A program made the translations under genes and the position numbers. DNA of 64,000 nt from a virus. The DNA is taken from IMG/VR virus record IMGVR_UViG_3300029267_002897, positions 1-64,000 of that record. One strand, 5' to 3'. The notes under the pieces were generated by a model. It searched no databases. It was not told the DNA's origin and worked only from the letters and a program-made list of their open reading frames with translations. Positions within the stretch are counted from its first letter, which is position 1. Each line of letters starts with the position of its first letter. This document shows positions 1 through 64,000 of the stretch, one piece after another.

Positions 1-1826
1 GTGCCCTTGCGCACTTCGTCGAGGCGACCACCCACGGTGCCGTGGAGGTCACCACCCTTGACACGTTGTGCCCAGCTGGGCTTGGCCTTTGCCATCTCGT
101 TGTAGATGAACCGCCGCGTAACCGCTTTACTCTTGGAGGTGTAGCCGCGGGCACGACAGAAGCCGACAATCCACTGGAGGTACGGGTTGGAGCGGGACGG
201 TTGCTTGTACGGCTTCTTCTTGAGCTTGGCCTCGATGATTCCCCCCGGGGGATTCTTCATGCGTAACCGGACGCTCTCGGGGGGTGTCCCTGTCCGCCAG
301 GAGTGGAGAAGGTCTGCTACCTCGTTCTGCGTAATGCCGGACGCCACTGCAATTTGGTCCTGCCGCAGGTAAGACTTGGCGTTCAGCACGGAGATGATTT
401 TCTCTTCTTTGGATTCCAGCCCCTGCAACTCCGTCTGTTTGGGAGCGGTCTTCTTCTCTTCGGCCTTCGTCATCAAGCGGGCTCCGACGACATCACTCTC
501 TTCTTTACGGAGTATCACTCCAGCGGGGCGTTCTTTGGGGTTCGCATCCCAGTGCTCGTACACGCGTTGGACATCCCCAGCCCTGAGACCACAGGCCTCG
601 GTGACGTCGGTGCACGACAGGTACTTGTTGCGTTTGAGCGTCTGGAGAACCCGGCCGCTGATGCTGGGTGGCAACTGCGTGGTGCGCTTGAGGCGCACGA
701 CGGTAGCCCCCGTATGGAGACTCTTCGTCACGAAGACACCCTCCGGGCGAGAGGTTGGGTCCCGGAGCCAGGTTTCAACCCGCGCAGCAACCGGCATGCA
801 AAAGTCGGACTCGGAAATATCCCGGGCGGCCATGCGCCGACGCACGGCATCCGTGTTGATTTCCCCGCTGTCGAGCACTGAGCAGATGGCCGAGTCGAGG
901 TCCGCTTTCAGATGGGTGAGGGACAGCTTCGCGCCCACATAATCCGCGCCACGGATGCACACGACGATACCGGCTTCCTCCGCTTTTGGGAGCGAGAGGC
1001 TCTTGAGCAACCCACGGACGTGGGCCAGTGTGTACTGCTGGTCGGGGTATTTCTCTTTCAGACGTCGGGCAATTTCTGCGTCGTTGCAGTGTTCGCCCGG
1101 GGTGAGCACGGTGGGGATGGCCGAAATGATGGGGATGATGTCCCCCCTGCGCTTCGCCTCGTACGAATTCGTAACCACGTTCTTCCGGACCCGGATACGA
1201 GCGTCGGGCGTGTTAAAGGGAGACCGTAGCCACACGGCCAAACGGCTCCGCACATGGTCCGCTTGCTCGGGGTGCACTGTCCCCGGATAGAGGCACCCGA
1301 GTATTACCGGGATGGGTAGGAACTCTTCCGTGAGCACTGACGCTATTTGTTCGTCGGTGGGCATCGGGATCTCCTGGTTTGACAACTTTGCCCCGAGAAT
1401 CTTGTTCTGCCCACCCTTCATGATAACGACGACGCCTTTGGGATGGCGCGCACGGTCCTTTGTCCACTCCTCGAGCACCTTCTCGATGGTGCGCGGGGTG
1501 TAGTGGCTGAGGGGGCTCTGGGGCATGTACGTGTAGTTCAGCTGTTCGCAGATTTCTTCGGGGGTCTGCTCCGAAGCCGTCAACACGTAGTAGATTTGAG
1601 AGTCGAGTCCGATGCGTGCGCGGAGAACCGCGTGCATCGTCTCCTCCTTGAGGTACCGCCCTACCCGCTGTACCTCTTCGAGCGCGTCCAGCTTTAGCTT
1701 GTGGGTGTCGAGCGCGCTCTTCACGTGCTCCTGCATTTTCGCAACGTAGCGCGCGGCCTCACGGACCGCTTGCTCCTTCTTGTGGACGTCTTCGGCCCAC
1801 GCTTCCGCGTCGAACTGGGCATCCAT
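1..1826 (-). CDS. tandem winged-helix-like repeat protein (partial)
   Basis: The frame is open for 608 codons from an ATG at 1826 to the left edge, so the stop lies outside the window. Five to six copies of a 70-80 residue module fill residues 75-535. Each has an I/V-x-x-V-L helix, an HTH-like stretch and a closing hairpin such as HPKGVVVIMKG..ILGAKLS (128-149), AGIVVCIRG..YVGAKLS (285-302), RPEGVFVTKS (360-369) and RPAGVILRK..VVGARL (433-451). A Lys/Arg-rich tail follows. The arrangement is that of tandem winged-helix domains, so nucleic-acid binding is inferred; no named family is recognised. It is the last gene of the operon driven from 6637 and starts 5 nt after the upstream stop. Confidence 0.8.
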   Translation of the reverse strand, partial: MDAQFDAEAWAEDVHKKEQAVREAARYVAKMQEHVKSALDTHKLKLDALEEVQRVGRYLKEETMHAVLRARIGLDSQIYYVLTASEQTPEEICEQLNYTYMPQSPLSHYTPRTIEKVLEEWTKDRARHPKGVVVIMKGGQNKILGAKLSNQEIPMPTDEQIASVLTEEFLPIPVILGCLYPGTVHPEQADHVRSRLAVWLRSPFNTPDARIRVRKNVVTNSYEAKRRGDIIPIISAIPTVLTPGEHCNDAEIARRLKEKYPDQQYTLAHVRGLLKSLSLPKAEEAGIVVCIRGADYVGAKLSLTHLKADLDSAICSVLDSGEINTDAVRRRMAARDISESDFCMPVAARVETWLRDPTSRPEGVFVTKSLHTGATVVRLKRTTQLPPSISGRVLQTLKRNKYLSCTDVTEACGLRAGDVQRVYEHWDANPKERPAGVILRKEESDVVGARLMTKAEEKKTAPKQTELQGLESKEEKIISVLNAKSYLRQDQIAVASGITQNEVADLLHSWRTGTPPESVRLRMKNPPGGIIEAKLKKKPYKQPSRSNPYLQWIVGFCRARGYTSKSKAVTRRFIYNEMAKAKPSWAQRVKGGDLHGTVGGRLDEVRKG

Positions 1827-1830
1827 GTCT

Positions 1831-2247
1831 TTACCTCTTTTTACTATCGGGCTTGGGGAAGACCCCGGGGGTCTTGACCTCTTGGCCGACCCCCTGTCCG
1901 GGGTGTTTCTTGTCAGGGTCTACTACGTATGGACCGTAGCTGTTCACGAGACGCCGGATTCCCGGAGTCTGTCCCGGGATGTAAGGAAAGTAGTTCCCGT
2001 CCAGCTCCCGGGTCTCTTCTGTTTCGCGGCCCAACTTGAGGGCCTGCATGCGAGCGCGGCTGCGCCCGTACCGCTCGTCGAACCAGGCGTCTATTATCGC
2101 GGTACCCCCGGCGAGCTCGTCCACCGGGATAGGGAAGCGCATGTGTTCGTTGAGCACGGGGAACAGCTCCGGAGGGATTTCGATTACGCCGTAAGCCTCG
2201 ATGGGAGCGTTGCTGTTCTGCACTTCCTCTTTGTCCAGCACGTCCAT
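1831..2247 (-). CDS. hypothetical protein, possibly the 3' part of a frameshifted gene
   Basis: A 138-residue protein with no recognised domain. It contains an IPPELFPVLNEHMRFPIPVDEL stretch split by prolines and a Pro/Gly/Lys-rich tail. The ATG at 2247 has a GGAGAGG upstream. The frame stays open upstream of this ATG through a run of five G (minus strand, 2275-2271). The upstream gene that starts at 2476 runs into the same sequence in another frame, so the two may be one gene joined by a +1 shift. The near-palindrome ATTACGCCGTAAG at 2183-2195 lies inside and encodes Tyr-Gly-Val. Confidence 0.75.
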   Translation of the reverse strand: MDVLDKEEVQNSNAPIEAYGVIEIPPELFPVLNEHMRFPIPVDELAGGTAIIDAWFDERYGRSRARMQALKLGRETEETRELDGNYFPYIPGQTPGIRRLVNSYGPYVVDPDKKHPGQGVGQEVKTPGVFPKPDSKKR

Positions 2248-2476
2248 CGTGACCTCTCCGTCTCGGGATTCCCCCTGAACGAAGACTTTGGATGAGCTGC
2301 ATGTGTTCCTCGGCGACCCCCGTGAAGTACGCCCCCGTCGGAACGGCTTGTGCTATCCACTGGCAGAAGGAGATGAAGCCCTTGACCCACTGCTCGGTCA
2401 TGTAGAGTGTTTCTTCCCGGTAGGCCTGGACGCGCTCGACTTCTACTGGGTCGGGGTCGATGTCAATAGTCGTCAT
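1913..2476 (-). CDS. hypothetical protein, frame probably disrupted near 2271
   Basis: It starts with ATG at 2476, inside the last codons of the spanin-like gene (ATGACGACTATTGA overlap). About 70 convincing residues follow (MTTIDIDPDPVEVERVQ ... TGVAEEHMQLIQSL). After a GGGGG run at 2275-2271 the frame becomes Arg/Gly-rich low-complexity sequence that is an out-of-frame reading of the 1831-2247 gene. The natural product is therefore probably a fusion by +1 shift into that gene, or a two-gene pair in which this C-terminus is not meaningful. An indel in the G run is the alternative. Function unknown. Confidence 0.5.
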   Translation of the reverse strand: MTTIDIDPDPVEVERVQAYREETLYMTEQWVKGFISFCQWIAQAVPTGAYFTGVAEEHMQLIQSLRSGGIPRRRGHDGRAGQRGSAEQQRSHRGLRRNRNPSGAVPRAQRTHALPYPGGRARRGYRDNRRLVRRAVRAQPRSHAGPQVGPRNRRDPGAGRELLSLHPGTDSGNPASREQLRSIRSRP

Positions 2477-2936
2477 GTCGGCTTCCCCATTGGATTTCAG
2501 ATGCGTAATAGACAGGTGTGAGCCTCCCGTCCACCTCCGGGTCTTCATAGCACAGCCCTTTATCCCCACTGCCGCACCATCGGACCTCAACCATTGTTTC
2601 GAGAAGGATGTCATAGTAGCCGGGCTGTCGAGGCGGTGCGGGCGACCATACAGGAGATTCTCGTTGTACAATCGTGTCGATTGTCGCGAGAGTTCTTCGG
2701 CATATCTCTGATACCTCCTCTTCACGCTCCAGGGTGGCTCGGGCTTGTTGGAGGTCGGCACGGTAAACGTCCGCTTTTCTCGTGAGTTCTTCATTGTGTT
2801 CCGTCAGCTGCTTGACCACCTTGTCCTGGTCGGTGCACTTGCGCTTCTTGCCGTCGGCTGGGAGTTCCGCGCAGCTAAGACCGGAGAACAGGCTTACCAT
2901 CAGAATCAACCACAGCCACGTTGATTGTCGGTCCAT
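2463..2936 (-). CDS. spanin-like lipoprotein / coiled-coil envelope protein
   Basis: 157 residues. The N-terminus is a hydrophobic signal segment (residues 6-21) ending GLSC at Cys22, a plausible lipobox. A charged coiled-coil-like region (about 35-90, Gln/Glu/Lys-rich) follows, then a tail with paired Cys (WCGSGDKGLCYE). A short lipoprotein with a coiled coil, encoded overlapping its neighbour, resembles phage spanins (Rz/Rz1 type), which disrupt the outer membrane at lysis; this is inference from architecture only. The ATG at 2936 has AAGGAG upstream and lies inside the last 60 nt of the upstream gene. Confidence 0.65.
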   Translation of the reverse strand: MDRQSTWLWLILMVSLFSGLSCAELPADGKKRKCTDQDKVVKQLTEHNEELTRKADVYRADLQQARATLEREEEVSEICRRTLATIDTIVQRESPVWSPAPPRQPGYYDILLETMVEVRWCGSGDKGLCYEDPEVDGRLTPVYYASEIQWGSRHDDY

Positions 2937-3567
2937 CTTCGTCTCCTTGTGGGGTTTCTGAGTCGAAATGCTGGGTTCCTACCCAGACGATTTGTTCCAT
3001 TGCGTCAGGGTCTTCGGATGTTTGGAGGGGCCACTCAGTGCTCTGTGCGAGCACTTCTCGTGTCGGAGGAGGCCAATGTCCCAGCGCAGTCTTGTAACCG
3101 TCTTTAGTTTCGATGGGGTCTTCGAGCAGAGCGTCACACGACAATCCGTGGAAGTAGCTAACGAGCCACGATCCGTCCCCCGGCGGGTAAACCAGACGGA
3201 TGACCCACACCATGTTGTGAACCGGAGTACTAGGATACTCGTCCATCTGCGGGCTCACTATCGTGTCCTCCCCAGCATCGACACAATAGAGCTGCGCAAA
3301 TTCGGGGAAGTCCTTGTTGACGTGTTTCAGGAATGGTTTGAGAATTTCCTGCACGAAGCGTGGAGAGAGGTCTATCACCGAGACGAAGACTTCCCGAGTA
3401 TCTTCGCAGGCAAACCGAGAGACATAAGGAGCTTTTTCTCCAAGGAACTGTACGAGTTTATACAGTGATGTAAGCCAGCGCCACCGTAGCTCGTGGCGAA
3501 GCTCCTCGTAAAAGCGGACGAGCGCATGCCCTTCGACCTCTCTGAGATCGTCTGGTGCTTTGGTCAT
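2875..3567 (-). CDS. hypothetical protein, divergent member of a local paralogue family
   Basis: 230 residues from the ATG at 3567 (GGAGATTCAAG upstream); the longer open frame to 3834 only re-reads the upstream gene. The N-terminal half has the pattern seen in several small proteins of this phage: a helix (VRFYEELRHELRWRWL, LVQFLGEK), beta strands (VSRFACEDTREVFVSVIDL), then RFVQEILKPFLKHV, which aligns with the F-x-E-V-L-x-P-E-M motif of the paralogues. The C-terminal part is acidic. It overlaps both neighbours, indicating translational coupling. Function unknown. Confidence 0.75.
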   Translation of the reverse strand: MTKAPDDLREVEGHALVRFYEELRHELRWRWLTSLYKLVQFLGEKAPYVSRFACEDTREVFVSVIDLSPRFVQEILKPFLKHVNKDFPEFAQLYCVDAGEDTIVSPQMDEYPSTPVHNMVWVIRLVYPPGDGSWLVSYFHGLSCDALLEDPIETKDGYKTALGHWPPPTREVLAQSTEWPLQTSEDPDAMEQIVWVGTQHFDSETPQGDEDGPTINVAVVDSDGKPVLRS

Positions 3568-4124
3568 GACTTGAATCTCCCGGTCACGGTGTCGGTGCGG
3601 TGCCAGCCGTTGCTGAAGGGGGTGAGCGCGGCGTTGATTGTACGCTCCAGCATTGGACGGAGGCGGTCCCCCGGCAAGACGACGCCGCCGTCGAGCATGT
3701 CCGTTTCCGCCGACGGGTCTTGCATGTCCCACTGTTCGATGAGGGGATAGTAGCTCTTGAGCGCAAGCGCCGCGTGTCCCGTCCCCAGGAACCACGAGCC
3801 CTCCATGCGGTCCTGAATGTACAGCTCCCGCCAACGTTTCACCCGCAACGAGTGCAGCTTGAATCCCGCCACCATCGGGGCGAGGAAGTCGCGCACCAAT
3901 TCACGGTCCGTCGTATCGACCATTACGATGTAAAGGTCCCGGGCGGGGGCGACTTTGACTCGCACCATGGTCGGAAATTTCTCTTCGAGGTAGTCGAGGA
4001 TGCGGAGGAGTTCCTGGTGGCCGCGGACGTTCTTGCGGGTTTCGAGGGAGCCGTCACTTCTTCTTACGAGTCTTTTTCCCTTCAACTTCTTGTTTCTTTT
4101 CTTTCTTCTTTTCCGGTTCCCCAT
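3564..4124 (-). CDS. hypothetical protein with basic N-terminus, paralogue-like
   Basis: 186 residues. The first 25 are almost all Lys/Arg (RKRRKKRNKKLKGKRLVRR), suggesting binding to nucleic acid. Residues 36-100 follow the family layout: a helix (ELLRILDYLEEKF), strands (VRVKVAPARDLYIVMVD) and RELVRDFLAPMVAGF, where the conserved Pro sits as in the paralogues. The stop overlaps the next start by 4 nt (ATGA). The start lies 71 nt inside the upstream gene, whose C-terminus is also Lys-rich, so both strings are encoded in different frames of the same DNA. Function unknown. Confidence 0.75.
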   Translation of the reverse strand: MGNRKRRKKRNKKLKGKRLVRRSDGSLETRKNVRGHQELLRILDYLEEKFPTMVRVKVAPARDLYIVMVDTTDRELVRDFLAPMVAGFKLHSLRVKRWRELYIQDRMEGSWFLGTGHAALALKSYYPLIEQWDMQDPSAETDMLDGGVVLPGDRLRPMLERTINAALTPFSNGWHRTDTVTGRFKS

Positions 4125-4593
4125 CAGGCACCCACGCTTTCTTCAGCTCGTCGACCACGGTCTTGATTGCGACCTCTCCCGGCGCATCGAGTTTCGTCAC
4201 GAACTCGAGCGGCTGCACCGGAAAGTAGTTGCAGAGGATGTAGGCCTGGACCAGGCCCTTCTCGTCCTCAGGGTCGATTTCGCTGGCGCTCAGCTCGACG
4301 GGGATGCCCGCACCGCGCAGGATGGGGAAGACCCGGGCGACAGCTCCCCCGAGCATCTCCCAGGTAGTCTCAGCGATGTTGATGCCGGTCTCATCGAGAA
4401 TCTTCTCGGGGGCGCTGGACGGGACGTGCAGCACCTTGGCGTCCGGGAAGATGGCCTGCATCTCCGCCATCGCCCGGAGGTAGGACTTCTTCAGGCGTTC
4501 GGTGAGAAGGTTAGCGGCTATTTCCTGGACCTGGCGGAGGGTCCTGCCGCTGAATCCCTGCAATGTGGTTTCTATCGATTGTTCCTTGCCCAT
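4054..4593 (-). CDS. hypothetical protein with Lys/Glu-rich tail
   Basis: 179 residues. It begins with helices (RTLRQVQEIAANLLTERLKKSYLRAMAEM) and ends in a highly charged tail (GEPEKKKEKKQEVEGKKTRKKK). No catalytic motif or known family is seen. A run of strands around 85-140 (VFPILRGAGIPVELSASE, AYILCNYFPVQPLEFVTKL) suggests a small alpha/beta domain. The ATG at 4593 is preceded by AGGAGG. The 3' end overlaps the next gene by 71 nt, an unusually long overlap. Confidence 0.75.
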   Translation of the reverse strand: MGKEQSIETTLQGFSGRTLRQVQEIAANLLTERLKKSYLRAMAEMQAIFPDAKVLHVPSSAPEKILDETGINIAETTWEMLGGAVARVFPILRGAGIPVELSASEIDPEDEKGLVQAYILCNYFPVQPLEFVTKLDAPGEVAIKTVVDELKKAWVPDGEPEKKKEKKQEVEGKKTRKKK

Positions 4594-4615
4594 GGTTCCT
4601 CCTGCTTGCGGTTTT

Positions 4616-5014
4616 TTACACGAGGTCTGCCTCGTCGATGGGGATTGAATCTACTATAATCGCCGCCTTTTCGACAGCTACTTCGGCAGCGTGCGTTGGT
4701 TGGCGCTTGTTGCGCTGCACCATTTGCTCGTAGATGATGGCGCGACAATTGGCGTTCAGCTCGACGTAAGGTGTGCGGTGCGCGTCATTGTACGCGGTCA
4801 CGCGCGCAAATACTTCGAGATGAAGACCAGTCTCGGCTTGGATGCGTCGCATCTCCGGATAGCACAGTTCTTCCATGAAGCGGTCGCTTGCGCCGTGAAG
4901 GACGAAGCCAAAGATGGCTCCTTCCGGCGCGCAGTGCAACGTCGCGGTCGGTAGGTGTTCCTGGAGGTACATTGCGAACGCGCGGAGAGCGCGGCCAACG
5001 GTCTCCATGTGCAT
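4616..5014 (-). CDS. small paralogue-family protein (F-x-E-x-x-x-P-E-M type)
   Basis: 132 residues. The ATG at 5014 has GGAGGAC ideally spaced; a second Met three codons on is possible. Layout: helix (VGRALRAFAMYLQEHL), strands (TLHCAPEGAIFGFVLHG), then RFMEELCYPEMRRIQAETGLHLEVFARV. This motif recurs in at least five other small genes of the window (6311, 20163, 20440, 20718, 9965), so this is an expanded phage family of unknown role. The tail after residue 105 is unrelated to the others. It lies 2 nt from the upstream stop. Confidence 0.8.
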   Translation of the reverse strand: MHMETVGRALRAFAMYLQEHLPTATLHCAPEGAIFGFVLHGASDRFMEELCYPEMRRIQAETGLHLEVFARVTAYNDAHRTPYVELNANCRAIIYEQMVQRNKRQPTHAAEVAVEKAAIIVDSIPIDEADLV

Positions 5015-5016
5015 GG

Positions 5017-5673
5017 CTAGGTCCTCCGTACGCGCTCGTAGTTGGATTTGCGAGAGTCGAGGGTCATCCCGTTATCGAGCACGGCTTCGACCGGGGTATC
5101 TTCCGAGAATTGCGCAGGCCCCACGCTCGCCAGCCGTATCTTTACTTCTACCACTTCGTGAGTACCTGTTCGAAACGACCCCTTAGCACGGTTGCGCCAT
5201 TCCCCATCATCCAATCCCCACATCGGAGCTGGCCGGTCGATCAGACGCACTTTGTCTCCCGGCAAGAGCCGTAGCCTCAAGTTCCAACCATAATAAGTAG
5301 CTAGTTCCTCGGCGGTGACTACGCGATTTCCTACCACCCCGCTCCCGGTGGGTCCGAAAATAAGACCACGCCACTTGACCATCCGGAGGGTAATCCAAAA
5401 GCGGGCCTTCCCGCCCCGGTAGCTGTGCTCGCGTATGTAAATTTTCCCAACCCCCTTGAGATACTCGCGGTAGATGTTGAGCACCTCTGGCTGGAAGTGT
5501 TTGCGGAGATACTTCTTCGGCAGAAGCGGGGTCTGGAGCAGCACTCCTGAGCCCCGGTCTCTTTTTCTTTTTTCGGGTACACAGTCTCGCTGGAGTTCGA
5601 CGTATTCGGTCCCCATGAATTTCTCGTCGAAGAAGCGGCCCAGCTTGACCATCCCCTCGAAGAATCTTCTCAT
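5017..5673 (-). CDS. hypothetical protein, tandem paralogue of the 5670-6314 gene
   Basis: 218 residues. Its start (MRRFFEGMVKLGRFFDEKFMG) matches the neighbour's (MRLFYEGMVELGLFLEEKFLG), and both continue with a KKYL/RKFL helix, strands ending in FWITLRMVKW / LIVFLTLRKF, an LLPGD motif and a C-terminal strand region (VEAVLDNGMTLDS / ISVELDDGSELHA). The two genes are therefore a tandem duplication. The LLPGD-KVRLI segment looks like a small beta-barrel (SH3/KOW-like) fold; this is inference. ATGA overlap with the upstream gene. Confidence 0.8.
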   Translation of the reverse strand: MRRFFEGMVKLGRFFDEKFMGTEYVELQRDCVPEKRKRDRGSGVLLQTPLLPKKYLRKHFQPEVLNIYREYLKGVGKIYIREHSYRGGKARFWITLRMVKWRGLIFGPTGSGVVGNRVVTAEELATYYGWNLRLRLLPGDKVRLIDRPAPMWGLDDGEWRNRAKGSFRTGTHEVVEVKIRLASVGPAQFSEDTPVEAVLDNGMTLDSRKSNYERVRRT

Positions 5674-6314
5674 GGGGTTTTCCTCCCTAGTAAGATGTAG
5701 TCGTCGTGGTCGAGGACGTCGCCACGAGTGTACGCGTGAAGTTCGGAACCGTCATCCAACTCGACGCTTATGTTAGTTCGTTCGTCTGCGAAGTATCCAA
5801 CGTCCGTCACCGCCACTACCGCTCTAACCCACTGCGACGGGAGCGCGTCCTTATTGCGATACTTCCGGACATGTGCTCGGCTTGGCGGTACGAATACGCG
5901 GTCTCCCGGCAACAGCGGCATCTTCGGAAATTGCTGGTAGAGCTTGGCGACTCCCATGCCGTCTGCGGGTTTGCTTCCAGCTTCTATCGTGTAGCGGGAA
6001 CTCGGACCATATACGTATTCCTTGAACTTACGGAGAGTCAGAAACACGATGAGGCGGCCGATTTTACCGCCTTTGAGCTGGTAGTTGAAATCGCACACAT
6101 GTTCGAAGTAGCGACGGCGCAGCCGACGTATTTCGATGAGCACCGTGTCCTCGAGGAACTTTCGGCTTACCCGCGGCGTCAGGATACTCATGAACGCTCC
6201 CCGAGCGGAGGTCTTCCAGGGGTTCTCAATCAAGAAGTGGAACTCGGACAACCCCAAAAATTTTTCTTCGAGGAAGAGCCCGAGCTCTACCATGCCTTCG
6301 TAGAAAAGCCTCAT
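5670..6314 (-). CDS. hypothetical protein, tandem paralogue of the 5017-5673 gene
   Basis: 214 residues, clearly homologous along its length to the next gene: shared N-terminal MRLFYEGMVELG-type helix, central Lys/Arg-rich helices, LLPGDRVFVPPSR motif and an acidic C-terminal strand region. The N-terminal helix-strand-helix part resembles a stretched version of the smaller paralogue family in this operon. No catalytic residues are recognisable. Its ATG overlaps the upstream stop by 4 nt, so translation is likely coupled. Function unknown. Confidence 0.8.
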   Translation of the reverse strand: MRLFYEGMVELGLFLEEKFLGLSEFHFLIENPWKTSARGAFMSILTPRVSRKFLEDTVLIEIRRLRRRYFEHVCDFNYQLKGGKIGRLIVFLTLRKFKEYVYGPSSRYTIEAGSKPADGMGVAKLYQQFPKMPLLPGDRVFVPPSRAHVRKYRNKDALPSQWVRAVVAVTDVGYFADERTNISVELDDGSELHAYTRGDVLDHDDYILLGRKTP

Positions 6315-6610
6315 GACTTCATGTCCTTCAGCACGAACACGACGTAACCCTCTTTCCTGTCGTACCGCACCGGCCTTACGACCATTCGATGTTTCGACGC
6401 TATGTCCTGGAATTCCGGCATCACCACCTCCCGAAAGAACCTGGGTTCCATCGGTTCGATAGCGTAAGACCAGGGCGCATGATGGTGGAGCGCCAAGGAC
6501 TTCGATGCGCAGTAGGCCCCCATCCGCTCCAGCATATCGAGTTCTGCACTAGCGAAAAATGTGCTCTGCGCATCTTCGCGCAGATAGCGCGCCATCTCCT
6601 CTCGTTCCAT
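6311..6610 (-). CDS. small paralogue-family protein, first gene of an 11-gene operon
   Basis: 99 residues: helix (MLERMGAYCASKSLAL), strand (WSYAIEPM), then the family motif RFFREVVMPEFQDIASKHRM and a final strand (GYVVFVLKDM). This makes it one of at least six related small proteins. It is the promoter-proximal gene: AGGAGG lies 9 nt before the ATG at 6610 and a TTGGTAGAAGA box about 27 nt upstream. All genes down to the left edge overlap or nearly touch, so they probably form one transcript. Confidence 0.8.
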   Translation of the reverse strand: MEREEMARYLREDAQSTFFASAELDMLERMGAYCASKSLALHHHAPWSYAIEPMEPRFFREVVMPEFQDIASKHRMVVRPVRYDRKEGYVVFVLKDMKS

Positions 6611-6636
6611 GTTGACACCTCCTCCCGTCGTTGGGT

Positions 6637-6647
6637 TCTTCTACCAA
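6637..6647 (-). promoter_or_regulatory. TTGGTAGAAGA-type promoter box
   Basis: Minus-strand TTGGTAGAAGA, 27 nt upstream of the ATG at 6610 and just before a GGAGGAGG Shine-Dalgarno. The same box recurs before most independent accessory units in the window. The role as promoter is inferred from position and recurrence. Confidence 0.6.
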
Positions 6648-6659
6648 TTCAAGAGGAGG

Positions 6660-6672
6660 TTTACGGAGTAAA
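6660..6672. repeat. perfect TTTAC-NNN-GTAAA palindrome
   Basis: TTTACGGAGTAAA, non-coding, overlapping the T-run of the terminator of the 6710-7108 gene. One of seven perfect copies in the window. Confidence 0.8.
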
Positions 6673-6698
6673 AAAGAAGACACCTAGTGCCTTCTTTT
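6668..6698 (-). terminator. intrinsic terminator
   Basis: On the minus strand GAAGGCAC-TAG-GTGTCTTC forms a hairpin followed by TTTTTT, directly after the stop of the 6710-7108 gene. Confidence 0.75.
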
Positions 6699-6709
6699 CG
6701 TAGCGGGCG

Positions 6710-7108
6710 CTACTCCTGCATCTCGAGGAATCTCCGCAGCTCCTGCCGACCGTAGAAGCGACGACCCGGGAACTCCGCGACGGAATACACCTTGATGCAA
6801 TCGTCGCAACCTCCCCCATCGCAGTTGCCGCAATCGGTCGACGTCTCGAACGGGCTGCCCCGGTAGAGGTGGCGCGACCACCCCTCGAACGTGATGTCGA
6901 AGCCCTCGGGAAGCTTGGACTCGATGTTGAGCGGCTTCTGGTGCTCCTCCATCATCGCGTACGCTTTCTCCTGCGCCTCGGTGAGACTGTCCGCTTCCAC
7001 TTCAGCGAACTTGACATCCGGACGGAGTTTCCAGGTGTTCTTGACTCCACGCTGGAAAAGCTCCTCGATGTACGAGCGGTCCTCGTACTTCACGATGAAC
7101 GTAGTCAT
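6710..7108 (-). CDS. hypothetical protein with a Cys cluster
   Basis: 132 residues. The first 60 look like a small alpha/beta domain (FIVKYEDRSYIEELFQRG, EADSLTEAQEKAYAMMEE). A tight Cys cluster, CGNCDGGGCDDC, lies near residue 95 and probably binds zinc. Monocistronic: AGGAGGTG precedes the ATG at 7108, a TTGGTACAAGT box lies 21 nt upstream, and an intrinsic terminator follows. The N-terminal EAQEKA pattern resembles the 12859-13089 protein (TKEEARQKAV). Function unknown. Confidence 0.8.
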   Translation of the reverse strand: MTTFIVKYEDRSYIEELFQRGVKNTWKLRPDVKFAEVEADSLTEAQEKAYAMMEEHQKPLNIESKLPEGFDITFEGWSRHLYRGSPFETSTDCGNCDGGGCDDCIKVYSVAEFPGRRFYGRQELRRFLEMQE

Positions 7109-7128
7109 GGCAACACCTCCTGTTACGT

Positions 7129-7139
7129 ACTTGTACCAA
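7129..7139 (-). promoter_or_regulatory. TTGGTACAAGT-type promoter box
   Basis: Minus-strand TTGGTACAAGT, 21 nt upstream of the ATG at 7108, immediately after the preceding unit's terminator; same consensus as at 6637 and 7995. Confidence 0.6.
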
Positions 7140-7168
7140 AAGAAAAGGGGCGCTCAGGCCCCTTCTCT
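7138..7168 (-). terminator. intrinsic terminator
   Basis: Minus-strand AGAAGGGGC-CTGA-GCGCCCCTTTTCT followed by TTTT, 3 nt after the stop of the lipoprotein gene. Its T-run overlaps the promoter box of the next unit. Confidence 0.75.
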
Positions 7169-7170
7169 AG

Positions 7171-7971
7171 CTACTCTGCCAGGACCATCCGCATGAAGAA
7201 CCCCCAAGAGCTGGTGCCCTCGGGACATTCGTCTGCGGATGCTGCGCGCGGAGTGACCCCGATGAAGTACGGCGACACTTCGTAGTTGTCGGTGGGCTCG
7301 GACATGTAGTCGAAGACGGACGAGTTCACCATCGTGTAGTAGAACGCGAGCGTGTAGGTCTCGCCATCCTCCAGCGTGTACTCGATGTCGGAGCGCTGCC
7401 ATGACTCCTCCCCTAGACCGTCCACCTCCGTGCCGGACGCGATGAGGTTTCCTTCGGGGTAGTCGTACAGCCGTGCCGAACACCAACCGGTCTCGGGCTG
7501 GTTGATGAGCCATTCGAACGCGAGCAGTTCCACCGTCTCTTGCACTGTGAAGACGTAGCCCTTCGTAGCCTGGGTCGAGATGCCGTCGTTATCTATGAAG
7601 GTCCCGTCCTCCGGCGTGAGGTCGATGACTTCTTCCGGCGGTCCAGCGTCTGCCTCAGTGTCCGTCTCGGTGTCATCACCACCATCAGGCTCATCAGTAT
7701 CACCAGTCCCAGTGTCTGTCCCCGTGTCAGGTCCAGTATCGGTGTCAGAATCACTATCGCTGTCGCTGTCAGAATCAGAGTCACTATCGGCATCGGTATC
7801 AGTGTCAGTTCCTCCATCAGCGTCCGTATCAGCATCTGTATCGCTGTCCGCATCCGTATCTGAATCCACATCTGTGTCACCTCCGGCATCGGGTTCCCCG
7901 GGCGCATCGATTCCCAGGTCGTAGCAGCCACATAACATGGCTACCATTATTGGGAGCATCCAAGGTTTCAT
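7171..7971 (-). CDS. secreted lipoprotein with Asp/Ser/Thr repeat stalk
   Basis: 266 residues from the ATG at 7971 (AAGGAGG upstream); the open frame extends to 8280 but that start would lack the signal peptide and ribosome site. Residues 1-16 form a lipoprotein signal ending LCGC. A low-complexity stalk of about 90 residues (repeats of DTD, DSD, DAD, TGT) follows, then a globular C-terminal domain of about 150 residues (WLINQPETGWCSARLYDYPEG, YTLAFYYTMVN) that looks like an all-beta module. Such D/T stalks are common in Myxococcota-type lipoproteins, so it may come from the host and act on the infected-cell surface, perhaps in superinfection exclusion; this is inference. Confidence 0.8.
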   Translation of the reverse strand: MKPWMLPIMVAMLCGCYDLGIDAPGEPDAGGDTDVDSDTDADSDTDADTDADGGTDTDTDADSDSDSDSDSDSDSDTDTGPDTGTDTGTGDTDEPDGGDDTETDTEADAGPPEEVIDLTPEDGTFIDNDGISTQATKGYVFTVQETVELLAFEWLINQPETGWCSARLYDYPEGNLIASGTEVDGLGEESWQRSDIEYTLEDGETYTLAFYYTMVNSSVFDYMSEPTDNYEVSPYFIGVTPRAASADECPEGTSSWGFFMRMVLAE

Positions 7972-7994
7972 CACACACCTCCTTTTGTCTATTA

Positions 7995-8005
7995 TCTTGT
8001 ACCAA
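7995..8005 (-). promoter_or_regulatory. TTGGTACAAGA-type promoter box
   Basis: Minus-strand TTGGTACAAGA, 24 nt upstream of the lipoprotein ATG at 7971; matches the consensus exactly. Confidence 0.65.
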
Positions 8006-8024
8006 GGAGATGCGCGCAAAGAGC

Positions 8025-8056
8025 AAAAGAAAAGCGCCCGGGTAGGCGCTCTTCTC
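8025..8056 (-). terminator. intrinsic terminator
   Basis: Minus-strand AGCGCC-TACCC-GGGCGCT hairpin followed by TTTTCTTTT, just after the ParB-like gene. Confidence 0.75.
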
Positions 8057-8063
8057 GGGTCGG

Positions 8064-9092
8064 TTACCGGCGACCCTTCCGGATGTTGGTTCGGATTTTT
8101 GCCAAGTCGTAGGTAGGAGCCATGCGCACGATGGCTTTCGACTTGCCGCCCTTGCACCAGCGGTTCCACGTCTCGAGCGTGAAGTAGGTGAAGACGGATT
8201 GGTGTACGCGACGTACGCGTCCTTCGCGCTCGCGCTTTGTCAGCGCGGACGAGCTCACGCATACGTTCTCGTTCACCCAATCTCGCCAGCGGGCAGTGGG
8301 GTAGTCGTCAGTGACGCCGCCGTCCCGTAGCTCCATGATGAACGGAGTGAGGTCCCGGCTGGGGTCCTTGACTTGTTGCCAGATGTAGTAGAGTGCGACG
8401 AGAATCGGGATGTTCATCAGCTTGTTGGCGCGTTTCATGTTCTTGTGTACGAACTGGTCCAAGTACTGTGCGAAATCGACCAGAGCCTGATGGTCTCTGA
8501 AATTCTCCGCTCTACGCATGATGGAGTAGTTCTTGAAGCCGCCGTGCTCAGGGAACTTGTGGTCATTCACCTCGGTCATGAACCAGATAGTGGCCAGTGC
8601 CCCGCGCAGTTTCAGGTGTAATTGCGCCAACTCTGAGCGTGAACCTGTAATCGCCCGCACTTCGTCTGGCGGCTTGCGGACGCTCCCCCGCCCGTCCCAA
8701 CCGGTGTATACCGCTGCGGCGTCATCCAGGTTATCGCAGTACACAGTTTCCAGGACGACTTCCATGTCCGGCTCGATGTATTCCGGGAAGTTGTAAAAGA
8801 GGTACCGAGTGTGTCGCCCGTTCCCGGAAAAGACCTCTCCGTCCTTTCCTACGCAAAGTTGTCCCCAGTAGAAAGCGTGATAGCGGTCGTCGTCAATCAT
8901 GTCTTTCAAGTGGGCAATACGTTTCGGGTCTAGAGGCCGTTCGATCTCCGGGCAAGCGGGGAGGGTATACAGCTCGTTCACGAGTTTCCGGGTCAGCTTC
9001 ATGCATTCCGTCTTCGAGCGTTTTATACCGCGCTTCCGACGGTTGGGGCGCAGCTGCTTCAACCTTTCCTCTTTCTGTTGTTTAGTGACCAT
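8064..9092 (-). CDS. ParB/sulfiredoxin-fold protein
   Basis: 342 residues. A very basic N-terminus (RPNRRKRGIKRSK) precedes a ParB-like core at about 50-125: PKRIAHLKDMIDDDRY, GQLCVGKDGEVFSGNGRHTRY, then VETVYCD-type strand. The GNGRHT motif corresponds to the nucleotide-binding GxxRH loop of ParB/Srx-fold proteins, some of which are CTPases or nucleases. The C-terminal 200 residues are helical and unassigned. It overlaps the small zinc protein upstream by 11 nt and ends in an intrinsic terminator. DNA binding is likely; binding to the dispersed TTTAC-NNN-GTAAA sites is only a hypothesis. Confidence 0.7.
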   Translation of the reverse strand: MVTKQQKEERLKQLRPNRRKRGIKRSKTECMKLTRKLVNELYTLPACPEIERPLDPKRIAHLKDMIDDDRYHAFYWGQLCVGKDGEVFSGNGRHTRYLFYNFPEYIEPDMEVVLETVYCDNLDDAAAVYTGWDGRGSVRKPPDEVRAITGSRSELAQLHLKLRGALATIWFMTEVNDHKFPEHGGFKNYSIMRRAENFRDHQALVDFAQYLDQFVHKNMKRANKLMNIPILVALYYIWQQVKDPSRDLTPFIMELRDGGVTDDYPTARWRDWVNENVCVSSSALTKREREGRVRRVHQSVFTYFTLETWNRWCKGGKSKAIVRMAPTYDLAKIRTNIRKGRR

Positions 9093-9315
9093 TTTTTCCC
9101 TCCTCGGTCTTCGCTGCGGGCTGCCCCTTTCTGAGGAGGGCCTTCACCTGGTTGTTCTTCCGCGCCAGCCGCTTCTTGCAGCTGTTGCACGTCACCTCCC
9201 TGGAGTGCGTGGTCGTCTTGACCCGCGCCGACGTGTGACAGAGCGGCCAGTCCGCGCCGTCGGGTTTGTAGTGTACCTTCTCCGGGTACAGCTCGTTGAA
9301 TGGTTTCCGCGACAT
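9082..9315 (-). CDS. small Cys/His zinc-binding-like protein
   Basis: 77 residues from the ATG at 9315 (GGAGGTGGAG upstream; a GTG four codons earlier is less well placed). The middle holds CHTSARVKTTTH and CNSCKKRLARK, a C-H/H-C-x2-C arrangement that could bind one zinc. The tail is Lys-rich. It is translationally coupled to the ParB-like gene: its stop lies inside that gene's first codons (AAAAATGGTCACTAA). A nucleic-acid-binding accessory role is possible but unproven. Confidence 0.75.
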   Translation of the reverse strand: MSRKPFNELYPEKVHYKPDGADWPLCHTSARVKTTTHSREVTCNSCKKRLARKNNQVKALLRKGQPAAKTEEGKNGH

Positions 9316-9330
9316 GGTTGTCTCCACCTC

Positions 9331-9540
9331 CTATCCGGTAAGTTGTTCGAGATCGCCGAGGACACCGATTCCTCCGGCAGAGGAATACGTGCCACTGCCG
9401 AGACGGCAGTAATCCCCCTGCAATCCCCGGCTTTCCACGCGCCGAGTGTTTTCGGGTTGCGGCTGGCAGGTCACACGGGTGACCCTTCCCCCGGCTTCCA
9501 GATACTTCTGGACGGATTTGTTGTGGGGTTTCTGCACCAT
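9331..9540 (-). CDS. small hypothetical protein
   Basis: 69 residues (MVQKPHNKSVQKYLEAGG ... GVLGDLEQLTG), basic N-terminal half, Gly/Ser-rich C-terminal half, no recognised family. First gene of the unit with the zinc-like and ParB-like genes: AGGAGGTGGAG precedes the ATG at 9540 and a TTGGTATCAGA box lies 27 nt upstream. Confidence 0.7.
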   Translation of the reverse strand: MVQKPHNKSVQKYLEAGGRVTRVTCQPQPENTRRVESRGLQGDYCRLGSGTYSSAGGIGVLGDLEQLTG

Positions 9541-9566
9541 TACAGCTCCACCTCCTTTCGTTGTCT

Positions 9567-9577
9567 TCTGATACCAA
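9567..9577 (-). promoter_or_regulatory. TTGGTATCAGA-type promoter box
   Basis: Minus-strand TTGGTATCAGA, 27 nt upstream of the ATG at 9540, following the terminator T-run of the preceding unit. Confidence 0.6.
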
Positions 9578-9627
9578 AAAAAGTAGCTCCCCCCTGACTG
9601 TTTTCACAGCAGCCAGAGGGGAGCTGA
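9576..9627 (-). terminator. intrinsic terminator
   Basis: Long minus-strand hairpin AGCTCCCCTCTGGCTG ... CAGTCAGGGGGGAGCT followed by ACTTTTTTT. The 9628-9738 stretch up to the next gene contains no convincing ORF. Confidence 0.75.
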
Positions 9628-9738
9628 AGCAGCAGGAGGTGTCGCTGCTTCGGCCATTTCAGACCGAAACGCGCCCGTTGGGCGCGGCCCCTAGCCGAAG
9701 CTACCTGGACTCCGACTAGGGGATGAGGACTCGGACGT

Positions 9739-9918
9739 TCAGGAGTTGCCGAGGTCGCGCATCTCAGCGCGAACCCGGTCACGAGCACGCTGCTCGCGGT
9801 CACCTTGCGCTTTCTTCCAGACCTTCTGGATGATTGCGCGCAGTTCCTGTGCGATAGCGAATTGCCCCTCCTTCTCGGCCGCATGCTCCGCTTCCTGGAG
9901 CTTCTCTAGTAGAGCCAT
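9739..9918 (-). CDS. small helical protein
   Basis: 59 residues, entirely helical and charged (LLEKLQEAEHAAEKEGQFAIAQELRAIIQKVWKKAQ), no recognised family. The ATG at 9918 is chosen because AAAGGAGGTG sits 7 nt upstream; an ATG three codons earlier would overlap that site. Own promoter box (TTGGGTATAAGA, 26 nt upstream) and terminator. Confidence 0.75.
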   Translation of the reverse strand: MALLEKLQEAEHAAEKEGQFAIAQELRAIIQKVWKKAQGDREQRARDRVRAEMRDLGNS

Positions 9919-9943
9919 GGCGAACACCTCCTTTGCCTCATTG

Positions 9944-9955
9944 TCTTATACCCAA
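9944..9955 (-). promoter_or_regulatory. TTGGGTATAAGA-type promoter box
   Basis: Minus-strand TTGGGTATAAGA (one extra G relative to consensus), 26 nt upstream of the ATG at 9918. Confidence 0.55.
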
Positions 9956-9964
9956 AAGTGGGGC

Positions 9965-10387
9965 TCAAGTTTTGTTAACGCGGCAAGAGGGTAATTTGCT
10001 CCGGAAACCCCACACCTCCTTGTCTGAGTTGTTCCGGATAAATCCTACCTCCACGTAGTCCAGCATCTCGTCCGGCGCGTACGTTTCTTTCTTGGGACTG
10101 ATGACCAGCTCCCACTGTTGGATGTCCCCTCCCTGATGCCCCTCCGCCCGGGTGTCGATGTAGTGGTTCACCTCGGGCAACAGGAGCTCGAACCACACCT
10201 TGGCCGGTACGTCGTAAAGGCAGAAACCAATAGCTCTCTTAGTACCTCCTGGGGCATCTCCGTCCTCCACGAAATTCCAATCTTCTTCGGGTATCTTGAT
10301 TTCGAAGAGACCGCGGAAATACTCGGCGAGCTGACCTCCAAAGAACTCGTGAGGTTGTTTATCTTTTGTTGGGAAGTTTCCGCGCAT
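9965..10387 (-). CDS. small paralogue-family protein
   Basis: 140 residues. The layout follows the local family: helix (GGQLAEYFRGLFEIKI), strands (RAIGFCLYDV) and the motif VWFELLLPEVNHYIDT, with the conserved Pro-Glu, then a longer C-terminal strand region (WELVISPKK, DYVEVGFIRN). ATG at 10387 overlaps by one base the stop of a -1-frame extension of the upstream gene (TGATG); a GTG one codon earlier is an alternative. Function unknown. Confidence 0.75.
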   Translation of the reverse strand: MRGNFPTKDKQPHEFFGGQLAEYFRGLFEIKIPEEDWNFVEDGDAPGGTKRAIGFCLYDVPAKVWFELLLPEVNHYIDTRAEGHQGGDIQQWELVISPKKETYAPDEMLDYVEVGFIRNNSDKEVWGFRSKLPSCRVNKT

Positions 10388-10460
10388 CACGACACCGCGT
10401 TAACGACGCCCAGCGCGATGGCCGCCAGGGAAAGAATGAGGAGACAGATGGAGTTGACGT

Positions 10461-10931
10461 TTAATCCTTGCCGGACTTTTTGGACTTCTTTTCGGGCTCG
10501 TTGGTCGTGGGCTCTTCCTTCTCCTCCTCCGTCTTCGATTCGGTCGACTCTTCCTCGGAGGCAGCGGGTTCGGGCTTCAAGTTCTCGGAAGGCGACGTCG
10601 TAGGGTCGGCCTTGGGCGAAGGGTTCGTCGGTCCAGTCTGCGGGGCCGGAACCGGAACCGATTGTGGGAATGTGTTCTTCAGTGCGTTCCAGCATTGAAC
10701 GTACCCTAACGTGTTCTGCGCGCGACCGAAGAAGTACATGATGTCTTGCAGGTCACGCTGTTGTGCGAGTTTTCCCTTGGCGGCTTCCAGGGACTCCTCT
10801 GCCATACGCAGACGAGTGTCTACGTCGGGCGGGGTGTCCTCGCCGAGACGGTCTCGGTATGTTCGCACAAGGTTGAGGGAACTCTCGATTTGAGAGTTGA
10901 GAACGTTTCTGGTTTCCTCCGAGAACGCCAT
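10461..10931 (-). CDS. coiled-coil protein with acidic tail and possible -1 frameshift membrane anchor
   Basis: 156 residues in the zero frame. Residues 1-90 are helical (SSLNLVRTYRDRL, LRMAEESLEAAKGKLAQQRD); the rest is a Pro/Glu/Lys/Ser-rich linker ending KKSKKSGKD. At the heptamer C-AAA-AAG (10482-10476) a -1 shift avoids the stop and adds 28 residues with a transmembrane segment (NSICLLILSLAAIALGVVNAV), stopping at 10387. Soluble and membrane-anchored forms are thus possible. No start codon with a ribosome site was found for an independent small gene there. Function unknown. Confidence 0.75.
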   Translation of the reverse strand: MAFSEETRNVLNSQIESSLNLVRTYRDRLGEDTPPDVDTRLRMAEESLEAAKGKLAQQRDLQDIMYFFGRAQNTLGYVQCWNALKNTFPQSVPVPAPQTGPTNPSPKADPTTSPSENLKPEPAASEEESTESKTEEEKEEPTTNEPEKKSKKSGKD

Positions 10932-11143
10932 TATTGTTTACCTCCCTGGACTGCTTTCAGCTTGTTAACTTCCCCGGAGCACAACCAGTAGATGATTGCC
11001 CCGACACTTGTTGCTCCGAGCACGCCGAATACGAAATCAAAGCCGTACAGAAATCCGAGAACGAATCCTATGAGGGCTCCCCATAGCATCTTGGATTCTC
11101 GTCTTTTTTCAGCTTCTTTCAGTTCCTCTGCGACGTGCCCCAT
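10931..11143 (-). CDS. small two-helix membrane protein
   Basis: 70 residues from the ATG at 11143 (MGHVAEELKE); starts at 11167 or 11200 would overlap the upstream gene and are possible. A charged N-terminal helix precedes two adjacent hydrophobic segments (MLWGALIGFVLGFLYGF and VFGVLGATSVGAIIYWL), so it is an integral membrane hairpin. Size and topology fit a holin or membrane-modifying early protein, but no family is recognised. Confidence 0.7.
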   Translation of the reverse strand: MGHVAEELKEAEKRRESKMLWGALIGFVLGFLYGFDFVFGVLGATSVGAIIYWLCSGEVNKLKAVQGGKQ

Positions 11144-11147
11144 CTTC

Positions 11148-11336
11148 TCAGTAGTCCTGCCAGTCATGTGAGTAGTCATCTTCCCAAATAAGCGCATCAC
11201 TGTCCAGGTCTGGGTCCCGCAGATACTTAGTGTCGAAATAAACCTGCCGCGAAAAGGGCATTTGAAAGACCGTGTTCTCGGGCCATACGGTAACTATGGA
11301 TTCAAGCACTAATTGGTCCCAGTTACGTTCCAACAC
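11148..11336 (-). CDS. small acidic hypothetical protein
   Basis: 62 residues starting with GTG at 11336 (AAGGAGGTGTGTT upstream). Aromatic and acidic C-terminus (LIWEDDYSHDWQDY). No recognised family. First gene of the unit running left to 9965; promoter-like CCGGTACAAGA lies 33 nt upstream. Confidence 0.7.
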   Translation of the reverse strand: MLERNWDQLVLESIVTVWPENTVFQMPFSRQVYFDTKYLRDPDLDSDALIWEDDYSHDWQDY

Positions 11337-11368
11337 AACACACCTCCTTGTTGCTTGTTTGGGTTTTC

Positions 11369-11379
11369 TCTTGTACCGG
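11369..11379 (-). promoter_or_regulatory. CCGGTACAAGA-type promoter box
   Basis: Minus-strand CCGGTACAAGA, 33 nt upstream of the GTG at 11336; divergent from the plus-strand TATAATT box at 11389. Confidence 0.55.
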
Positions 11380-11388
11380 CTTTTGGCA

Positions 11389-11395
11389 TATAATT
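11389..11395 (+). promoter_or_regulatory. TATAATT (virion-class) promoter box
   Basis: Plus-strand GCATATAATTACGG, 22 nt before the ATG at 11417. TATAATT/TATACTT also precedes the virion operons. The near-palindrome ATTACGGCGTAAA (11393-11405) overlaps it and could allow repression. Confidence 0.6.
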
Positions 11396-11416
11396 ACGGC
11401 GTAAACGGAGGAACTG

Positions 11417-12016
11417 ATGTATCTCGAAACTATGCGACAGTTGGGCCTGGAGAAGTACGCAGCAGATAAAATAGCGATGCTTCAAGGGCTGCTGCTGATG
11501 CCGGATGCGGAGTTGGAGAAGGTGGCGGCCCAATGCGGGATGACGAAGGAAGCGTTCCGCCGCCAAGCCGCTAACTTCTTCCGGAGCCTCATTGGCAAAG
11601 GGCGTAACGTTGCTCTACCCGCTGCGGGAGCTGTTCGTAAACCCGGAATGTTCGCACAGGCCAAGAGTGTGTTGTCCGGGAAAGGCCGCCTGGTAGGTGA
11701 GATGCCCGTGGCCAAGGGTACTCCTGGACGAGCAACACGGCATATCCGTTCCGGCGCGACACTCAACGTCGGAGACCCGCGTCTCTCCGGCTTCCGCCCA
11801 GGTCCTGGCGGCAGCGCAGGGAAAGTCCGACAAGGCGGCGGCATGCTGGCAGAAACTCCCAAGACCGAAGAAGGAGCACCCTGGACTCTCGGGCGAAAGC
11901 TGAAGTGGGGACTGGGACTCGGAGCGGCCGGTCTCGGCGGGTACGCACTGCTTGGCAACAAGGGGCAACCGGAGAGTCCCTATCCCCAGCAGTACTACGG
12001 TCCTGGTTATCCCTAG
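11417..12016 (+). CDS. probable virion-associated protein
   Basis: 199 residues on the plus strand, an orphan among minus genes. The N-terminus (MYLETMRQLGLEKYAADK) resembles those of structural-region proteins (for example NATLASLGITKEA at 54285). A Gly/Arg-rich middle follows, then a hydrophobic Gly-rich segment (WGLGLGAAGLGGYALLG) and a Pro/Tyr tail (YPQQYYGPGYP) like the tails of the 33651 and 53737 proteins. GGAGG precedes the ATG. Its TATAATT promoter matches virion operons, so late expression and virion location are inferred. Confidence 0.75.
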   Translation: MYLETMRQLGLEKYAADKIAMLQGLLLMPDAELEKVAAQCGMTKEAFRRQAANFFRSLIGKGRNVALPAAGAVRKPGMFAQAKSVLSGKGRLVGEMPVAKGTPGRATRHIRSGATLNVGDPRLSGFRPGPGGSAGKVRQGGGMLAETPKTEEGAPWTLGRKLKWGLGLGAAGLGGYALLGNKGQPESPYPQQYYGPGYP

Positions 12017-12483
12017 TTCGCGTCCGCGTAGGATTTGATTCCCATTACCGCGATGGTCACTGTTTCGATGAGTACGACTGCCCAGAGCGCGTACTTTTCC
12101 AGGCGGTCCTCGATGTTGCCCATTCCGAGTCGGTCTTCCACGTCTTTCAGGCGAGTTTTGTAGTAGCCGACGTTCGCTTCTTGGGCCTTCAACATCGACT
12201 CATAGTTGGAAATCTTCAACTCGTAGGTCTCGAGGATTTGGTCGTGGGCTTCGAGAACCCCACGTATCTTGAGCCGCCAGTCGAAGAGTCCCTGGTAGTC
12301 GAGCGCGATGAGCATCACGGTCTTCCACTGGTCCTTGTCCAAGCACTTGTAGCTCTTCCCTTCGATGACGGTCGTCTTCACGGTAGGGAGGTGCCGCCGT
12401 ACCTGGTAGGGGTCTTCATCTTCATCGGCCATCGAGACGCACGGAATGGACAGTATGAAAGCTAGCGCCAGCAGGTATCTCAT
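12013..12483 (-). CDS. secreted coiled-coil protein with C-terminal membrane anchor
   Basis: 156 residues. An N-terminal signal (MRYLLALAFILSIPCVSMA) precedes an acidic stretch. Helices of about 60 residues (LKIRGVLEAHDQILETYELKISNYESMLK) form a probable coiled coil, and a transmembrane segment lies near the end (LWAVVLIETVTIAVMGI). An envelope-spanning function such as lysis accessory or spanin-like is plausible, not shown. It ends tail-to-tail with the plus gene (stops overlap by 4 nt) and overlaps the upstream gene by ATGA. Confidence 0.75.
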   Translation of the reverse strand: MRYLLALAFILSIPCVSMADEDEDPYQVRRHLPTVKTTVIEGKSYKCLDKDQWKTVMLIALDYQGLFDWRLKIRGVLEAHDQILETYELKISNYESMLKAQEANVGYYKTRLKDVEDRLGMGNIEDRLEKYALWAVVLIETVTIAVMGIKSYADAN

Positions 12484-12875
12484 AAGCCAAGCTCCTTCTG
12501 CAACCTATCGAGGTCGTCCATCGTTTCGGCCTCGTCGATTTTCTTCCGGCCTTCCAGGGTTTTGGCATCGATGTTCCCGGCCTGGTTGAGCTTCTTGGCT
12601 ATCTCGGCCTTCTTCTCCTTGATTTTTTTGTCCAGGATTTTGTTCTGCTCTGCATAGCCGTCCATCGCAGTGTCGACTACGGCGTCGTGCGCGGCGTCTA
12701 CTTTCTTGCCCGTTCCTGACGGAGCAAAAAGAGAGAACAGCCACAGCACTGCGAGAACGACCACCAGGAGGAGCACAATGACGGCGGGAATCTTCCCGTA
12801 CCAGGGGAGCTTCTTCCACCACTCCCAGACCTTCTTTATCGCCTTGGCGACAGGGTTCTCAGTCTTCTTCGTCAT
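12480..12875 (-). CDS. single-pass membrane protein with coiled-coil tail
   Basis: 131 residues. An amphipathic basic N-terminus (AKAIKKVWEWWKKLPWYGK) leads into a strong transmembrane helix (IPAVIVLLLVVVLAVLWLFSLF), then a Lys/Glu/Asp-rich helical tail (NKILDKKIKEKKAEIAKKL). With the next gene it forms a pair of membrane coiled-coil proteins translated in coupling (ATGA). A pair like this could act in lysis or in organising phage processes at the membrane. Confidence 0.75.
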   Translation of the reverse strand: MTKKTENPVAKAIKKVWEWWKKLPWYGKIPAVIVLLLVVVLAVLWLFSLFAPSGTGKKVDAAHDAVVDTAMDGYAEQNKILDKKIKEKKAEIAKKLNQAGNIDAKTLEGRKKIDEAETMDDLDRLQKELGL

Positions 12876-13089
12876 CGGCTACCTCCTCGATGTTCCAGTT
12901 GTCGGGGCGCAAGTCGAACGAGTACTCCGGGTCGGAGTGAATCGTGTAGTCGCCGTCGACAGCTTTCTGGCGGGCCTCCTCTTTGGTACGCGCGGTCACG
13001 CGCACCGGCTGATGATACACTTCGTGTTTCACCACGATGAAGGTCTTTTCCTCCAGTGGCTGCGAACCAGGAATTTCTGTTTGCTCCAT
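12859..13089 (-). CDS. small acidic protein
   Basis: 76 residues: strands (TFIVVKHEVYHQPVRVTAR), a helix (TKEEARQKAVDG) and an acidic tail (EEVADDEED). The strand-helix-strand layout resembles the N-terminal part of the 6710-7108 protein. Weak GAGG before the ATG at 13089. It overlaps the membrane-protein gene by 17 nt. Function unknown. Confidence 0.7.
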   Translation of the reverse strand: MEQTEIPGSQPLEEKTFIVVKHEVYHQPVRVTARTKEEARQKAVDGDYTIHSDPEYSFDLRPDNWNIEEVADDEED

Positions 13090-13398
13090 ATCGGAATCCT
13101 CGTTTAGAGAATTGTAGTAATAAACGCACTACTGAGTGAGCCAGGGAAGGTGAGACCAGAAGTCATTGTTCGTTGTTCGGATGGTTTCGCCTGATCTCGC
13201 TACTACGGGATTGCCCGGTAGCAGAGCCTCGAGAACGTAGGGCGCAAGGCCAGAGGTCTCGAGGAGGAGCGAGGGCTAACGTGGTCCAGATGGCCACGTC
13301 TTGAGGAGCGTTACGCTCCGCGTCTGTACAGCGTAGACTCTAGTGCGTTTTTTATTAAAAGAGAGAAGCCGTGCCACGTTACTCGATGCGAGGCCGTG

Positions 13399-13586
13399 AC
13401 CCAGTGTCCCGTGGGAGCTCGAAGGTTTTTATTTCTTCAGGCGTCTCGACGGTTTCAAGGTGCGGCCTTTGTCGGGTTCAATCGAAGCACTCCGTGCATG
13501 CGTAGTGTGGTTCTACCTGGTCGTACCTTGGAATCTCGAGGGGTCTGAAGGAATAAAAACCTTCGAGCTCCCGCGGGACACTGGGT
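13399..13586. repeat. 42-bp inverted repeat arms separated by about 104 nt
   Basis: 13399-13440 and 13545-13586 are reverse complements with two differences out of 42. Both differences are T opposite G, that is wobble pairs if the plus strand is transcribed and A-C mismatches if the minus strand is. Confidence 0.85.
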
Positions 13587-13798
13587 GCGAGCATTGAATA
13601 ATGCAGCCAGATAAAGCACAATGTCGTGACGTTACGCCACTGCTCCCGTTGAGAGCCCCCTGGAACCTTCTAACCTCCGGGAGAGGAGGTCTTCCGAATT
13701 CCTTCGACAAGAGTCGAGTGGGAGATATTCGACCAGCGAATTGCTCTGCGGGGTCTAACTTTGGGCACGGCTTCTCGGTCTGTTTGGTGGGATGTTCT

Positions 13799-13811
13799 TT
13801 TACCGCGTAAA
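13799..13811. repeat. perfect TTTAC-NNN-GTAAA palindrome
   Basis: TTTACCGCGTAAA in non-coding DNA 13 nt from tRNA-Lys. Confidence 0.8.
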
Positions 13812-13823
13812 GCTACGTATTTG

Positions 13824-13897
13824 TGAACCCGCTGGGATTCGAACCCAGGACACCAGGATTAAAAGTCCTGTGTTCTACCTGGCTGAACTACGGGTTC
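13824..13897 (-). tRNA. tRNA-Lys (anticodon TTT)
   Basis: Full cloverleaf on the minus strand: acceptor GAACCCG/CGGGTTC, D arm GTTC...GAAC, anticodon stem CAGGA/TCCTG around CTTTTAA, T arm CTGGG-TTCGAAT-CCCAG, discriminator A. CCA is not encoded. It starts directly at the stop codon of the upstream gene. Confidence 0.95.
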
Positions 13898-14248
13898 TCA
13901 CGCGGCCAGCTTGGCGGCCTTGAGGCACCGTTTGATGTGGGTTCGGGCAGCCTCTACCCAAGCCTCGATGTCCTCCTCGCTCCCGCCGAACTTCTTGGCG
14001 TGCTTCTCCACGGTCGAGAAGCTGGGGGTGCTGGCACACTTCTTTTCCATCACGGAGTAAGGCACTCCGTGCAGGAGGCCGTACGCCAGGAGGTTGTGTC
14101 GAGCTGCGGATCTCACCACTGTGGTGCGGTGATGGTTGAGCTCCCACTTCTCCATACCTGAGGTTTTGCGAGCTTCTTCGCGGATGGTTCTCGCCTCGTC
14201 AGCGAGGTTCTTGATCTTGATCCGTAGATGCGTAATTCTTTCGTGCAT
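13898..14248 (-). CDS. hypothetical helical protein upstream of tRNA-Lys
   Basis: 116 residues, helical, basic at both ends. A central part (NLLAYGLLHGVPYSVMEKKCASTPSF) followed by VEKHAKKFGGSEEDIEAWVEAARTHI resembles small phage proteins of unknown function. The stop codon abuts the 5' end of tRNA-Lys, so the tRNA is probably cut from the same transcript. AAGGAG precedes the ATG at 14248. Confidence 0.8.
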   Translation of the reverse strand: MHERITHLRIKIKNLADEARTIREEARKTSGMEKWELNHHRTTVVRSAARHNLLAYGLLHGVPYSVMEKKCASTPSFSTVEKHAKKFGGSEEDIEAWVEAARTHIKRCLKAAKLAA

Positions 14249-14348
14249 TGTCTTTCTCCTTACAGGGGTTGATTGAATCGACCAGTAGAAGAAAGACTGG
14301 GGTGGGCCTCTAGCGGCTTTGTCTTCAGGTGAATCTCATAGCGTTAAT

Positions 14349-14597
14349 CTAGCCAATGGTTTTCATATTGTCAAACGGCTCACACCACACGCGGAGGATG
14401 TCTGCCTTTGGTATCAATACAAAGCTATCGTCTTCAGGGTCCAACGGATAACGGGCATCAACCGCCTCTCGGCAATCCATAGAGTATGCGTCTCCACGGT
14501 CGAAATCCTCGATTGTTTCAAGTGGATTAGCATCGTCGTCAGAGTGGTAGCACCCTACCTTGGTCAGGTCTTTAGTCTGGAAAAACCATTTCTTCAT
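14349..14597 (-). CDS. small acidic hypothetical protein
   Basis: 82 residues from the ATG at 14597 (AAAAGGAGAACAC upstream); the frame is open further but reaches into the neighbouring tRNA. The sequence (MKKWFFQTKDLTKVGCYHSDDD ... FVLIPKADILRVW) suggests a small beta-rich domain. It begins 22 nt downstream of the unusual tRNA. Function unknown. Confidence 0.75.
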   Translation of the reverse strand: MKKWFFQTKDLTKVGCYHSDDDANPLETIEDFDRGDAYSMDCREAVDARYPLDPEDDSFVLIPKADILRVWCEPFDNMKTIG

Positions 14598-14618
14598 TGT
14601 GTTCTCCTTTTGGTTGAG

Positions 14619-14690
14619 CGCCTCCACCAGGACTCGAACCTGGAACTAAGAGATTGAAACCTCCTGCTCTACCAGTTGAACTATAGAGGC
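14619..14690 (-). tRNA. tRNA with atypical anticodon arm (isotype uncertain)
   Basis: Acceptor GCCTCTA/TGGAGGC (one G-U), D arm GTTC...GAGC and a perfect T arm CCAGG-TTCGAGT-CCTGG are present; discriminator G. The anticodon region AGGAG-GTTTCAAT-CTCTT pairs best with an 8-nt loop. A 7-nt loop would give TTC (Glu) or TCA (UGA-reading) but only with poor stems. A canonical tRNA-Glu(TTC) exists at 22065, so this one may be degenerate or specialised. Confidence 0.75.
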
Positions 14691-14694
14691 TCAA

Positions 14695-14771
14695 TGGTCG
14701 GGGCGAAAGGATTCGAACCTTCGGCATCCAGCTCCCAAAGCTGGCGCGCTACCAGACTGCGCTACACCCCG
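14695..14771 (-). tRNA. tRNA-Pro (anticodon TGG)
   Basis: Minus strand: acceptor CGGGGTG/CGCCCCG, anticodon stem CCAGC/GCTGG around TTTGGGA, T loop TTCGAAT, discriminator A, and CCA encoded in the DNA. Confidence 0.95.
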
Positions 14772-14777
14772 AGCCGG

Positions 14778-14987
14778 TTACTTTACACCCTTAGCGAGAG
14801 TCCGGGGATATCTTTTTATCAAAGCGTCTAGCGAACTACCGAGATGGCGGGTAGGACGAAGCGGGTTCCTCTTGATGGATTCCCACAACGCACGAAGGAG
14901 ATGTTTATTGACGGCAGCCCTGGCTAGTTCCGGGGAAACTCCCAGTTTGACCAGCGTATGCCTGTAGCCCAATTCGTAGTGTGACAT
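14778..14987 (-). CDS. small protein with virion-type N-terminus
   Basis: 69 residues. MSHYELGYRHTLVKLGVSPELARAA matches the N-terminal pattern of structural-region proteins (Y-x-x-G/T-L-x-x-L-G-V/I), followed by a basic helical tail. This may be a short internal virion protein, although it lies among accessory genes. It starts 2 nt after the upstream stop with no strong ribosome site, so coupling is likely. Confidence 0.65.
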   Translation of the reverse strand: MSHYELGYRHTLVKLGVSPELARAAVNKHLLRALWESIKRNPLRPTRHLGSSLDALIKRYPRTLAKGVK

Positions 14988-14988
14988 C

Positions 14989-15576
14989 TCAGTGTACTTT
15001 CACGCTGAATTTGTCTTTGAACTCACCCTTCTTTTGCTCCTTCTGCTCTTGCCACATCTGACCCAGCGACGGCATCGGCGCAAGTTGCTGCTGTACTGGA
15101 ACTTCCGATTCGGTACTACACTGAGGGTCTTCCTGTGTACATTCCGAAGAGGCATCCCATTCGGGGGATTCACTGGGCTTTAGTGCTGTAGGAGCTTTTG
15201 TAGTCTTGATTGGGGGAGGAGACGGGGCGTCGCGGTAGTCTCGCTCTTGCAGCAGGACTTGCATGATAAAGTCCCGCAGGTTTCTCGTGTTCTGTTCTGA
15301 TACCGTCAGTCGCTGTTCGAGATATTGAATCCGTAACGTCGCTTGTTGCGCAAAGAGTTCAGTCTTGCCCCCGGCTTCGAAGGCTTCCCATGCTGCTTTC
15401 CAAACTTGTTTACTGGCCGCTTCCGCCTTCGCTTCCGCTTCCTCTTCCGTCCTGTCGATGAAGATATCCCAGAAGTCTGGGGCAGACGCCAGAACAAAGA
15501 GAACCGATATGATAGTGGGCACTCCGGCCTTCTTGAGTTTCACGACTGCGCCCGCTTTGTCGGCTACGTTGTTCAT
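14989..15576 (-). CDS. membrane-anchored coiled-coil protein
   Basis: 195 residues. A basic N-terminus and one hydrophobic helix (VPTIISVLFVLASAPDFWDIFI) are followed by a long charged coiled coil (EEEAEAKAEAASKQVWKAAWEAF, IQYLEQRLTVSEQNTRNLRDF) and a Pro/Ser/Glu-rich linker ending in a Lys-rich tail. The topology resembles other membrane coiled-coil proteins of this phage (10461, 12480). Ribosome site AAAGGAG 8 nt before the ATG. Function unknown. Confidence 0.75.
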   Translation of the reverse strand: MNNVADKAGAVVKLKKAGVPTIISVLFVLASAPDFWDIFIDRTEEEAEAKAEAASKQVWKAAWEAFEAGGKTELFAQQATLRIQYLEQRLTVSEQNTRNLRDFIMQVLLQERDYRDAPSPPPIKTTKAPTALKPSESPEWDASSECTQEDPQCSTESEVPVQQQLAPMPSLGQMWQEQKEQKKGEFKDKFSVKVH

Positions 15577-15588
15577 GGCATTACTCCT

Positions 15589-15756
15589 TTACGTAATCAT
15601 AGTCCGTTTTGGTTTGAACAAATTACAGGAGTACTCCGGGCCAGTGCGAAGGTGCTTCTTCTTGCACCGGGAACACGAGACCTTCCAGTACTTGCAGTTG
15701 CGACAGACAGCCTGGACCTTAGGCCGGGGGCGTGTATATCTCGTACGGGTTACCAT
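15589..15756 (-). CDS. small Cys-rich zinc-ribbon-like protein
   Basis: 55 residues, easily missed because of size. It starts at an ATG (15756) inside the 3' end of the upstream gene and reads MVTRTRYTRPRPKVQAVC... with CRNCKYWKVSCSRCKKK and a later Cys. Four Cys in C-x2-C/C-x2-C spacing among Lys/Arg residues is typical of a small zinc ribbon or knuckle. The frame is open for its entire length and coupled by a 38-nt overlap. Nucleic-acid binding is inferred. Confidence 0.65.
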   Translation of the reverse strand: MVTRTRYTRPRPKVQAVCRNCKYWKVSCSRCKKKHLRTGPEYSCNLFKPKRTMIT

Positions 15757-15937
15757 CTACCATTTCCGCGAACGGGGTAAAGAGGTACTCCTCGTCTACG
15801 TACCCTATCGCACAGAGTAGCACGGCGCGGCTCCCGTCGTCGATTCTCGTCGTTTCCAGGAGCGCGACGTTGCCATCTTCGAATGCACCCTGGAGAGTCT
15901 CGAAGTTGGCCTTCTCGGCTTCATTCAGCGGCATCAT
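15719..15937 (-). CDS. small conserved-type phage protein
   Basis: 72 residues with an N-terminal helix (EAEKANFETLQGAFEDGNVALLET) and a beta region (SRAVLLCAIGYVDEEYLFTPFAEM). Its layout resembles small phage proteins whose C-terminus reads LLCAV...Y.F.PFA and whose function is unknown. Start overlaps the upstream stop (GATGATG); either of two adjacent ATGs may be used. Confidence 0.75.
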   Translation of the reverse strand: MMPLNEAEKANFETLQGAFEDGNVALLETTRIDDGSRAVLLCAIGYVDEEYLFTPFAEMVDGNPYEIYTPPA

Positions 15938-16293
15938 CGCTCCTTCACTGTACGAAGCTTGGTGTTTTTCTTCTCTTTGCGGTATTTCTCCAACCCGAGA
16001 TGTAGGATGTACAGGAAAAACGTGTTCTCCTCTGAGAATTGCGAGTAGAGGAACTCCTCCATCAGGTTATCTTTTTCGTCCACGAGGAACGCAATCGCCA
16101 TCTTCTGAAAACGAGCCTGTACGAAGGGTTTGCTTACGCCGTATTTTCTAGCCGTTTGGCCCTGGTTGTGGTTCTGGTAATAGACGCACATTTCTTCGAG
16201 CTCCTCTTTGGTTTTGAGACCTTCGAGGATTCCGATGTCTTCTGCGTTTACTGCGTCCATCAGCTCGTTGTATAGTGCGGTGCTGCGGTCCAT
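15934..16293 (-). CDS. HTH-domain protein
   Basis: 119 residues from the ATG at 16293 (AAAGGAGCGGC upstream; an upstream ATG at 16353 lacks such a site). Residues about 35-65 (MCVYYQNHNQGQTARKYGVSKPFVQARFQ) form a clear helix-turn-helix of the resolvase/transposase-like sort: GQTARKYGVS-KPFV. The C-terminal half is helical and Lys-rich. A DNA-binding regulator is likely; its target is unknown. Confidence 0.75.
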   Translation of the reverse strand: MDRSTALYNELMDAVNAEDIGILEGLKTKEELEEMCVYYQNHNQGQTARKYGVSKPFVQARFQKMAIAFLVDEKDNLMEEFLYSQFSEENTFFLYILHLGLEKYRKEKKNTKLRTVKER

Positions 16294-16339
16294 TTTTGCC
16301 GCTCCTTTCACGTCGGTACTCTCGAGAGACCGATGAAGG

Positions 16340-16663
16340 TTAGTCGTCGTCATTGATGAGGGCCATCAGCTCATCTCTGCTGCTCTTTTTCCCCCGTGCC
16401 TTGGCAAGCCGTTCCGCTGCCGCTGCGCGCTCTTCTTCTGACATCTCGCGTCCACTCTCTTCCCAGGTCACCTGTCCCTTCATTTTGGGGTTGTACTTGA
16501 GCCACTCCTCGTCCGGCATGCTGGATGCGTAGGGCATCCATTGGTACAGCGGACACTTCGGGTTCTCGCAGTCGTATTTTCCGTCGGCATAGCCGCCTGT
16601 ACAGTCGTGACATTTGGCGAGCATTGCCAGCTTGCGCGTAGCCTTCTCGGGCTTCTTGGCCAT
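16340..16663 (-). CDS. small Cys4 zinc protein
   Basis: 107 residues. A Lys-rich start is followed by KCHDCTGGYADGKYDC and NPKCPLYQWMPY, a four-to-five Cys arrangement seen in small phage proteins of unknown function, probably zinc-binding. The C-terminal part is helical and charged (SEEERAAAAERLAKARGKKSSRDEL). Strong GGGAGGT before the ATG. It precedes the HTH gene in the same operon. Confidence 0.8.
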   Translation of the reverse strand: MAKKPEKATRKLAMLAKCHDCTGGYADGKYDCENPKCPLYQWMPYASSMPDEEWLKYNPKMKGQVTWEESGREMSEEERAAAAERLAKARGKKSSRDELMALINDDD

Positions 16664-16702
16664 CCTGATACCTCCCCCAAGCGGAAAACGGTATGGAAGT
16701 TG

Positions 16703-17551
16703 CTATGTCAGGGGTAGGAGCGCCCCCGGCTCAGTTTCCGGTTTCAATTGTTTCGCACTCGTCAAATGCTCACAATTTCCAAAGGCGTAAACGGCACGTT
16801 CGCAGTGTAGGTAATAAAGATTGCGGTCCACTTCCCCGGCTTCTAACGCTTGGGTATAGAGCTTGAGAAGTAGGGTAGCTCCGCGGTCTGTCTTAGGCTT
16901 TGTGCACAAATTCTCAGTGAACTGTCGATGAAATTCCCGAAGGCGCGGCTTATCGTAATGGTAGTATCCCCGTGTCAGCGCCGTGCGGTATAGCGCGTTC
17001 ACTCCTGCTGATTTCTCGTTCGTGAGGTCCGCCACGAACAGGATACCATCCCGAAATCGTTGAAAGGTTTCCCACCCATCTTGTATGTCGATAGGACCTT
17101 GGCTGCTACTCTTTTTAGTGCGCTCATGCGCGATGAGTAGCCGGGCAATGGGGGCGCAGAGCGTTCCGGGGTACCCCTGATGGGTGATGAATTGTTGGAG
17201 GTTGCGGGGGCGCTGGCCGTCTAACGCAGCTAGTTGAACGTGGACATCCGCGTCGAGGACGCAAATGACGAGTTCTACTGAACATCCAGATCGGACAATA
17301 GCGAGAAGTCGATGCTGCCCGTTTAGAAAAACGTAACTGCGTCCATGTTTTTGCAGGATCAAAGGGTCTCCGGGGTTACGGAACCATTTTCCGGCTTGCA
17401 TGACCGCAGCTAAATACCGCACTCGCTGTTCCGCTGCCTCTCGGTAGTTCGCAGTGTTGTACTTCAACAGTGCCGCAGCTTCTTTGGGTCCCACAGTTAA
17501 GCCGAAGTACTGGACTCCTTTCAACGGTTTCATGCTTTTCGGTAACTGCAT
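16703..17551 (-). CDS. second ParB/sulfiredoxin-fold protein
   Basis: 282 residues. Residues 40-115 read VRYLAAVMQAGKW, DPLILQKHGRSYVFLNGQHRLLAIVRSG and LVICVLDADVHVQLAALDGQRPRNLQQFI. The LNGQHRLLAI motif is the GxxRH-type loop of the ParB-like fold found in many phage proteins; the DGQRPR segment usually accompanies it. The C-terminal two thirds are helical. Strong AAGGAGG before the ATG at 17551. DNA or nucleotide binding is likely; partition or anti-defence roles are both possible. Confidence 0.7.
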   Translation of the reverse strand: MQLPKSMKPLKGVQYFGLTVGPKEAAALLKYNTANYREAAEQRVRYLAAVMQAGKWFRNPGDPLILQKHGRSYVFLNGQHRLLAIVRSGCSVELVICVLDADVHVQLAALDGQRPRNLQQFITHQGYPGTLCAPIARLLIAHERTKKSSSQGPIDIQDGWETFQRFRDGILFVADLTNEKSAGVNALYRTALTRGYYHYDKPRLREFHRQFTENLCTKPKTDRGATLLLKLYTQALEAGEVDRNLYYLHCERAVYAFGNCEHLTSAKQLKPETEPGALLPLT

Positions 17552-17560
17552 ACGTCCTCC

Positions 17561-18466
17561 TTATTTCAGCGGCCAGTTAGCGTACAAGAGTGGTTTCCCG
17601 AAAACCTCTCCACATGACGTGCAGCAAAGTCTTCGGCAGAGTGCTTCTCCCTTTTGGGCCTGCCACATCAAGCCTATCTCGTGCGAAGAACATGCAGGGC
17701 ACGGCGGGACGGCAACCGTTTTCGGGGGTCGTTTGCGCCATTCATACGTAGGCATCGGCCCGGGGGCATAAGCAAAAAGCCCCTCACTCATGGAGTACGT
17801 GTGCGCAAAACTGTCGTAAAGAACCTTTGCGTAGTCGGGGTCGTCCACCCGCTCTACGTCTTCCCATGAATTTTCCGCGTGCGCAGTTCCATTAGCGCTT
17901 CCTCGAAATGCCATTTGTGCCACGAACTTCTTTCCCTGCGGCACTAGCCCCACTAGCGTTTTCTTGTGCATCAGGGGGCGGGTTTCATTTTCCCGGAAAG
18001 GAGCGCTCTTCCCAAAATCCTGCCCCACTACGCGCGTGACGTCTGGGAGCCCGTAATCATTTTGGCCGTCTCGCCGCACCAAGTTAGGTATGCGGTTACC
18101 CGGGAACTTATGGCGCGGAACACAACAAAGGATGCGGTTATATTGGTCTGCGAGGCGGATAGTGGGACTGAATTTGTCTACTGCCCCAAGGCTATTCCCT
18201 TCTGCGAGCTCATGAAGAATGCGGGGATGGGTCAGTATCGACCAGAGAAAGCAGAGAATTCCTTTTGCCGCGTGCACCTCCTTAATAAAGGAGATCGCCT
18301 CGTCTACGACGAATCCCGGGTACATTTTAATGTTTTTCGTGTTGGGCAGATTAATTTCCTTCGAGAGTACGGGGGCTCCTCGTGTCATCGCGCAAGGGGC
18401 AAAATCCATATTGAAGTTTTGGTTAGGGGCCGGACGCACCTGCACCCTATTTTCCCATTTCTTCAT
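17561..18466 (-). CDS. hypothetical protein with C-terminal zinc ribbon
   Basis: 301 residues. The C-terminus carries CPACSSHEIG and CRRLCCTSCGEVFG, a four-Cys zinc ribbon. The body has no recognised motif; it contains two further Cys (RILCCVPRHKF) and a strand-rich region (KTLVGLVPQGKKFVAQMAF). TAGGAG precedes the ATG at 18466. A TGGTATAAC box on the minus strand at 18568-18577 may be its promoter. Function unknown. Confidence 0.75.
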   Translation of the reverse strand: MKKWENRVQVRPAPNQNFNMDFAPCAMTRGAPVLSKEINLPNTKNIKMYPGFVVDEAISFIKEVHAAKGILCFLWSILTHPRILHELAEGNSLGAVDKFSPTIRLADQYNRILCCVPRHKFPGNRIPNLVRRDGQNDYGLPDVTRVVGQDFGKSAPFRENETRPLMHKKTLVGLVPQGKKFVAQMAFRGSANGTAHAENSWEDVERVDDPDYAKVLYDSFAHTYSMSEGLFAYAPGPMPTYEWRKRPPKTVAVPPCPACSSHEIGLMWQAQKGEALCRRLCCTSCGEVFGKPLLYANWPLK

Positions 18467-18567
18467 TTTTTGAACTCCTAAAACTGAGGGGGTTACGTGC
18501 CTCGAGGATATCCACGCAGCGTTGTATCTACTTGGATACCTCCACTAGAAAATCCGCAGAGAGCGGT

Positions 18568-18577
18568 ATTTAGTTAT
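18568..18577 (-). promoter_or_regulatory. weak TGGTATAA promoter-like box
   Basis: Minus-strand GTGGTATAACTA in the 115-nt gap between 18466 and 18582; matches the GGTATAA core of the accessory promoter consensus but lies about 100 nt from the start codon. Confidence 0.35.
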
Positions 18578-18581
18578 ACCA

Positions 18582-19142
18582 CTACGTCCAATTCCATTTG
18601 AACGGCGGCAACGGATGGATGTCGGCGCAGCAGAGGGCGAATGCCCCTTGAAAGACGCCTTCTTTCTCCGCAGATTCCGGTAGCATTTCATCCGTGGCCC
18701 AGCCCATCACGTACGCACATCCTTGGGTGTTGTCTTCTTGCAGGTCCACGATGATAGGGATGTACACCAAGTTTTTGTGGCGCTCGGCGGGGCGCACCAA
18801 CAAGTGGTAGTCCAGCAGGGGTTTGTCTGGATACCGCAAGAGCGATGCCTTGAAGTCAATGTTGCCGCAGGCTACATCGCTCCCCCCGTCTCCTACGTGG
18901 GGGTGTCGATTGATGTACCACCGGCCTCGGGCATAATCGAACGGGTGGCCATAAAGCCAGCGGTGCCCCGCAATCTGGCCTAACTGCCCGACGAGTTGGT
19001 CAATTGCGAGAGCGTACTGGCGGTCTTCCCCCTCCCGTACACGCGATACTCCACCTAGAGACGCTTTCCCGGCGTTCCGTTTGGCGGTTGCTATGTCAGA
19101 GGGAGAGAAGACCAGTTTGATAACCTGGTCTGGGGTAACCAT
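18582..19142 (-). CDS. PD-(D/E)XK nuclease-like protein
   Basis: 186 residues. A candidate active site reads GDGGSDV ... NIDFKASLL (residues about 82-98), the D...(D/E)-x-K pattern of PD-(D/E)XK nucleases, preceded by helix QYALAIDQLVGQLGQIAG and followed by strand NLVYIPIIVDL. The ATG at 19142 follows GGAG and lies just inside the upstream stop. It may degrade host DNA or act in recombination. Assignment rests on the motif and secondary-structure order only. Confidence 0.6.
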   Translation of the reverse strand: MVTPDQVIKLVFSPSDIATAKRNAGKASLGGVSRVREGEDRQYALAIDQLVGQLGQIAGHRWLYGHPFDYARGRWYINRHPHVGDGGSDVACGNIDFKASLLRYPDKPLLDYHLLVRPAERHKNLVYIPIIVDLQEDNTQGCAYVMGWATDEMLPESAEKEGVFQGAFALCCADIHPLPPFKWNWT

Positions 19143-19145
19143 CTG

Positions 19146-19460
19146 TCATTTGTCTCCTATCCCCCGCATCGTCTTGCGCCAGCGGGCAACGTTCTTCACG
19201 AGTGTATCCTCCGGGTCCGACTCTCCAGGCGGGAGAGGCTCGACGCCCGCCTCTCGAGCCTTCAGGTACTCGATGACTTTTACGGCGTAACTTTTCAGCC
19301 ACTCCACTTCTTCGTGAGTGATGTGTTCTTGCAGCAGCGGAAGGAAGTAGGGGTCTTCTATCAGACCAATGTAGGAAACCACGTTGTCGCGGAGGTCGAT
19401 GTCTTCGGACTGGAGCGCGGCGTCGAGGATGCGGTAGAGCTTGTCTTTCGCCGCGTCCAT
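19146..19460 (-). CDS. hypothetical helical protein
   Basis: 104 residues, mostly helical (KLYRILDAALQSEDIDLRDNVVSYIGLIED, EEVEWLKSYAVKVIEYLKAREAG), with HEAT-like amphipathic repeats in the first 80 residues. No known family recognised. No clear ribosome site; the start lies 6 nt after the upstream stop, so translation is probably coupled. Confidence 0.75.
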   Translation of the reverse strand: MDAAKDKLYRILDAALQSEDIDLRDNVVSYIGLIEDPYFLPLLQEHITHEEVEWLKSYAVKVIEYLKAREAGVEPLPPGESDPEDTLVKNVARWRKTMRGIGDK

Positions 19461-19466
19461 TACGGG

Positions 19467-19760
19467 TTACGCTTCTCCGGCCGGAGCCATGTGCATCAAG
19501 TTCTGCTTGGTGGGGTCCTTGCCGACAGCCACGAAACGGCGGATAGCTGCGAGGATTTTCTTGGGGTCGTCACAAGACTCCCCGTCGACTCGACAGTTTC
19601 CATCTGGGCCGATGTAGAAGACTTCGGTACCATCGATGCTCAGCCGAATCTGCTCGGGGTTGTTCCACGCCCGTCCTTTGCGCTCGACGTGGTTCTTCTG
19701 TGCGAGTTCTATCATCTCCTCTGCTTTCAAGAGAAGACGGGTTGCCGTATCCGTAGCCAT
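19467..19760 (-). CDS. small hypothetical protein
   Basis: 97 residues: N-terminal helix (ATRLLLKAEEMIELAQKN), then strands with a Cys pair (LSIDGTEVFYIGPDGNCRVDGESC) and a helix (PKKILAAIRRFVAVG). AAAGGAACG precedes the ATG at 19760. It directly follows the AdoMet decarboxylase gene in the same direction. No family recognised. Confidence 0.7.
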   Translation of the reverse strand: MATDTATRLLLKAEEMIELAQKNHVERKGRAWNNPEQIRLSIDGTEVFYIGPDGNCRVDGESCDDPKKILAAIRRFVAVGKDPTKQNLMHMAPAGEA

Positions 19761-19773
19761 GCTGCGTTCCTTT

Positions 19774-20166
19774 CTACAGAAAACCGTGCCCGTTCACATG
19801 GTGGCACACTATCCCGATACCGTTGCGGTTGCCCCGGGTCAGGCTGAGGACGCCTGCTTCCTTGGCCTCGAAAAACTCCTTCAGCACCGGCCCCACGACC
19901 TTGGGGTCTTTCTCCCCACAGGTGAAGACATCCACTGTAGCATAGCGATGTTCGGGCCACGTGTGAATTACGATGTGGGACTCTTCAATGACGAGAATCC
20001 CCGTGTACCCCTGCGGGTCGTAGTTGTGGTGTGTGTAGGTGATTGGCGTGACGTCGATGACTGCGGCGATGCTGCGGAGGCACTTCTCGATGTACTCCCC
20101 GTCCTCGAGAAAGTCCGTGTTGCAGTTCCAGAGTTCGACGATGACGTGTTTGCTTGCTGTATTCAT
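19774..20166 (-). CDS. speD: S-adenosylmethionine decarboxylase proenzyme
   Basis: 130 residues, the size of the short bacterial/archaeal SpeH-type enzyme. It decarboxylates S-adenosylmethionine to supply aminopropyl groups for spermidine. The diagnostic block is intact: VIEESHIVIHTWPEH (the Ser of ESH becomes the pyruvoyl group after self-cleavage), followed by DVFTCGEKDP with the catalytic Cys. The N-terminal strand HVIVELWNC also fits. Phage polyamine synthesis could neutralise packaged DNA or alter host physiology. The start overlaps the upstream stop (GCATGA). No spermidine synthase is seen in the window. Confidence 0.92.
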   Translation of the reverse strand: MNTASKHVIVELWNCNTDFLEDGEYIEKCLRSIAAVIDVTPITYTHHNYDPQGYTGILVIEESHIVIHTWPEHRYATVDVFTCGEKDPKVVGPVLKEFFEAKEAGVLSLTRGNRNGIGIVCHHVNGHGFL

Positions 20167-20447
20167 GCGGGAATTATAACCCAGTCGGCAGAGGTTACTA
20201 TGCCATTGCAGATGCAGGTTGGACCGCCCCCCAACATCAAACCGTTGTCTTGAGCGAGGCGTTCAGCCTCCGGATAAATGAGGTCAGCATACGCGCCTTG
20301 GGGAATCATTCGTAGCCGTACCACGTAGTAGGGGAGTCCGTTGTTTCCTACTCTCCGTTCGAAGAAGGATTCTATCAACTTTTCAGCCAAGTAGTCGTAG
20401 AGCTTCTGGACCCGAGGAGTGATTGGATAGAAGCTGGCTTTAGACAT
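20163..20447 (-). CDS. small paralogue-family protein
   Basis: 94 residues from the ATG at 20447 (AGGAG 8 nt upstream; a TTG two codons earlier is too close to the site). Layout: helix (VQKLYDYLAEKLIESFFERR), strand (YYVVRLRMIPQG), motif YADLIYPEAERLAQDNGLML, final strands (VTSADWVIIPA). It is the third of three consecutive paralogues (20718, 20440, 20163), tandem duplicates feeding into speD by overlap. Function unknown. Confidence 0.8.
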   Translation of the reverse strand: MSKASFYPITPRVQKLYDYLAEKLIESFFERRVGNNGLPYYVVRLRMIPQGAYADLIYPEAERLAQDNGLMLGGGPTCICNGIVTSADWVIIPA

Positions 20448-20715
20448 ATCCAAGCTCCTGTGCTGAAGGGTGGAGAACGTCGACCTGCATGCTGGTCACC
20501 TCGGTTCCGAACAACGGATGACGGAAAGACACCATCATCCTGAATCCTTGTTCTTCGATTATCTCCTGCATTGTGGGCCGGAGAACTTCCTCGAAAAATG
20601 ACGACGGCACCGCATAGAGGTCGACAACCCAACCCCCGCCCTTCTCCTTGCGCGCCCAGATATCGAACTCCACTACTTTCTCGGTCAGGTACGCCTCGAG
20701 GAATGCGACAATCAT
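20440..20715 (-). CDS. small paralogue-family protein
   Basis: 91 residues from the ATG at 20715 (GAGG nearby). Helix (MIVAFLEAYLTEKVVEF), strand (GGWVVDLYAVP), motif SFFEEVLRPTMQEIIEEQGFRMMVSF, closing strand (TSMQVDVLHP). It overlaps both neighbouring paralogues by a few nt. Same family as the genes at 4616, 6311 and 9965. Confidence 0.8.
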   Translation of the reverse strand: MIVAFLEAYLTEKVVEFDIWARKEKGGGWVVDLYAVPSSFFEEVLRPTMQEIIEEQGFRMMVSFRHPLFGTEVTSMQVDVLHPSAQELGYV

Positions 20716-20717
20716 CG

Positions 20718-20996
20718 TCAATACCTCACTACCAGGTCGATGCGCACGTAGTCAGCCCGGATGTTGTGGTTACTGCCGCGCGTTACTTTGAATCCATGGT
20801 CTCGTGCGATGCGCAAGACTTCCGGGAAGATGAGTTCCTGGTAGGTCTTCGTCGGGACCGCACCGTTGAGCTGCAAGAACTTCTCTCCAATGAACGAGAC
20901 ATTTACGCCCTCCACCATCTTCTCTTCAAGATAAGCAATCAAGTCGTCGTGAAAATTGATTGCTAGAATCGCATCTTGCTGGTTACCACTGGCCAT
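20718..20996 (-). CDS. small paralogue-family protein
   Basis: 92 residues from the ATG at 20996, inside the end of the DUF5662-like gene; the longer upstream open frame is a re-reading of that gene. Helix (FHDDLIAYLEEKMVEGV), strand (FLQLNGAVP), motif TYQELIFPEVLRIARDHGFKV, closing strand (DYVRIDLVVRY). First of a three-gene tandem array. Function unknown. Confidence 0.8.
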   Translation of the reverse strand: MASGNQQDAILAINFHDDLIAYLEEKMVEGVNVSFIGEKFLQLNGAVPTKTYQELIFPEVLRIARDHGFKVTRGSNHNIRADYVRIDLVVRY

Positions 20997-21492
20997 GGAG
21001 CTTGATGTGCCGAAGCATTTCTTCGACCCTCTCCCTGCTCTCAGGATGGAGCTGCATCTTGTCCTTATTCTTCTCGTACCACTTGAAGACGCCCTCCCAG
21101 CCGCCGTGTCCTTGCGCCCTGCTAGCGCCGCACCAATCACAGAGCATCTCGACAACGGCGTCCACCGACATCGGCACGAGTTTCACGCCGCCCTCGTCCT
21201 CGGGGAGTACCCACCACTGCCAGTGATGGTCGTTGCGCTTCTGGTGGAGCAGCCACGCGAAGTCGAAGTCCGCGTCTCCCGTGTCCGTGGGTTTGTAGTA
21301 GCCAGTCTCATCCCGGATGTTCTGCGGTTTAACGCCGTAAAAGAATTCGGCGTAGGGGAACCACTCACTCGGGTGGAACTTGCTGATGTCGTGGAGTGCG
21401 CCACGAAGATAGAGGCCGACCTTGAAGCACTCCAGCGTCACGTAGTATTTGTGACGGAGAACATACTTCAGATACTTGAGGTGTTTGGTCAT
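20983..21492 (-). CDS. DUF5662-like protein (HD-type histidine/aspartate motif)
   Basis: 169 residues. Contains ALHDISKFHPSEWFPYAEFFYG, LLHQKRNDHHWQWW and VEMLCDWCGAS, which match the conserved blocks of the phage/bacterial DUF5662 family; the H-D and HH pairs suggest metal coordination as in HD hydrolases. The biochemical role of the family is not established. The near-palindrome TTAACGCCGTAAA (21329-21341) lies in its FFYGVKP codons. It overlaps both neighbours. Confidence 0.75.
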   Translation of the reverse strand: MTKHLKYLKYVLRHKYYVTLECFKVGLYLRGALHDISKFHPSEWFPYAEFFYGVKPQNIRDETGYYKPTDTGDADFDFAWLLHQKRNDHHWQWWVLPEDEGGVKLVPMSVDAVVEMLCDWCGASRAQGHGGWEGVFKWYEKNKDKMQLHPESRERVEEMLRHIKLHGQW

Positions 21493-21884
21493 TTCTTCTC
21501 TCCGTACTTCTCTTTTACGAGCCGCTCGGCAACGGCGTTCTTTATCTCTTGGAGGGCATGCTGGTCCATTTCTTCCGGGACGAGCCCTAGACGATTGAGG
21601 TGCTGTTTGACCTCATGAACAACGTCAGCAGAGAGCACAAGAGTGTCACCGTACATGTCTTCTGTCACTGCTATCGGGGGGAGAACTTTTGGAGCAAAGC
21701 GTGGGGGCACCCCGTCCTTGTTCAACATCCAGAGTTGTTCGGGGTGAAGTTCGATTTCGCAGCCCCGGTAGTGAATCTCATCTACGTGGGTGTCTTTCAC
21801 CGGGAAGCGGACACGGAGGAGGGTACCCCCGTGCACCCCTCCGGCACAGACCTCGATGATTGGTTCTCCGATTATGTAGGCCAT
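21489..21884 (-). CDS. small hypothetical protein
   Basis: 131 residues from the ATG at 21884 (AGGA 8 nt upstream). An open frame continues upstream to 22073 but runs into tRNA-Glu, so the shorter start is chosen. Beta-rich N-terminal half (IIGEPIIEVCAGGVHGGTLLRVRF, RGCEIELHPEQLWML), helical C-terminus. A weak CCGGTACA box on the minus strand near 21910-21920 could be its promoter. Confidence 0.65.
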   Translation of the reverse strand: MAYIIGEPIIEVCAGGVHGGTLLRVRFPVKDTHVDEIHYRGCEIELHPEQLWMLNKDGVPPRFAPKVLPPIAVTEDMYGDTLVLSADVVHEVKQHLNRLGLVPEEMDQHALQEIKNAVAERLVKEKYGEKK

Positions 21885-22064
21885 TGGTTTTTCCTGTTGG
21901 GAAATGTGCTGGGTGTACCGGGATTGTATTATGTTTCCGAGGTCCCAAACCCAGCGCGGACCAACGTGAAAGGTGGGGACGGGCACAGAAGAAAACCCCT
22001 GAGCGGCAGTATACCCGTCCCGCTCCGCATCCCAGCCTGACGTTTCCATGACCCACTGCCGCGG

Positions 22065-22138
22065 TGACTCCAACGGGATTTGAACCCGTGTTACTGGCGT
22101 GAAAGGCCAGTGTCCTGACCGGACTAGACGATGGAGTC
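22065..22138 (-). tRNA. tRNA-Glu (anticodon TTC)
   Basis: Minus strand: acceptor GACTCCA/TGGAGTC, anticodon stem CTGGC/GCCAG around CTTTCAC, T arm ACGGG-TTCAAAT-CCCGT, discriminator A. No encoded CCA. Confidence 0.95.
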
Positions 22139-22517
22139 AGGTGCAGACGTCACTGTGTTTACTTTGGCAGAAGCTGAGGCAAGGTAGGGAAGCATAGCGG
22201 ACCTCTCCGCAGCCTAAGCTGTCGCCAATGTTCAAGCGCAGTTAGTTGCTGCGCGTCTCGTGGGAAGTTACTTCCCGACCCTCGAGGTGCGAGAGTTCCG
22301 ACGTCTGCATGGATGCTACTACGCGTACGCCGGAAGGGGTCCTTCTCACTCGGGATGGCTAATTGTCCGAGTGGGTAGAGCCTCCCGGTGAGAGGACTTC
22401 CTTCCAAGGTGTTTCGGTTGGGGCGACTCCTGTGCCCTTTGGGGAGTTACTCCCCGGCCTGTTCAGCAAACCTGGGTCAGCTAGCTGACGGTTGCCTCTC
22501 CAGGCTCTAGCATCCGG
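22139..22517. ncRNA. structured non-coding RNA candidate between tRNA-Glu and tRNA-Gln
   Basis: No credible ORF. Dense perfect stems: TGCAGACGTC/GACGTCTGCA enclosing 22142-22309, GCGGA-CCTC-TCCGC, GCGCAG...CTGCGC (22236-22254), GGGAAGTTACTTCCC (22262-22276), CACTCGG...CCGAGTG, GTCC(TT)CTCAC/GTGAGAGGAC, GGGGAGTTACTCCCC (22441-22455) and GTCAGCTAGCTGAC. The two GTTAC hairpins match ones in the 13.1-13.8 kb RNA candidate, suggesting one RNA class. The strand is not proven; flanking tRNAs are minus. Confidence 0.6.
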
Positions 22518-22589
22518 CTGGGGCAGAAGGACTCGAACCTTCGTAGCGGGCACCAAAAGCCCGTGACCTGGCCACTGGTCGATGCCCCA
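22518..22589 (-). tRNA. tRNA-Gln (anticodon TTG)
   Basis: Minus strand: acceptor TGGGGCA/TGCCCCA, anticodon stem CGGGC/GCCCG around TTTTGGT, T arm GAAGG-TTCGAGT-CCTTC, discriminator G. No encoded CCA. Confidence 0.95.
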
Positions 22590-22592
22590 GAG

Positions 22593-22630
22593 GAAAAAAG
22601 AGCACTCCCCCCGGTGAAGGAGAGAGTGCA
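22593..22630 (-). terminator. terminator-like hairpin just upstream of tRNA-Gln
   Basis: Minus-strand GCACTCTCTCC ... GGGGGGAGTGC followed by TCTTTTTT, ending 4 nt before tRNA-Gln. Either it separates two transcripts or it is read through and serves in processing. Confidence 0.6.
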
Positions 22631-22958
22631 TAGAGACGGACAAAGCGGCCGGAACGTGGTGAGTCGGAGTTCTGTTACTCGAAGTTCAGCTGTTCTGCGT
22701 ATTCGGGTAATCAGGGTTAGTCGGAAGGTCGGAATTCATCTAGTCGGAGTTCGTCCGGTTTTTTGGCTCCCGGAAAACCCACTTTTTCTCTGGATTAAAT
22801 GTCCAGTTCTCGATTAGCAGTCGAGAGGTATACATCGTCTTCGATGCAGATGAATTGCTATGACCGCTCCGGACCGGCCTACGGCTTAGGGTGCCGAGCA
22901 AACCCTTGTTCCACGCACCGCTTGTCCTATGTAGAACGCCCCCGGGGGGACGTAGCTA
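22631..22958. other. non-coding region with stems and short direct repeats
   Basis: No credible ORF in about 330 nt. Contains AGTCGGAGTTC twice (22662-22672, 22742-22752) with a variant between, TTACTCGAA...TTCGGGTAA (one G-U in the plus sense), CTCGA...TCGAG, CATCG-TCTT-CGATG and a CCCCCGGGGGG block near 22941. It probably belongs to the same structured-RNA locus, but no boundaries can be set. Confidence 0.45.
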
Positions 22959-23618
22959 CTAGTCGACTGGGTAGTCGTCCAGAAGGGAAGGAGAGGCTCC
23001 GCGGCGGATGCCGCAATTGGCCTCGTGAATCAGCTCGTCGCAGAGGCGGAGCTGGGTGTGGTAGTGCTCCATCCGAGCGAGCACCTCGCTGGCCTTCTTC
23101 TTCGCGTACTTCTCCTTGAGCTTCTCGGTCCCCTCGGTAGCCTCGAGACGCTCGTTGACCGAGTGAATCAGCTCCGAGTCCTCGATGTCGACGCGCCGAC
23201 AGATGTCGTTGAGAGTCTTGCGTCGCGTGAGGAAGGACGCGAGCTTCTTGGTGATGGTGCCTCCGGCGAGCTTCATGTCCTCGGAGAAGTCCACGAAGAT
23301 GGACGACGGGCCGTTGACTTCTTCGTTGAAGTTCGCCCCCTGCACCACCTCGTCGACTTCGCGAAGCTTCTGCGAGTAGTAGTTGAGCTCGTGCTCGAGC
23401 TGCACGCGGTCCATCACCGGGAGCGTGCCGATGATGTCATCCAGGCCCTCGTGGCGCGCCGAGGTGCGCCGCAGGTTCTCCTGGAAGAGGTGCGGCGTGT
23501 TGAACAGCTTCTGCCGGAGCTGGACCTTGACGGAAAGCTCCTTGCGCCGCAACAGTAACTCGTCCAGCGTGTACTCTCGGTACTTCTCTTCGACCGGCTG
23601 GTCTTTTTCCTCGGGCAT
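22959..23618 (-). CDS. coiled-coil protein
   Basis: 219 residues, almost entirely helical and charged (LLLRRKELSVKVQLRQKLF, HELNYYSQKLREVDEVV, LKEKYAKKKASEVLARMEHYHTQLRLCDELIHEA). No known family recognised. Single gene between the structured RNA locus and the terminator of the next operon; GGAGGG precedes the ATG at 23618. Third-position G/C bias is marked, as in the 29089 gene, suggesting high expression. Confidence 0.8.
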   Translation of the reverse strand: MPEEKDQPVEEKYREYTLDELLLRRKELSVKVQLRQKLFNTPHLFQENLRRTSARHEGLDDIIGTLPVMDRVQLEHELNYYSQKLREVDEVVQGANFNEEVNGPSSIFVDFSEDMKLAGGTITKKLASFLTRRKTLNDICRRVDIEDSELIHSVNERLEATEGTEKLKEKYAKKKASEVLARMEHYHTQLRLCDELIHEANCGIRRGASPSLLDDYPVD

Positions 23619-23652
23619 TGTTCCCTCCTGTCTTCTTGCAATCGGTTGTCAA

Positions 23653-23719
23653 AGAAAAAACGTTGCCGGTGAACTCGGTCGGATGTGGGGGGGCATCTGG
23701 AGCGAGCCCATCGGCAACA
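23653..23719 (-). terminator. long intrinsic terminator
   Basis: Minus-strand GTTGCCG ... CGGCAAC (about 45-nt inner loop with CTCG/CGAG) followed by GTTTTTT, downstream of the virion operon that ends at 23751. Confidence 0.7.
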
Positions 23720-23750
23720 CAGAATCTTTTACCACAGACGCGAGGGTTTT

Positions 23751-23891
23751 TTAATGACCGAATTGCTTGGGAGGACGGACAGCTTTACCCCGTAACTGAC
23801 GATACTTCAACCAGCGCCGGAGATGCTTCTTATCTATCTTGCGTGGAGAGAGGTTCTTCCGCGGGGTGCGGTATCTGGTCGGCATCCCCAT
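23751..23891 (-). CDS. very basic small protein
   Basis: 46 residues (MGMPTRYRTPRKNLSPRK ... KHLRRWLKYRQLRGKAVRPPK). The start is placed at 23891, next to the stop of the 23894 gene; a second ATG two codons on is equally possible. No good ribosome site, so it depends on coupling. About one third of residues are Lys/Arg, suggesting a DNA-binding or internal virion peptide. Small size leaves doubt. Confidence 0.5.
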   Translation of the reverse strand: MGMPTRYRTPRKNLSPRKIDKKHLRRWLKYRQLRGKAVRPPKQFGH

Positions 23892-23893
23892 GG

Positions 23894-24658
23894 CTAGTAG
23901 ATAGGGGCCTGCCCGAACTGGATTTGCTCGAGAGGATTGAAGCCAGACCCAGGAGCTGTAGGAGTTGGGAGCTGTCCCCACGTGAGTTGCCGCTCGATTT
24001 TCTGTTTTTCATTTTGGCGCGCTTTGTAGGCTGCGAGAGAAGCGAGGATAAGGGCGCTCACGGCACCGGCCACGAACGGAGCAACCTTCTGGGACCGCTG
24101 GAGACCAGCTACGACTTTTTCGCCGGTTCGGATTTTGTTGAGGATGTCCTGCTCCTTGGCATACAGCAACGGATTGATGACCTTGGAGCCGAGCAGGTAT
24201 CCGCCCACACCACCCGCGCCACCGGCCAAGAGGGGACCCATACCCTCGTCGAAGATGGAAGCAGTTACTTCCTTGGTTTTTGTGGTTTGAGAAGTCGCCG
24301 AGACCGGCGGTTTGGGCGTCGTGATGTTGACCCCTCCAGTGGGGCCACCCGGGGGCGCTAACGGAGCAACATTTATTTTTGCGGGGGAAGCTACCGATGG
24401 CCCGGGAAGTTTGGGAACTTTGGGGGCCTCAGGAGTTTCCGTAGCATCGGGCAGCGTAGCCCCGGTCTTGGATACTTCGTCTCGGTATGCTTTTACCCCG
24501 AGGCCTGCTGCACCGAGGGCTCCGAGGAGCGCCGCAGCTCCCGCTGGCGTCTTCGCCTTCTGTAGAAAACGCTTCAGAATTTCCTTCCGGGCACCCAAGG
24601 CCTCACCCCAGGTCATCCCAGCCGGTGTCTCCGCTATTTTTGCCACTGCGCGGTACAT
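23894..24658 (-). CDS. virion-associated protein with hydrophobic Gly/Ala segments
   Basis: 254 residues. Two Gly/Ala-rich hydrophobic stretches (AALLGALGAAGLGVKAY; PLLAGGAGGVGGYLLGSKV) and a third near 210 (VAPFVAGAVSALILASLAAY) are separated by a Pro/Thr/Val linker. The C-terminus (NPLEQIQFGQAPIY) has the Pro/Tyr ending shared with the 11417, 33651 and 53737 proteins. Position at the end of a TATACTT-driven operon points to an internal or membrane-penetrating virion component. No family recognised. Confidence 0.75.
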   Translation of the reverse strand: MYRAVAKIAETPAGMTWGEALGARKEILKRFLQKAKTPAGAAALLGALGAAGLGVKAYRDEVSKTGATLPDATETPEAPKVPKLPGPSVASPAKINVAPLAPPGGPTGGVNITTPKPPVSATSQTTKTKEVTASIFDEGMGPLLAGGAGGVGGYLLGSKVINPLLYAKEQDILNKIRTGEKVVAGLQRSQKVAPFVAGAVSALILASLAAYKARQNEKQKIERQLTWGQLPTPTAPGSGFNPLEQIQFGQAPIY

Positions 24659-24671
24659 ACCCGTTACACTC

Positions 24672-25052
24672 CTACTGGAAAAGCATCGCCTCGAACTTGG
24701 CCGCGCCGGTAGTTGTCACGGTAAGCGATGTAATTCCACCACTCGGGTTGGCGAAGATGAACCAACCGCCGTCCTCATCGGTGGGCGGGGGGTCAATCTT
24801 GATGCCGGTGCCGCCGTTCACTTTCACGATGCCACCGCCCTGGTAGGAACGGATGAAGACCACCTTGGCGTCCGTGATAGTTCCGTAGAGGATGTCTTCG
24901 TCCGTGACCGCGCTCCCCCACTCGAGATGATGAACACCCAACGGCCCGTAGGCGAGGTCCTCCATCTTGAAGTTGATTTCGGGGTTTTTGTCGTTGGCAT
25001 GTGCCCCGAGGATGAACGCAATCTTGCCCGTAATGTTGGCGACGCCTGCCAT
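24672..25052 (-). CDS. probable structural beta-protein
   Basis: 126 residues, beta-rich (VANITGKIAFILGAHAND, HHLEWGSAVTDEDILYGTITDAKVVFIRSYQGGGIVKVNGG, SLTVTTTGAAKFEAMLF). This resembles small capsid decoration or fibre-attachment proteins in composition. Encoded between two Gly-rich virion-type proteins, in the operon from 25692. No family recognised. Confidence 0.7.
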   Translation of the reverse strand: MAGVANITGKIAFILGAHANDKNPEINFKMEDLAYGPLGVHHLEWGSAVTDEDILYGTITDAKVVFIRSYQGGGIVKVNGGTGIKIDPPPTDEDGGWFIFANPSGGITSLTVTTTGAAKFEAMLFQ

Positions 25053-25053
25053 G

Positions 25054-25692
25054 TCAGACTCCTATGTGTCCGTAGCGCATCACATGCGGCACGGGGGCCG
25101 AGGCCGAGGTGATGGGTATACCCCGTAAAAGGGGGGCCGTGTATGGGTTGTTGGACCGGAGGGCTTCCTGGATTGCTTGGGACTGCAAAATGCGCTCGGC
25201 CAGCAAGCCCTTGGAAACGTCCAGCGCCTGTTGACGGCGACCCTCTTGCCCACGCTCCCAGACCTTAGCACCCACTCCCGCGCCACCGAGGGCTCCCAGA
25301 ATAGGAAGGAGCTTCATGGCGGCCGGAAGATTCTTGAGCTGTCGGAGGGTGGAGCTGCCGATACCGCGCTGACCTATTTCCTGGAAGGGTTTGATAGCTG
25401 CTTGGCCTCCGAACAGTCTACCGAGGAGGGACCCGAGGGTCGTCCCAGCAACTGCTCCGACCCCGGCGTGTTGCGGGAGGCCCCGTTGAGCTTCGGCTTC
25501 GGCAAGCTCCACCGGCCCATCGTCCCCACTGCGAAGGCCCTTGGCAACCCGAGTGACCACTTCACGCGGTGCCCAGTCCACCATGCCAGGAAGACGTTCT
25601 TTGACCGTGAGCGACCCCGGAAGCGTGAAGGGAGTCCCTGGGACTCTCGTCCACACCGCGAAGCCTTCTTTTTTCAGCATTCCGTTACGCAT
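25054..25692 (-). CDS. virion-associated protein
   Basis: 212 residues. The middle is Gly/Ala/Leu-rich (GAVAGTTLGSLLGRLFGGQAAIK, LLPILGALGGAGVGAKVW), flanked by basic helices and ending HVMRYGHIGV. The composition matches the neighbouring virion-type proteins. The near-palindrome TATACCCCGTAAA lies near 25118. The TATACTT box is only 7 nt before the ATG at 25692, so a leaderless message or an internal start is possible. Confidence 0.75.
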   Translation of the reverse strand: MRNGMLKKEGFAVWTRVPGTPFTLPGSLTVKERLPGMVDWAPREVVTRVAKGLRSGDDGPVELAEAEAQRGLPQHAGVGAVAGTTLGSLLGRLFGGQAAIKPFQEIGQRGIGSSTLRQLKNLPAAMKLLPILGALGGAGVGAKVWERGQEGRRQQALDVSKGLLAERILQSQAIQEALRSNNPYTAPLLRGIPITSASAPVPHVMRYGHIGV

Positions 25693-25698
25693 CGATAC

Positions 25699-25705
25699 AA
25701 GTATA
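25699..25705 (-). promoter_or_regulatory. TATACTT (virion-class) promoter box
   Basis: Minus-strand GTGAACTATACTTGTATCG; unusually close to the ATG at 25692 compared with other copies, which lie 25-50 nt upstream. Confidence 0.5.
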
Positions 25706-25773
25706 GTTCACTCAGAAATTGAACGAAAGCAGAGGTAAAAGAAAGAGTGTGTGCGTGCACACCTCCTGTCGAT

Positions 25774-25822
25774 GGACACCCCGCCGTGCGCGGCACACCC
25801 TCATCCATGTTGCGGGGTGTCC
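25774..25822 (-). terminator. strong hairpin after the 25826 gene
   Basis: GGACACCCCGC / GCGGGGTGTCC, 11 perfect pairs, followed downstream on the minus strand by a second hairpin (GTGTGC-AC-GCACAC) and CTCTTTCTTTT near 25737-25760. Probably ends the 28770-25826 operon. Confidence 0.6.
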
Positions 25823-25825
25823 AGT

Positions 25826-26086
25826 TTATTTAGGTCCCTGCGCACCTCCGTAACCAGATTGTATCTTGGTTGCGGGCTTATCGCCATGGGAATGGATGTA
25901 GCCCGCTTTATTTGCCTTCGCTCCCGGATGGGTCGGGACAATCACATGGAACTGTTTGGGAGCAGCGGTGAGGACTCGTTCCATCTCGCCCCCACAAGAA
26001 GAGCACCGCGCTTCGGAGTTGTCACTCACGAGCTGCTCTTCGAAGGTGTTGCACTTGATGCAGCGAAAGTCTTTCAGTATTGCCAC
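25826..26086 (-). CDS. FmdB-like zinc-ribbon protein
   Basis: 86 residues starting with GTG at 26086 (CTGGAGGT upstream); the longer open frame only re-reads the upstream gene. FRCIKCNTFEEQLV and ARCSSCGGEMERVL form the two C-x2-C knuckles of the FmdB family of small zinc ribbons, often seen in phage structural operons with unknown role. A His/Lys/Gly-rich tail follows. Its start overlaps the stop of the large upstream gene (TAGTG). Confidence 0.8.
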   Translation of the reverse strand: MAILKDFRCIKCNTFEEQLVSDNSEARCSSCGGEMERVLTAAPKQFHVIVPTHPGAKANKAGYIHSHGDKPATKIQSGYGGAQGPK

Positions 26087-27837
26087 TAGGAAACCTCCAG
26101 AGGTGAAAGGTCGTCTCCGAACTCTGTTGCCGTACGTGTAGGAGTAGAACACGATACGACAGCCTCGTCCAGACTTTCGGTGAACTGCTCGTCCACACAT
26201 TCGATGACGCTGAAGTCATCGCCGAAGCATTTAGCCTCTGCCGCGGTAAGTGCGTCACCGATAGAGCCCATCAGGTTGTCTTCGTCAAACGAGCCGATGC
26301 CGAAGAGCAGAGACAGCAGTCCCACGAAGCTATCGACCAGGGCCTCGTTCCCTCCGGCCAGCATGATGATGCCCATCACGTACTCGTCTCCCCGGTGGAA
26401 GGGGGGAGCATTAGGGTACGAACGCGACAGGGACGTGGCAAGGTCCGAGAGAAAGAACTGGTTGCCACCCACGCCTTTGAAAACTCGAGCATACACACCG
26501 CCGGTCGCGTTGGGCAGCTTCAGCATCTCAGTGAGGCGCTTGATGCGGTCGAGAATCTCGTTGACGAGAGCCTCGTAGCGGTCGACTTCGGCGCGAAGGA
26601 ACTCTACGTACTTCTTCCAGAGGTCGTTGACTGCGAGGAGGCGATTCGCGTAGTCCTCGATTACTCCGAGCAAACGACGCAGGAAGTAGGCGAGGTCCGG
26701 GAACATATCCCCGAAGGAGGGCGTCCGTATCCAGTCGGGTGGCGTGCTGCCTGGCAGCACCGGGAACGGCACGAGACGCGCGATGTTGGAAGTGTCCCAA
26801 TAGCCAAGTGCATAACCAGGGTCGACCGTCCAGTTCTCGTCAGAGCGCCAGACGCGGTTCTTGTAGGCCAGGGCGAAGTAGTACGTATCGTCGGGGTCTG
26901 CGTCCGGTATTTCGTAGAGGTGGCTGACTTTCGTGATATCGAAGACGCCTTCGTAGATGACCTTGGCGTTGCCGAACTCCAGGCCCTCGGTCAACTCCCG
27001 GGTGCCCATGAGCTGAACAACGTTGGAGGCTGTGGCCGCCGAGATGTCGTTCTTGACCATGATGAGCGCCTGACGCTCCGGCACCAACACCGTGTTGCCC
27101 AGGTCAGGAAGTCGCGCAAAGGGCGTGTCCATGGTCTCCCACGACAGCAGCGCCGTGAACTTTCCACCCGAAGTGCTGGGCCGGGTGAGAGCTTCAGCGG
27201 TGAGACCCTTAGCAGTGGGGATGGTAGTCACGTACGTGGAGTCGAAGAGGCTTCCGAAGAGTCCCTTGAGCGACCACAAGTCGTCCAGGAATCCGAAGGG
27301 GTCGATGTTCGTCCCGAGCATCATCACCAAGCCGCCAATCCAATCGTTGGCGCTGGTGAACTGCGGACGGTTGCGGTCCCCCTTATCGTGGATGGAGTCC
27401 AACACCGTACGGTAGAACGCCGGGTTACCGCCGTTGTAGCGGTTCATGTTGATGAGGAACTCTTGCTCTTCGGGCGTGAGGTTGGGGTCGTTGAGGTCCG
27501 GCCCCTCGGGGAAGAGGTGGGTGCTCACGGGGGGAGTGACGTCTCCGAGACCCATGAAGGTAGTCATAAAGCGCTTCCCGCTCGGAATCAAAATAGTGTA
27601 CGCCCCCAGGTCTTCCAAGAAACTTTCAACTAGCTCTTTGAGCTTGTCGATGAGCTTCTGGATGAGCGTCGCCAAAGGATCGAGGATTCCCGCCAGGAAG
27701 GTGAGCAACGCGTCGAGGAGGTCCGCGAACTTCTTCAGCAGTTCTTTGAGCTGGTCAATGAACTCCAGGAGCGGGTCCAGAGCACTGAAGTCCGGAACCG
27801 TAAGCTCAAGTTTTCCCCACTCACCGACGTTCGCCAC
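26086..27837 (-). CDS. large structural protein, possibly tail or baseplate
   Basis: 583 residues. N-terminal 80 residues form long amphipathic Leu/Lys helices (LKELLKKFADLLDALLTFL, LIQKLIDKLKELVESFL). The middle includes a fibronectin-like strand block (VSHLYEIPDADPDDTYYFALAYKNRVW), and a second coiled coil lies near 400-450 (LLAVNDLWKKYVEFLRAEVDRYEALVNEIL). The acidic C-terminus holds three Cys. Helical bundle plus beta domain fits a tail-associated adaptor, but no family is recognised. Confidence 0.75.
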   Translation of the reverse strand: MANVGEWGKLELTVPDFSALDPLLEFIDQLKELLKKFADLLDALLTFLAGILDPLATLIQKLIDKLKELVESFLEDLGAYTILIPSGKRFMTTFMGLGDVTPPVSTHLFPEGPDLNDPNLTPEEQEFLINMNRYNGGNPAFYRTVLDSIHDKGDRNRPQFTSANDWIGGLVMMLGTNIDPFGFLDDLWSLKGLFGSLFDSTYVTTIPTAKGLTAEALTRPSTSGGKFTALLSWETMDTPFARLPDLGNTVLVPERQALIMVKNDISAATASNVVQLMGTRELTEGLEFGNAKVIYEGVFDITKVSHLYEIPDADPDDTYYFALAYKNRVWRSDENWTVDPGYALGYWDTSNIARLVPFPVLPGSTPPDWIRTPSFGDMFPDLAYFLRRLLGVIEDYANRLLAVNDLWKKYVEFLRAEVDRYEALVNEILDRIKRLTEMLKLPNATGGVYARVFKGVGGNQFFLSDLATSLSRSYPNAPPFHRGDEYVMGIIMLAGGNEALVDSFVGLLSLLFGIGSFDEDNLMGSIGDALTAAEAKCFGDDFSVIECVDEQFTESLDEAVVSCSTPTRTATEFGDDLSPLEVS

Positions 27838-28519
27838 GTGTCACCTTCCCCTGTGTAAAGAACGTCGAAATATCTGCGGTTGGCGGAATGGGTTCTTTCC
27901 CTGGCCCAGCAGACTGGATACGTCCTGCAATAATCTTAGCCAATTGGAAGACGAACTCACACTCCTTGAACACAAGCACCTTCATCTGCTGGGCGGTGAC
28001 ATCCCCGAATTGTTTCTTGTTGGAGTTTACTGCGTAAAGCAGCTCCGAGTAGACGTCGAGAGTTGCGGAGGTGGGAGCGGCCTTAGCCCAGAAGTAGCTG
28101 AATGCGGACTCCCCGATGGCATCGAGGAGGTATGCACACCTCCAAAATTCCTCCCCATAGGAGGAGAAGATGCCTTCGTTGTTCTGGTAGAGTTCAAGAG
28201 ATTCTTTGTTGAAGTAGCGCAACCAGACGTAGGCACAGAGGTTGGGGTCCTTGAGCTTGTCCCACTCGACCCCGGCTTCCCGAGCAGCTTCGATGGTCGC
28301 GCGCATGAAGCCCCGGACATATCCCTTTCGGTACCGGGGGATGCGATGGAGACGTGGGTTGATTCGCAAGATGTGAGAGACGGCGATATTACGGGGGGTA
28401 TCGCCGAGATACCGGTCGAGGTGCGCACCATAGAAACGGTCGGCCTCGGAGTAGCGCGGACGCATCTTCCCGGCCATTATGAAGGCCGTCTCCTGGCCTT
28501 GTTCAATCGTTATGGTCAT
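27821..28519 (-). CDS. hypothetical virion-region protein
   Basis: 232 residues, mainly helical with many Tyr/Arg (FYGAHLDRYLGDTPRNIAVSHILR, KGYVRGFMRATIEAAREAG, YVWLRYFNKESLELYQNN). No recognised motif. The start at 28519 overlaps the upstream stop region and the 3' end overlaps the 583-aa gene by 17 nt. A perfect TTTACTGCGTAAA palindrome sits in the codons for LLYAVNS. Confidence 0.75.
   Translation of the reverse strand: MTITIEQGQETAFIMAGKMRPRYSEADRFYGAHLDRYLGDTPRNIAVSHILRINPRLHRIPRYRKGYVRGFMRATIEAAREAGVEWDKLKDPNLCAYVWLRYFNKESLELYQNNEGIFSSYGEEFWRCAYLLDAIGESAFSYFWAKAAPTSATLDVYSELLYAVNSNKKQFGDVTAQQMKVLVFKECEFVFQLAKIIAGRIQSAGPGKEPIPPTADISTFFTQGKVTRGERR
28026..28038. repeat. perfect TTTAC-NNN-GTAAA palindrome
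   Basis: TTTACTGCGTAAA inside the 27821-28519 gene (codons for Leu-Tyr-Ala-Val-Asn). Confidence 0.8.
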
Positions 28520-28520
28520 C

Positions 28521-28770
28521 TCAGAAGTCCATCTTTCCCCTGCTAGTAAATACTACGTCAGGAGAAACGCGGACGGGCTTGCGTTTCAAGCGTACTTCTT
28601 TCAAGGCAGCCGCCCGGAAGGCCGTCAAGAGCTTCGCATCGATGCCCGCAGCGCGCAGCTGAGCCTCACCCCGAGCGATTTTTTGGTATAAAACAATACG
28701 CGCCAAACGGGCTGTTATCAGCCCCAGGTGTTCCAGGTCTCTTCCTGGTTTTACATCCTTCGTCCACATA
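28521..28770 (-). CDS. small basic hypothetical protein
   Basis: 82 residues from the ATG at 28770 (GGGG just upstream); the longer frame would cross the divergent plus-strand gene. Helical and basic (LGLITARLARIVLYQKIARGEAQL, LLTAFRAAALKEVRLKRKPVRV). It is the first gene of the leftward unit to 25826. The plus-strand TTGGTATAAAA box lies inside it. Function unknown. Confidence 0.7.
28685..28695 (+). promoter_or_regulatory. TTGGTATAAAA-type promoter-like box
   Basis: Plus strand, inside the 28521-28770 minus gene and about 110 nt upstream of the ATG at 28807. Matches the accessory-class consensus; the distance makes its role uncertain. Confidence 0.4.
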
Positions 28771-28806
28771 GCCCCAAAACGATAACAAAGAAAGGAGTCG
28801 CACACA

Positions 28807-28989
28807 ATGGATTGGCGAGACGCACTTAAACGGGTTTTGATAGCCGCCGGAAAAGTAGCAATCGCCGAAGCATTAAAGGAAGCAGCAACAATCGCAGTGG
28901 ACGAGACAGTAGGAAAGAAACAGATAGGCGACGGGTCCTCTCGGGGGTCAAACGTCACTCGACTAAGCACAAAGCGAAAAAGTAGCTAA
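28807..28989 (+). CDS. small plus-strand hypothetical protein
   Basis: 60 residues: a helix (DALKRVLIAAGKVAIAEALKEAATIAVDETV) followed by a Ser/Lys/Arg tail. AAAGGAGTCGC precedes the ATG. It heads a three-gene plus-strand island (28807, 29089, 29596) inside the minus-strand virion region. No family recognised. Confidence 0.7.
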   Translation: MDWRDALKRVLIAAGKVAIAEALKEAATIAVDETVGKKQIGDGSSRGSNVTRLSTKRKSS

Positions 28990-29004
28990 AAACGACAGTG
29001 CAAT

Positions 29005-29015
29005 TTGGTAGAAGA
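29005..29015 (+). promoter_or_regulatory. TTGGTAGAAGA-type promoter box
   Basis: Plus strand, identical to the box at 6637 on the minus strand; 74 nt upstream of the ATG at 29089. The leader contains a CCCGCA-ATTC-TGCGGG hairpin (29056-29071) directly before the AGGAGG site, which may regulate translation. Confidence 0.6.
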
Positions 29016-29088
29016 AAATAGGCTACAGGGAAGCGGTTCCGCTACCCAAAAAGACCCGCAATTCTGCGGGCAATACAGGAGGTGTGAC

Positions 29089-29541
29089 ATGGGCGCAGGA
29101 AAAGTACTCGCAATCGTCGGTGGCGTGTTGGCCACAGCGGTGGGCGCGGGGGCCGGAGGGTTCGCTCTCGGGCGTCGCGGTCGGAAGAAGGACGACCTCG
29201 TGAAGACCGCCAGCGGCACGTACGTCGAGCGGCAGCACGCGGTCCGGGCCGACTCCAAGCTCCAGGCCGACAAGAACGCGACGGAGTACAACGTCGTCAA
29301 GCTGCCGACCTCGTACGAGAAGGCGCAGAAGGAGCTGAAGGACCGCAACGAGAAGGCGATGGAGAAGATCCTCAGCGACCTGGAAGAGGTCGCCGGGGAG
29401 GACACCAACGTCGCCGTCCTCGAGCTCTTCGCCTCGGACCCGGAGTTCGCCAAGTACATCTTCGAGGCGTCCAAGGAGTACGCCAAGGAGAAGCAGCTCC
29501 GGGAGCAGATCGAGGCCGACAAGCAGCGCAAGACCGGCTAG
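29089..29541 (+). CDS. single-pass membrane / coiled-coil protein
   Basis: 150 residues. N-terminal Gly/Ala/Val transmembrane helix (VLAIVGGVLATAVGAGAGGFAL) then a basic stop (GRRGRKK), the motif VKTASG, and long charged helices (YEKAQKELKDRNEKAMEKILSDLEEV, FEASKEYAKEKQLREQIEADKQ). The VKTAS motif recurs in several virion-region proteins. Codon third positions are nearly all G or C, unlike its neighbours, suggesting very high expression or different origin. AGGAGGTG precedes the ATG. Confidence 0.8.
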   Translation: MGAGKVLAIVGGVLATAVGAGAGGFALGRRGRKKDDLVKTASGTYVERQHAVRADSKLQADKNATEYNVVKLPTSYEKAQKELKDRNEKAMEKILSDLEEVAGEDTNVAVLELFASDPEFAKYIFEASKEYAKEKQLREQIEADKQRKTG

Positions 29542-29595
29542 GGTCCCGGTCGGGAGAGAGTGACATTCGTCGCTCTCTTTTTGCTAGGAGGGAAC

Positions 29596-30288
29596 ATGGT
29601 TGACCGTAGTCACTATCTGTACCTGGATGTCATCAAGTACCAGATGTGTTGTGTTCGGCGGGAGATAAAGGGGGAAGTACAGACGTGCCAGGGAGACGCC
29701 AAAGCAGAACTTGTGGCTCCCCGTGAAGATGGCGCGTCGTACTTCCTCCCTATCTGCGGTCGGAAGAAGTGCAAGGAGATGTGCGGTGATATCCGAGATG
29801 CGCTGGAAGACGGGAAGGACCCACGCGACATCCCGGAACTGGACATGGAGGAGTTGTTCATTAAGCCCCCCGGGCTCGAACAGAAGTGCAAGTTCTATTC
29901 CTGGCTCGATGAGTTGAGAGTTGAGTACCAGCGACAACAGGACCCTGCACCACCGGCCCAGGAACCCGTCGAAGAAGAGTCCAAATACGTTTACGCCGTA
30001 GAGGATTGGGAGTTCGTGGATGACATCGACCGCTGGATGAACGCGGAAGGGGAGGTGGTCCACATCCGCAAGCTATCAACGGGAGAGCTGATAGATTCCG
30101 TCCTGGCGGTGAGGGACGCCAACTACAAGAGCATCACCCGAAAACACTACTGGACCAAGAAATTGTTCATTGACGAGAACCGGAAGCGGTACCGGTACCC
30201 TACACCGGCCTTACGGGTGGGAGTGAGTGTGGCGAGCGACAAGCTCGAGGAGTTCGAGGCGGTAGCCAGCCATCGAGGTCTGGTCTAA
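29596..30288 (+). CDS. Cys-rich plus-strand hypothetical protein
   Basis: 230 residues. Cys-rich N-terminal half (YQMCCVRREIKGEVQTCQG, ICGRKKCKEMCGD, EQKCKFYSWL) that could bind one or two zincs or a metal cluster. The C-terminal half is alpha/beta (YVYAVEDWEFVDDIDRWMNAEGEVVHIRKL). TAGGAGGG precedes the ATG; an intrinsic plus-strand terminator follows at 30335. No family recognised. Confidence 0.75.
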   Translation: MVDRSHYLYLDVIKYQMCCVRREIKGEVQTCQGDAKAELVAPREDGASYFLPICGRKKCKEMCGDIRDALEDGKDPRDIPELDMEELFIKPPGLEQKCKFYSWLDELRVEYQRQQDPAPPAQEPVEEESKYVYAVEDWEFVDDIDRWMNAEGEVVHIRKLSTGELIDSVLAVRDANYKSITRKHYWTKKLFIDENRKRYRYPTPALRVGVSVASDKLEEFEAVASHRGLV

Positions 30289-30322
30289 AAAAACTCTAGC
30301 CCCCCGAGAAGGGGGGCCAGAG
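30287..30322 (-). terminator. intrinsic terminator (minus)
   Basis: Minus-strand CTCTGGCCCCCC-TTCTC-GGGGGGCTAGAG followed by TTTTTTT; ends the 30364-31197 gene. It overlaps the stop of the plus-strand gene. Confidence 0.8.
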
Positions 30323-30334
30323 CCCGCAGCAAGA

Positions 30335-30358
30335 AGAACCGGGAACAACGGTTCTTTT
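30335..30358 (+). terminator. intrinsic terminator (plus)
   Basis: AGAACCG-GGAACAA-CGGTTCT followed by TTT, ends the plus-strand island. Confidence 0.65.
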
Positions 30359-30363
30359 AGCTC

Positions 30364-31197
30364 TTAGACCGTGGGCAGCGAGAGCGTGTAGAGCTTCGCG
30401 CCTGACCGCAGCTGGAGTGCCACCATCTGTGAGGCGACGATGGGTGCCAGCGCCGGGACGTCGAACGTGATTTTCGGAGGCGAGACGGTGAGGTCAACCG
30501 CCGTGATGGTGCACGGGAAGCCCCCACAGGTGATGAAGATACCCGCACCGAGACCACCCTCCAGGTAGGCCTCGTCCTGCGTCGCAACGACATCGCCGCC
30601 CGTTCCGAGCAGTGCGGTGGTCACGAGGGCTGCCGCCGCAGCGTACCCGTCGATGGCCGCCTTCACGGTCGTCGCATCGGAGCCCGAGCCTCCCTGGTCG
30701 ACGGTGATTTTTTTGGCTGCGACAGCCACGCTCAGGCCACCACCACCCGTGTCGACGACCTCCACGCTGATTTCGTTGCCCTGATATCCGGGCAACAGCG
30801 CGGTGACCTCGATGGAGCGGTCCGGGTATGCGGCGTCGCCGATGACCAGGGACGCGAACTCATTCTCGCCCTGGATGTTCGGCCCGAACATGTCGATTCC
30901 CGTCTGCCCCGCTACCGCGACCGTGTTGGTGGTCACGTAGTCGATGTTGGGCAGGCCTTCCAAGTCCGCGTTCTCCGACCGGGTGTCGAAGTCCTCGAAC
31001 TCCACGTCATACGTGAGCATGCCGTTGAGCTCAAGCGCCGCCAGCTGGTACTTCATCCGCTGATGCTGCCCCTTGCTGACAACCAGCTCCTTGGAGGTCC
31101 CCTTGGGGATGGTCAGCGTGAGCAGACCTTCTGCCGGGAACGGGTCTTGGACGATGACGTCGCCTTTTTCTTTCGCCATGATGATGAGTTTGGGCAT
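30364..31197 (-). CDS. structural beta-rich virion protein
   Basis: 277 residues, mostly beta (DVIVQDPFPAEGLLTLTIPKGTSKELVV, RSIEVTALLPGYQGNEISVEVVDTGGGGLSVAVAAKKITV, KITFDVPALAPIVASQMVALQL). Late-type promoter (TATACTT, 31237-31243), strong GGAGG site, own terminator: a single-gene, probably abundantly expressed unit next to sheath and baseplate genes. The internal SVEV..GGG..VAV..ITV block is like repeat domains that decorate phage sheath or tail-tube proteins. Exact role unknown. Confidence 0.7.
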   Translation of the reverse strand: MPKLIIMAKEKGDVIVQDPFPAEGLLTLTIPKGTSKELVVSKGQHQRMKYQLAALELNGMLTYDVEFEDFDTRSENADLEGLPNIDYVTTNTVAVAGQTGIDMFGPNIQGENEFASLVIGDAAYPDRSIEVTALLPGYQGNEISVEVVDTGGGGLSVAVAAKKITVDQGGSGSDATTVKAAIDGYAAAAALVTTALLGTGGDVVATQDEAYLEGGLGAGIFITCGGFPCTITAVDLTVSPPKITFDVPALAPIVASQMVALQLRSGAKLYTLSLPTV

Positions 31198-31236
31198 CTC
31201 AAACCCTCCAATTGTTTACGGTTCAAACGCCACAGG

Positions 31237-31243
31237 AAGTATA
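31237..31243 (-). promoter_or_regulatory. TATACTT (virion-class) promoter box
   Basis: Minus-strand GCACCCTATACTTCC, 40 nt upstream of the ATG at 31197; same CACCCTATAmTT context as at 37100. Confidence 0.65.
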
Positions 31244-31268
31244 GGGTGCCCCTCAGGGAACTACAAGG

Positions 31269-32852
31269 TCAAGCCCCTATGAAAACCCGGATACTTTTGA
31301 CCGGCGCTGTCAAGCCGGACAAGGCCGCTTTGAACCCTTGTTGTGTCCCAGGTGGTACCTCCGCCGGAAGCGAAGGACCCCATGCTGTCTGGTGAATGTG
31401 CGAGTCCAGTAGCTGAATCAGCGTGTTGGCAAATGCCAACCATTTGTTGTAGAGCATCGCACTGTCAGTCTGCGGATTGAAATTTGCCGCAGGGCCATTA
31501 CCGAGAAACGGACCTGCACTAGGTACGATACACCCTAGTCCAATCGAGCCCGGACTGAGAGTGTTGAGATTGACGGAACATACTCCTCCTAGTCCGGAAG
31601 CTGGGTGCTGGGGGTCTTCTCCGATGATAACATGGCCGTTGTTCACGAAGAGATGGTAGCTGGCGTACGCAAGAGGATTCGCTCCCGAGAGGATGTCCCC
31701 GATGATGAGCTGGTAACTGCCATTCAAGACGCGCATGTTGTACGCGACATTAGTAGGCTTGGCTTCGAGGGGAGAGCCGCCCGACACCTGTCCAGTAAAT
31801 TGGCCTCCCACGCTCAGCGTCTGGTTTCGGTTGATGGACACGGACTGGTCGTTACCTACGACCTCATAGTCCGACTCGTTGACGGTAGTGGCGCGTGACC
31901 CACGAACCTGTTTGGTCTCCGTCTGTTCGACCAGCATCCTGCGCCCACCCGTAATGCGAGTGACGGAATCTCCACCTATAGTTTCGGATTTGCGCCCTGG
32001 CGTCTGAAAAACGAAGCCGGTCTTGCCAAAGAGCCGGACCTCCCCGTCAGGCGTAATCTTGAACTGCGCCTGTTCAATTCGGCCATCCGCCGACGTGATG
32101 CGCATATTGAAGAGCTGGCCCTTGTCCCCGATGTCGAGGTGGAACGTCCAGTTTTCGAGGTCACCACCAGATTCGTTGAGCTGGTCAGCGGCCCCCCGGA
32201 AAGAAAGATTGACGCGCCCGTTGTTGTTTTCGATTCGTAGTTCGCCGAAGCTGCTGAAGTGCTGGTAATTCTCACATACTGTCCGTACAAGATTATGCAG
32301 TCCCGAGACGATGACTTGGGCTTGTTCATTGCCGAACACCTTGCAGAGTTTACCGCGTAAAGCTGCGATGAAGTTCCCGTCTGGAGAGGCGCGACACCAG
32401 TCGCCCGTAAAGAGTCCTACCGGGTCCGAAGGAGAACGATAGTACCCGGACTGCGGGCCAAAAGAAGAGCTGGTGTCTGCGGGGTCGCGGCCTGCCACGC
32501 GGGGTGCTATGTCGGGAGCCCCGTCCGTGATGTACTTGCTAGCACTCGCGGCGATGACACCCTTGATGACCGGGATACCCAGAGAATAGTCGATGACGAC
32601 GTTGGTATCGGCCGGGAGTACCGAGTTATCCCCGGGCTCCTGTGTCATCCGAGGAACACCCTCGTGCTTGCGCCGTCCTCTATCGGCAGGGTCGAGCTTG
32701 GAGCCCTGAGTAATGACTACGTACGTTTTTGTGGCATCGTCGTAGGAATCCACGATACCAAGGACACTTCCACTACGCGGGTAGATGTTACCGGAGGCGG
32801 CTACACCGCTGAGACGTAGAAGTCGTTGGTAGTCGTCGGAGCCGTTAGTCAT
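31269..32852 (-). CDS. baseplate spike protein, gp5/VgrG-like
   Basis: 527 residues. N-terminal OB-like barrel (GSVLGIVDSYDDATKTYVVITQG, GIPVIKGVIA), a central domain, then repetitive short strands ending in VVGNDQSVSINRNQTLSVGGQFTG, the hallmark of the beta-helical needle of gp5-type spikes. A C-terminal helix (WLAFANTLIQLLDSHIHQT) is also typical. The protein would puncture the cell envelope at tail contraction. No lysozyme domain is evident. Last gene of the sheath operon; contains a perfect TTTACCGCGTAAA palindrome. Confidence 0.8.
   Translation of the reverse strand: MTNGSDDYQRLLRLSGVAASGNIYPRSGSVLGIVDSYDDATKTYVVITQGSKLDPADRGRRKHEGVPRMTQEPGDNSVLPADTNVVIDYSLGIPVIKGVIAASASKYITDGAPDIAPRVAGRDPADTSSSFGPQSGYYRSPSDPVGLFTGDWCRASPDGNFIAALRGKLCKVFGNEQAQVIVSGLHNLVRTVCENYQHFSSFGELRIENNNGRVNLSFRGAADQLNESGGDLENWTFHLDIGDKGQLFNMRITSADGRIEQAQFKITPDGEVRLFGKTGFVFQTPGRKSETIGGDSVTRITGGRRMLVEQTETKQVRGSRATTVNESDYEVVGNDQSVSINRNQTLSVGGQFTGQVSGGSPLEAKPTNVAYNMRVLNGSYQLIIGDILSGANPLAYASYHLFVNNGHVIIGEDPQHPASGLGGVCSVNLNTLSPGSIGLGCIVPSAGPFLGNGPAANFNPQTDSAMLYNKWLAFANTLIQLLDSHIHQTAWGPSLPAEVPPGTQQGFKAALSGLTAPVKSIRVFIGA
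32349..32361. repeat. perfect TTTAC-NNN-GTAAA palindrome
   Basis: TTTACCGCGTAAA in the spike gene, here read in a different codon frame (Leu-Arg-Gly-Lys), so the DNA rather than the peptide is conserved. Confidence 0.8.
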
Positions 32853-32885
32853 GGCGAAAAGATTACCATGAAGCTCCGGGAAGAA

Positions 32886-33638
32886 CTAGAGCTGGTCAGT
32901 GATGGTGTTGTCGACGAAGGAATCGGAGACGGTCGGGTCGCCACCTACGAAGCCGATGACGGTATCCACCGTCACGCGGTCCACGCGGTCCCCGATGATG
33001 ACGCTCGGTACGAACGGGTACAGCCGGTCGCACATGCCGCCCACGTCCTCCATAATCATGTTCTGACCGGCGGTGAAGCCAAGGGTGTAGGTGTTAATCA
33101 TGCACAACTCAGCGTAAAACGCACCGAGGATGTCATGAATCTTGTCCTTGAACATCACCCCGAGTCCGAACGGCACGTAGTACAGCTCAGAGTCCAAGTT
33201 GATGTAGAAGTTCGTGAGGTTCCGACCTTCAGGGATGGGGACCGGTGGGTCGTCGAACTTCTCGACCGGGACATCTCCGGCTACTGCGTTGTGGTAGAGC
33301 ACTCGCAGCAGGTTTCGCCCGTTGGTGAAGAGCCGCCCGATTCGCCATGTGGTCTGGCTCTTCCCGCTCACGAAGAACGAGCGACCCGAACCAATCGCGG
33401 CCATTGGCTGCGTAGGCTTTTGGCTTGTCACCTGGAACGTCTGGAGCATTCCGATTGCCAGGAGGCTTGCCCAGCCGCTGACGTCTTCCTGCTTCACGTC
33501 ATCAAACCGGGGAGGTCCCGCCAGGACAAGCGTATCATCAGGGTGCGCCGAGGTGTACGCAGCGTTGTCCATGTGTCGTTCGACGTTGTGGCGCTGCGAG
33601 TCCCAGGTGGTTACGCCTTTGGTAATTCCGAGAGTCAT
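32886..33638 (-). CDS. tail/baseplate structural protein
   Basis: 250 residues, beta-rich with LLAIGMLQTFQVTSQKPTQPM, IGSGRSFFVSGKSQTTWRIGRLFTNGRNLLRVLYH and LYYVPFGLGVMFKD. The phrase order (long N-terminal arm, IGS/G...W.I.R....G..LLR) resembles tail or baseplate proteins of SPO1-like myoviruses, but a named family is not certain. It lies between the Gly-rich virion protein and the spike, in the sheath operon. Confidence 0.7.
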   Translation of the reverse strand: MTLGITKGVTTWDSQRHNVERHMDNAAYTSAHPDDTLVLAGPPRFDDVKQEDVSGWASLLAIGMLQTFQVTSQKPTQPMAAIGSGRSFFVSGKSQTTWRIGRLFTNGRNLLRVLYHNAVAGDVPVEKFDDPPVPIPEGRNLTNFYINLDSELYYVPFGLGVMFKDKIHDILGAFYAELCMINTYTLGFTAGQNMIMEDVGGMCDRLYPFVPSVIIGDRVDRVTVDTVIGFVGGDPTVSDSFVDNTITDQL

Positions 33639-33650
33639 CCTCGCATCCTC

Positions 33651-34286
33651 CTAGTAGTAACGCGGCTGCGGCATTTGCGGTTGTCCCGCTGGCAGCAGCA
33701 TGCTTCCCATCGAATAAGCGGACACTCCCTTTCCTAGAGCGCCGCCAACTCCCCGTGCCTGGGGTGAGAACATCATACCACGCATGAAGTTCCCGCCTCC
33801 ACGCCACAGCGTACGTCCTGGTGCTTGAGCCATCCCGGACATGGCACTGCTCAGTGCTTGCCCCCCGCGCTGAAGCATTCCTCCAGCCCGCTGACTCCAC
33901 TTGCCGCCCTGTAACATCCCACGGAGCATCTTGGACTGTGGGCCTGCGGTACGCTGCATGGTCGACATGGAGGTCAACACCGACGGTGCACCCTTAGCCG
34001 TCGGTACTATCTTTCCCGCACCTTGCGCCAGGGGTTTGATTTTACTCAACGACGGTGCACCCTTAGCCACGGCTTTTGCCCCACCCCGGCCAACGGCTTT
34101 AGCGAGCATCCCCGCCCCGCGAGCTAGCCCTTTAGCCAGGGCACCCCACCACGCTTCCTTCACCAGCCCATCAGCGTCTGCTTCTGTCAGCCCACGGAGC
34201 ATGAAGGCCTGCTTCACCTGGGCAGGAGAATACCCACACGTTTTCAACGCGTAGGCTTCTCCCAGCTTGGTGAAAAGGTCGTGCAT
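33651..34286 (-). CDS. Gly/Ala-rich basic virion-type protein
   Basis: 211 residues. MHDLFTKLGEAYALKTCGYSPAQVKQAF is a virion-type N-terminus. The rest is Gly/Ala/Lys/Met-rich low complexity with two copies of KGAPS (KGAPSLSKI, KGAPSVLTS) and ends PAGQPQMPQPRYY, the Pro/Tyr tail seen in three other proteins. Charge (strongly basic) and lack of predicted catalytic motif suggest an internal, DNA-associated virion protein. Overlaps the sheath gene by one base. Confidence 0.75.
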   Translation of the reverse strand: MHDLFTKLGEAYALKTCGYSPAQVKQAFMLRGLTEADADGLVKEAWWGALAKGLARGAGMLAKAVGRGGAKAVAKGAPSLSKIKPLAQGAGKIVPTAKGAPSVLTSMSTMQRTAGPQSKMLRGMLQGGKWSQRAGGMLQRGGQALSSAMSGMAQAPGRTLWRGGGNFMRGMMFSPQARGVGGALGKGVSAYSMGSMLLPAGQPQMPQPRYY

Positions 34287-37060
34287 TACGCCACCAAGTG
34301 CAGTCCGATGATGTTCAAGGTCATCGGCAAGTCCACGCTCACGTACGCTTCCACGCGGTCCTTGCTGAGTTCCGTCGCCTGGAACACGTCATCCACCGTA
34401 GCCCCGATGAGCGGAGCGCCGATGCGCGCTACGTAGCGGGATTGCAGGTTGGCAATCGTCGCGTACAGTGCCTTGCGGATGAATTCCAGGGTGTCCTTGT
34501 TGATGTTCCACCGTCCGATGAACGGATAGAGCGTGTCGAGGAACGTCCAGGCAACGAAGTCGAAGTCCTTCACCACCATGTACTCGCCCGTCTCCAGCGC
34601 CAGCACATCTGTGGTGACCTCGTGGATGGAGTAGGGGAGCGCGTCGGGGTTGTCTTGCACGAAGACGTACACGCCGCCGTTGGACAGGTCCGTGAGCTGA
34701 GCCTCGGTGAAATATTCGCTCGAGTTGTAGATGCGGTCGACCCCGTTGATGCCCAGATTCGTGAAGCCCTGTTGCGGGGGCTGACCAGCAGTCTGACCGC
34801 CGATGCAGCACGCCAGGTAGTACCCGGGCTGAGCGTCCGCAGCCACCGGAGTGGTCCCCGTACCGCGGTCCTTGCTGCCGTCCACCAGGTCCGTGACATC
34901 GATCTCGTCCGGGTAGGCGAGCACGACGCGCTTGCTGCTGAAGCTCTGCGCGACCTGAACCATATAGGTTACCTGCTCGCTCTTGGTCATGTTCCGCTGC
35001 ACCCGGAACCAGATTTGACCGTTGGTGACGTCCCGGTCCACTGGAGTTCCATCCCTCTTGATGAGGTGCGGAAGCTCGTTCGCCACCGTCGAGGAGTTCG
35101 TCCCGTTGTTGACGATGGTGAGTCGGGTCTGGGAATCGACAGACGCAACCACCCATGACTGGTAGTTGTCCCAGCTGATGTTGCTGTCCGGGTCTTCCGG
35201 AATCTGCACGATGTCGCCGGGGATAATACCGTCATCGATGAAGGTGGCAGTCGGGCAGTAGAGCGTGTTGTAGAGCTGGTCGAGGTCCGTCCCCGTGAAA
35301 GTAATGGACAGGATGCCCGCCACTCCGACCTCGATGGAGGTCACCAGCGTGGTCCCGTCCGCCTCGAATACTTCGATCTTGTCACCCGCCGCTGAGAGCG
35401 CGAGCCCCGAGACGATGGCTGCGTTGAGCGCCTCGTCCGTCTCGAGTATGTCGCTGGCGTTCACATGTGCCACGGTGTACGGGCCGTAAGTCGTAGCGCC
35501 ACCGACATCGGTGATGAGTACCTTCTGGCCCGGGACCATCGGCAACGTATCGAAGCCCGGGTCGACGGGGCCTCCACCGTCCACCGGGGCCACGGTAAGG
35601 GTCTTCTTCCCGGTCGGCGCGGGGGTCGCAATCTGCTGGGTGGACGCCCCACCTGTCTCAGCGGTGACGTACTGCTGGGTAACAAGGTCCACCGCTCCGA
35701 GGATGACCCGGAACTTCTGCCGGATGCCGTTGTCCAGCACGTAGGTCGGGTCGGCGTAGTTCTCCGCCATCACCTTCAAGACGCCCAGAACACTGGTCTC
35801 GTAGGTGAGGGGGACGATGGCGTAGACTTCACGCTCGGCGCTGATGCGGTCGATGAAGTCGTTGTAGCCCGAGAGGTCATCCGACTTAACGCCGTAAACC
35901 TTCACGGGAGTCGTGGTGTTCTGCGCAGCGAGGAAGGCCCCCACGTACAGCGGATTGCGAGCGTCGAGCTTCCCGAGCGTATCTTCCATCGCCCGGTCCG
36001 AATCGATTTCGATAACGCGCTGGAGGTCCTGACGGAGAGCCCGGTACTCCATGTAGACTTCGGCAAACGACACCGGTTTGTTGCCCAGCGTCTCGTTCAC
36101 CTCAACCTCAACCCCGGTACCGAGCTCATCGACGGTGACGACCTGTCCCTCCACGGTCACGTAGCTGTCGTCAATCTCGATGTCATCCAGCTCACGCTCC
36201 ACACGCCAGTCGCGGTCTGAAGCATGGTTGTCGGTTCCGAAGTCCGTGGTCATCCGAGCATGGCACCAATCCCCCAGTTCAACGCGGTGCGTCGAGGGGC
36301 TGGGGTCGTCGGAGGTATCGATCTTGACCGTACCCCCGGCAGAGGTCACCCGGATGTGACACTCATCAACCTGCCCGACCAGGAGGGCACCGCCTTCGAC
36401 CTCGACCGCGGTAGCCTCTTCCGTCAGGGGGTTGCCCTGCTGCCAGATACCCTTGATGGGATAGGTACCGTTGCGGGAGTTGGTAGCCTGGTCGTCGAAA
36501 ATCTCGAGGGTGTCCCCGGCTACGACTCCGGCAGCCTGGAAGTCGACAGTGGTACCGCCGCCCCCCTGGTCCCAGAGCTTGTATGCCAACGCCTTGACGG
36601 TCTTGATGTAGTCCGCCGACGAAGGGCCACTCTCCGTGATGAGCTTGTCCCCGGGTTCGACACCGGCCACACCGAAGTGCACACCTGTGGTCCCGTTCCA
36701 GGCCAGGAAGAGGTTGTCCCCGGCGAAGAAGGTTGCGTCGTCGACACCGGGACTGGAGTTACGGAGGAGTACAGCGCGGAGTTCATCGAAGAAAATCTTC
36801 ACGCTTTCCGAATCCAGGATAGCACCGGCCTCGATGTCCGGTGGCGAAGTGATAACTACTGGGTCTGGAGTCCCGTAGTCCGCCATCGACTGGTCCAGCG
36901 TACCGTAGTCCGCCGCGTAGATGTCGTCTTTATCGTCCAGGTAGTCCAGAAGCTGATAGCAAGGACCGACGATAAGAACGTTCAAGTCGGGGATGTCCGG
37001 AGCTACCGAGATGGTCTGGTACTCCTGAAAAACAAGAACGTTTGGTCGCTGTACCGCCAT
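34286..37060 (-). CDS. tail sheath protein
   Basis: 924 residues, larger than T4 gp18 (659) because of inserted beta domains. N-terminus MAVQRPNVLVFQEYQ plus PDLNVLIVGPCYQL and the C-terminal region (KRVVLAYPDEI, GYYLACCIGGQTAGQPPQQGFTNLGI, NGGVYVFVQ, FIRKALYATIANLQSRYVARIGA) match myovirus sheath proteins, whose C-terminal domain forms the contractile lattice. First gene of an operon with its own late promoter. Contains the near-palindrome TTAACGCCGTAAA (35886-35898) in KVYGVKSDD. Confidence 0.9.
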   Translation of the reverse strand: MAVQRPNVLVFQEYQTISVAPDIPDLNVLIVGPCYQLLDYLDDKDDIYAADYGTLDQSMADYGTPDPVVITSPPDIEAGAILDSESVKIFFDELRAVLLRNSSPGVDDATFFAGDNLFLAWNGTTGVHFGVAGVEPGDKLITESGPSSADYIKTVKALAYKLWDQGGGGTTVDFQAAGVVAGDTLEIFDDQATNSRNGTYPIKGIWQQGNPLTEEATAVEVEGGALLVGQVDECHIRVTSAGGTVKIDTSDDPSPSTHRVELGDWCHARMTTDFGTDNHASDRDWRVERELDDIEIDDSYVTVEGQVVTVDELGTGVEVEVNETLGNKPVSFAEVYMEYRALRQDLQRVIEIDSDRAMEDTLGKLDARNPLYVGAFLAAQNTTTPVKVYGVKSDDLSGYNDFIDRISAEREVYAIVPLTYETSVLGVLKVMAENYADPTYVLDNGIRQKFRVILGAVDLVTQQYVTAETGGASTQQIATPAPTGKKTLTVAPVDGGGPVDPGFDTLPMVPGQKVLITDVGGATTYGPYTVAHVNASDILETDEALNAAIVSGLALSAAGDKIEVFEADGTTLVTSIEVGVAGILSITFTGTDLDQLYNTLYCPTATFIDDGIIPGDIVQIPEDPDSNISWDNYQSWVVASVDSQTRLTIVNNGTNSSTVANELPHLIKRDGTPVDRDVTNGQIWFRVQRNMTKSEQVTYMVQVAQSFSSKRVVLAYPDEIDVTDLVDGSKDRGTGTTPVAADAQPGYYLACCIGGQTAGQPPQQGFTNLGINGVDRIYNSSEYFTEAQLTDLSNGGVYVFVQDNPDALPYSIHEVTTDVLALETGEYMVVKDFDFVAWTFLDTLYPFIGRWNINKDTLEFIRKALYATIANLQSRYVARIGAPLIGATVDDVFQATELSKDRVEAYVSVDLPMTLNIIGLHLVA

Positions 37061-37099
37061 GAGTCAACTCCTTGATGTCATTTTCGTTCAACGCTGACC

Positions 37100-37106
37100 A
37101 ATTATA
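37100..37106 (-). promoter_or_regulatory. TATAATT (virion-class) promoter box
   Basis: Minus-strand GGACCCTATAATTGG, 40 nt upstream of the sheath ATG at 37060. Confidence 0.65.
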
Positions 37107-37112
37107 GGGTCC

Positions 37113-37853
37113 TCATCTGAATTCGCGTAGTGCTATCTGGTGGTAGTATACGTCGGGGTTGCCGCTGTCTTGAATCTTCGCCGCAATGTCCCGGAGGAGA
37201 GGTGCAATCGGACGAGTGCCCCACCGCAATTCAATCTGAACAGTGAATTGAATAGTCGTCTGCCAGATTTCTTTGTCGTACTCCGCATGGCGGGTAGGAC
37301 CTAGAGTCGGCTCGCTGATGTTGTAGAGTCCGAAGTTCTCCCGATACACATCCCGGGTAGCCAAAAGAAAAAACCATACCGTGTCCGCCAAGATGGCAGA
37401 CTCTGCGGGCGTCTCGGAATCGCATTCAATCAAGAGGGGAAATTCTGCCAGAGCAAAGTAGGCCTTCTCGGTACTGGGAAGGTCTTGGCCCGCACGGTTG
37501 TCGAGAACCACCTTCGTCGCAATAACGTCTCCATTGCGGTCAACATAAATAGCGGGGCGATAATTTCGAGAGGAAGAATCAACGTTGAATCCGGCTTCGA
37601 CGAGGAGCTTCTGTCGGTTGTCCACGGGCTCCTCGCACTCGCTTTCGGGAGTCAACTCAATGTCCCAGTACCAGGGCAGCGGTTCACCATTTCCGGGATC
37701 CGTAAAGCGATAGCGGATTGCCGCCATGAAGAGACCGATGACTGCCAGAGGAGTACCAGGAGCAATAAGGGGGCTCTCCCCCTCGAGTATCGGAAGGGGT
37801 TGGCCGCGCCAATCGTCGGGCGTCGTTATGATTCTACAGCCGCCGTTACTCAT
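37113..37853 (-). CDS. head-tail / tail completion-type protein
   Basis: 246 residues, alpha/beta with YWDIELTPESECEE, NRNGDVIATKVVLDN, TVWFFLLATRDVYREN and TTIQFTVQIELRWGTR. Position directly upstream (5') of the sheath and after the connector-like genes fits a tail terminator or completion protein; no direct homology is recognised. It overlaps the Cys-containing connector gene by 8 nt. Confidence 0.65.
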   Translation of the reverse strand: MSNGGCRIITTPDDWRGQPLPILEGESPLIAPGTPLAVIGLFMAAIRYRFTDPGNGEPLPWYWDIELTPESECEEPVDNRQKLLVEAGFNVDSSSRNYRPAIYVDRNGDVIATKVVLDNRAGQDLPSTEKAYFALAEFPLLIECDSETPAESAILADTVWFFLLATRDVYRENFGLYNISEPTLGPTRHAEYDKEIWQTTIQFTVQIELRWGTRPIAPLLRDIAAKIQDSGNPDVYYHQIALREFR

Positions 37854-38733
37854 TGGTCACCCACCAGCAAGGGTCTTCCCAAGGACCGATGTCCAATCCA
37901 AACTCCACGGAGGAGGGGTTCAGTTCCGAGACCACCAACTCCTGGTGCACATCCACGTTATGTATCTGTGTCGGCAATGCTTCCTTTACGGTGTAACGCC
38001 TACCATCACGTAAGAAGGCCAAGAAGTCTCCCGGCTCAACCTGGGGGACATTCGGCATTATCACGTTTATCTTGCGTATTTCCACTTCCCCTTGAAGAGC
38101 GGCCTGAACACTTACCGGTCGTGTCCCGCGCCATGCGTAGGTGTAGACGGGATTCCAGTAGCCTCCCTTATACTTAGTTCCGTAGCACGTGGAACAGTGC
38201 GACTGTGTGGGTTGTCCTGTGGAGGACAGGCAGTCACAGAGTTCTCCCCATCGGCGCTTTTTAAAGACTGCTACTTCAGTACCGTTGGCAACTTGCAGGG
38301 CGCGATGAGCATCCCGTACGAGCTTTCGATGGAGACCCGCACGACGTCTATCTAGCCAAGGACCGGTGTTCTCGATGACTTCCGCAGTGCTGCTGTCGGA
38401 GCCCACCACCGTGACTTTGTAGTAGAGAGTACGCAAGATGGAAAAAAGGTCGGGGGATTCAGCGTCCCCGGCGAAGTCCTCATCGACGAAGTAGTAAACA
38501 TCATCGAGGTCGACACCGATGTGCTCCCACTCACCTTCGGGACTTCCCGACCGATAAACTTGGAATTGGAAATTTGTGGCGGGCTTCGGATTCCTGATTA
38601 ACCACTGCAAAAATACGCGCCTCGGCCACATGATGTACTTGCGGGTGTACGCAATGCGCAAAGGAGCATTACGCGTCTCCACAGGGGAGAACTGTTTATG
38701 CGCCACGACCGAATGGGGAGTCCCATGCGTCAT
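37846..38733 (-). CDS. head-tail connector-region protein with zinc motif
   Basis: 295 residues. N-terminal fibronectin-like domain (NFQFQVYRSGSPEGEWEHIGVDLDDVYYFVDEDF, YYKVTVVGSDS). The middle has CDCLSSTGQPTQSHCSTCYGTKYKGGY, four Cys that resemble a zinc knuckle, and the C-terminal part is beta-rich (INVIMPNVPQVEPGDFLAFLRDGRRY). Similar Cys-containing neck proteins occur next to head-completion genes in large myoviruses; function inferred from place. Confidence 0.7.
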   Translation of the reverse strand: MTHGTPHSVVAHKQFSPVETRNAPLRIAYTRKYIMWPRRVFLQWLIRNPKPATNFQFQVYRSGSPEGEWEHIGVDLDDVYYFVDEDFAGDAESPDLFSILRTLYYKVTVVGSDSSTAEVIENTGPWLDRRRAGLHRKLVRDAHRALQVANGTEVAVFKKRRWGELCDCLSSTGQPTQSHCSTCYGTKYKGGYWNPVYTYAWRGTRPVSVQAALQGEVEIRKINVIMPNVPQVEPGDFLAFLRDGRRYTVKEALPTQIHNVDVHQELVVSELNPSSVEFGLDIGPWEDPCWWVTNE

Positions 38734-39203
38734 ACGGTGTACCTACCAATGTACCGGTAGCCGGAGCTGAAGCCTCCGTAGCATGACTCGAGGTTTATCT
38801 GAGTCTTGATTTGACGTGCGTGGAAGTCGAACTCCTTCTGGTAGTAATCCGCCCACTGGGAGTAGAGCGCTTGCTTCTCGTCAAGTCCGACCGGAGCGAT
38901 GTTGCCGTCCTGTGCGGTCACCTGATTCCGGAGCTGGCGATTACCCTCCGAGCGCATCAAGATGGCGCACACGCCACAGAGCAGCACGTACTCGTTGAGA
39001 GTTTCCCCGCTCCGGGGAGATTGGCTGATGGGCGTTAGCGCATCGTATTTGGCAACTGCCAAGCCGATAGCTTTAGTGATATCGTCGTCGGTAAACTCAA
39101 TCCCGTCGAGCAAAAGAGGGTTGTACTTCGGCTGGTCACGCAAGAACGCGCGGATGTCGTCGGTAGTCAACGGCACCCGGTTCTGGATTAGCGTGACTGC
39201 CAT
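38730..39203 (-). CDS. head completion / adaptor protein
   Basis: 157 residues. The first half (LTTDDIRAFLRDQPKYNPLLLDGIEFTDDDITKAIGLAVAKYDALTP) is the DIRAFLRD-x-LLD-x-EFxDxDIxxAI pattern of head-tail adaptor (gp6/connector-type) proteins. The C-terminal half is helical (LYSQWADYYQKEFDFHARQIK). ATGA overlaps on both sides. Confidence 0.75.
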   Translation of the reverse strand: MAVTLIQNRVPLTTDDIRAFLRDQPKYNPLLLDGIEFTDDDITKAIGLAVAKYDALTPISQSPRSGETLNEYVLLCGVCAILMRSEGNRQLRNQVTAQDGNIAPVGLDEKQALYSQWADYYQKEFDFHARQIKTQINLESCYGGFSSGYRYIGRYTV

Positions 39204-39670
39204 TAGTATGCCCGTTGCTTAGCGACGTACACGGTGACGTACTTATCTCCCGCCGTTGGTACGCCCGAAGTAGTTTCTTCCACAACAAGCTTCTGGCCCG
39301 GGAGTAAGTACACCTTGTCGAGGGCGGAAAAGCGGTAAGACTTCCCGTCTCCGGATTGTCCCACAAGTTCTACCCTCGGATGTGCGTCATCTGAGTCAAC
39401 TACCTTGACGGTGATGACACTTCCACTTCCAAGCTCTGCGTGAACTTCCAGGAGCAACACGGCTTCGGATAACCCGAAAGCAAATTCGCCGCCCTTATCC
39501 CCCGCGACTACTGCCTGCGTGCTCTCATCGCCGTATTTGTAAATCTCCCCGTCGTTGGCCACGATGACCAGCGCGGTCCCCGAAAGCTCTGGGGCATCGC
39601 CGAGGAGTTGTTGTGCGGCAAGGAGTTCCTGCCGAACGGCGATTGGGTTGTTCCCTACGATGATTTCCAT
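39203..39670 (-). CDS. hypothetical structural beta-protein
   Basis: 155 residues: short N-terminal helix (VRQELLAAQQLLGDAPELSG) then beta strands throughout (TALVIVANDGEIYKYG, SVITVKVVDSDD, KLVVEETTSGVP, YVTVYVAKQRAY). No family recognised. It lies between a holin-like gene and the head adaptor in an operon from 40733. Confidence 0.7.
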   Translation of the reverse strand: MEIIVGNNPIAVRQELLAAQQLLGDAPELSGTALVIVANDGEIYKYGDESTQAVVAGDKGGEFAFGLSEAVLLLEVHAELGSGSVITVKVVDSDDAHPRVELVGQSGDGKSYRFSALDKVYLLPGQKLVVEETTSGVPTAGDKYVTVYVAKQRAY

Positions 39671-39677
39671 GGCTCCC

Positions 39678-39935
39678 TCACTCTGCTTTGGTCCAGATTT
39701 TCAAAACGAAAAATACGAGACCAATGATGACGGGTATCGCCCCACCAATCAAGCCCCATATCCCGGACTTCACTTTGAGCATCGCAAGCTCAATATGAAT
39801 TTTAGTCAGAGTTGTGTTAAGTGCTTCCTGGCGTTCACCAAGGCGTTTTATCTCCTTGAGAATGTGGTGTCTCCACGCGCCCCAACTCTCGGGGTTGAGG
39901 TCAACAGGTCCAGTCAGTTCGCGCCCATCACCCAT
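39678..39935 (-). CDS. holin-like / XhlA-type membrane protein
   Basis: 85 residues: an amphipathic N-terminal helix (WGAWRHHILKEIKRLGERQEALNTTLTKIHIELAML) and one C-terminal transmembrane helix (IWGLIGGAIPVIIGLVFFVLKIW). This coiled-helix plus single TM layout is that of XhlA/haemolysin-type phage lysis proteins. Assignment by architecture only. Confidence 0.65.
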   Translation of the reverse strand: MGDGRELTGPVDLNPESWGAWRHHILKEIKRLGERQEALNTTLTKIHIELAMLKVKSGIWGLIGGAIPVIIGLVFFVLKIWTKAE

Positions 39936-39936
39936 G

Positions 39937-40464
39937 TCACAGCTCCGCTACAGCTACAATACGACAGTCTCCGATTCCCGGGTAGTAAATGTTCTGCCCC
40001 CGGGTTCGTACGCGCTCATAGACCCCCCGGAAAGTTTTCAATCGAATGTGGATTGCCCGTTGGGTGTTCTGCTGGATGTGGTTCTCCACCTTGAAGACGT
40101 CTTCGGTGTGCACCCAATCCATGCAATCGCGGCCTACTACTTCTCCGACTGAAAGGCCTACCAACTCTGCAAAGGTCTCGTTAGCAAAGGCCACGACCCC
40201 ATCTTTATGGATGAATATCCCACAGAACGCGATGTCCGCCACTGCCTTGAACCGGAAGTCACTCTTGTAAAGGGCGCTATCCCTCTTTTCAAGCTTCGAG
40301 GTCAGCTCTTGGAGCTTCTCCAAATTTCCGTCTTCAACTGGCGGCGGGATGCTATCCTTCTTTTTCACGAGTTGGGTATGACGGTAGAGGAGCATGCGAA
40401 AATGAAACATCACCACGAGGATGATGATGAGGATACCCGCCCCCACCAGCAACGCCGAGTACAT
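39937..40464 (-). CDS. membrane-anchored PAS-domain protein
   Basis: 175 residues from the ATG at 40464 (TAATG overlap with the upstream stop); the longer frame is a re-reading of that gene. An N-terminal transmembrane helix (ALLVGAGILIIILVVMFHFRMLL) is followed by a short coiled segment and a PAS fold: DFRFKAVADIAFCGIFIHKDGVVAFANETFAELVGL, SVGEVVGRDCMDWVHTEDV and the final strands. PAS domains sense small molecules, redox or partners. No kinase or cyclase output follows. A PAS sensor beside a holin-like gene is unusual and could time lysis; this is inference. Confidence 0.8.
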   Translation of the reverse strand: MYSALLVGAGILIIILVVMFHFRMLLYRHTQLVKKKDSIPPPVEDGNLEKLQELTSKLEKRDSALYKSDFRFKAVADIAFCGIFIHKDGVVAFANETFAELVGLSVGEVVGRDCMDWVHTEDVFKVENHIQQNTQRAIHIRLKTFRGVYERVRTRGQNIYYPGIGDCRIVAVAEL

Positions 40465-40733
40465 TACGTCGTAATCTCCACGTGGTCTGGGCCATACTCC
40501 GCGGCCTTTTGGAAATGCACGACCCAGTTTTGTGCTTCCGGCAGATAGATGGGGTCGACCCACTCTCCATTAGCATCGGTGATGGTTTCTCCCACCCAGG
40601 TATCCACGTCATTCTGAAAGAACTTCGTATGTTCAAATATTCGAATAACTACACCCTCTATCGGATCACCCGATGCATTCACGATTAACATGTCGCCATC
40701 GTGCGGAAAATTGTGGTCTACAGCTACAGACAT
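40464..40733 (-). CDS. small Ig/carboxypeptidase-regulatory-like domain protein
   Basis: 89 residues, one beta-sandwich domain: MLIVNASGDPIEGVVIRIFE, TITDANGEWVDPIYLPEAQNWVVHFQ. The G-x-P-V-x-G-A-x-V...D-x-x-G-x-w...l pattern is that of carboxypeptidase-regulatory/CNA-B-like domains often displayed on phage heads or fibres. First gene of an operon; promoter box TACAATT at 40766. Confidence 0.7.
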   Translation of the reverse strand: MSVAVDHNFPHDGDMLIVNASGDPIEGVVIRIFEHTKFFQNDVDTWVGETITDANGEWVDPIYLPEAQNWVVHFQKAAEYGPDHVEITT

Positions 40734-40765
40734 ATTGAGCTCCTTACAGGAGTGTAGAACTACCT

Positions 40766-40772
40766 AATTGTA
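40766..40772 (-). promoter_or_regulatory. TACAATT (variant virion-class) promoter box
   Basis: Minus-strand CCCCTACAATTAGG, 33 nt upstream of the ATG at 40733; one base off TATAATT. Confidence 0.5.
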
Positions 40773-40800
40773 GGGGAAGAGACGTGTGTGGAAAAGGAAC

Positions 40801-41313
40801 TTACTGGGAGCGAGCCCAGTTGCGGAGACGCTTCGCGTACGAGAGAGTCACCCCGGCCTCAACCAGGATGTCGCGGCTGGCGTCGGCGATAGCAGCTACC
40901 GTCGGGAACGCCTCGAGAATCGCATCGACATTCTCATCGGTGATTCCGGGTGCCGAAAGGTACAGCTCCCGAAGGTCATCCGTCACTGCGTTCTTTGCAT
41001 CGGCCGGTTCCTCAGTATCACCCGGCTCCTCATCCGTGCTCGGCTCGTTCTCCGAGGTTGGTTCAGGTTCCGGGGTCTTTGGAGGAGCAGGAGGTGCTTC
41101 CACTTCCAGCTCTTTTGTCTTCGGCGCTGTTGACGAGTCGTCCTCCACCAGCTGAAGCCCCTTGCCGATGTACGTGGACACGGCGGGATGCTTGACCGTG
41201 GCAGCAGTGACGAATTTTTCCTCGCCGACTTCGAAACGCAGACGCTTTCCGTCACTCCCCCGGATGGGGAAGTTCAGACGCTTACCCGATGTATTGCGTA
41301 GCTTCTTCATCAT
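40801..41313 (-). CDS. head-region protein with helix-hairpin-helix C-terminus
   Basis: 170 residues. N-terminal strands (LNFPIRGSDGKRLRFEVGEEKFVTA, AVSTYIGKGLQLVEDD), a Pro/Glu-rich linker of about 45 residues, and a C-terminal SAM/HhH-like module (LYLSAPGITDENVDAILEAFPTVAAIADASRDILVEAGVTLSYAKRLRNWA). It directly follows the major capsid gene; a head-completion or DNA-contacting role is plausible. AGGAGG precedes the start. Confidence 0.7.
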   Translation of the reverse strand: MMKKLRNTSGKRLNFPIRGSDGKRLRFEVGEEKFVTAATVKHPAVSTYIGKGLQLVEDDSSTAPKTKELEVEAPPAPPKTPEPEPTSENEPSTDEEPGDTEEPADAKNAVTDDLRELYLSAPGITDENVDAILEAFPTVAAIADASRDILVEAGVTLSYAKRLRNWARSQ

Positions 41314-41335
41314 GACAGCCGCGCCTCCTCACTTC

Positions 41336-42256
41336 CTACGGGAAGGTGATTTCCTGCATCGACAGCCGGTTGCCGATACCAATGCCCAGAGCCTCGTAGC
41401 TCCAGAACGAAATGATGTCGGCTTCCTGCTTGATGTACAGGGTAGCGTCCTGCAACAGGAAGAAGTTCCCCAGGAAGTTGTTCGGCATCTGCGGAGAGAA
41501 GACCCACGCCTTGTTCCCCGGATAGATGTCGGACTTGATGGTGGTCACCACGGGGAGACCCCACAGCTTCTGGGAAGCCTCGATGCCCTCATCGAAGTGC
41601 CGCTGAGCAATCACGTCACCGACCGTAGTCGCCGGAAGGTCGATGGCGTCCATGTAGCGGGATTTCGTCATGAGGAGCTTGCCCACCGGGCGACGACGGT
41701 CCAGCAGGGACTGCATAGCAGCCTTGAACGTCGCGCTCTGGAACGGGCCGGTCGTGGTCTGCGCGCCCGCAGCCGCCACGATGATGTCGTTCACCAGCTC
41801 GTAGAATTTCTTGTCTTCCTCGTCCGCCATGTCCTTGACGGAGTTGTCCGAAAGAATCTTGCGAATGTCGCTGGTGTACGTCATCAGCTCGAACTTCGAC
41901 TTGGTGAAGCGTTGCGACTCCACTTTGCCGAAGTACACGGCGTACCGCTTGCCGCGGAACCAGGTGCGACGGCCCGTGCCCTGGAACTGCACGAACGTGG
42001 CCACCGAGTCGGGCTCCTTGTCCACGATCTTCTTCGGCTGGTCCGTAAACTCGTCCCGGTCAATCTCTTCCTCGGAGATTCCCTGCGGGATGATAAGTTC
42101 GCGGACGGCAGCCTCCTGGCGCAGCTTGTCGCGGATGAACGCCGAACTCTCCGCCTCGGCTTCCTTGGTACGCCCTTCCTCGATCTTCCGGACGAAGTTC
42201 GAGTTGACGTACTGCGCGGTAACCTCGGGGTTTTCAACCATGTATTGCTGTGTCAT
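41336..42256 (-). CDS. major capsid protein (HK97 fold)
   Basis: 306 residues. N-terminal arm, a spine-helix-like KFYELVNDIIVAAAGA, VGKLLMTKSRYMDAIDLPATTVGDVI, LWGLPVVTTIKSDIYPGNKAWVFSPQ and the end block FLGNFFLLQDATLYIKQEADIISFWSYEALGIGIGN, which matches major capsid proteins of large myoviruses. The gene sits between a decoration-like protein and HhH protein with a strong ribosome site, consistent with high expression. The shell-forming role is the established family function. Confidence 0.88.
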   Translation of the reverse strand: MTQQYMVENPEVTAQYVNSNFVRKIEEGRTKEAEAESSAFIRDKLRQEAAVRELIIPQGISEEEIDRDEFTDQPKKIVDKEPDSVATFVQFQGTGRRTWFRGKRYAVYFGKVESQRFTKSKFELMTYTSDIRKILSDNSVKDMADEEDKKFYELVNDIIVAAAGAQTTTGPFQSATFKAAMQSLLDRRRPVGKLLMTKSRYMDAIDLPATTVGDVIAQRHFDEGIEASQKLWGLPVVTTIKSDIYPGNKAWVFSPQMPNNFLGNFFLLQDATLYIKQEADIISFWSYEALGIGIGNRLSMQEITFP

Positions 42257-42266
42257 GGCTTACCTC

Positions 42267-42779
42267 CTATGGCACCGCCGGGGAAATACCCTGGGGGAGA
42301 AACACGTCGAGCGTGTTGTTCACGGTGTCGAGGCCCCGAGGACCGACAACGCCGTAAATCTGTTCGCCAGACGCAGCCTTACGCCACTGCCCCACTGAAG
42401 AGCCACCAGCATGCCCACACGTCAGGAGGTCTCCGGGCTGGTATGCACCAGTGACGTAGTTCTCGACGGTCATCTCGCACCCACCCTGGATGCAAGTGAT
42501 TTTGTGCACGAAGGCACCGTCGAGGTCTTGGTCACCGTCCACCGCCACGAAGAACATCGCGGGAGCATTGGTCTTGGCGTCGTCGTTGTCCGCCAAAATC
42601 GCTTTCCCGTCGGTGTCCATGATGACGATGGAACCAGGCCCGATATTCCCGGGAGTGGGAGTACCGCTGGCACTCGGCGCGGGGGGATTCTTGACGTCGA
42701 GCACGAGCATCAAACTTGCAAGCGCGCAAGCGTGAGGATCGTGCGTGTCGACATCAAACTTCGAGTTGAGCAATGTCAT
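42267..42779 (-). CDS. capsid decoration-type protein
   Basis: 170 residues, beta-rich (GSIVIMDTDGKAILADN, AMFFVAVDGDQDLDGAFVHKITCIQGGCEMTVENYV, GDLLTCGHAGGSSVGQW, GLDTVNNTLDVFLPQG). Placement just before the major capsid gene and the all-beta character suggest a head decoration or vertex protein. Contains ACAACGCCGTAAA in IYGVVG codons. GGAGGG precedes the ATG. Confidence 0.7.
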   Translation of the reverse strand: MTLLNSKFDVDTHDPHACALASLMLVLDVKNPPAPSASGTPTPGNIGPGSIVIMDTDGKAILADNDDAKTNAPAMFFVAVDGDQDLDGAFVHKITCIQGGCEMTVENYVTGAYQPGDLLTCGHAGGSSVGQWRKAASGEQIYGVVGPRGLDTVNNTLDVFLPQGISPAVP

Positions 42780-42795
42780 TGCGCATCCCTCCTAC

Positions 42796-43137
42796 TTAGC
42801 CGTTTACCCAATCCAAGAACTTCTGGTCTTCCGGCGACAGGCTACCAGAAGCAGTCTTGACTACTTTGTCCTCTTCGGGACCCCCCATGGAATCCACGAG
42901 TCCGGACCCTGCGAGCTTGTCGAAGATACCCGCAACCTCGGGGAGGTCCGCAATCTTCTCGACAACCTCAGCTTCGAGCTCTTCGCCCGTGGCTTGAGCG
43001 ATAGACTCCGCAAGAGCACTGGCACGTTTGGTCCGCGCCGCTTGAGCCTCCTTCTCCCGCTCGGAAACGAGAGACTCAATGAACTCCGCGGCCTTCTCCA
43101 AAACCAGGGCCGCTTCTTCATTCGTTACTTGCGCCAT
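42796..43137 (-). CDS. small helical head-region protein with VKTASG motif
   Basis: 113 residues from the ATG at 43137; upstream open frame re-reads the next small gene. Two long charged helices (AALVLEKAAEFIESLVSEREKEAQAARTKRASALAESIAQA, EVAGIFDKLAG), then EEDKVVKTASGSLSPEDQKFL. VKTAS is repeated in other head proteins and may be a processing site. Scaffold-like composition; role inferred. Confidence 0.75.
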   Translation of the reverse strand: MAQVTNEEAALVLEKAAEFIESLVSEREKEAQAARTKRASALAESIAQATGEELEAEVVEKIADLPEVAGIFDKLAGSGLVDSMGGPEEDKVVKTASGSLSPEDQKFLDWVNG

Positions 43138-43142
43138 GGTGA

Positions 43143-43313
43143 CTATCCTCCAGCCAGGATTTTCTTGAACGCTGACACGCCACGAGCAACAGTGAGAACC
43201 TGTGCGCACTTCACGGTCTTCTCCTGTTTCTTTTTGGCATCGTCTTTCCGATATTCTGCGGCGAGGTTTCGCATCCTCTCGGCAAGCTTCAAGCCTTCTT
43301 CTCGTGTCATCAT
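43143..43313 (-). CDS. small basic helical protein
   Basis: 56 residues (MMTREEGLKLAERMRNLAAEYRKD ... VKCAQVLTVARGVSAFKKILAGG). The double ATG at 43313/43310 overlaps the upstream stop (CGATGATG). The frame is open, codon use matches neighbours and spacing to the next gene is 5 nt, so it is real despite its size. Amphipathic basic helix; internal head peptide possible. Confidence 0.65.
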   Translation of the reverse strand: MMTREEGLKLAERMRNLAAEYRKDDAKKKQEKTVKCAQVLTVARGVSAFKKILAGG

Positions 43314-43534
43314 CGGTCTAGCAACCCTCGTCCAAACGACAGCACGTCGTTATAGGTTACATCGCCCGAGTCCGGCTGGGTCCGCAACCGTTGCGCGAAC
43401 TTGGCCAGGTCCTTGGCAACATCCGTGGTGAAATTCTCGGCGGGAGCCGCAGTCTTCTCGGCTTCTGGCGGTGAAGTCGTAGCCAGCTTCTTGACACGCC
43501 GAATAAGGGTGTTCACATCCGGTAGTCTAGGCAT
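43310..43534 (-). CDS. small helical head-region protein
   Basis: 74 residues: basic start (LPDVNTLIRRVKKLATTSP), Ala/Pro/Glu linker, and a helix (TTDVAKDLAKFAQRLRTQP). Overlaps both neighbouring tiny genes. It belongs to a run of four very small head-region genes (42796-43652). No family recognised. Confidence 0.7.
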   Translation of the reverse strand: MPRLPDVNTLIRRVKKLATTSPPEAEKTAAPAENFTTDVAKDLAKFAQRLRTQPDSGDVTYNDVLSFGRGLLDR

Positions 43535-43652
43535 CCCGCTTATCCTTGCTCTTCTTTGGCGCGGGGAGTTTTACTCCGTAACGCGGAGCGAGACTCTCCA
43601 TCGCGGTCTTGAGGAGCTTCTCGTACTGCTTGCGCGTTGCCGCGTCGTACAT
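43527..43652 (-). CDS. tiny basic head-region protein
   Basis: 41 residues (MYDAATRKQYEKLLKTAM ... APRYGVKLPAPKKSKDKRDA). GAGGTAACCC precedes the ATG; the stop overlaps the next ATG (ATGCCTAG). The RYGVK codons contain TTTACTCCGTAAC (43570-43582), a near-perfect copy of the dispersed palindrome. Short, but frame, ribosome site and overlap pattern support it. Confidence 0.65.
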   Translation of the reverse strand: MYDAATRKQYEKLLKTAMESLAPRYGVKLPAPKKSKDKRDA

Positions 43653-43655
43653 GGG

Positions 43656-44348
43656 TTACCTCTGTTGCTGTTGCCGCGCCGCTTCCGCACGGTTGGCGAA
43701 CATGGCAACTTCCTGCGCACCCTTCATGAACTCGGCCGCACAGACATCATGAACTTCTTGCAACGCCTGCTGCTGACCGGTGTCAAAGGTCGGAGCTGCT
43801 TCCTTCTGCATTGCCGCAACCGCAGCGTCGTAGCCTTCCTGCGCGGCCAGCTTGAGCAGCTCTTCTTCCTGACCTTGGGCGGCAGCCACCTTGACGACCT
43901 CCTCGAGGTCGTTGGCCGGGGCCAGCTGGCGCTGGACACGCTCATAGCCCGTGGCCGCAGCCTGCTTGAGCATATCCGCAGCCTGCGCATCGCTGATTTG
44001 CGGGTCGGAGACGCCAGTGGAGTACTGTGCCGCCGCGACCTTGGCCGCCGCGTCCGCCGAAGCAATCTGCTCCAGGAAGGCGTCCCCGAAGGCGCGACCA
44101 CATTGCGCGGCCAGCACGACTTCGGCTTCCTTCTCAGACTCGACAAGCTCTTCGGCCATTTTCATGAGCGCATCCACCGGGTCCTCGGAGCCTCCCGCCG
44201 AAGCGGTCTTGCTCTGTTGGGCCTCGTCGAGAACATCCTTGAGGGCCGTTTGAGCCGCAGCCTGGTCCCCGGTTTTGGGGTCGGCTTGCGCGCTTGCGGT
44301 TTTCTCCGCGTTTTCGATATCACCCAGAAGTTGGTCCAAAGTTGCCAT
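43656..44348 (-). CDS. Ala/Gln/Glu-rich helical head protein, scaffold-like
   Basis: 230 residues, nearly all helix, very rich in Ala, Glu and Gln, with EKTASA (residue about 15) and SKTASA (about 46) motifs and a poly-Gln end. The composition and position just before the head genes are typical of scaffolding or internal core proteins, which are often cleaved by the head protease. First gene of the capsid operon; TATTATT promoter box upstream. Confidence 0.75.
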   Translation of the reverse strand: MATLDQLLGDIENAEKTASAQADPKTGDQAAAQTALKDVLDEAQQSKTASAGGSEDPVDALMKMAEELVESEKEAEVVLAAQCGRAFGDAFLEQIASADAAAKVAAAQYSTGVSDPQISDAQAADMLKQAAATGYERVQRQLAPANDLEEVVKVAAAQGQEEELLKLAAQEGYDAAVAAMQKEAAPTFDTGQQQALQEVHDVCAAEFMKGAQEVAMFANRAEAARQQQQR

Positions 44349-44379
44349 GACAGTCTACCTCGCTTTGTTGTTCGCAACC

Positions 44380-44386
44380 AATAATA
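44380..44386 (-). promoter_or_regulatory. TATTATT (variant virion-class) promoter box
   Basis: Minus-strand GCACCCTATTATTGG, 32 nt upstream of the ATG at 44348; keeps the CACCCTAT context. Confidence 0.55.
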
Positions 44387-44412
44387 GGGTGCAAACGTTT
44401 GTTCTACAAGGA

Positions 44413-46494
44413 CTACCCCTCGACAATCAAAAATCCGACGCGTTCCGCTACTTTGTCAATGTCCACTTCGGGGAGCATCACCGTGTCCGTCGGTTCAGGA
44501 ATCAAGTCTTCCATGTACGCCGACAATTTGGTTTCTCCTCCTGCCAAAGCTTTCATCGCCGCAGAAGCGCGGTCCTTCACTGAACTCATTCCTCGTTGTG
44601 CAACATCTGTAGCTTTAGGGATTACCGTTTTTCCCAGAAACTGTAAAGGTCGCGTCTTCCCCAAACGATGGAGTGCCAGCGTCCCAATCCCAGTAGCCAA
44701 CAGCGGATGTTCTTGTGCGAACGCCTCTACTTTGTCGAGTATGCGCCGGGAGAGTGGCAGGTACGGGTGCCCCATCGGGATACCTTGCTCCATCCGCGAC
44801 CCGTAGTCGTGAGCGAGAAGCGCCATAGTCCCCAAGGTTCCGAAGAGGGGCAGAGCGATGGACTTGGGGTTGAAGGCTCCCACCTTTGCAAGCTCCGTGG
44901 TGATAGGAACCGGAATACCCTGGTCTGTCATGTAGTGCGCCCCCATCGACGGCCAGTGATAGGCCCCAAGAGCACCAAGCGCGAGTCCCGCAAGGGGTCG
45001 AAGCTTCCCGTAACCTGCACGTCGCAGTCCGGTAGAGAGGAGCTTGTATGCACCACCGAGAAGTGCACCACCACCCAGAACTTTGTAGAGGTTCCGTTTG
45101 GCTATTTCGTCGTGCGCCCGGATGGCAGCACCTCGAGTGGTCCCGTAGGTGAAGCCTGTGGCCGGGTCCGTGATTGTCATTTGGGACGTATAGGGGGTCT
45201 CCTCTCGATACTTCTCGGGAACAAGACGGCGCTTGAGGTACTCGGAAATCCCAGCACGCTTTTCCCGGTACGGAGTAAGAAGGTCTATGATAGCGTTGTC
45301 TATGTGCGCTACACCCACGTCGAGAGCCGCGCTCTTGTCGAACTTGTCGAGAAGTTGGGGCGCGTCGCCGAACAGTTCGATAATGCTGCGCTGTAACGCT
45401 ACTCCGTTATCGAGTGCTCGCTCAGGCACCTTCATTCCCGGGGCAGCGTTGCACGCGACAATCTTCATCAACTCGGGAGTGTTGAGCGTCATTCCCGAAG
45501 CGTAGAGAGAAGACAGCACCCGGTTGAGAGGCTGCGTCGCCAGGTTCTGAAGTAGATTGTCCGGGAACGAAGGCGTGTTCTGCCCTGCGATGATGACGAT
45601 GGTGCGCATTCCCCGCACGTTGTTCAACTGCGCGGGATCGATACCGTCAGTCTTCGCGTCAACGGGGAGGCCTTGGACTACTTTGTCGATGACCGCCAGC
45701 TTATGCGCGGCCAACTTGCGCTCTTGCATCTCGCCCAGGTAATCCCCAGCCTGGGAACCACTCAGTAACTCGTAGGGCGCGTCTTCCGCAACTTTCTTCA
45801 TCATGAAAGCCGTTGGGTCCGCAGGACGGAACACCCAGGAGATATCAAAAAATTTCGGTCGAGGGTTGAGGGCCGCCACCTTCATCCCGTTGATGACTTC
45901 GCGCATCTGGAACTTCAAGTGGTCGCAGTACTGTGCTCGGGTAGGTGCACGGTTGCCGCAGATGGTGCAAACATCGTACGGGACCTTCGTACCCATGCTT
46001 ACGGGGGGATACTCCCCGTTCGCAATGCGCTCAGCCAGGTCCGGAGCTTTCTCGTCCTCCAAATCAACCAGCAGCTCCACGCGGTGCATGCTGGGATTCC
46101 AGAACGCCTTCATCACTTTACCAACGGCCTTCTTCGGGTCCTTGTTGGCATGGTGACGGTAGTTATGTCCAAACTGCTCGAACGTTTTGTAGTGAAGTGG
46201 GAGCACGTCCTCCGGAGCAATCCAAGGAGGAGTCTCGTGGTCCTTGTACGGGAATTCCGGGAAGCCATCGCCGTTACGGTTTTCCCCGTAGTGCTCCCAG
46301 TTGCTTACTGCGAGCACGTACACGATGGAGTGCCCCGGCATCGGCTGTATCGTCCTGAAGTAGGCGTGACCGACGCTGGCGTGCTTAGTTATCGACTCAA
46401 CACACGGGCGGTTGTTCGCCCAGAGGAGAACAGGCTGTACCGTCAACTCTCCCGTCTGCGGGAAGTGTGACTCGAGTCGGATAATCTTATCCAC
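44413..46494 (-). CDS. head maturation protease-like protein with large C-terminal domain
   Basis: 693 residues. The first 270 match a phage head-protease-like family by order of blocks: GHAYFRTIQPMPGHSIVYVLAVSNWEHY, GENRNGDGF, LHYKTFEQFGHNYRHHANKDPKKAVGKV, HRVELLVDL, YPPVSMGTKVPYDVC, then ICGNRAPTRAQYCDH with a zinc-like C..C..C..H. His in RHH and Ser in VSM are candidate catalytic residues. The rest is an internal-core-like domain with Gly-rich hydrophobic segments (GGGALLGGAYKLL, LAGLALGALGAY). A fused protease-core protein is inferred. Confidence 0.65.
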   Translation of the reverse strand: MDKIIRLESHFPQTGELTVQPVLLWANNRPCVESITKHASVGHAYFRTIQPMPGHSIVYVLAVSNWEHYGENRNGDGFPEFPYKDHETPPWIAPEDVLPLHYKTFEQFGHNYRHHANKDPKKAVGKVMKAFWNPSMHRVELLVDLEDEKAPDLAERIANGEYPPVSMGTKVPYDVCTICGNRAPTRAQYCDHLKFQMREVINGMKVAALNPRPKFFDISWVFRPADPTAFMMKKVAEDAPYELLSGSQAGDYLGEMQERKLAAHKLAVIDKVVQGLPVDAKTDGIDPAQLNNVRGMRTIVIIAGQNTPSFPDNLLQNLATQPLNRVLSSLYASGMTLNTPELMKIVACNAAPGMKVPERALDNGVALQRSIIELFGDAPQLLDKFDKSAALDVGVAHIDNAIIDLLTPYREKRAGISEYLKRRLVPEKYREETPYTSQMTITDPATGFTYGTTRGAAIRAHDEIAKRNLYKVLGGGALLGGAYKLLSTGLRRAGYGKLRPLAGLALGALGAYHWPSMGAHYMTDQGIPVPITTELAKVGAFNPKSIALPLFGTLGTMALLAHDYGSRMEQGIPMGHPYLPLSRRILDKVEAFAQEHPLLATGIGTLALHRLGKTRPLQFLGKTVIPKATDVAQRGMSSVKDRASAAMKALAGGETKLSAYMEDLIPEPTDTVMLPEVDIDKVAERVGFLIVEG

Positions 46495-46898
46495 TACAGA
46501 ACTCCGGTGAGCAAGTCCGCGAGGTATTCCCGCCCGTAAAGCTGCTGCGCGGCCAGTTTAGTCTTCTCTGCGTAGGGGATGTCGTCATTGAGCGCGCGCT
46601 GAAGCGCCAAATCAACCATCACCGCACCCGCCAACTTGAGCTGAGTCTCCGCGGAAGGCTTCTCTTTCCCAAGAGCACTCGCCATCTTGGTGATGAGTTC
46701 GCAGAAACGAAGGTCGTCTTTCCCATCACCTTTGAAAGACGCTTCTTTCTGGAGTACGCCGTAAAGGCGGTTGCAAACATCAACACTACCCTTCTGGGCT
46801 TCGTAGCTGACGCCTGCCGACTCCGTGTCCGCCGCAATTTTCTCCAGCTTCGCACGCTGTCTCAGCGTGTGCGAAATTTCCGCAGCAAGAGCACGCAT
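46494..46898 (-). CDS. helical virion-region protein
   Basis: 134 residues, helical (RQRAKLEKIAADTESAG, LRFCELITKMASALGKE, AEKTKLAAQQLYGREYLADLL). Overlaps neighbours by one base each. Contains AGTACGCCGTAAA in RLYGVLQ. No recognised family; internal head protein is the likely class from context. Confidence 0.7.
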   Translation of the reverse strand: MRALAAEISHTLRQRAKLEKIAADTESAGVSYEAQKGSVDVCNRLYGVLQKEASFKGDGKDDLRFCELITKMASALGKEKPSAETQLKLAGAVMVDLALQRALNDDIPYAEKTKLAAQQLYGREYLADLLTGVL

Positions 46899-47116
46899 TA
46901 TGACCTCCGCAGGTTCTTCAAAGCTCGGAACCCGTCAAAGACCGGACGCCAGCGTGCACGCCGTGCAGCTACGCGACCTCCAATGTACGCTCCCAGCTTT
47001 TGAAGAGTGACCTCATCAAGACCTGTCCGAGCCATGAGGAGCCGGTGATTCTGGTGAGAGGTAACGGCTTCCTTGACTTGCTCAGGAACCAGTGCTGCCA
47101 GTTTTTCCATGGACAT
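46898..47116 (-). CDS. small basic helical protein
   Basis: 72 residues (MSMEKLAALVPEQVKEAVTSHQNHRLL ... IGGRVAARRARWRPVFDGFRALKNLRRS), the C-terminal third strongly Arg-rich. Its place among internal head proteins and its charge suggest contact with packaged DNA. ATG at 47116 or two codons on. Confidence 0.7.
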   Translation of the reverse strand: MSMEKLAALVPEQVKEAVTSHQNHRLLMARTGLDEVTLQKLGAYIGGRVAARRARWRPVFDGFRALKNLRRS

Positions 47117-47117
47117 C

Positions 47118-47756
47118 TTAACCTCTCCCCTTTGCCTTATTGATTGCGGCTTCGGTTTCCGCTAGCTGTTTGATGGTCATGTAGTTGGTACTGCCGCCCG
47201 TCTGTGCTGCCTCCCGGAGATAGGAGAGAACAACGTTGGGGTCAGTGCTGAGTTCTGGAGCAACACGCTTCATGGAGCTGTACGCCTGGGCCGCCGATCC
47301 AGGACTCTCTTCCTCGTAAGCAGAAACTGTCGGGTCGTCCGTAAGGATTTGCTCCAGAATTTTTTCTCGGCGTGGTTCAAGAACGAGACGGTCCTTAACT
47401 TTGCGGGCCGCGCCGCCTACCACATCCCGGAGACCCCGAACAGATTCTCCGGCGGCACCTCCAGCTAACCCCTTGACGATGACGTCCCCCACCGCCGTCT
47501 CATCCGCCTCCTTGGAGAACGCCAACTTCTCCGCCAGGTGTCGTTTACGTCCCGCGAAGTTGTCGAACTCCGCGTAAACGAATTTCGCCCCAGGTGCGCC
47601 TAGACGGTTTTTCATGATTTCGCTCTCCAATTCACGGCCCTGTTGTCTGAGGTTAGACGCTACTACGGCTCCTCCACCGAGCGCAAGGAGAAGTGCCGGG
47701 TGACGCAGCGCGGTCCCGAGCATTCCCTTGGCCGTGAGGTTACCGATTATTGGCAT
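47118..47756 (-). CDS. virion-region protein with N-terminal hydrophobic segment
   Basis: 212 residues. Hydrophobic Gly/Ala/Leu stretch near the start (HPALLLALGGGAVVASNL), then charged helices (EAD-rich and Arg-rich) and EKLAFSKEADETAVGDVIVKGLAGGAAGESVRG in the middle. No recognised family. It overlaps the upstream gene by 10 nt. Confidence 0.7.
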   Translation of the reverse strand: MPIIGNLTAKGMLGTALRHPALLLALGGGAVVASNLRQQGRELESEIMKNRLGAPGAKFVYAEFDNFAGRKRHLAEKLAFSKEADETAVGDVIVKGLAGGAAGESVRGLRDVVGGAARKVKDRLVLEPRREKILEQILTDDPTVSAYEEESPGSAAQAYSSMKRVAPELSTDPNVVLSYLREAAQTGGSTNYMTIKQLAETEAAINKAKGRG

Positions 47757-48619
47757 TCCGACAGCCCTTTACGCAGTAAAACCAAACCGCGGTCGCATTC
47801 CTTAGAATTGTAGCGAGCTTGACTCGCATTCTTCAAGACGGTGCACACATTCTTCTTTTCCGACGTGAGAGGGAGCACTACATGAGTGTTGTGCACCGAC
47901 GCAATTTTCTCCCCCCCGAAGAGCGGAGCGTCGAGACTACCGCCGACCATGTAGTTGAGGGCACGCAGCTCTGGGATGATGTCCTCTCCCACGGAACACA
48001 CGGCATCTTTCTCGAAGGTTGACATGTCACCAAAAGAAGAGGTTCCGGAAAGGACGCGGACGGATTGGGCTGCGTTCTCCATGTTCCGCAGCCACGCATA
48101 CTGCGCCTCTTTCTTCTCTCCCTCGAGCTTCTCCGTCGCGGCTTCGAAGAGCTTCTTGGTCTTCTGCTTGTCCACCACCGGCCCATCGGCCTTCTGCTCT
48201 TCCTTCAACTCTTCCTCGGCAAGCTCCTCAACCTCTTCTCCCTCTTCCTCCTCATCACCATTGGCGACCTTCTCGAACTCCCCAAAGTAGTCCAAGTGTC
48301 GATTGTAGTTGGGGGCAGTCGGAGCAGGAGCAGAGGCCACTTTCTCCCGGGCATCCTCATGCAGCTTGCTGATGACGAGTTCCGCGTCTCCCAATTTGAA
48401 CTCCACCATCCGGTCCTCGTCTCCGGCCTTCTTGTCGAAGAGTTCCTGGAATGCGCAGACATTAGCCAGCCGCACCAGGGTACGGATGCCGTCGGGGTTC
48501 AGGTTGTTGTCGTTGGCCACCTTCGTAGCTAAGTCTTCGATACTGCACTGGCCATCCGCCGCAACGTAGTTCTTCGCAATCTCCAATGCCGCGTTATCGT
48601 ATTGTTTGCGCTGCCACAT
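47747..48619 (-). CDS. acidic virion-region protein
   Basis: 290 residues. Helical N-terminal domain (NAALEIAKNYVAADGQCSIEDLATKVANDN), a very acidic segment (DEEEEGEEVEELAEEELKEEQ), helices and a C-terminal domain with several Cys. EKVASAP and EKIASVH repeat the K-T/V/I-A-S pattern of other head proteins. A perfect TTTACGCAGTAAA lies in its last codons. Core or scaffold-like composition. Confidence 0.7.
   Translation of the reverse strand: MWQRKQYDNAALEIAKNYVAADGQCSIEDLATKVANDNNLNPDGIRTLVRLANVCAFQELFDKKAGDEDRMVEFKLGDAELVISKLHEDAREKVASAPAPTAPNYNRHLDYFGEFEKVANGDEEEEGEEVEELAEEELKEEQKADGPVVDKQKTKKLFEAATEKLEGEKKEAQYAWLRNMENAAQSVRVLSGTSSFGDMSTFEKDAVCSVGEDIIPELRALNYMVGGSLDAPLFGGEKIASVHNTHVVLPLTSEKKNVCTVLKNASQARYNSKECDRGLVLLRKGLSECQ
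47768..47780. repeat. perfect TTTAC-NNN-GTAAA palindrome
   Basis: TTTACGCAGTAAA near the 3' end of the 47747-48619 gene, read in yet another frame (Val-Leu-Leu-Arg-Lys). Confidence 0.8.
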
Positions 48620-48632
48620 TCGTCTCGTCCTT

Positions 48633-49331
48633 TCAGTGCAGAATCGTATCCGGAGGAACCTCTGCCTCCTCCGGAGTTCGGGTCATCTTCCGACGCTCGA
48701 TAGCAACCAGGGCTTCATCCTCCGCCGTGTCATCCAAACCAAGCTTATCGTACGAAAGGGCCATGCGGGAGGCGCTACCCATCCACTTGTAGGCCTCTTT
48801 CGCAACGGAAGAAGTAATTTGATTGCCCCGAGCCAGCATGCTCAGATGAAACGCCTGGTTAATCATCTCCCGGGTAAGCATCCGCGCATCGATGGGGAGA
48901 TTCTCGTGACCGTGGAGATGTTTGTAGATAAGAGCGAGGGGTCCAATCTCAAGACCAAGTTTCAGCCACTCCGCGTTCTCCTCTTCGCAGACGTTCCGCA
49001 TGTACTCCTGAGCATACTGATAGATCTCGAGCTTATGCCGAAATTCGTCCTTGTTGACATAGAGCCATTGGAAAAGCTCCAGCACCTCAATCGGAATCCA
49101 CAGGCTCTTGCTGATTTCCGGGAGGGTCGCCCCGCTCAAGAAGAAAGCAACGATGCGGTCCCGGGCCATAGGTGAATCGAGGAGGGACACCACGTACTCA
49201 ACACGGTCGTCGTCTTTCTCCTCCGCGAGGAAGTCATAGACCTTCGCAAGCTGCGAATCTTTTGGCCGAGACTTCTTCGCAACAGCCGCCATGACCATCT
49301 TCCACTTGCGGTCTGGGACGCAACGCTTCAT
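48633..49331 (-). CDS. helical protein upstream of large virion gene
   Basis: 232 residues. An HTH-like segment (RIVAFFLSGATLPEISKSLWIPIEVLELFQWLYVNKDEFRHKLEIYQYAQEYM) follows a basic start; the remainder is helical with VAKEAYKWMGSASRMALSYDKLG and a charged tail. The HTH and position could fit a small-terminase-like or regulatory protein, but no homology is certain and no large terminase is in the window. Confidence 0.65.
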   Translation of the reverse strand: MKRCVPDRKWKMVMAAVAKKSRPKDSQLAKVYDFLAEEKDDDRVEYVVSLLDSPMARDRIVAFFLSGATLPEISKSLWIPIEVLELFQWLYVNKDEFRHKLEIYQYAQEYMRNVCEEENAEWLKLGLEIGPLALIYKHLHGHENLPIDARMLTREMINQAFHLSMLARGNQITSSVAKEAYKWMGSASRMALSYDKLGLDDTAEDEALVAIERRKMTRTPEEAEVPPDTILH

Positions 49332-51982
49332 TACTGCTGGTCAGCAAGCATCTGCGACATTTCCTGTGCAGAGTCCTCGGTGCTCACCGCGTTGCGGTTG
49401 ATTTCGAGAATGGTATCGCCCAGGTTCTTGAAGACAGTACGGAGCTTGTCCTCCAGGACGATGAATGCTTCATCCCCGATGGCTTCTTTGGTCTCTTCCT
49501 CCCGCATCCAAAGGGTGAGGAGAATACGTCCCACGTTGTCCAGACACTTCTCCAGGTTGGGGATGTAAGAAGAGACGATATCTTGGAGTACCGGTGCTGC
49601 GGCCAACATTGCAATCGCCGCAGTGTCGAAGACCCCCTCGTTCTGAAGAGCCTCGGCATCTTCAATCATCGAGGGGTTGATTTGCTGCGCCACCATGTCG
49701 GGGGTGACTTCTGCCCCAGCCTCATCCATCACTGGTTGCGGAGGGGGAGGGGGTTCTTCGGGCGGGATAGGGGCGAGCATCTGCGCTGCCTGTGCTGGAG
49801 CTTGTTCTGCCCCCGCAGGAATCATGCCTCCGGTAGCCGCCGAGATTTCTTGTGACCGTTGTTGAATACCCTCGAGGACACCGATGAGGCGGTCGTTGTT
49901 TTCCGCCTCCATCTGCATCTGCTGTTGCTGCATCATCATGTGGTCCTGCGCTTGCTGCATTTGCATATTGTTTTGCTCGCGCAGGTTGTCCACTACCTCG
50001 GCGATAGCCAGGTCCGTGGGTGTCATCGGAGAGGTAGGCATCGGAGGAGGGGCCATTCCCGCCATGCTCGGGTCTCCAGGAGGGGCAGGCATGCCGCCCG
50101 GAGGCGGTCCTGCTTGCGGACCCGGAGGCATCGGAATCTCCGCACCCACCTGTCCTGGTGGTTGCGCGTGCTTCTGGAACGACTCTTGAACTTTTCGTCC
50201 CGATGCATGGTCAACGATGTACGCCTCGGCCACCCCAAGGTGCTGAGCTTCCTTCAGTACGTCGAGCGCCGCATCCGTGGTGACATCGTACTCCCGAGCA
50301 ACTTTGTCGATGGCTACGTCCAGAGTGTAGGGCTTCGAGTCACCTTCAATCCACCACAGGTCTTCCCCTGCGCGTTTGACGTTGACCTTCTTGGCTCCGC
50401 TCTCCTGAAGAATCTGGTTCATCCACCGAAAGATGAGCTTCGGGTCACTCAGCAGAGTCTCACGACGATGCTGGCTAGCTAGACGCCGGACATCCCGCAT
50501 CTTCTCGAAGTCCCGTTTATTCGCTTCCTCGGGCACCTTTCCGATTTCCACCCACTTGGTGTTCTTGGGCAAAAAAACAAACTCGCCGTTCATGGCGTGG
50601 TCGATGGTGTGCCGCGTGGGGTCCGTGTCCCAGATGAACTTCGGCCCAAAATCCGATTGAATACGAACACGCCCGTCCCCGGTATCCGTCACCTGACGAA
50701 CGTCGATGGGTTCCGTAGCTTGAACCCCCTGCGGACCGGCGTAGATGAAAAAGCCATAGGAGTAAGGACGCGGAGTGTCACCCTTCCCCGCAGCATTGAG
50801 CATCTTCCAGAGCTTTGTCTGGTTGACGTCTCCCTCCTCGTAAATAGGAATCCCCAAGACGCCCTTGGCCAGCCATGCCTCTTTGCCATTGACGTCCACG
50901 ACGAGGGCGGGCTCCTTGTTGAAGCTGTCGAAGTTGCGGTAGTCACTGCCAGTGTAGTAGTAGTCGCCGTTCCCGACATACTTCTCCGACCGCTTCGGGT
51001 GGGGGATGACCAGGTAGTTCCCGGCTGGACCATCCACGAAGAACAGCTTGAACCACCCCGGCGCAGGGCCAGGAGCCTGGAGCTTCGCCTCGGTCTCGAG
51101 TTTCACCGAAATGGCCGCGTGCTTCACGTGCCGGGTGTCCTGTACGGCGTAACCCTTGGTGAGAATTTCCATGAAGGCTTCACCGGCCTTGGGTCCAAAC
51201 ACTTCACGGAGTCGGTCCGAAGAGGCCTCTTTGGTGAAAACTTCGAGCGCACCTTCTCGTACCGACGCCACCTTCTCTTGGAGCTGCGAAGACATGTGCG
51301 CCTTCTGGTAGCCCTCAGTGATGGCAGCAGTCAGTTCTTTTACTCCGTAAACCTTGGCAATCTTCTGGAGTAGTGCGGGATTGTGCTGGAACGCCACCTT
51401 GATGCCGTCGAGGGCCACCTTCGGCGCACGGCGAATGGCGTGAAGGAACCGGGGGTGTATCTCCACCTCCTGGTTCTCAGCCTCTTTGAACAGCGCTTGT
51501 GCTCCGTGCTCCAGGTCATGCGCCAACCCCACGCGCCCACTCTGCGTGTACGGGGGCATCACGAGGTCCCGGATGTTGACGTCCCGGGGAACACTGTCTG
51601 GAATGTCCTCCCCGCGTCCCATCTCATCCAAACTCATTTTGGAGACTTCCTCCAGCCAGGTCTTAGAGAGCGGCAGGAAGATGTTCATCTCTTTGTAGTA
51701 GAACATCTCCAGGGGTTTGAGCTTGCTGTCTACCATCACCACAGGGATGTAGATAGGTTTTTGCTCATAGAGGAGGATGAACGCGCCAACACCCTTGCCG
51801 GTCTCTGCGTCAGTCTCCAGAATTTTGAACGTCACCACTGAAGGTGAGAGGTCCGGGAACTTCGACAGGATTACCGCCCACGCTGCCTTCGCGAACTCCT
51901 GCTTGAACAGCTCTTCGGCCTGCTCTGCTGCTGGCACTTCGCCGTAGGCGTTTACGTTCGGTGACATTGACATTCCAGGCAT
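49331..51982 (-). CDS. large internal virion protein
   Basis: 883 residues. The N-terminal third is alpha/beta (AWAVILSKFPDLSPSVVTFKILETD, FILLYEQKPIYIPVVMVDSKLKPLEMFYYKEMNIFLPLSKTWL). A middle domain (GWFKLFFVDGPAGNYLVIPHP, DYYYTGSDYRNFDSF) follows, then a Pro/Gly/Met/Gln-rich low-complexity region (600-760) and a helical C-terminus. EKVASVRE occurs near 236. Probably a core protein of the head. It holds a perfect TTTACTCCGTAAA in KVYGVKEL. First gene of an operon with a TATAATT promoter. Confidence 0.75.
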   Translation of the reverse strand: MPGMSMSPNVNAYGEVPAAEQAEELFKQEFAKAAWAVILSKFPDLSPSVVTFKILETDAETGKGVGAFILLYEQKPIYIPVVMVDSKLKPLEMFYYKEMNIFLPLSKTWLEEVSKMSLDEMGRGEDIPDSVPRDVNIRDLVMPPYTQSGRVGLAHDLEHGAQALFKEAENQEVEIHPRFLHAIRRAPKVALDGIKVAFQHNPALLQKIAKVYGVKELTAAITEGYQKAHMSSQLQEKVASVREGALEVFTKEASSDRLREVFGPKAGEAFMEILTKGYAVQDTRHVKHAAISVKLETEAKLQAPGPAPGWFKLFFVDGPAGNYLVIPHPKRSEKYVGNGDYYYTGSDYRNFDSFNKEPALVVDVNGKEAWLAKGVLGIPIYEEGDVNQTKLWKMLNAAGKGDTPRPYSYGFFIYAGPQGVQATEPIDVRQVTDTGDGRVRIQSDFGPKFIWDTDPTRHTIDHAMNGEFVFLPKNTKWVEIGKVPEEANKRDFEKMRDVRRLASQHRRETLLSDPKLIFRWMNQILQESGAKKVNVKRAGEDLWWIEGDSKPYTLDVAIDKVAREYDVTTDAALDVLKEAQHLGVAEAYIVDHASGRKVQESFQKHAQPPGQVGAEIPMPPGPQAGPPPGGMPAPPGDPSMAGMAPPPMPTSPMTPTDLAIAEVVDNLREQNNMQMQQAQDHMMMQQQQMQMEAENNDRLIGVLEGIQQRSQEISAATGGMIPAGAEQAPAQAAQMLAPIPPEEPPPPPQPVMDEAGAEVTPDMVAQQINPSMIEDAEALQNEGVFDTAAIAMLAAAPVLQDIVSSYIPNLEKCLDNVGRILLTLWMREEETKEAIGDEAFIVLEDKLRTVFKNLGDTILEINRNAVSTEDSAQEMSQMLADQQ
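51339..51351. repeat. perfect TTTAC-NNN-GTAAA palindrome
   Basis: TTTACTCCGTAAA inside the 883-aa gene (Val-Tyr-Gly-Val-Lys codons). Confidence 0.8.
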
Positions 51983-52019
51983 ACGTAAATCCTCCCTTTA
52001 CAGTAGGGTAGTCGAAATG

Positions 52020-52026
52020 AATTATA
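52020..52026 (-). promoter_or_regulatory. TATAATT (virion-class) promoter box
   Basis: Minus-strand CCACAGTATAATTCA, 38 nt upstream of the ATG at 51982. Confidence 0.6.
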
Positions 52027-52052
52027 CTGTGGAGATTTTAGGGAGGAAAGTC

Positions 52053-53087
52053 TTAACTGACGGCTTGGGAGGCGTGGCCCAGAGCACGACGAAGGATTTC
52101 AGCAGCGGCCTTCTCTTCGTCGTCCTTCTTCTTCTCTTCTTCCTCATCTTCCTTGAGCTCTTCGCCAATCTTCTTCAGGATGGCACGCCCACGTTCGGTC
52201 TTCAGAAGAAGAGACGCCGCCTTACTGATGTCGGCTTGCACGTCAGTCTGCGGCTTGTCCTTCTGCGTGATGTCCACGCCCGCAGCTGCCGGAGCACTCT
52301 TGAGGGGCACCGGGACTGCCGGAGGAGTCTGCTTGGTATCCCCCTGCGGGACAATCATGTCCTTGCCCATCCCGAGGTTGGTCTCGAGGTCCTTGCGCCC
52401 ATCGCCCTTCCCCCCGGCAGCTCCGGGAGAACCATCGCCCGCCGGAGAGGGGGCGGCCATGGTGCTAGCTCCCATGCCGAGTTTAGCCAGGAGGGCATCG
52501 ACGGACGAGACTTTCACATCGGCTACCTCCACGGGAGTATCACCGTCATTAGCCCCGGGCTGGTCTGGACGGATTGCCTCATGTCCCACCGCGCCGGGGG
52601 TGGCGTCCATCGAGGACTCACCCTTCGGGACAATGACCTCCGCCGAGGGGTTGTCCGTCGCGTCGACTTGCGCCTCGTTGGTGGCGTCGAGCCCATCCTC
52701 CGGGGGCTTCTGCCCGGGGATAATGGGTCCTTCCAATGCGGCCTTCTCGATGAGAGAGATGGCGGCCTGGGATGCGGCCTCTTTGTACATCTCATCGGTG
52801 GTAACCGACGCGACCTTCTGCTGGTAGGCCGGGTCGACAGCAGCACCGGACTTCTCCGCGATGACTTCGGCGACTTCGACAAGCTTATTGACGGCTTCCG
52901 CAGCCTCATCTTCCGTCAAGCCCGACTCATCAGTAACCGGGGGAATCACTTCGTCCTCGTACTCATCGGCTACTGCATCCGCCACTTCCTCCGCAATCTT
53001 CTCAGACGGAAGCGTGACGTAGCCCCGTCGCTGAAGCTCGTGGAGCATTCCGCGGAAGTGTGCTCGTTTGAAAATATGCATTTTCAA
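52053..53087 (-). CDS. acidic helical virion-region protein
   Basis: 344 residues. Helical N-terminal half with strong acidic bias (EKIAEEVADAVADEYEDEVIPP, LTEDEAAEAVNKLVEVAEVIAEKSG), a long Pro/Gly/Asp/Ala linker and a charged C-terminal helix (AILKKIGEELKEDEEEEKKKDDEEK). QKVASVTTDE carries the K-V-A-S pattern. Such acidic, linker-rich proteins are typical of phage scaffolds. Two close ATGs; 53087 chosen with GAGGAG upstream. Confidence 0.7.
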   Translation of the reverse strand: MKMHIFKRAHFRGMLHELQRRGYVTLPSEKIAEEVADAVADEYEDEVIPPVTDESGLTEDEAAEAVNKLVEVAEVIAEKSGAAVDPAYQQKVASVTTDEMYKEAASQAAISLIEKAALEGPIIPGQKPPEDGLDATNEAQVDATDNPSAEVIVPKGESSMDATPGAVGHEAIRPDQPGANDGDTPVEVADVKVSSVDALLAKLGMGASTMAAPSPAGDGSPGAAGGKGDGRKDLETNLGMGKDMIVPQGDTKQTPPAVPVPLKSAPAAAGVDITQKDKPQTDVQADISKAASLLLKTERGRAILKKIGEELKEDEEEEKKKDDEEKAAAEILRRALGHASQAVS

Positions 53088-53104
53088 CTCCTCTTTAGCC
53101 GCCC

Positions 53105-53656
53105 TTAGTCCTGCAATCCGCCGAGCAAGCCGCCCGCCGTACCACCCGCGACACCGCCCATTCCCGCGCCCGCCGCCGCACTGCCACGAATGGAGCCCAT
53201 GCGACCCGCACCCATCAGGAGGTCGTGCAGCTTGTTCGCCAGCTGCTCCTTCGGTGACAGTTGTGCCGCCTCTTGCAACGCTTGGAGTTTCTTGGTGTCG
53301 ATGAGGCCGCCAGACGGTACGCTGGGCACATTCGCGGGACCACCGAGACGGTCAACGGCCTTACCTAGTGGCCGCATGCCCCGTGAAAGCAGGTTCTTAC
53401 CCGTCAGCTTGCCGACGAGTCCCCCCGCGCCTGCGCCGAGGGCCGCGCCGCCACCGGCACCCAGGAGAGCCAGGAGCGCCGGGTGGATACCCTCTTCGTC
53501 TTCTTCGGCTCGCTTCTCTTGGGTAACGGCTTCCTCAGCCAGCTTGATCCCGGCCTGCTCCGCAGTAGCCTGGTCCACGCCAGCTTCCTGAAGCGCCACG
53601 CTTGCGCCGTAAGCGTAAGCCAACTTGACTTGCTCAAGAAGTTGCTGGTGATTCAT
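53105..53656 (-). CDS. Gly-rich virion-region protein with virion-type N-terminus
   Basis: 183 residues. MNHQQLLEQVKLAYAYGASVALQEAGVDQATAEQAG matches the Y-G-x-A-L-x-x-A-G-V pattern of other N-termini. A hydrophobic Gly/Ala region (ALLALLGAGGGAALGAGAGGLVG) follows, and a Gly-rich end (GSAAAGAGMGGVAGGTAGGLLGGL). AGGAGAGG precedes the ATG; TATACTT promoter about 48 nt upstream. Probably internal or membrane-interacting. Confidence 0.7.
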   Translation of the reverse strand: MNHQQLLEQVKLAYAYGASVALQEAGVDQATAEQAGIKLAEEAVTQEKRAEEDEEGIHPALLALLGAGGGAALGAGAGGLVGKLTGKNLLSRGMRPLGKAVDRLGGPANVPSVPSGGLIDTKKLQALQEAAQLSPKEQLANKLHDLLMGAGRMGSIRGSAAAGAGMGGVAGGTAGGLLGGLQD

Positions 53657-53703
53657 TTGTCTACCTCTCCTTTTTGACCGGTGATCGGTTAAAACTCACC
53701 GTG

Positions 53704-53710
53704 AAGTATA
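53704..53710 (-). promoter_or_regulatory. TATACTT (virion-class) promoter box
   Basis: Minus-strand GGCATATACTTCAC, 48 nt upstream of the ATG at 53656 and just past the terminator of the RNAP operon. Confidence 0.6.
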
Positions 53711-53721
53711 TGCCGCCTTTG

Positions 53722-53751
53722 TAAAAAACCCAACCCCTAGTAATAGGGGTA
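53722..53751 (-). terminator. intrinsic terminator of the RNAP operon
   Basis: Minus-strand ACCCCT-ATTACT-AGGGGT then TGGGTTTTTT. The hairpin includes the stop codon of the 53737 gene. Confidence 0.75.
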
Positions 53752-54285
53752 CATCCCATATTGAGGTTGCGCTGGCAACATCCCTGTGCGGGGAGGCGGA
53801 GGGGGCGGGGCTTCTTTCGGAACAGGTTTTCCGGCCAGCGTTTGTCCTAATCGTCCTGCTGCCCCACCGAGACGCTCGCCTATTGGCGTCGCCAACATAG
53901 ACCCCAACATCCCGTAAGCACGCCAGGTCCCCAGGCCAGCAGCGGTCCCCCCGAGAATCTTGCCGATTTCTTCAGCCTTGTTCGGAGCATCGCTCTTATA
54001 TACCTTGTACGCTTGATAGGCCGGGAGCCCGTAGAAGAGGCCACCCATCAGAAGTCCCATCTTGCCTTTTCCGGGGTCGAATCCCGCTCGAATAAGTCCT
54101 CCGGGCTTCAGAGCCTTCCCAGCCATGATTTCTTTCGTGGCCTGGAGGGGACTCCCAACGGCAATTTGCTTGAAGTTTTTGGCGAACCTCTGCCCGAATC
54201 CTCGAAGTGCGGGCCAGATGCGAGCCTCCTTGGTTATTCCCAGAGAGGCTAGTGTAGCGTTGTAGCCTGCTTCGAAATTCGACAT
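53737..54285 (-). CDS. virion-type protein at the end of the RNAP operon
   Basis: 182 residues. MSNFEAGYNATLASLGITKEARIWPALRGFGQRF is a virion-type N-terminus; a hydrophobic Gly-rich middle follows (LLMGGLFYGLPAYQAYKVY), then Pro-rich linker (PKEAPPPPPPRTG) and the Pro/Tyr tail QPQYGMYPYY. Co-transcription and TGATG overlap with beta'C suggest a virion or membrane partner of the RNA polymerase, but this is inference. Confidence 0.75.
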   Translation of the reverse strand: MSNFEAGYNATLASLGITKEARIWPALRGFGQRFAKNFKQIAVGSPLQATKEIMAGKALKPGGLIRAGFDPGKGKMGLLMGGLFYGLPAYQAYKVYKSDAPNKAEEIGKILGGTAAGLGTWRAYGMLGSMLATPIGERLGGAAGRLGQTLAGKPVPKEAPPPPPPRTGMLPAQPQYGMYPYY

Positions 54286-56084
54286 CAGTATCGTCCCTCT
54301 TCTCCCTGCCCAAATTCTACGCCAAAAACATAGGCCGGGATGGGATTTGTTCCGTGGACATTCGTAACATCACCAAAGTGCGCAGCTTGTTGAAGCGTTG
54401 TCTTCAGGTTCCGGTGCGCCAAACGAGCCATCCAATCTGGGTTAAGAAGCGGGGCTCTAGTAGCGGGCTTCATCACAAACTCAACCTCAGGAGCCCGGGG
54501 TGCAATGATGACATCCTTGATTTTCTCTTTGTGGAGTGCCCGCTCCACCGAAGGAGTCACACGAGTCCCGGCGGAGAAGTGGAGGTGCTCTTTCCCGAGG
54601 GTCTCCCCGCGCGCTTGCGTCAATGGAAGAGTCTTCGTATTACCCCGTAAAATCGAACGGAAGTGATTGTAATCTACAATATCGCCGGGAATGAAGTTCC
54701 TACCTGGGTCATCCACGATACGTACGTGATTGAGTTCGCCTTTGGCCAACAGCTCGAAGTGTCGTTGGTCGAGATTACGTCCTTGGTTCTTGTAGAGTTC
54801 CTTCAACGTATCGACCATATATCGACGTCCAGCTCCCAAACCTTTGAAGGCTACCACCTCATCTGGCTTGGGTATCCCACCGCTCAGCGCGTCTCCGCGT
54901 TCGACCTTCTGTCCCACCTTGGCCACAACGTTGATGTTGGGAGTCACGTAATGTTTGGTGCTGCCGACGTAGACGAAATGTCCTCCTTGCGGGGCCTTCT
55001 CAATCTTCGTGACCTTCCCTTCTTCCCCTGCCAGGGTCGCCTTGTTCATGAACTGCCGAGGTGATTCTGTCATCTGGCGAAAGCCCTGCATGCCGTGAAC
55101 TTGCAAGCGGTCGCTCTTGGCCGTACGAACACCATGCTTCGCATTGAGGGCGAACTGGGTGAGCGGTTCCGCCATGGCCTGGGCTGCTCGGATGCCAACA
55201 TTGGTGCCTACTGTGTGAAGGTTCCCGCGCTCATTGAGACCCTGGCACTTCTGGCAGACCCCATCACCGGCCTCACAAGTCATCGGCGAACGCACCAGGA
55301 TTTTCTTCTTGCTCTTGGCCAGTCGGGCTTGCACCTGTGGACTGATGAGGGTGTCTTTCCGCACTCCCCCTTCACTGCGAGCCAGATAACGGTCTTGAAC
55401 ATCGGGGTTTTTGGGGTCCATGAGGATACCATTGACCGTTCCGCAATCCTGTTCGGTCACCACGATATCGTTCATGTTGTTAATGAGAATCTTGGACAGC
55501 TCTCCGGGCTCGGACACCGCAGTGCTCGACTTGATGGTATCCGAGATAGCTTCGTTGCCCGCAGCCCAGTAGTCAGCAGCCGATAACCCTTCACTGTAGG
55601 AACGTGGGATGAGCCAAGGAGTAACTTTTCCATTGGCATCCCGAGCGTATACCGGGCTACCGACAATCTTCATGTACTGAGTGGGAGAACCGCGAGCACC
55701 GCTCTGTACTTGCTGCGTGAGACTCCCGCGGTGCTTCATGGCGGCATCAGTAATTTTTCCGTGGAGCTGCTCCAGTATCTGGCGCTTCTGTGCGGTTGTA
55801 CGTGCCGCCTGAAACTTCTGACGGAAGGGACGCATCTGCGCATCCCGTTTCCGGTATTCAGGCTCGATGTCATCCAGCCCGATGGAGAGGCCTTCCTGCG
55901 TCGCAAGCTCATCGCCTAGACGTTTAAGGCCTGCAATAGTCGTGGTGTATTGCGTAGGGTCCTTGCGCGCCAGGTCATTCATCATTTGGTTGAGGCGCTT
56001 CTTTCCCACGGGGGAGTTGACCTTGAACCCAGAAGGCAACTGGGTATTCAAGAGCCAGCGCCCGAACGGTTGACCTTCAGCCAT
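54285..56084 (-). CDS. RNA polymerase beta' subunit, C-terminal part
   Basis: 599 residues. It starts at FGRWLLNTQLPSGF, equivalent to the beta' segment after the active-site domain. It contains the bridge-helix region PRSYSEGLSAADYWAAGNEAISDTIKSS, the zinc site formed by Cys214 (EQDCGT) and Cys270, 277 and 280 (MTCEAGDGVCQKC), and the trigger-loop block VGIRAAQAMAEPLTQFALNAKHGV (about 295-318). An SBHM-like insertion and YKNQGRNLDQRHFELLAKGELNHV then FIPGDIVD follow as in bacterial beta'. Together with the beta-beta'N fusion it makes a complete catalytic core; no alpha or omega is seen. Confidence 0.9.
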   Translation of the reverse strand: MAEGQPFGRWLLNTQLPSGFKVNSPVGKKRLNQMMNDLARKDPTQYTTTIAGLKRLGDELATQEGLSIGLDDIEPEYRKRDAQMRPFRQKFQAARTTAQKRQILEQLHGKITDAAMKHRGSLTQQVQSGARGSPTQYMKIVGSPVYARDANGKVTPWLIPRSYSEGLSAADYWAAGNEAISDTIKSSTAVSEPGELSKILINNMNDIVVTEQDCGTVNGILMDPKNPDVQDRYLARSEGGVRKDTLISPQVQARLAKSKKKILVRSPMTCEAGDGVCQKCQGLNERGNLHTVGTNVGIRAAQAMAEPLTQFALNAKHGVRTAKSDRLQVHGMQGFRQMTESPRQFMNKATLAGEEGKVTKIEKAPQGGHFVYVGSTKHYVTPNINVVAKVGQKVERGDALSGGIPKPDEVVAFKGLGAGRRYMVDTLKELYKNQGRNLDQRHFELLAKGELNHVRIVDDPGRNFIPGDIVDYNHFRSILRGNTKTLPLTQARGETLGKEHLHFSAGTRVTPSVERALHKEKIKDVIIAPRAPEVEFVMKPATRAPLLNPDWMARLAHRNLKTTLQQAAHFGDVTNVHGTNPIPAYVFGVEFGQGEEGRY

Positions 56085-57580
56085 TAGAATTTCCCCGGCA
56101 TAACCGGCGACGGACCCTGAGCGTAGTCAATCGGGATGTGGTCAGGCTCAGTCCAAGTCGTCGTGCGGTTGAGGCGTCCCTCCACATCATCAGTGCCTTG
56201 AGCATCACGGTTCTCTCGCCCCGCAGCCGTCGGTATATCCGAGAGGGCACGAGCAAGCTGTCCTGCCGGGAGCCCCTCATCCTCGACATCCATTGGGGTT
56301 TCCAGCTCGGTGTTAGAGGGTTTCTTGCCCACGAATTTACTCTTGTCGACGCCCAACTTCTTGAGCATAGCTGCACGCCCCGCTTCTTTGATTCGGCGCA
56401 TCAACCATGAATTTTCTTTTGACTTGAACAGCATGTACCTCTCCGGATTTCCGTCCACGTCTCTCTCAAATTTAATTTTATCGGGCGAAGACGACAAGAC
56501 CTTTACAGGTTCCTTGTGCAAAATTTGAACGACGCCCTTTCCATACCCCTTCCGAATCTCCTTGGGTTTGCGTTCCCCGAAGGTGAGAGCGTACCTCGCC
56601 GTATGTGTCGGAGTCTGTACCGCCAGAAGCGGGCTATTGCCTTGCGGGAACTGCGCCTTTGGCACTGCCCAGGAGTGGGCATGCGTTGTTCGAGGGTCGA
56701 CGAGGCGAAGGTCCCAATGCTTCCCGGCCCGTTGCGCATCGTGTTCTTGGATTGCGAGAGTCCAAGTTTTCGGTCGCTTGAAATCGGGGAGGGGGTATGT
56801 TTTTCGCTCTTGAGGGATACCGGGAGCGAACTCGGTCTTGCCCAACACCGTTTGTGGTGTCGCATCTTTCTGCGGGTTGAACTTCTCGAGCTGAGATGGA
56901 ACGAGCGGTACTGCTACGAGACCCGTCTCTGCGTTGAGAGAATACGGAGCCCGGATAGAGCCTTTTGGGTGCAAGGTAGAGACATCCAACCGAATCTCAT
57001 CTGGCCTCGGCGTCTTGAGCGTGAGTTCCGTATGCCGTTCAGGGAGCTGTTTCAGATACTCCTGGAGCATTCCACGGGCTTCATTGGTCGGTCGAGGCTT
57101 ATCTAGTTTTCCACGCACATGAAATCCCCGCCCACCAGAAAACGCCAGCTCAACGGCTTTGACTGCGGGGATGGTGCGTAGGAGGTCATAGACAAATTTT
57201 GTAGGACCCTTGGTGTCCTCGGTATTCTTGTTTTTGCCCGGGTCGATATCCACCCAGACCTCATCCGTCTTCTCCCCGACCGTAGGATGGAACTCGGTGT
57301 AGCGTCGAGAGGAATACCAGTCGAGGTCCTCGGGGTTCTCAACACGAATGGGCTCATTCTTCTTGCGGTAGCGCCTGACGATTTGCTCATCCGGGCTTCT
57401 TGACTGGATTGCCAAAAGGTCCCGGTTTGCCAGGGCTGCCAAGACACGCTGCTTAATGACCGGGTTAGAGTAGTAATCGTGCACTTCCTGCTTGGTGACA
57501 GGGTTTCCCGAAGTCAGGACTGCTTGCGCATTGCGTTTGGCCCAGACTGCGGCGCGTTGTGCTGGTGAGGCGTAAGGCAT
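56084..57580 (-). CDS. LigD-like primase-polymerase plus 3'-phosphoesterase fusion
   Basis: 498 residues with two recognisable domains. Residues about 75-235: archaeo-eukaryotic primase fold of the LigD PolDom type, with EVWVDIDPG (Asp111 and Asp113), FSGGRGFHVRG (147-157), IRLDVST (Asp199) and RAPYSLNAETGLVAVPL. Residues about 272-398: LigD 3'-phosphoesterase, WTLAIQEHDAQRAGKHWDLRL (His280, His288, Asp290, Arg292), SWAVPK, TPTHTARYAL (His326, Tyr330). All main catalytic positions are present. The ATP-dependent ligase domain of LigD is absent and no Ku is seen. It lies exactly between the RNAP halves, coupled on both sides, so it is co-expressed with them. Confidence 0.85.
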   Translation of the reverse strand: MPYASPAQRAAVWAKRNAQAVLTSGNPVTKQEVHDYYSNPVIKQRVLAALANRDLLAIQSRSPDEQIVRRYRKKNEPIRVENPEDLDWYSSRRYTEFHPTVGEKTDEVWVDIDPGKNKNTEDTKGPTKFVYDLLRTIPAVKAVELAFSGGRGFHVRGKLDKPRPTNEARGMLQEYLKQLPERHTELTLKTPRPDEIRLDVSTLHPKGSIRAPYSLNAETGLVAVPLVPSQLEKFNPQKDATPQTVLGKTEFAPGIPQERKTYPLPDFKRPKTWTLAIQEHDAQRAGKHWDLRLVDPRTTHAHSWAVPKAQFPQGNSPLLAVQTPTHTARYALTFGERKPKEIRKGYGKGVVQILHKEPVKVLSSSPDKIKFERDVDGNPERYMLFKSKENSWLMRRIKEAGRAAMLKKLGVDKSKFVGKKPSNTELETPMDVEDEGLPAGQLARALSDIPTAAGRENRDAQGTDDVEGRLNRTTTWTEPDHIPIDYAQGPSPVMPGKF

Positions 57581-60500
57581 CTAACCTATTTTCACTCGCG
57601 TCCCTAATCCAATTTTACCTTCATGGTACGCCTTCATCGCTTCACCCCGAGTCTTAAATTTTTTAACTACGCCTCCGGAATCCTGCTCAGATGCATGTGC
57701 GATACCCATGATGGCTTCGTGCTGCGGGAAGACCATGAGCTCATCCCGGGACTTGTCTCCGAAGAGTAAGTTGGAGAGCGTCATCTTCTTCACATCGTCA
57801 ACAGCTTTGGACTGCACCGGCACATGAACCATCATCGTATCGCCGTCGTAGTCCGCGTTCATTCCTTTCTCAAGGAACGGATTGACCCGAATGGTCTTGC
57901 CCGGAATCGGTCTGGCGTACGCCCCAATCATGTTGTAGCGGTGAAGAGTAGGAGCCCGGTTAATCATCACCGGCCTATCTTTGGCCTCTCGCAGCATCGC
58001 CTCTCGCGCAGCCGGATGTTTCTCCTGAATCATCTGCTGGGCCTGAAGAGGTTGGTAACCCTTCTCCACCAGACGTTTGGTGGTGAATTTCCCGTACATG
58101 GACCACAGCATATCTTCAGGGAGGCCCACTTCATCCATGCCGAGCGTTACATCGGGAACAATGGTGCCGCGGCCAGATACGTCCTGTGTACGGCGCATGA
58201 GTTTAGAGTGGAAGTACCCGAACTTGGGACTTCCCTTACCGGAGATATATGTGAGGAACCCCTTGTGCCCCCGCGCTTTGGACTTGGCAGTGATAGGGTC
58301 ATTTACCCCGTAAACTGCCCCGACTGCTTGTTGCAACGCAGGCCGTAAACGCTGCTCTTCGTCGGGCAGCAGCTTGGACTGCTTGACATCTTTGAACTGG
58401 TTGTTCAAGTACACGAGGTCGCGGTAGAGAGGGTTGATGTCCCCGTAGATGAGTTCCTGGCCGCCTTTACCGGGAAGGATTGGGCGCACTACTGGGGGCA
58501 CCACTGGCACTTTGGAAATGACGTAGGCGTCACCTGGAGTGAGGCCCTGCTTCTTGAGAGCCTTGATATATTTGAGCTGCTTGACATCGTTATCCAGCGC
58601 AGAACCTTTACGTCCCCGGAGAGATTTGTAGAGTTCTTTTTCCCTGGTATCCAGGTCCAGCTTTCCGAGTTCGCGCTTGATGTGCCGCGCACCCTTCTCC
58701 CGGATAGCCTGGTCTAGTTGGGAGTTAGTCATCCCCAGGAGACGTCGAACAGGGTCACGGAATACGGGGTTGACCACCGGCTCCGCTAAAGCGACGTGGG
58801 ACCATTTTCCTCCGCGAACGCCCCCGGTAACTGCGGGGTCGAAGAGTCCGCCACGCTCGGGCTTCAAGTCCTTGGCACGCACCAACTTGGCGTCCTTGAT
58901 TTCTCCTGAGGAGAGCTTCAAGGTGTCCGCGTCCGTGAGAGGGGCAAGTGCAAGCTGGTTCTTCTCCCGGTCGACGCGCACTCCGGCCCCGGTAAGCATC
59001 GTAAGGAACTTGTCAGTAGCGAAAGTGGTCTTTGGAGGTGGCGTAGGGTATCCGAGCTGCATGTTGCGCCACCACTCGTCATTCTTTTGGCTCTTCAGAG
59101 TTGCGGCTTCTCGTAAGACGTTCCGTGCTCCATGGGAGAGGAGCGCGTCGAACTCCATACGACCCAGCACCTTGGCGCTCTGAGTACCCCCCTTAGCTGG
59201 TTGCTGGTTTACGTCGTAATTCTCGATGCCCCGTGCTGAGTAGTTGGTGTCCGTGGACTTGAAGAGCTTCATGATATATTGCCGCCCAACAAGCACCCCG
59301 GGAATCTTGCGCCCGGTACGCGGGTCGTACACCGTTTCCTTGTCTTTGAGTCCGTGTTTCTTGAGTAAATCCTTGGCCCATTGAACGTTGTTGCGCCCAG
59401 AGAAGTTCTCTACGGCAATCGGCTTTCCGGTCTTCTCCGCGACCTTCCCCACGGCAGTCTCGATAATCTGACTCGGGTTGATACGAGATACCACCCCGGC
59501 GGGAGTCATCAGGATGTCGATAGGCCTATCCTTCTCGTCTCGCACCATCTGGTCGTCGGGAACGATTTGCGAGATGACCCCTTTATTGCCGTAGCGCCCA
59601 GCAACCTTGTCTCCGATGCCAGCAGGTTCTCGTGTCTTGACAGTAATGGCGATTCGCTTGGGCGTCTTCACGACGTCCACGACTTCGCCAGGGTGGTCAT
59701 GGTCCCAATCATGTACGTTCTCACGGAACGGACGCGCCAGTGACTTGTGCAGCCGTCCAAGAAGTACGTCATCCGCGGTGAGCTGTGTCTTGCGAAGTCC
59801 CATGACGAGGGGGTCACCTGGATTAATCTGCGTACCCGGCGCAATCACGCCTTCTTTATCGATAGGCTTGTATTGGTCCTTGGTATATCCGTGTCCATAG
59901 TAAGTGCGGTGCTTGTCCCGGCTGAATGTCAAGTCCGGGTCTCGAGGGACCACGATTTTGTACATGCGCTCGGACGTGAGCTTTTTCGCGCCGCCCTCAC
60001 TGACGACTACGGCATCGTTGGAGTTCGCCCCGTCATAAGCCATGAAGCCTACGCGCAGATTCTTGCCCAGCGCCAGGACCCCGTTATCCGTGAAGTTGGA
60101 CTCGCCCAAGCGCTGACCCGCAGAAACCTTGTCACCTTTCTGTACTCCAAGTTTGTGGTCAAGGTACGTTTTGGCTGCGAGAGGAAAGTTGGTTTCATAC
60201 GGAATCTTTACATACTTGTTGCCCTTGGCTCCGGTCTTCTCGCCGTCCGGTTGGACGTAGATGTAGTCCTTGTCGATTTTCTTGACCACCCCAGACACCG
60301 GGGAGACTGGGTTAATGACCCCACCCATGATGCGCTCGAAGGTAGGCCCCGTCTGCGACTTGACCTGGACCATGGGAGCTTCTCGGCCCACCAGAGAGAG
60401 GGCCTGAACCTGCATCTTCGAACCCATGATGGCCCGGTTACCTTGTGCTGATTCGAGGAACGGCACCAGGTTTGTCGCGGGGCTATAGAGTGCCGAAGCA

Positions 60501-61933
60501 TGTGGAATCTGGTACTGAACCCGCGACGCTGCAAGGCGTTTGATTTCACCGTTATCAAGGGCTTCTACTTGTCCCCTCAACTGTTGTCCCGGAAAAGCGA
60601 CGACCGAGCGTTGCAAATCCCCTGCGCGGATGTACTTACCCCGGCGCGTTTTCGCGTCCAGCACGGGCACGTAGATGTTTCCACGCGCATCGCGCTTTGC
60701 CATCATCGCGGCGCGGACATCGATCCCGGCCCGGAAAGACTCAGGAGTGCGTATAGGGTCCAACGCTCCCATCTGGGTGACATGTACCTGTCGTGCTTCC
60801 ATGGGAATCGCACGCTCACTCGAGATGCCACCCTCCCCGAGGGAAGTGACGCGCACCGCGGAGTCAATGAGCTCCATGGGATTCGTCTGCGTAGGAACTG
60901 ACGCAAGCTGGGAGCTATTGATGAACTTCACGAGGCCAGATGTAAACGGACCAGGGGGGATGATACGCTTCACGTCCGGAGTCGACTCGGACTTGATTGC
61001 TGCCTTCCGCGCAATCTCTCGTGCGTCCAGTTTGATACGCTCTTTGAAGAAATCATCGACGGAGTGGAAGGACTTGAAGTCCAGGTTATCCCGGTCGTCA
61101 ATCTCGTCCGCGTTCTTGAAGATGCGCAAGACTTTCCCCGAGGCGTCTAACAGGCTGTCGGGGGTTACTTCCCGGTATCCCTTGCCGAGGGTCTGACGGT
61201 TGACGTCGGGGTCCATCTTCGCTTCGGCGTAACGCGCAAATATTTCCCGCGTCTTCGCCTCGGTATCCGCACCGGCAGTGCGCCGGTACTCGGGAATGAC
61301 TTTCCCGTAGAGCTTGTCGATAGTGCGTCCCGAGTTTTTCCACAGCTTCTTGAAGTTCGCTTCGGCCAGCTGCTTCCCCCACGCTTTCGAGATACGCTCG
61401 TGGCTGACCCCGGCCCTCCGCAATACGGGGTAAAGGGGTACCTTCGTCGCGCCGTACTCGAGTTGCGGTTCACCCTTTTCGGGGTCCATACTCACGTTGA
61501 AGTTCGCGCCGCCCACGACGTTGAAGTTCGCTTCCAGAATCCCATTGGCACGCTTTCGTGCGTACACGCCGGGCTTCGGACGCACCATGTTGGAAATGGA
61601 GTACTCGTTGCCGCCTACGATGAGGGTGTGGCGTGGGGTGAACCATGGGACGCGAGCTAGCGTAAAGTTCGATGCCTCGCTCAGTACCTTCCCCTTGTTG
61701 TCGCGGAGACGAACCGTCCCTTTCACGCGCTCGAAGAGGGAGTCCCCCCGCAAGAGAGCATTCTTCTGGTCTGTCGATGAGAATTCTTTCGTATCGACTT
61801 CGAGGTTATCGACTTCGATAGTGCGGTTCCGGGCCTTGAGGGGAAACGACTCTTTCAACCCCTCTAAGACCTTGACACGAATCATGTCGCGCCGGGTCTC
61901 TGGGTCCACCAGAATGGGCGTAAGTTCGGGCAT
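57581..61933 (-). CDS. RNA polymerase beta-beta' (N-terminal) fusion
   Basis: 1450 residues. Beta part: VGGNEYSISNMVRPKPGVYARK (about 106-127), LDPIRTPES (391-399), SALYSPATNLVPFLESAQGNRAIMGSKMQ (470-507), FMAYDGANSNDAVVVSE, IGDKVAGRYGNKGVISQI (773-790), ILMTPAGVVSRINPSQIIET, then KVLGRMEFDALLSHGA. Beta' part from about 1020: PERGGLFDPAVTGG, SDI/NPLYRDLVYLNNQFK (clamp helices), DVSGRGTIVPD, RAPTLHRYNMIGAYARP and the catalytic NADYDGD (Asp1361, 1363, 1365). It ends KIGLGTRVKIG, where cyanobacterial gamma ends. The beta' N-terminal zinc ribbon appears to be missing. Confidence 0.93.
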   Translation of the reverse strand: MPELTPILVDPETRRDMIRVKVLEGLKESFPLKARNRTIEVDNLEVDTKEFSSTDQKNALLRGDSLFERVKGTVRLRDNKGKVLSEASNFTLARVPWFTPRHTLIVGGNEYSISNMVRPKPGVYARKRANGILEANFNVVGGANFNVSMDPEKGEPQLEYGATKVPLYPVLRRAGVSHERISKAWGKQLAEANFKKLWKNSGRTIDKLYGKVIPEYRRTAGADTEAKTREIFARYAEAKMDPDVNRQTLGKGYREVTPDSLLDASGKVLRIFKNADEIDDRDNLDFKSFHSVDDFFKERIKLDAREIARKAAIKSESTPDVKRIIPPGPFTSGLVKFINSSQLASVPTQTNPMELIDSAVRVTSLGEGGISSERAIPMEARQVHVTQMGALDPIRTPESFRAGIDVRAAMMAKRDARGNIYVPVLDAKTRRGKYIRAGDLQRSVVAFPGQQLRGQVEALDNGEIKRLAASRVQYQIPHASALYSPATNLVPFLESAQGNRAIMGSKMQVQALSLVGREAPMVQVKSQTGPTFERIMGGVINPVSPVSGVVKKIDKDYIYVQPDGEKTGAKGNKYVKIPYETNFPLAAKTYLDHKLGVQKGDKVSAGQRLGESNFTDNGVLALGKNLRVGFMAYDGANSNDAVVVSEGGAKKLTSERMYKIVVPRDPDLTFSRDKHRTYYGHGYTKDQYKPIDKEGVIAPGTQINPGDPLVMGLRKTQLTADDVLLGRLHKSLARPFRENVHDWDHDHPGEVVDVVKTPKRIAITVKTREPAGIGDKVAGRYGNKGVISQIVPDDQMVRDEKDRPIDILMTPAGVVSRINPSQIIETAVGKVAEKTGKPIAVENFSGRNNVQWAKDLLKKHGLKDKETVYDPRTGRKIPGVLVGRQYIMKLFKSTDTNYSARGIENYDVNQQPAKGGTQSAKVLGRMEFDALLSHGARNVLREAATLKSQKNDEWWRNMQLGYPTPPPKTTFATDKFLTMLTGAGVRVDREKNQLALAPLTDADTLKLSSGEIKDAKLVRAKDLKPERGGLFDPAVTGGVRGGKWSHVALAEPVVNPVFRDPVRRLLGMTNSQLDQAIREKGARHIKRELGKLDLDTREKELYKSLRGRKGSALDNDVKQLKYIKALKKQGLTPGDAYVISKVPVVPPVVRPILPGKGGQELIYGDINPLYRDLVYLNNQFKDVKQSKLLPDEEQRLRPALQQAVGAVYGVNDPITAKSKARGHKGFLTYISGKGSPKFGYFHSKLMRRTQDVSGRGTIVPDVTLGMDEVGLPEDMLWSMYGKFTTKRLVEKGYQPLQAQQMIQEKHPAAREAMLREAKDRPVMINRAPTLHRYNMIGAYARPIPGKTIRVNPFLEKGMNADYDGDTMMVHVPVQSKAVDDVKKMTLSNLLFGDKSRDELMVFPQHEAIMGIAHASEQDSGGVVKKFKTRGEAMKAYHEGKIGLGTRVKIG
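58302..58314. repeat. perfect TTTAC-NNN-GTAAA palindrome
   Basis: TTTACCCCGTAAA in the RNAP fusion gene (Val-Tyr-Gly-Val-Asn codons of the clamp region). Confidence 0.8.
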
Positions 61934-61956
61934 CGAGTTCCTCCAAAAGTCAAATG

Positions 61957-61963
61957 AAGTATA
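61957..61963 (-). promoter_or_regulatory. TATACTT promoter box of the RNAP operon
   Basis: Minus-strand TCTCCTATACTTCA, 24 nt upstream of the ATG at 61933; TTGGAGG lies between. The phage polymerase genes thus carry the virion-class promoter. Confidence 0.65.
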
Positions 61964-61993
61964 GGAGATGAGATACGAAGACGTAAAGGCTTA

Positions 61994-62004
61994 ATGGTAT
62001 AAGA
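61994..62004 (+). promoter_or_regulatory. ATGGTATAAGA-type promoter box
   Basis: Plus strand, matches the accessory-class consensus at 10 of 11 positions, and directs a short plus-strand unit that ends at 62192. Confidence 0.6.
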
Positions 62005-62009
62005 ATGCA

Positions 62010-62192
62010 AGGACTCGGACGAAAGGAGGCCCATATGGAATTCGGACTGTAAATCCGAGGGAGGTGCCGCGGCAATGGTAATCAGACCATTCGTCGTGCT
62101 GCTGGCGTTCTTGTAGCGCCGTTACGCTGACCTCCTTCGGCGAGTCCTGGTAGTGGAGAGGCTTAGCGCTAGCTCTCCACTGCCCTTTTTTT
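62010..62192 (+). ncRNA. plus-strand small RNA with tRNA-Tyr-like anticodon arm
   Basis: Flanked by a promoter box and an intrinsic terminator. AGGACTCG (62010-62017) pairs with CGAGTCCT (62141-62148); inside, GACGAA (62018-62023) pairs with TTCGTC (62090-62095), TCGGA-CTGTAAA-TCCGA (62042-62058) is an exact tRNA-Tyr (GTA) anticodon arm, and ATGGT...ACCAT (62075-62090) sits where a T arm would be but lacks the TTC-R loop. A degenerate or mimic tRNA is likely; a functional tRNA is not. Confidence 0.55.
62153..62192 (+). terminator. intrinsic terminator of the small RNA
   Basis: GTGGAGAG ... CTCTCCAC followed by TGCCCTTTTTTT on the plus strand; overlaps the 3' end of the minus-strand gene at 62169. 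Confidence 0.75.
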
Positions 62193-62702
62193 GGCCTCTA
62201 CCGGGTCCTCGAAAGCTTTCTTGAGATTGGGAGGCCAAACCCCGTGTTCTTCCTTGTACGCTTCGGCTTTCTTGAGGCGCTCTACTGTTTCCTGGTCGGG
62301 AGTGAGCCACGTTAAATGAACACAACGGGCACCGCTATCGGTATAGAAATACTCCCGTCGGTCCATTAACGATTTACCAGAGAGAATTTCGTCCATCACT
62401 TCTTTGAACTCCCCGTTCTGCACATGAGGACAAGTGTAATCCCCGCTCTTGGGAAGTTGCAAAGACCCGCTCTTTAGCTCGTCCTTGCAGCGGGAACAGG
62501 TTTCCCAGTCGCGCCAGATAGTGAAAACACGGGAGTGTGCGCGGTAGTTCAAGCGTGGGCCGCCCCCCTTTTCTCCGGGCTTAACGAACGGATTCTCTTG
62601 TTTCGCAAACACGCTCGGGTTATCGAGTTCTTCGGAGGATTCAACAATAGGGTCCCCGGCCTCGGATACCGTCGAGAGGAAGTCTTTCTCTTTGTCTTGC
62701 AT
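62169..62702 (-). CDS. hypothetical protein with zinc-like Cys/His site, next to portal
   Basis: 177 residues. ETCSRCKDELKSGSLQL and DYTCPHVQNGEF form a C-x2-C ... C-x-H site; the rest is alpha/beta with a charged helical C-terminus (VERLKKAEAYKEEHG). The start abuts the portal stop. A small zinc protein beside the portal could act in head assembly; no family recognised. Confidence 0.75.
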   Translation of the reverse strand: MQDKEKDFLSTVSEAGDPIVESSEELDNPSVFAKQENPFVKPGEKGGGPRLNYRAHSRVFTIWRDWETCSRCKDELKSGSLQLPKSGDYTCPHVQNGEFKEVMDEILSGKSLMDRREYFYTDSGARCVHLTWLTPDQETVERLKKAEAYKEEHGVWPPNLKKAFEDPVEAKKRAVES

Positions 62703-64000
62703 CTAGCCCATCCTCATGCTGGATTTGGCTTCCTGAGTCATGCTTGTTTGGTATTGTTCCCACCGCTGTATCACTACGGCGTAAAGCACTTGGTCAGATA
62801 CCTGAAGCTCATGCAGCCTGCTCCTGCGCATTCCTTCGTCCATCTGCGCAAGCTCCTGTACAATCATATCCGCCTGCCCGATGATTTGCTGCTGGTTGGT
62901 GGCGTTCCCACCGCTCTGAGCTTCCTGCAAAGCCTTTTCTGCGAGGTTGTTCTGTAACTTTTGGAGTTCGGCATTGAGTTCACGTTGACGCCGGTAGGCA
63001 TCGAGCGTTTCTTGCTTAATGCGTTCCTCTTCTTGCGAGAGGTCGATATCATTGAGTTCAGCCATTGTGGTGTCCGAAACGACTTGAGGACCGCCCTCTT
63101 TACCCTGTTGCCAGAGCTGAAGCATCATTCCCTGCTTGTTGTAGTCGTCCACCATTCGGAACTTGGTGAGGCTCACCGGTATTTTTTCCCAACCAAGGAA
63201 TTTCGAGCAGCTATCGTCCACCCACTGGAGCAAGTCCTTGAGGTCGTTGACGTGGGTTTCGAGCTGATTTTCAATGAGACGGAGGGTTGCTTCCATCCCG
63301 CTCTTCGTGAGACCCCCGTAAAGGAACTCAATCGGGATGCCAAGAGCGGCAACGATGTTCTTCTCGGCCTCTTGGACTTCCCCCAGAGTGAGTAACGCGC
63401 GTCCCTGACCCCCTACTTGGGTCATTCCGACGGGAATCGGTGCCCACATCGTGTGTAGAGGGTCTTTACGCCACATCTTAAAGTTGCGCGCCATTTCGTC
63501 GCGCCAGTTCTCGAGACTGATTTGCTGTACGGGGTCCGCGTTCCCGCTCTGTTGTGCGGGATGTATGATTCTAAATGGTACAAGGTATTCCAACGCGATA
63601 GCCTCGTTTGCTTTACGAAGCACCGCCGTATAGTGGAAGAGCTGCAACGCCGTGATAAGCGGGGGCAAACCCCACTGCGGGTTGATTCCAGCAGGGCCAC
63701 CTATCTTCATGTGGAAGACCGCATCTGGTGCAAACCGGAATGGTTTGTTCTTCTTGATGGCTTTCAAGAAGCCCATAGGCAATGTATCAATGAGAGTCTT
63801 GTGCCCGTCGTTAACGCGCTGGATGACCGACTGCGGAATCTCGTAGTAGTACACCGACTCACCCGTCATCGGATTGTGGTCGATGTCCATCTTCTTGGGG
63901 TCCCACCGGATGAAGTTGATATTCCGACTGAGCATCAACTTTCGATCTTCGACATCCTTCTCTTTGGCGCGCACAGCGGTACCGCATGCCCGACAGGTGT
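62703..64000 (-). CDS. portal protein (5' end beyond window)
   Basis: At least 432 codons; the frame is open to the right edge, so the N-terminus is missing. Portal-type blocks: LSRNINFIRWDPKKMDIDHNPMTGESVYYYEIP, DAVFHMKIGGPAG, GLPPLITALQLFHYTAVLRKANEAIALEYLVPFRII, GIPIEFLYGGLTKSGMEATLRLIENQLETHV and a helical Gln-rich C-terminus. CRACG near the edge hints at a zinc ribbon upstream. The portal forms the dodecameric DNA gate at the head vertex. Contains ACTACGGCGTAAA at 62771. Confidence 0.85.
   Translation of the reverse strand, partial: TCRACGTAVRAKEKDVEDRKLMLSRNINFIRWDPKKMDIDHNPMTGESVYYYEIPQSVIQRVNDGHKTLIDTLPMGFLKAIKKNKPFRFAPDAVFHMKIGGPAGINPQWGLPPLITALQLFHYTAVLRKANEAIALEYLVPFRIIHPAQQSGNADPVQQISLENWRDEMARNFKMWRKDPLHTMWAPIPVGMTQVGGQGRALLTLGEVQEAEKNIVAALGIPIEFLYGGLTKSGMEATLRLIENQLETHVNDLKDLLQWVDDSCSKFLGWEKIPVSLTKFRMVDDYNKQGMMLQLWQQGKEGGPQVVSDTTMAELNDIDLSQEEERIKQETLDAYRRQRELNAELQKLQNNLAEKALQEAQSGGNATNQQQIIGQADMIVQELAQMDEGMRRSRLHELQVSDQVLYAVVIQRWEQYQTSMTQEAKSSMRMG

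Follow-up and report, generated by a model that had tools for sequence, protein, structure and literature searches.

A conserved two-module structured element between tRNA-Glu and tRNA-Gln genes in a phage with a fused RNA polymerase

Very few classes of large structured phage RNA are described to our knowledge, and even for those studied most closely no function has been settled. At the level of DNA, the attC site of integrons is a single-stranded or cruciform site whose folding is conserved while its sequence turns over, and whose helices are exclusively Watson-Crick. Two RNAs offer the closest comparison for the locus described here: GOLLD, a large structured RNA of phages whose function is unknown, which often lies near tRNA islands and sometimes carries tRNAs in its linker, and ROOL, a large and ornate phage RNA near tRNAs for which neither a function nor a protein partner is known (PMC12286853).

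The locus lies in a 64,000-nucleotide stretch of phage DNA (the window) contained in a 179,063-base IMG/VR phage record, G000. A sequence-only reading of the window had proposed a second structured RNA wrapped around tRNA-Gln, beginning with about 380 nt without an ORF between tRNA-Glu and tRNA-Gln. This interval, 22139-22515, is indeed non-coding over its 377 nt, the ORFs within it being short, overlapping and at chance level. Two modules, E and D (Table 1), occupy it almost to the base, with ends only a few bases from the tRNAs. In module E, the closing helix P1 has 10-11 bp, in which TGCAGACGTC (22142-22151) pairs with GACGTCTGCA (22300-22309); this is the 10-bp helix of the earlier reading, although it encloses 148 nt and not 160. 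Each module contains one perfect 6-bp hairpin (HP1), whose loop reads G-UUA-C on the plus strand and G-UAA-C on the minus strand.

On the minus strand, folding of 22139-22515 goes well beyond that of shuffled controls (z about -6 to -8), a comparison that the earlier reading had named among its tests. The minus strand has a minimum free energy of -166.1 kcal/mol against -127.7 +- 6.1 for dinucleotide shuffles (z -6.3), and other shuffles gave z -7.7 and -7.9; for the plus strand, z is -4.5. For most equivalent loci in relatives, one or both strands reach z values between about -3 and -12, the weakly folding exceptions being position B in G003, G015, and position C in G009 and G010. Structure had also been claimed beyond tRNA-Gln. 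The 369 nt at 22590-22958 do show some folding, weaker than that between the tRNAs (z about -3.9 to -4.3 on the minus strand and -2.6 to -3.2 on the plus strand), but they hold no module and are not part of the module element. Short direct repeats, AGTCGGAGTTC, lie in this stretch where they had been placed, and weaker copies of them start near 22720 and near 22728.

Table 1. Features of the 22-kb locus, the 13-kb module, and the syntenic positions of equivalent loci.
Feature	Position	Strand	Description
13-kb module	13122-13350	.	P1 13122-13131 with 13341-13350; HP1 13305-13319
tRNA-Glu (UUC)	22063-22138	minus	ARAGORN and Rfam; abuts module E
Module E	22142-22309	.	P1, 5' ACU (22152-22154), HP1, HP2, UCC; plus-strand frame
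HP1 of module E	22262-22276	.	GGGAAG-UUA-CUUCCC (plus) / GGGAAG-UAA-CUUCCC (minus)
HP2 and UCC of module E	22277-22299	plus frame	HP2 22277-22296, UCC 22297-22299; directly precedes 3' arm of P1; from covariance model alignment
Module D	22311-22515	.	P1 22311-22318 with 22508-22515 (8 bp), HP1, further stems
HP1 of module D	22441-22455	.	GGGGAG-UUA-CUCCCC (plus) / UAA loop (minus)
tRNA-Gln (UUG)	22516-22589	minus	ARAGORN and Rfam; abuts module D
Terminator-like hairpin with U-run	22602-22629	minus	downstream of minus-strand ORF 22959-23618
AGTCGGAGTTC direct repeats	22662, 22742 (span 22662-22752)	plus	outside the modules
Terminator-like hairpin with U-rich tail	22757-22779	plus	
Position A	beside deoxynucleoside monophosphate kinase gene		G000 (132 kb), G003, G004, G005, G006, G007
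Position B (22-kb locus)	beside gene for 212-aa Gly-rich protein		G004, G012, G013, L341, L342
Position C	between convergent large terminase and DNA polymerase genes		20 loci

Perfect 6-bp hairpins with a G-UAA-C or G-UUA-C loop occur six times in the 179-kb record, at 13.3, 22.3, 22.4, 132.07, 132.21 and 132.39 kb, and all six lie inside non-coding structured loci. A fourth locus, at 80.1-80.7 kb, has wobble or variant versions of the hairpin. The proposal that the 22-kb locus is of the same kind as that at 13 kb is supported by the common hairpin and module order. Embedding among tRNAs holds at 22 kb, where the modules fill the inter-tRNA gap, but is not supported as general: in G000 the loci at 13 and 22 kb lie beside tRNAs, and those at 80 and 132 kb have none. 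A search for homologues next to tRNAs in related phages had been suggested; the position-B and position-C stretches that we checked were all without a tRNA. In the neighbourhood of the 13-kb module, the region 13108-13822 folds with z about -9.5 (minus) and -13 (plus), and 13399-13586 forms a 51-nt inverted repeat, 90% complementary, around an 86-nt loop. Further along the window, at 14618-14690, a tRNA-like gene of undetermined anticodon adjoins tRNA-Pro.

Relatives were collected with a profile of the fused beta/beta' RNA polymerase of G000, which found 69, and the larger records were examined. The family belongs to a clade of phages of roughly 170-200 kb with a fused multi-subunit RNA polymerase, in which the loci are syntenic at positions A, B and C despite diverged flanking proteins (about 30-70% identical). 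Across 28 records (2.42 Mb), G-UAA-C and its mirror image G-UUA-C ranked top among triloop-hairpin pentamers for non-coding placement and clustering, and 15 of the 24 perfect hairpins of the type are non-coding against a background of 14% (P 3e-8). On the terminase strand at position C, whose loci were obtained after the hairpin motif had been set, G-NNN-C triloop hairpins are nearly all G-UAN-C or G-UUA-C. Contig 3300027861_004665 (L323) is also a member. Other routes were less productive. DNA similarity in named phages was confined to tRNA-Glu, searches with single window proteins flanking the locus gave no confirmed match, and an exact 15-mer scan at first gave no informative homology to the 22-kb locus. 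The matches inspected from a two-hairpin pattern scan of viral contigs were coding repeats and were rejected. No terminase relatives were found in bacterial genomes. No family member was found in Salmonella phage Arash, which is distantly related through its RNA polymerase; it has unannotated gaps of 904 and 996 nt (L320 20752-21655 and 22541-23536), in which no module of the family was found.

Several other features were seen in these records. The G009 record carries, at 93.7-94.95 kb (L263 13734-14950), seven hairpins with a G-UAC-C loop and an eighth just beyond, all on one strand; this non-coding array (z about -12) seems to consist of related modules that use a different variant of the loop. 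In the G008 record, a tmRNA and over 35 tRNA genes are packed into 7 kb at 104-110.7 kb (L235), where no covariance-model match was obtained. The 179-kb phage record itself has a tmRNA, at L054 11829-12207, with the tag ADNVVELFPKVEAAPVAKAA. The fused RNA polymerase genes of L002 and L003 measure about 5.2-5.4 kb against 4.35 kb, and the insertion is intein-like.

Alignment of the position-C elements gave the order P1-GCU-variable-HP1-HP2-UCC-P1', and the grammar common to the loci is P1-RCU...hairpin-hairpin-UCC-P1'. Comparison of the sequences shows each module to comprise a long closing helix (P1), variable stems, an HP1 of 6-8 bp with a G-UUA/UAN-C loop, HP2, and a UCC joined to P1. An HP1 of at least 6 bp with such a loop is present in both module E and module D. 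In module E, P1 is flanked by RCU on its 5' side and UCC on its 3' side (ACU...UCC); module D has P1, and its 3' junction, CUC, deviates from the consensus. We trained a covariance model (R1) on 19 position-C elements, none of them from G000, and ran it over both strands of the 179 kb. Its top match was 22262-22321 in the plus-strand frame (27 bits, E 0.00088) and its second match was position C (E 0.005), both E-values being rough after a short calibration. A whole-module descriptor found 30 matches in 2.70 Mb against 0-2 in shuffles, counts that are partly circular, as descriptor and grammar were partly read off the same loci; the R1 test on G000 is independent. When each triplet was swapped through all 64, GCU and UCC each stood out alone, and a scan of the descriptor loop gave UAA, UUA and UAG. 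The ACU..UCC variant of the descriptor has a single match in 2.70 Mb, which is module E.

Compensatory change was assessed at position B, where the G004 and G012 loci align at about 58-67% identity. A structure was predicted from a single sequence and then mapped onto its partner, and in the control, substitutions were permuted among columns with the same base. Double compensatory changes numbered 29 and 34, against 11.4 +- 3.0 and 11.7 +- 3.3 expected; broken pairs were likewise fewer than expected, and one-sided changes were not enriched. Covariation between L341 and L342 was not significant. Pairing counts at HP1 are circular, as HP1 was picked by pairing, and were not relied on. Sequences that adjoin each other in L341 and L342 are separated in G013 by one additional, complete module, so modules can be gained or lost whole. 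They are arranged in tandem and sit at a few fixed gene junctions. Folding, module layout, conserved place and grammar, and compensatory change support a conserved structured element at 22139-22515.

On balance, we lean towards assigning 22139-22515, with its two modules, to an undescribed family of modular structured non-coding elements, and towards reading it as a likely co-transcribed, scaffold-type RNA. What we infer here concerns the transcription, processing, partner and function of the modules. They would be transcribed on the minus strand together with the tRNAs and, because they fill the inter-tRNA gap almost exactly, tRNA end-processing of that transcript would release them. Freed modules would fold as independent units, and one partner, from the phage or the host, may bind to their repeated HP1 hairpins. 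The RNA may resemble GOLLD or ROOL in its working while standing outside both families. The idea that the modules are nothing more than sequence-specific protein sites of the G-UAA-C type is weakened because the loops vary among genomes, where UAA, UUA, UAG, UAC, UAU and AUA are found.

Evidence on the strand conflicts between minus and plus, and the consensus frame sets polarity between loci, not transcription. At the 22-kb locus the minus strand is favoured by its stronger folding and by the close fit of the modules between the tRNAs, and at position A terminators lying on the gene strand count for it as well. A non-coding RNA might instead be made independently from the plus strand, antisense to the tRNAs, with the order P1-RCU...HP1-HP2-UCC-P1' and an end at the terminator-like site 22757-22779. 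It would agree with the plus-strand consensus frame and R1 match, and at 13 kb and most position-C loci folding is better on the UCC-frame strand. Yet at 22139-22515 it is the minus strand that folds better, no promoter-like site for a plus-strand transcript was found at the 22-kb locus, and antisense promoters would be required at A, B and 13 kb, so that we regard such an RNA as unlikely. Selection might instead act on folded DNA, a cruciform or single-stranded element for replication, recombination or packaging whose RNA copy is incidental. RNA helices are expected to show wobble pairs, and the helices here are near-perfect Watson-Crick, with no clear excess of G-U over A-C, which leaves room for a role at the DNA level. 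The enrichment of double but not one-sided changes points the same way, as do a DNA folding z of -6.0 and the polarity of the elements, which is opposite to that of the neighbouring genes at A, B and 13 kb, follows the terminase at C, and is mixed in G014. Against a DNA element stand the presence of several copies in each genome, placed beside tRNAs and at the ends of genes, the terminator-like hairpins found on the gene strand after the modules of position A, and a lean of one-sided changes at position C towards the polymerase strand (10:3, not significant); we consider it doubtful, although a main rival.

Two more conventional explanations fare worse than a co-transcribed module RNA. That the loci lie at gene ends with terminators nearby would suit an ordinary 3' untranslated or tRNA spacer, whose terminator-like or RNase-protection hairpins have no specific function, but synteny, a common grammar, compensatory changes and module gain and loss exceed what such a spacer offers, and we hold it very improbable. 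A diverged GOLLD or ROOL RNA would be large, ornate, phage-borne and beside tRNAs, as both are described (PMC12286853). Rfam searches of 21900-23000 and 13050-13850 gave no GOLLD or ROOL match up to E 10, and no family apart from tRNA was found at the 22-kb locus or at the loci searched in relatives (G009 to E 5, other relatives at the gathering score). As no Rfam model matches them, the loci searched are not filed under either family; tandem, self-contained modules at several loci are, moreover, not the layout described for GOLLD or ROOL, and descent from one of them is barely credible.

Tentatively, and with less conviction than we attach to the co-transcribed module family, the units of tandem-module RNA genes could build particles of RNA, or of RNA and protein, that are specific to the phage; alternatively, their grammar could operate in DNA, as folded single-strand sites of a new class. 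If so, phages of the clade would have several RNA genes each, built of interchangeable units that are joined solely by a common hairpin and junction grammar. The compact grammar, the several copies per genome and natural gain and loss make the modules countable, deletable and open to probing singly, and whether RNA or DNA folding is the target of selection is testable in the family.

Our search of open-access papers found no description of such modules. They resemble GOLLD as a large structured phage element, with tRNAs beside the 13- and 22-kb loci but not those at 80 or 132 kb, and differ from it as short repeated modules at several separate loci, where the tRNA is incidental and no covariance model matches. 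ROOL is described as one complex fold; here there are tandem modules with a common hairpin, again with no covariance-model match. Unlike attC as generally known, the modules have no recombinase or cassette linked to them; like attC, they keep their folding as the sequence changes, and their helices are Watson-Crick.

Follow-up and report, generated by a model that had tools for sequence, protein, structure and literature searches.

We identified, in a 64,000-nucleotide stretch of phage DNA (the window) that forms part of a 179,063-bp IMG/VR phage record (G000), a gene whose product fuses the polymerase domain (PolDom) and the 3'-phosphoesterase domain (PE) of LigD without a ligase and which is located within an RNA polymerase (RNAP) operon. 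The gene (56084..57580, minus strand) encodes 498 amino acids, comprising a LigD-type PolDom of the AEP primase-polymerases (residues about 25-262; 56795..57508), a PE (residues about 268-398; 56387..56779), and a C-terminal segment, or tail (residues about 400-498; 56087..56383), all on the same strand. A preliminary description, made from the letters of the window, had proposed both this ligase-free pairing of domains and the placement of the frame between two RNAP genes with an overlap into the second. Both proposals were borne out, the former by Pfam, NCBIfam, and the agreement of an AlphaFold model with PDB structures, and the latter by Pfam matches to the flanking genes and by the junction itself. 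Since domain matches, model-to-structure matches, and RNAP flanks agree, the PolDom-PE fusion in the RNAP operon is real. As to its role, we think it somewhat probable, judging from sequence, that the protein is a phage-encoded, Ku-less LigD-like DNA-end-processing enzyme whose products would be sealed by a host ligase or an unrecognised one.

The fusion sits head-to-tail on the minus strand between a gene for RNAP beta fused to the N-terminal part of beta' (beta-beta'N; 57581..61933, minus strand; Pfam RNA_pol_Rpb2_6 and Rpb1_2, NADYDGD motif present) and a gene for the C-terminal part of beta' (beta'C; 54285..56084, minus strand; Pfam RNA_pol_Rpb1_5). The TAG stop of beta-beta'N directly abuts the ATG of PolDom-PE, whose own stop shares one base with the ATG of beta'C (TAATG), and this joining of three frames suggests translational coupling. 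Beyond beta'C lies a 182-aa protein (53737..54285, minus strand) with the N-terminal tag FEAGYNATLASLGITKEA, resembling in type the opening segment of the PolDom-PE tail, and 3' of its gene is a terminator-like hairpin with a T run (53733..53750, minus strand; a consensus match only). Upstream, and adjoining the RNAP genes, is a portal-type structural gene homologous to the Arash gp204 portal (62703..64000 of the window, minus strand), which spans 62703-64439 and extends beyond the window end. A promoter scan gave fewer matches than were found in shuffles. Elsewhere in the record are an SNF2-type helicase (64499-66595) and a PD-(D/E)XK nuclease (66829-67788), which adjoin the portal and RNAP genes on the opposite strand, and a reverse-transcriptase domain protein (87609-88799; L004:5609-6799, plus strand; RVT_1 1.7e-18, PHROG polymerase).

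The polymerase assignment draws on profiles, structure comparison, and an alignment of 17 homologues. Pfam LigD_Prim-Pol (PF21686) matches residues 69-248 (E=5.8e-16; 59.3 bits against a curated cut-off of 27.4), and NCBIfam ligD_pol matches at 44.7 bits, below its full-domain cut-off of 214.7. In an AlphaFold2 model built from 17 homologues (mean pLDDT 76), PolDom and PE are mostly well predicted. In a Foldseek search with this model, NHEJ polymerases ranked first, the Methanocella NHEJ Pol 5dmu being the best PolDom match (1.6e-12) and the M. tuberculosis LigD Pol (2iry) following at 2e-12, and LigD PEs (3p4h, 3n9b) ranked next; PolDom identity to solved structures is only about 19%. The earlier placement of the polymerase region in the AEP superfamily is confirmed by the PF21686 score above its curated cut-off and by the AEP fold found with Foldseek; the domain is larger than the residues 75-235 first given. 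The metal residues D111, D113, and D199, as well as H98, S148, R197, and R210, are invariant in the alignment (17 of 17 homologues). Conversely, the nucleotide-binding His154 of the SxH motif (motif II) is His in the window and Tyr in 10 of the 17, so polymerase activity may be altered in those relatives. The motifs quoted in the preliminary description are all present, but owing to this substitution SGGRGFHV is not invariant among relatives.

For the PE domain, Pfam LigD_N/PE (PF13298) matches residues 278-353 (E=9.6e-8) above its curated cut-off, in keeping with the family to which residues 272-398 had been assigned, and NCBIfam LigD_PE_dom matches the region below its full-length cut-off. 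Foldseek matched the PE part of the model to 3p4h (1.5e-7) and P. aeruginosa 3n9b (7e-7), and identity to solved structures is 23-31%. Residues H280, H288, D290, R292, H326, and Y330, invariant in the same 17-member alignment, correspond to the six catalytic residues of the Methanocella PE (H40, H46, D48, R50, H82, and Y86; PMC4797286). Mutation of catalytic residues in close relatives had been raised beforehand as grounds for doubt, and neither the PolDom metal aspartates nor these six PE residues are mutated in any of the 17. Where the P. aeruginosa PE has E82, a glutamate connected with 3'-phosphatase activity, the window protein has P324, which is invariant in the clade described below; from this replacement mainly 3'-ribonuclease action is predicted. 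This glutamate is absent from some accepted PEs and hence is not strictly defining (PMC4797286). The replacement suggests an enzyme that is more a ribonuclease than a phosphatase and that may be weak in 3'-phosphatase activity.

The preliminary description had pointed to Ku and an ATP-dependent ligase as partners to look for in the rest of the genome, and profile searches of the 179-kb record, which is possibly incomplete, found neither. Ku (PF02735) was detected neither in this record nor in 16 related records, likewise possibly incomplete, and PF01068 found no ligase domain in the PolDom-PE protein or in the window's record. As PF01068 alone misses divergent phage ligases, being negative on records where a custom profile matches, we used custom ligase profiles as well, and these were also negative. 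ATP, NAD, and RNA ligases were all looked for and not found in the window's record, and in the other PolDom-PE records searched, all possibly incomplete, no Ku and no ATP, NAD, or RNA ligase was found either. With no ligase or Ku found in the record, the sealing and end-bridging partners would be missing or external, which tells against the end-processing reading.

A search with the PolDom-PE protein alone retrieved no relatives from IMG/VR or the phage collection and only weak LigD matches from plasmids; a single-sequence query was insufficient, and relatives were reached by alignment-based search. Two close phage contigs (L010 and L011) were reached via the window RNAP, PolDom-PE alignments yielded eight loci from two sequences and 33 from 17, and a beta'C alignment yielded 80. 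In a maximum-likelihood tree of 69 beta'C proteins, the window and 22 others form a clade of 23 sequences with 100/100 support, and PolDom-PE lies directly before beta'C as an open frame in all of these except L011, the sister of the window (22/23). There, PolDom and most of PE have given way to a cassette encoding an SNF2-type helicase and a DUF5662 protein, and the RNAP genes remain open. Identity to the window falls to 36% in the remaining PE stump, compared with 54-69% in intact PEs, whereas the L011 tail, at 48%, is the closest of all to that of the window, so the tail was apparently retained alone. By sequence, one acquisition and one loss would be the simplest history of PolDom-PE in the clade. 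In a motif scan of genome contigs, the matches listed were all to the archaeal PriS C-motif, and none of them pointed to a cellular donor. Separately, the beta-beta'N genes of L010, L011, L127, L131, L133, and L137 contain intein-like in-frame insertions at two recurrent sites, equivalent to residues 778 and about 1371 of the window protein (P0003). One site is directly 3' of the catalytic NADYDGD motif, and the window copy has no insertion.

The tail had not been separated from the enzymatic domains in the preliminary description, and in the AlphaFold2 model residues 401-498 mostly have pLDDT <50. A profile of residues 398-498 picks up short independent ORFs located just upstream of beta'C in phages without PolDom-PE, with a best E-value of 8e-8 (L066) and most between 1e-5 and 1e-2. 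By eye, tail and stand-alone proteins have a common layout, in which a tag helix 'GxxxALxxLG' is followed by 'AERLA', 'P(V/T)xW', and a 'G..P.SP' end. Despite the weak single E-values we accept this homology because the position beside beta'C is constant, and the fusion would thereby couple an end-processing enzyme to a resident RNAP-locus protein. We also observed that an N-terminal tag, 'M..xGxxxALxxLGxxKxA', recurs among the proteins encoded on either side of beta'C and in some PE proteins, its carriers including the window protein at 53737-54285 and, near beta'C, small or fused proteins of L022, L024, L031, L041, L043, L061, and L066. Counted near a Met over all loci and ignoring homology, the pattern gave 42 matches against 3-7 in shuffles, and it is possibly a packaging or docking signal. 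A second tag, 'KTANQIADEAL.K', appears in four distinct ORFs within a single locus and again in two further phages (L011 16881-20911, L010 16855-17175, and L015 about 11220-11260).

The LigD modules are arranged differently in related phages. At the RNAP site of PolDom-PE, L061 and L077 encode fusions of PE with an ATP-dependent ligase, and L066 and L064 encode PE joined to other domains. The nucleotidyltransferase motif KxDG is intact in the L061 and L077 fusions and does not vary among nine phage ligases compared. In seven Arash-like loci the interval from beta-beta'N to beta'C contains, on the opposite strand, a PE protein accompanied by a separately encoded ligase, while in an eighth (L083) the pair lies past beta'C. 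PolDom and PE are separate proteins in L139, where the contig RNAP is 37% identical, and in the 159-kb phage L140, for which no match to a multisubunit RNAP was detected, a ligase (PF01068 1.7e-16), PolDom, and PE occur in nearby giant proteins. Two records also contain PE within larger multidomain proteins elsewhere than the RNAP locus. Pol, PE, and Lig modules are therefore mostly, not always, at the RNAP locus, and their varied arrangements indicate that they travel as a set in these phages. The RNAP interval itself is an insertion hot spot with variable cargo (PE-ligase, PE-other, and SNF2 helicase with DUF5662). Among individual proteins, L077 encodes at the RNAP site (5237-8071) a 945-aa combination of PE, ATP-dependent ligase, DUF4269, and C39 peptidase, and in the phage of L140 and L164 (G037:53478-66334) PolDom is part of a protein of 1757 aa with a further match to rubrerythrin, ligase and PE being located in other giant proteins close by.

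LigD PolDoms are known to fill or extend paired 3' ends with a preference for ribonucleotides, and PEs to remove excess 3' ribonucleotides, which allows sealing by a ligase (PMC8656161; PMC4797286). We hypothesize that, in the window phage, PolDom would add (ribo)nucleotides to a recessed or paired 3' DNA end, that PE would then trim 3' ribonucleotides to leave a ligatable 3'-OH, and that a ligase from the host, of which the NAD+ ligase would be the simplest source, or an unrecognised one would seal the break or gap. Related phages provide such a ligase themselves; given that sister phages encode one at or near the same locus, these viruses probably bring their own DNA-end repair kit. We infer this biochemical activity, DNA rather than RNA as its substrate, the use of a host ligase, and the packaging considered next.

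Published virion mass spectrometry of Salmonella phage Arash, the relative characterised in most detail, found beta (Gp206) to be the most detected protein and beta' (Gp216) also abundant, with Gp210 and Gp213, encoded between the RNAP genes, likewise detected (PMC10585845). Window beta-beta'N and beta'C are 36% and about 30% identical to the virion RNAP of Arash, with the same split, though the Arash record contains no PolDom or PE, unlike the window phage. Virion presence is thus published for the homologous Arash RNAP only (PMC10585845), and by analogy with that 36%-identical phage without PolDom-PE it is plausible that PolDom-PE is packaged in virions with RNAP. PolDom-PE is fused to an RNAP-locus small protein, and its gene is translationally coupled to those of the probable virion RNAP; it may therefore be on hand, and perhaps packaged, at phage DNA entry or during DNA repair early in infection. 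More tentatively, and with rather low confidence, we suggest that PolDom-PE, tethered by its tail to the virion RNAP complex and injected with the genome, might begin the infection by processing genome ends or breaks, as a split form of NHEJ that belongs to the phage and works without Ku.

A joint process with transcription, as the preliminary description had surmised from the RNAP linkage, could mean that the enzyme travels with the phage RNAP to shorten or lengthen RNA 3' ends or R-loops. The surmise has partial support, in that the place between beta-beta'N and beta'C is conserved with coupled start and stop codons and the tail is homologous to a beta'C-adjacent protein, and 3' ribonucleotides are targets of the PE family (PMC8656161). 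PolDom is nevertheless absent from most relatives with this RNAP, L011 has lost PolDom and most of PE with its RNAP genes still open, the site is a cargo hot spot, and the modules occur away from the RNAP locus and in a record without an RNAP match. This last point and the PE-DNA ligase pairs at sister RNAP loci favour DNA-end or gap processing over a role in transcription, which we consider unlikely. The variable cargo of the RNAP interval is also consistent with a polyvalent-protein type of counter-defence or host-takeover cargo, delivered with the DNA and repairing nicks that host defences make in phage DNA or RNA, and some PE proteins, which are large and combine several domains, GNAT or C39 peptidase among them, resemble the polyvalent proteins of PMC5512222. 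We hold this to be improbable too, as PADLOC found no match among the window proteins and stable retention in 22 of 23 clade members is unlike a rapidly exchanged counter-defence gene.

Priming of replication, another role suggested beforehand, would have the enzyme act as primase for phage DNA, with PE removing RNA primers. The AEP fold and a PriS-like C-terminal motif (SIRAPYSLNxETGL) in PolDom are consistent with such a role, which we nonetheless regard as quite unlikely: the phage itself encodes a family A DNA polymerase and, adjacent to this, a weakly matched DnaG-like candidate primase (PHROG 4e-10; Pfam below cut-off). Moreover, PolDom is nearer to NHEJ PolDom than to PriS by fold and profile (59 vs 21 bits), and its gene lies among late and structural genes, away from replication genes; in its simple form this reading was rejected. 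A non-functional passenger or decaying LigD fragment, for which the missing ligase and the one truncated copy might speak, is very improbable, since PolDom-PE is under purifying selection, with dN/dS of 0.03-0.09 in each of its three segments wherever dS between close homologues is unsaturated and measurable, its catalytic residues are invariant in the 17 homologues, and its frame stays open at one site in 22 of the 23 clade members, which rules out an inactive remnant provided that the alignments are correct.

The domains of mycobacterial LigD are ordered Pol-PE-Lig. The window protein has in common with bacterial LigD (Mycobacterium) the PolDom and PE folds, their order, and the catalytic residues, but it is phage-borne, lacks the ligase domain, lies in an RNAP operon in a record without Ku, and has an added RNAP-locus tail. 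The archaeal NHEJ Pol and PE of Methanocella paludicola (5dmu, the best Pol match, and 5dmp) are also apart from the ligase; there they are separate proteins operonic with a ligase (PMC4797286), whereas in the window phage they are fused and without one. Use of NHEJ components by phages has a precedent in mycobacteriophages Omega and Corndog, which, according to Pitcher 2006 as cited in PMC7719229, combine a phage Ku with host LigD for genome circularisation. On that account they bring Ku and borrow LigD, while the window phage brings Pol and PE, with no Ku found. One survey looked for NHEJ components in about 3,000 actinobacteriophages and reported none (PMC7719229). The mReC phages, metagenomic Caudovirales that encode multi-subunit RNAPs (PMC7481178), resemble the window phage in their cellular-type beta and beta', and the main text of that study leaves ligase, primase, and phosphoesterase unmentioned. 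We found no description of a phage PolDom-PE in the literature searched. LigD PolDom and PE are known families, and the enzyme is not a new fold; the novelty lies in a Pol-PE that is carried by a phage and lacks a ligase, in its constant position within an RNAP operon, in the RNAP-locus segment fused to it, and in a family of alternative LigD-module arrangements.

Bacterial NHEJ has so far been viewed as cellular, with known phage cases contributing only Ku. The spread of Pol, PE, and Lig modules over a group of multisubunit-RNAP phages, in several combinations and mostly at a conserved RNAP locus, amounts to a natural dissection of LigD into its parts and makes NHEJ-like repair or circularisation of phage genomes testable. 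It also hints that a phage RNAP and DNA-end repair are physically connected.
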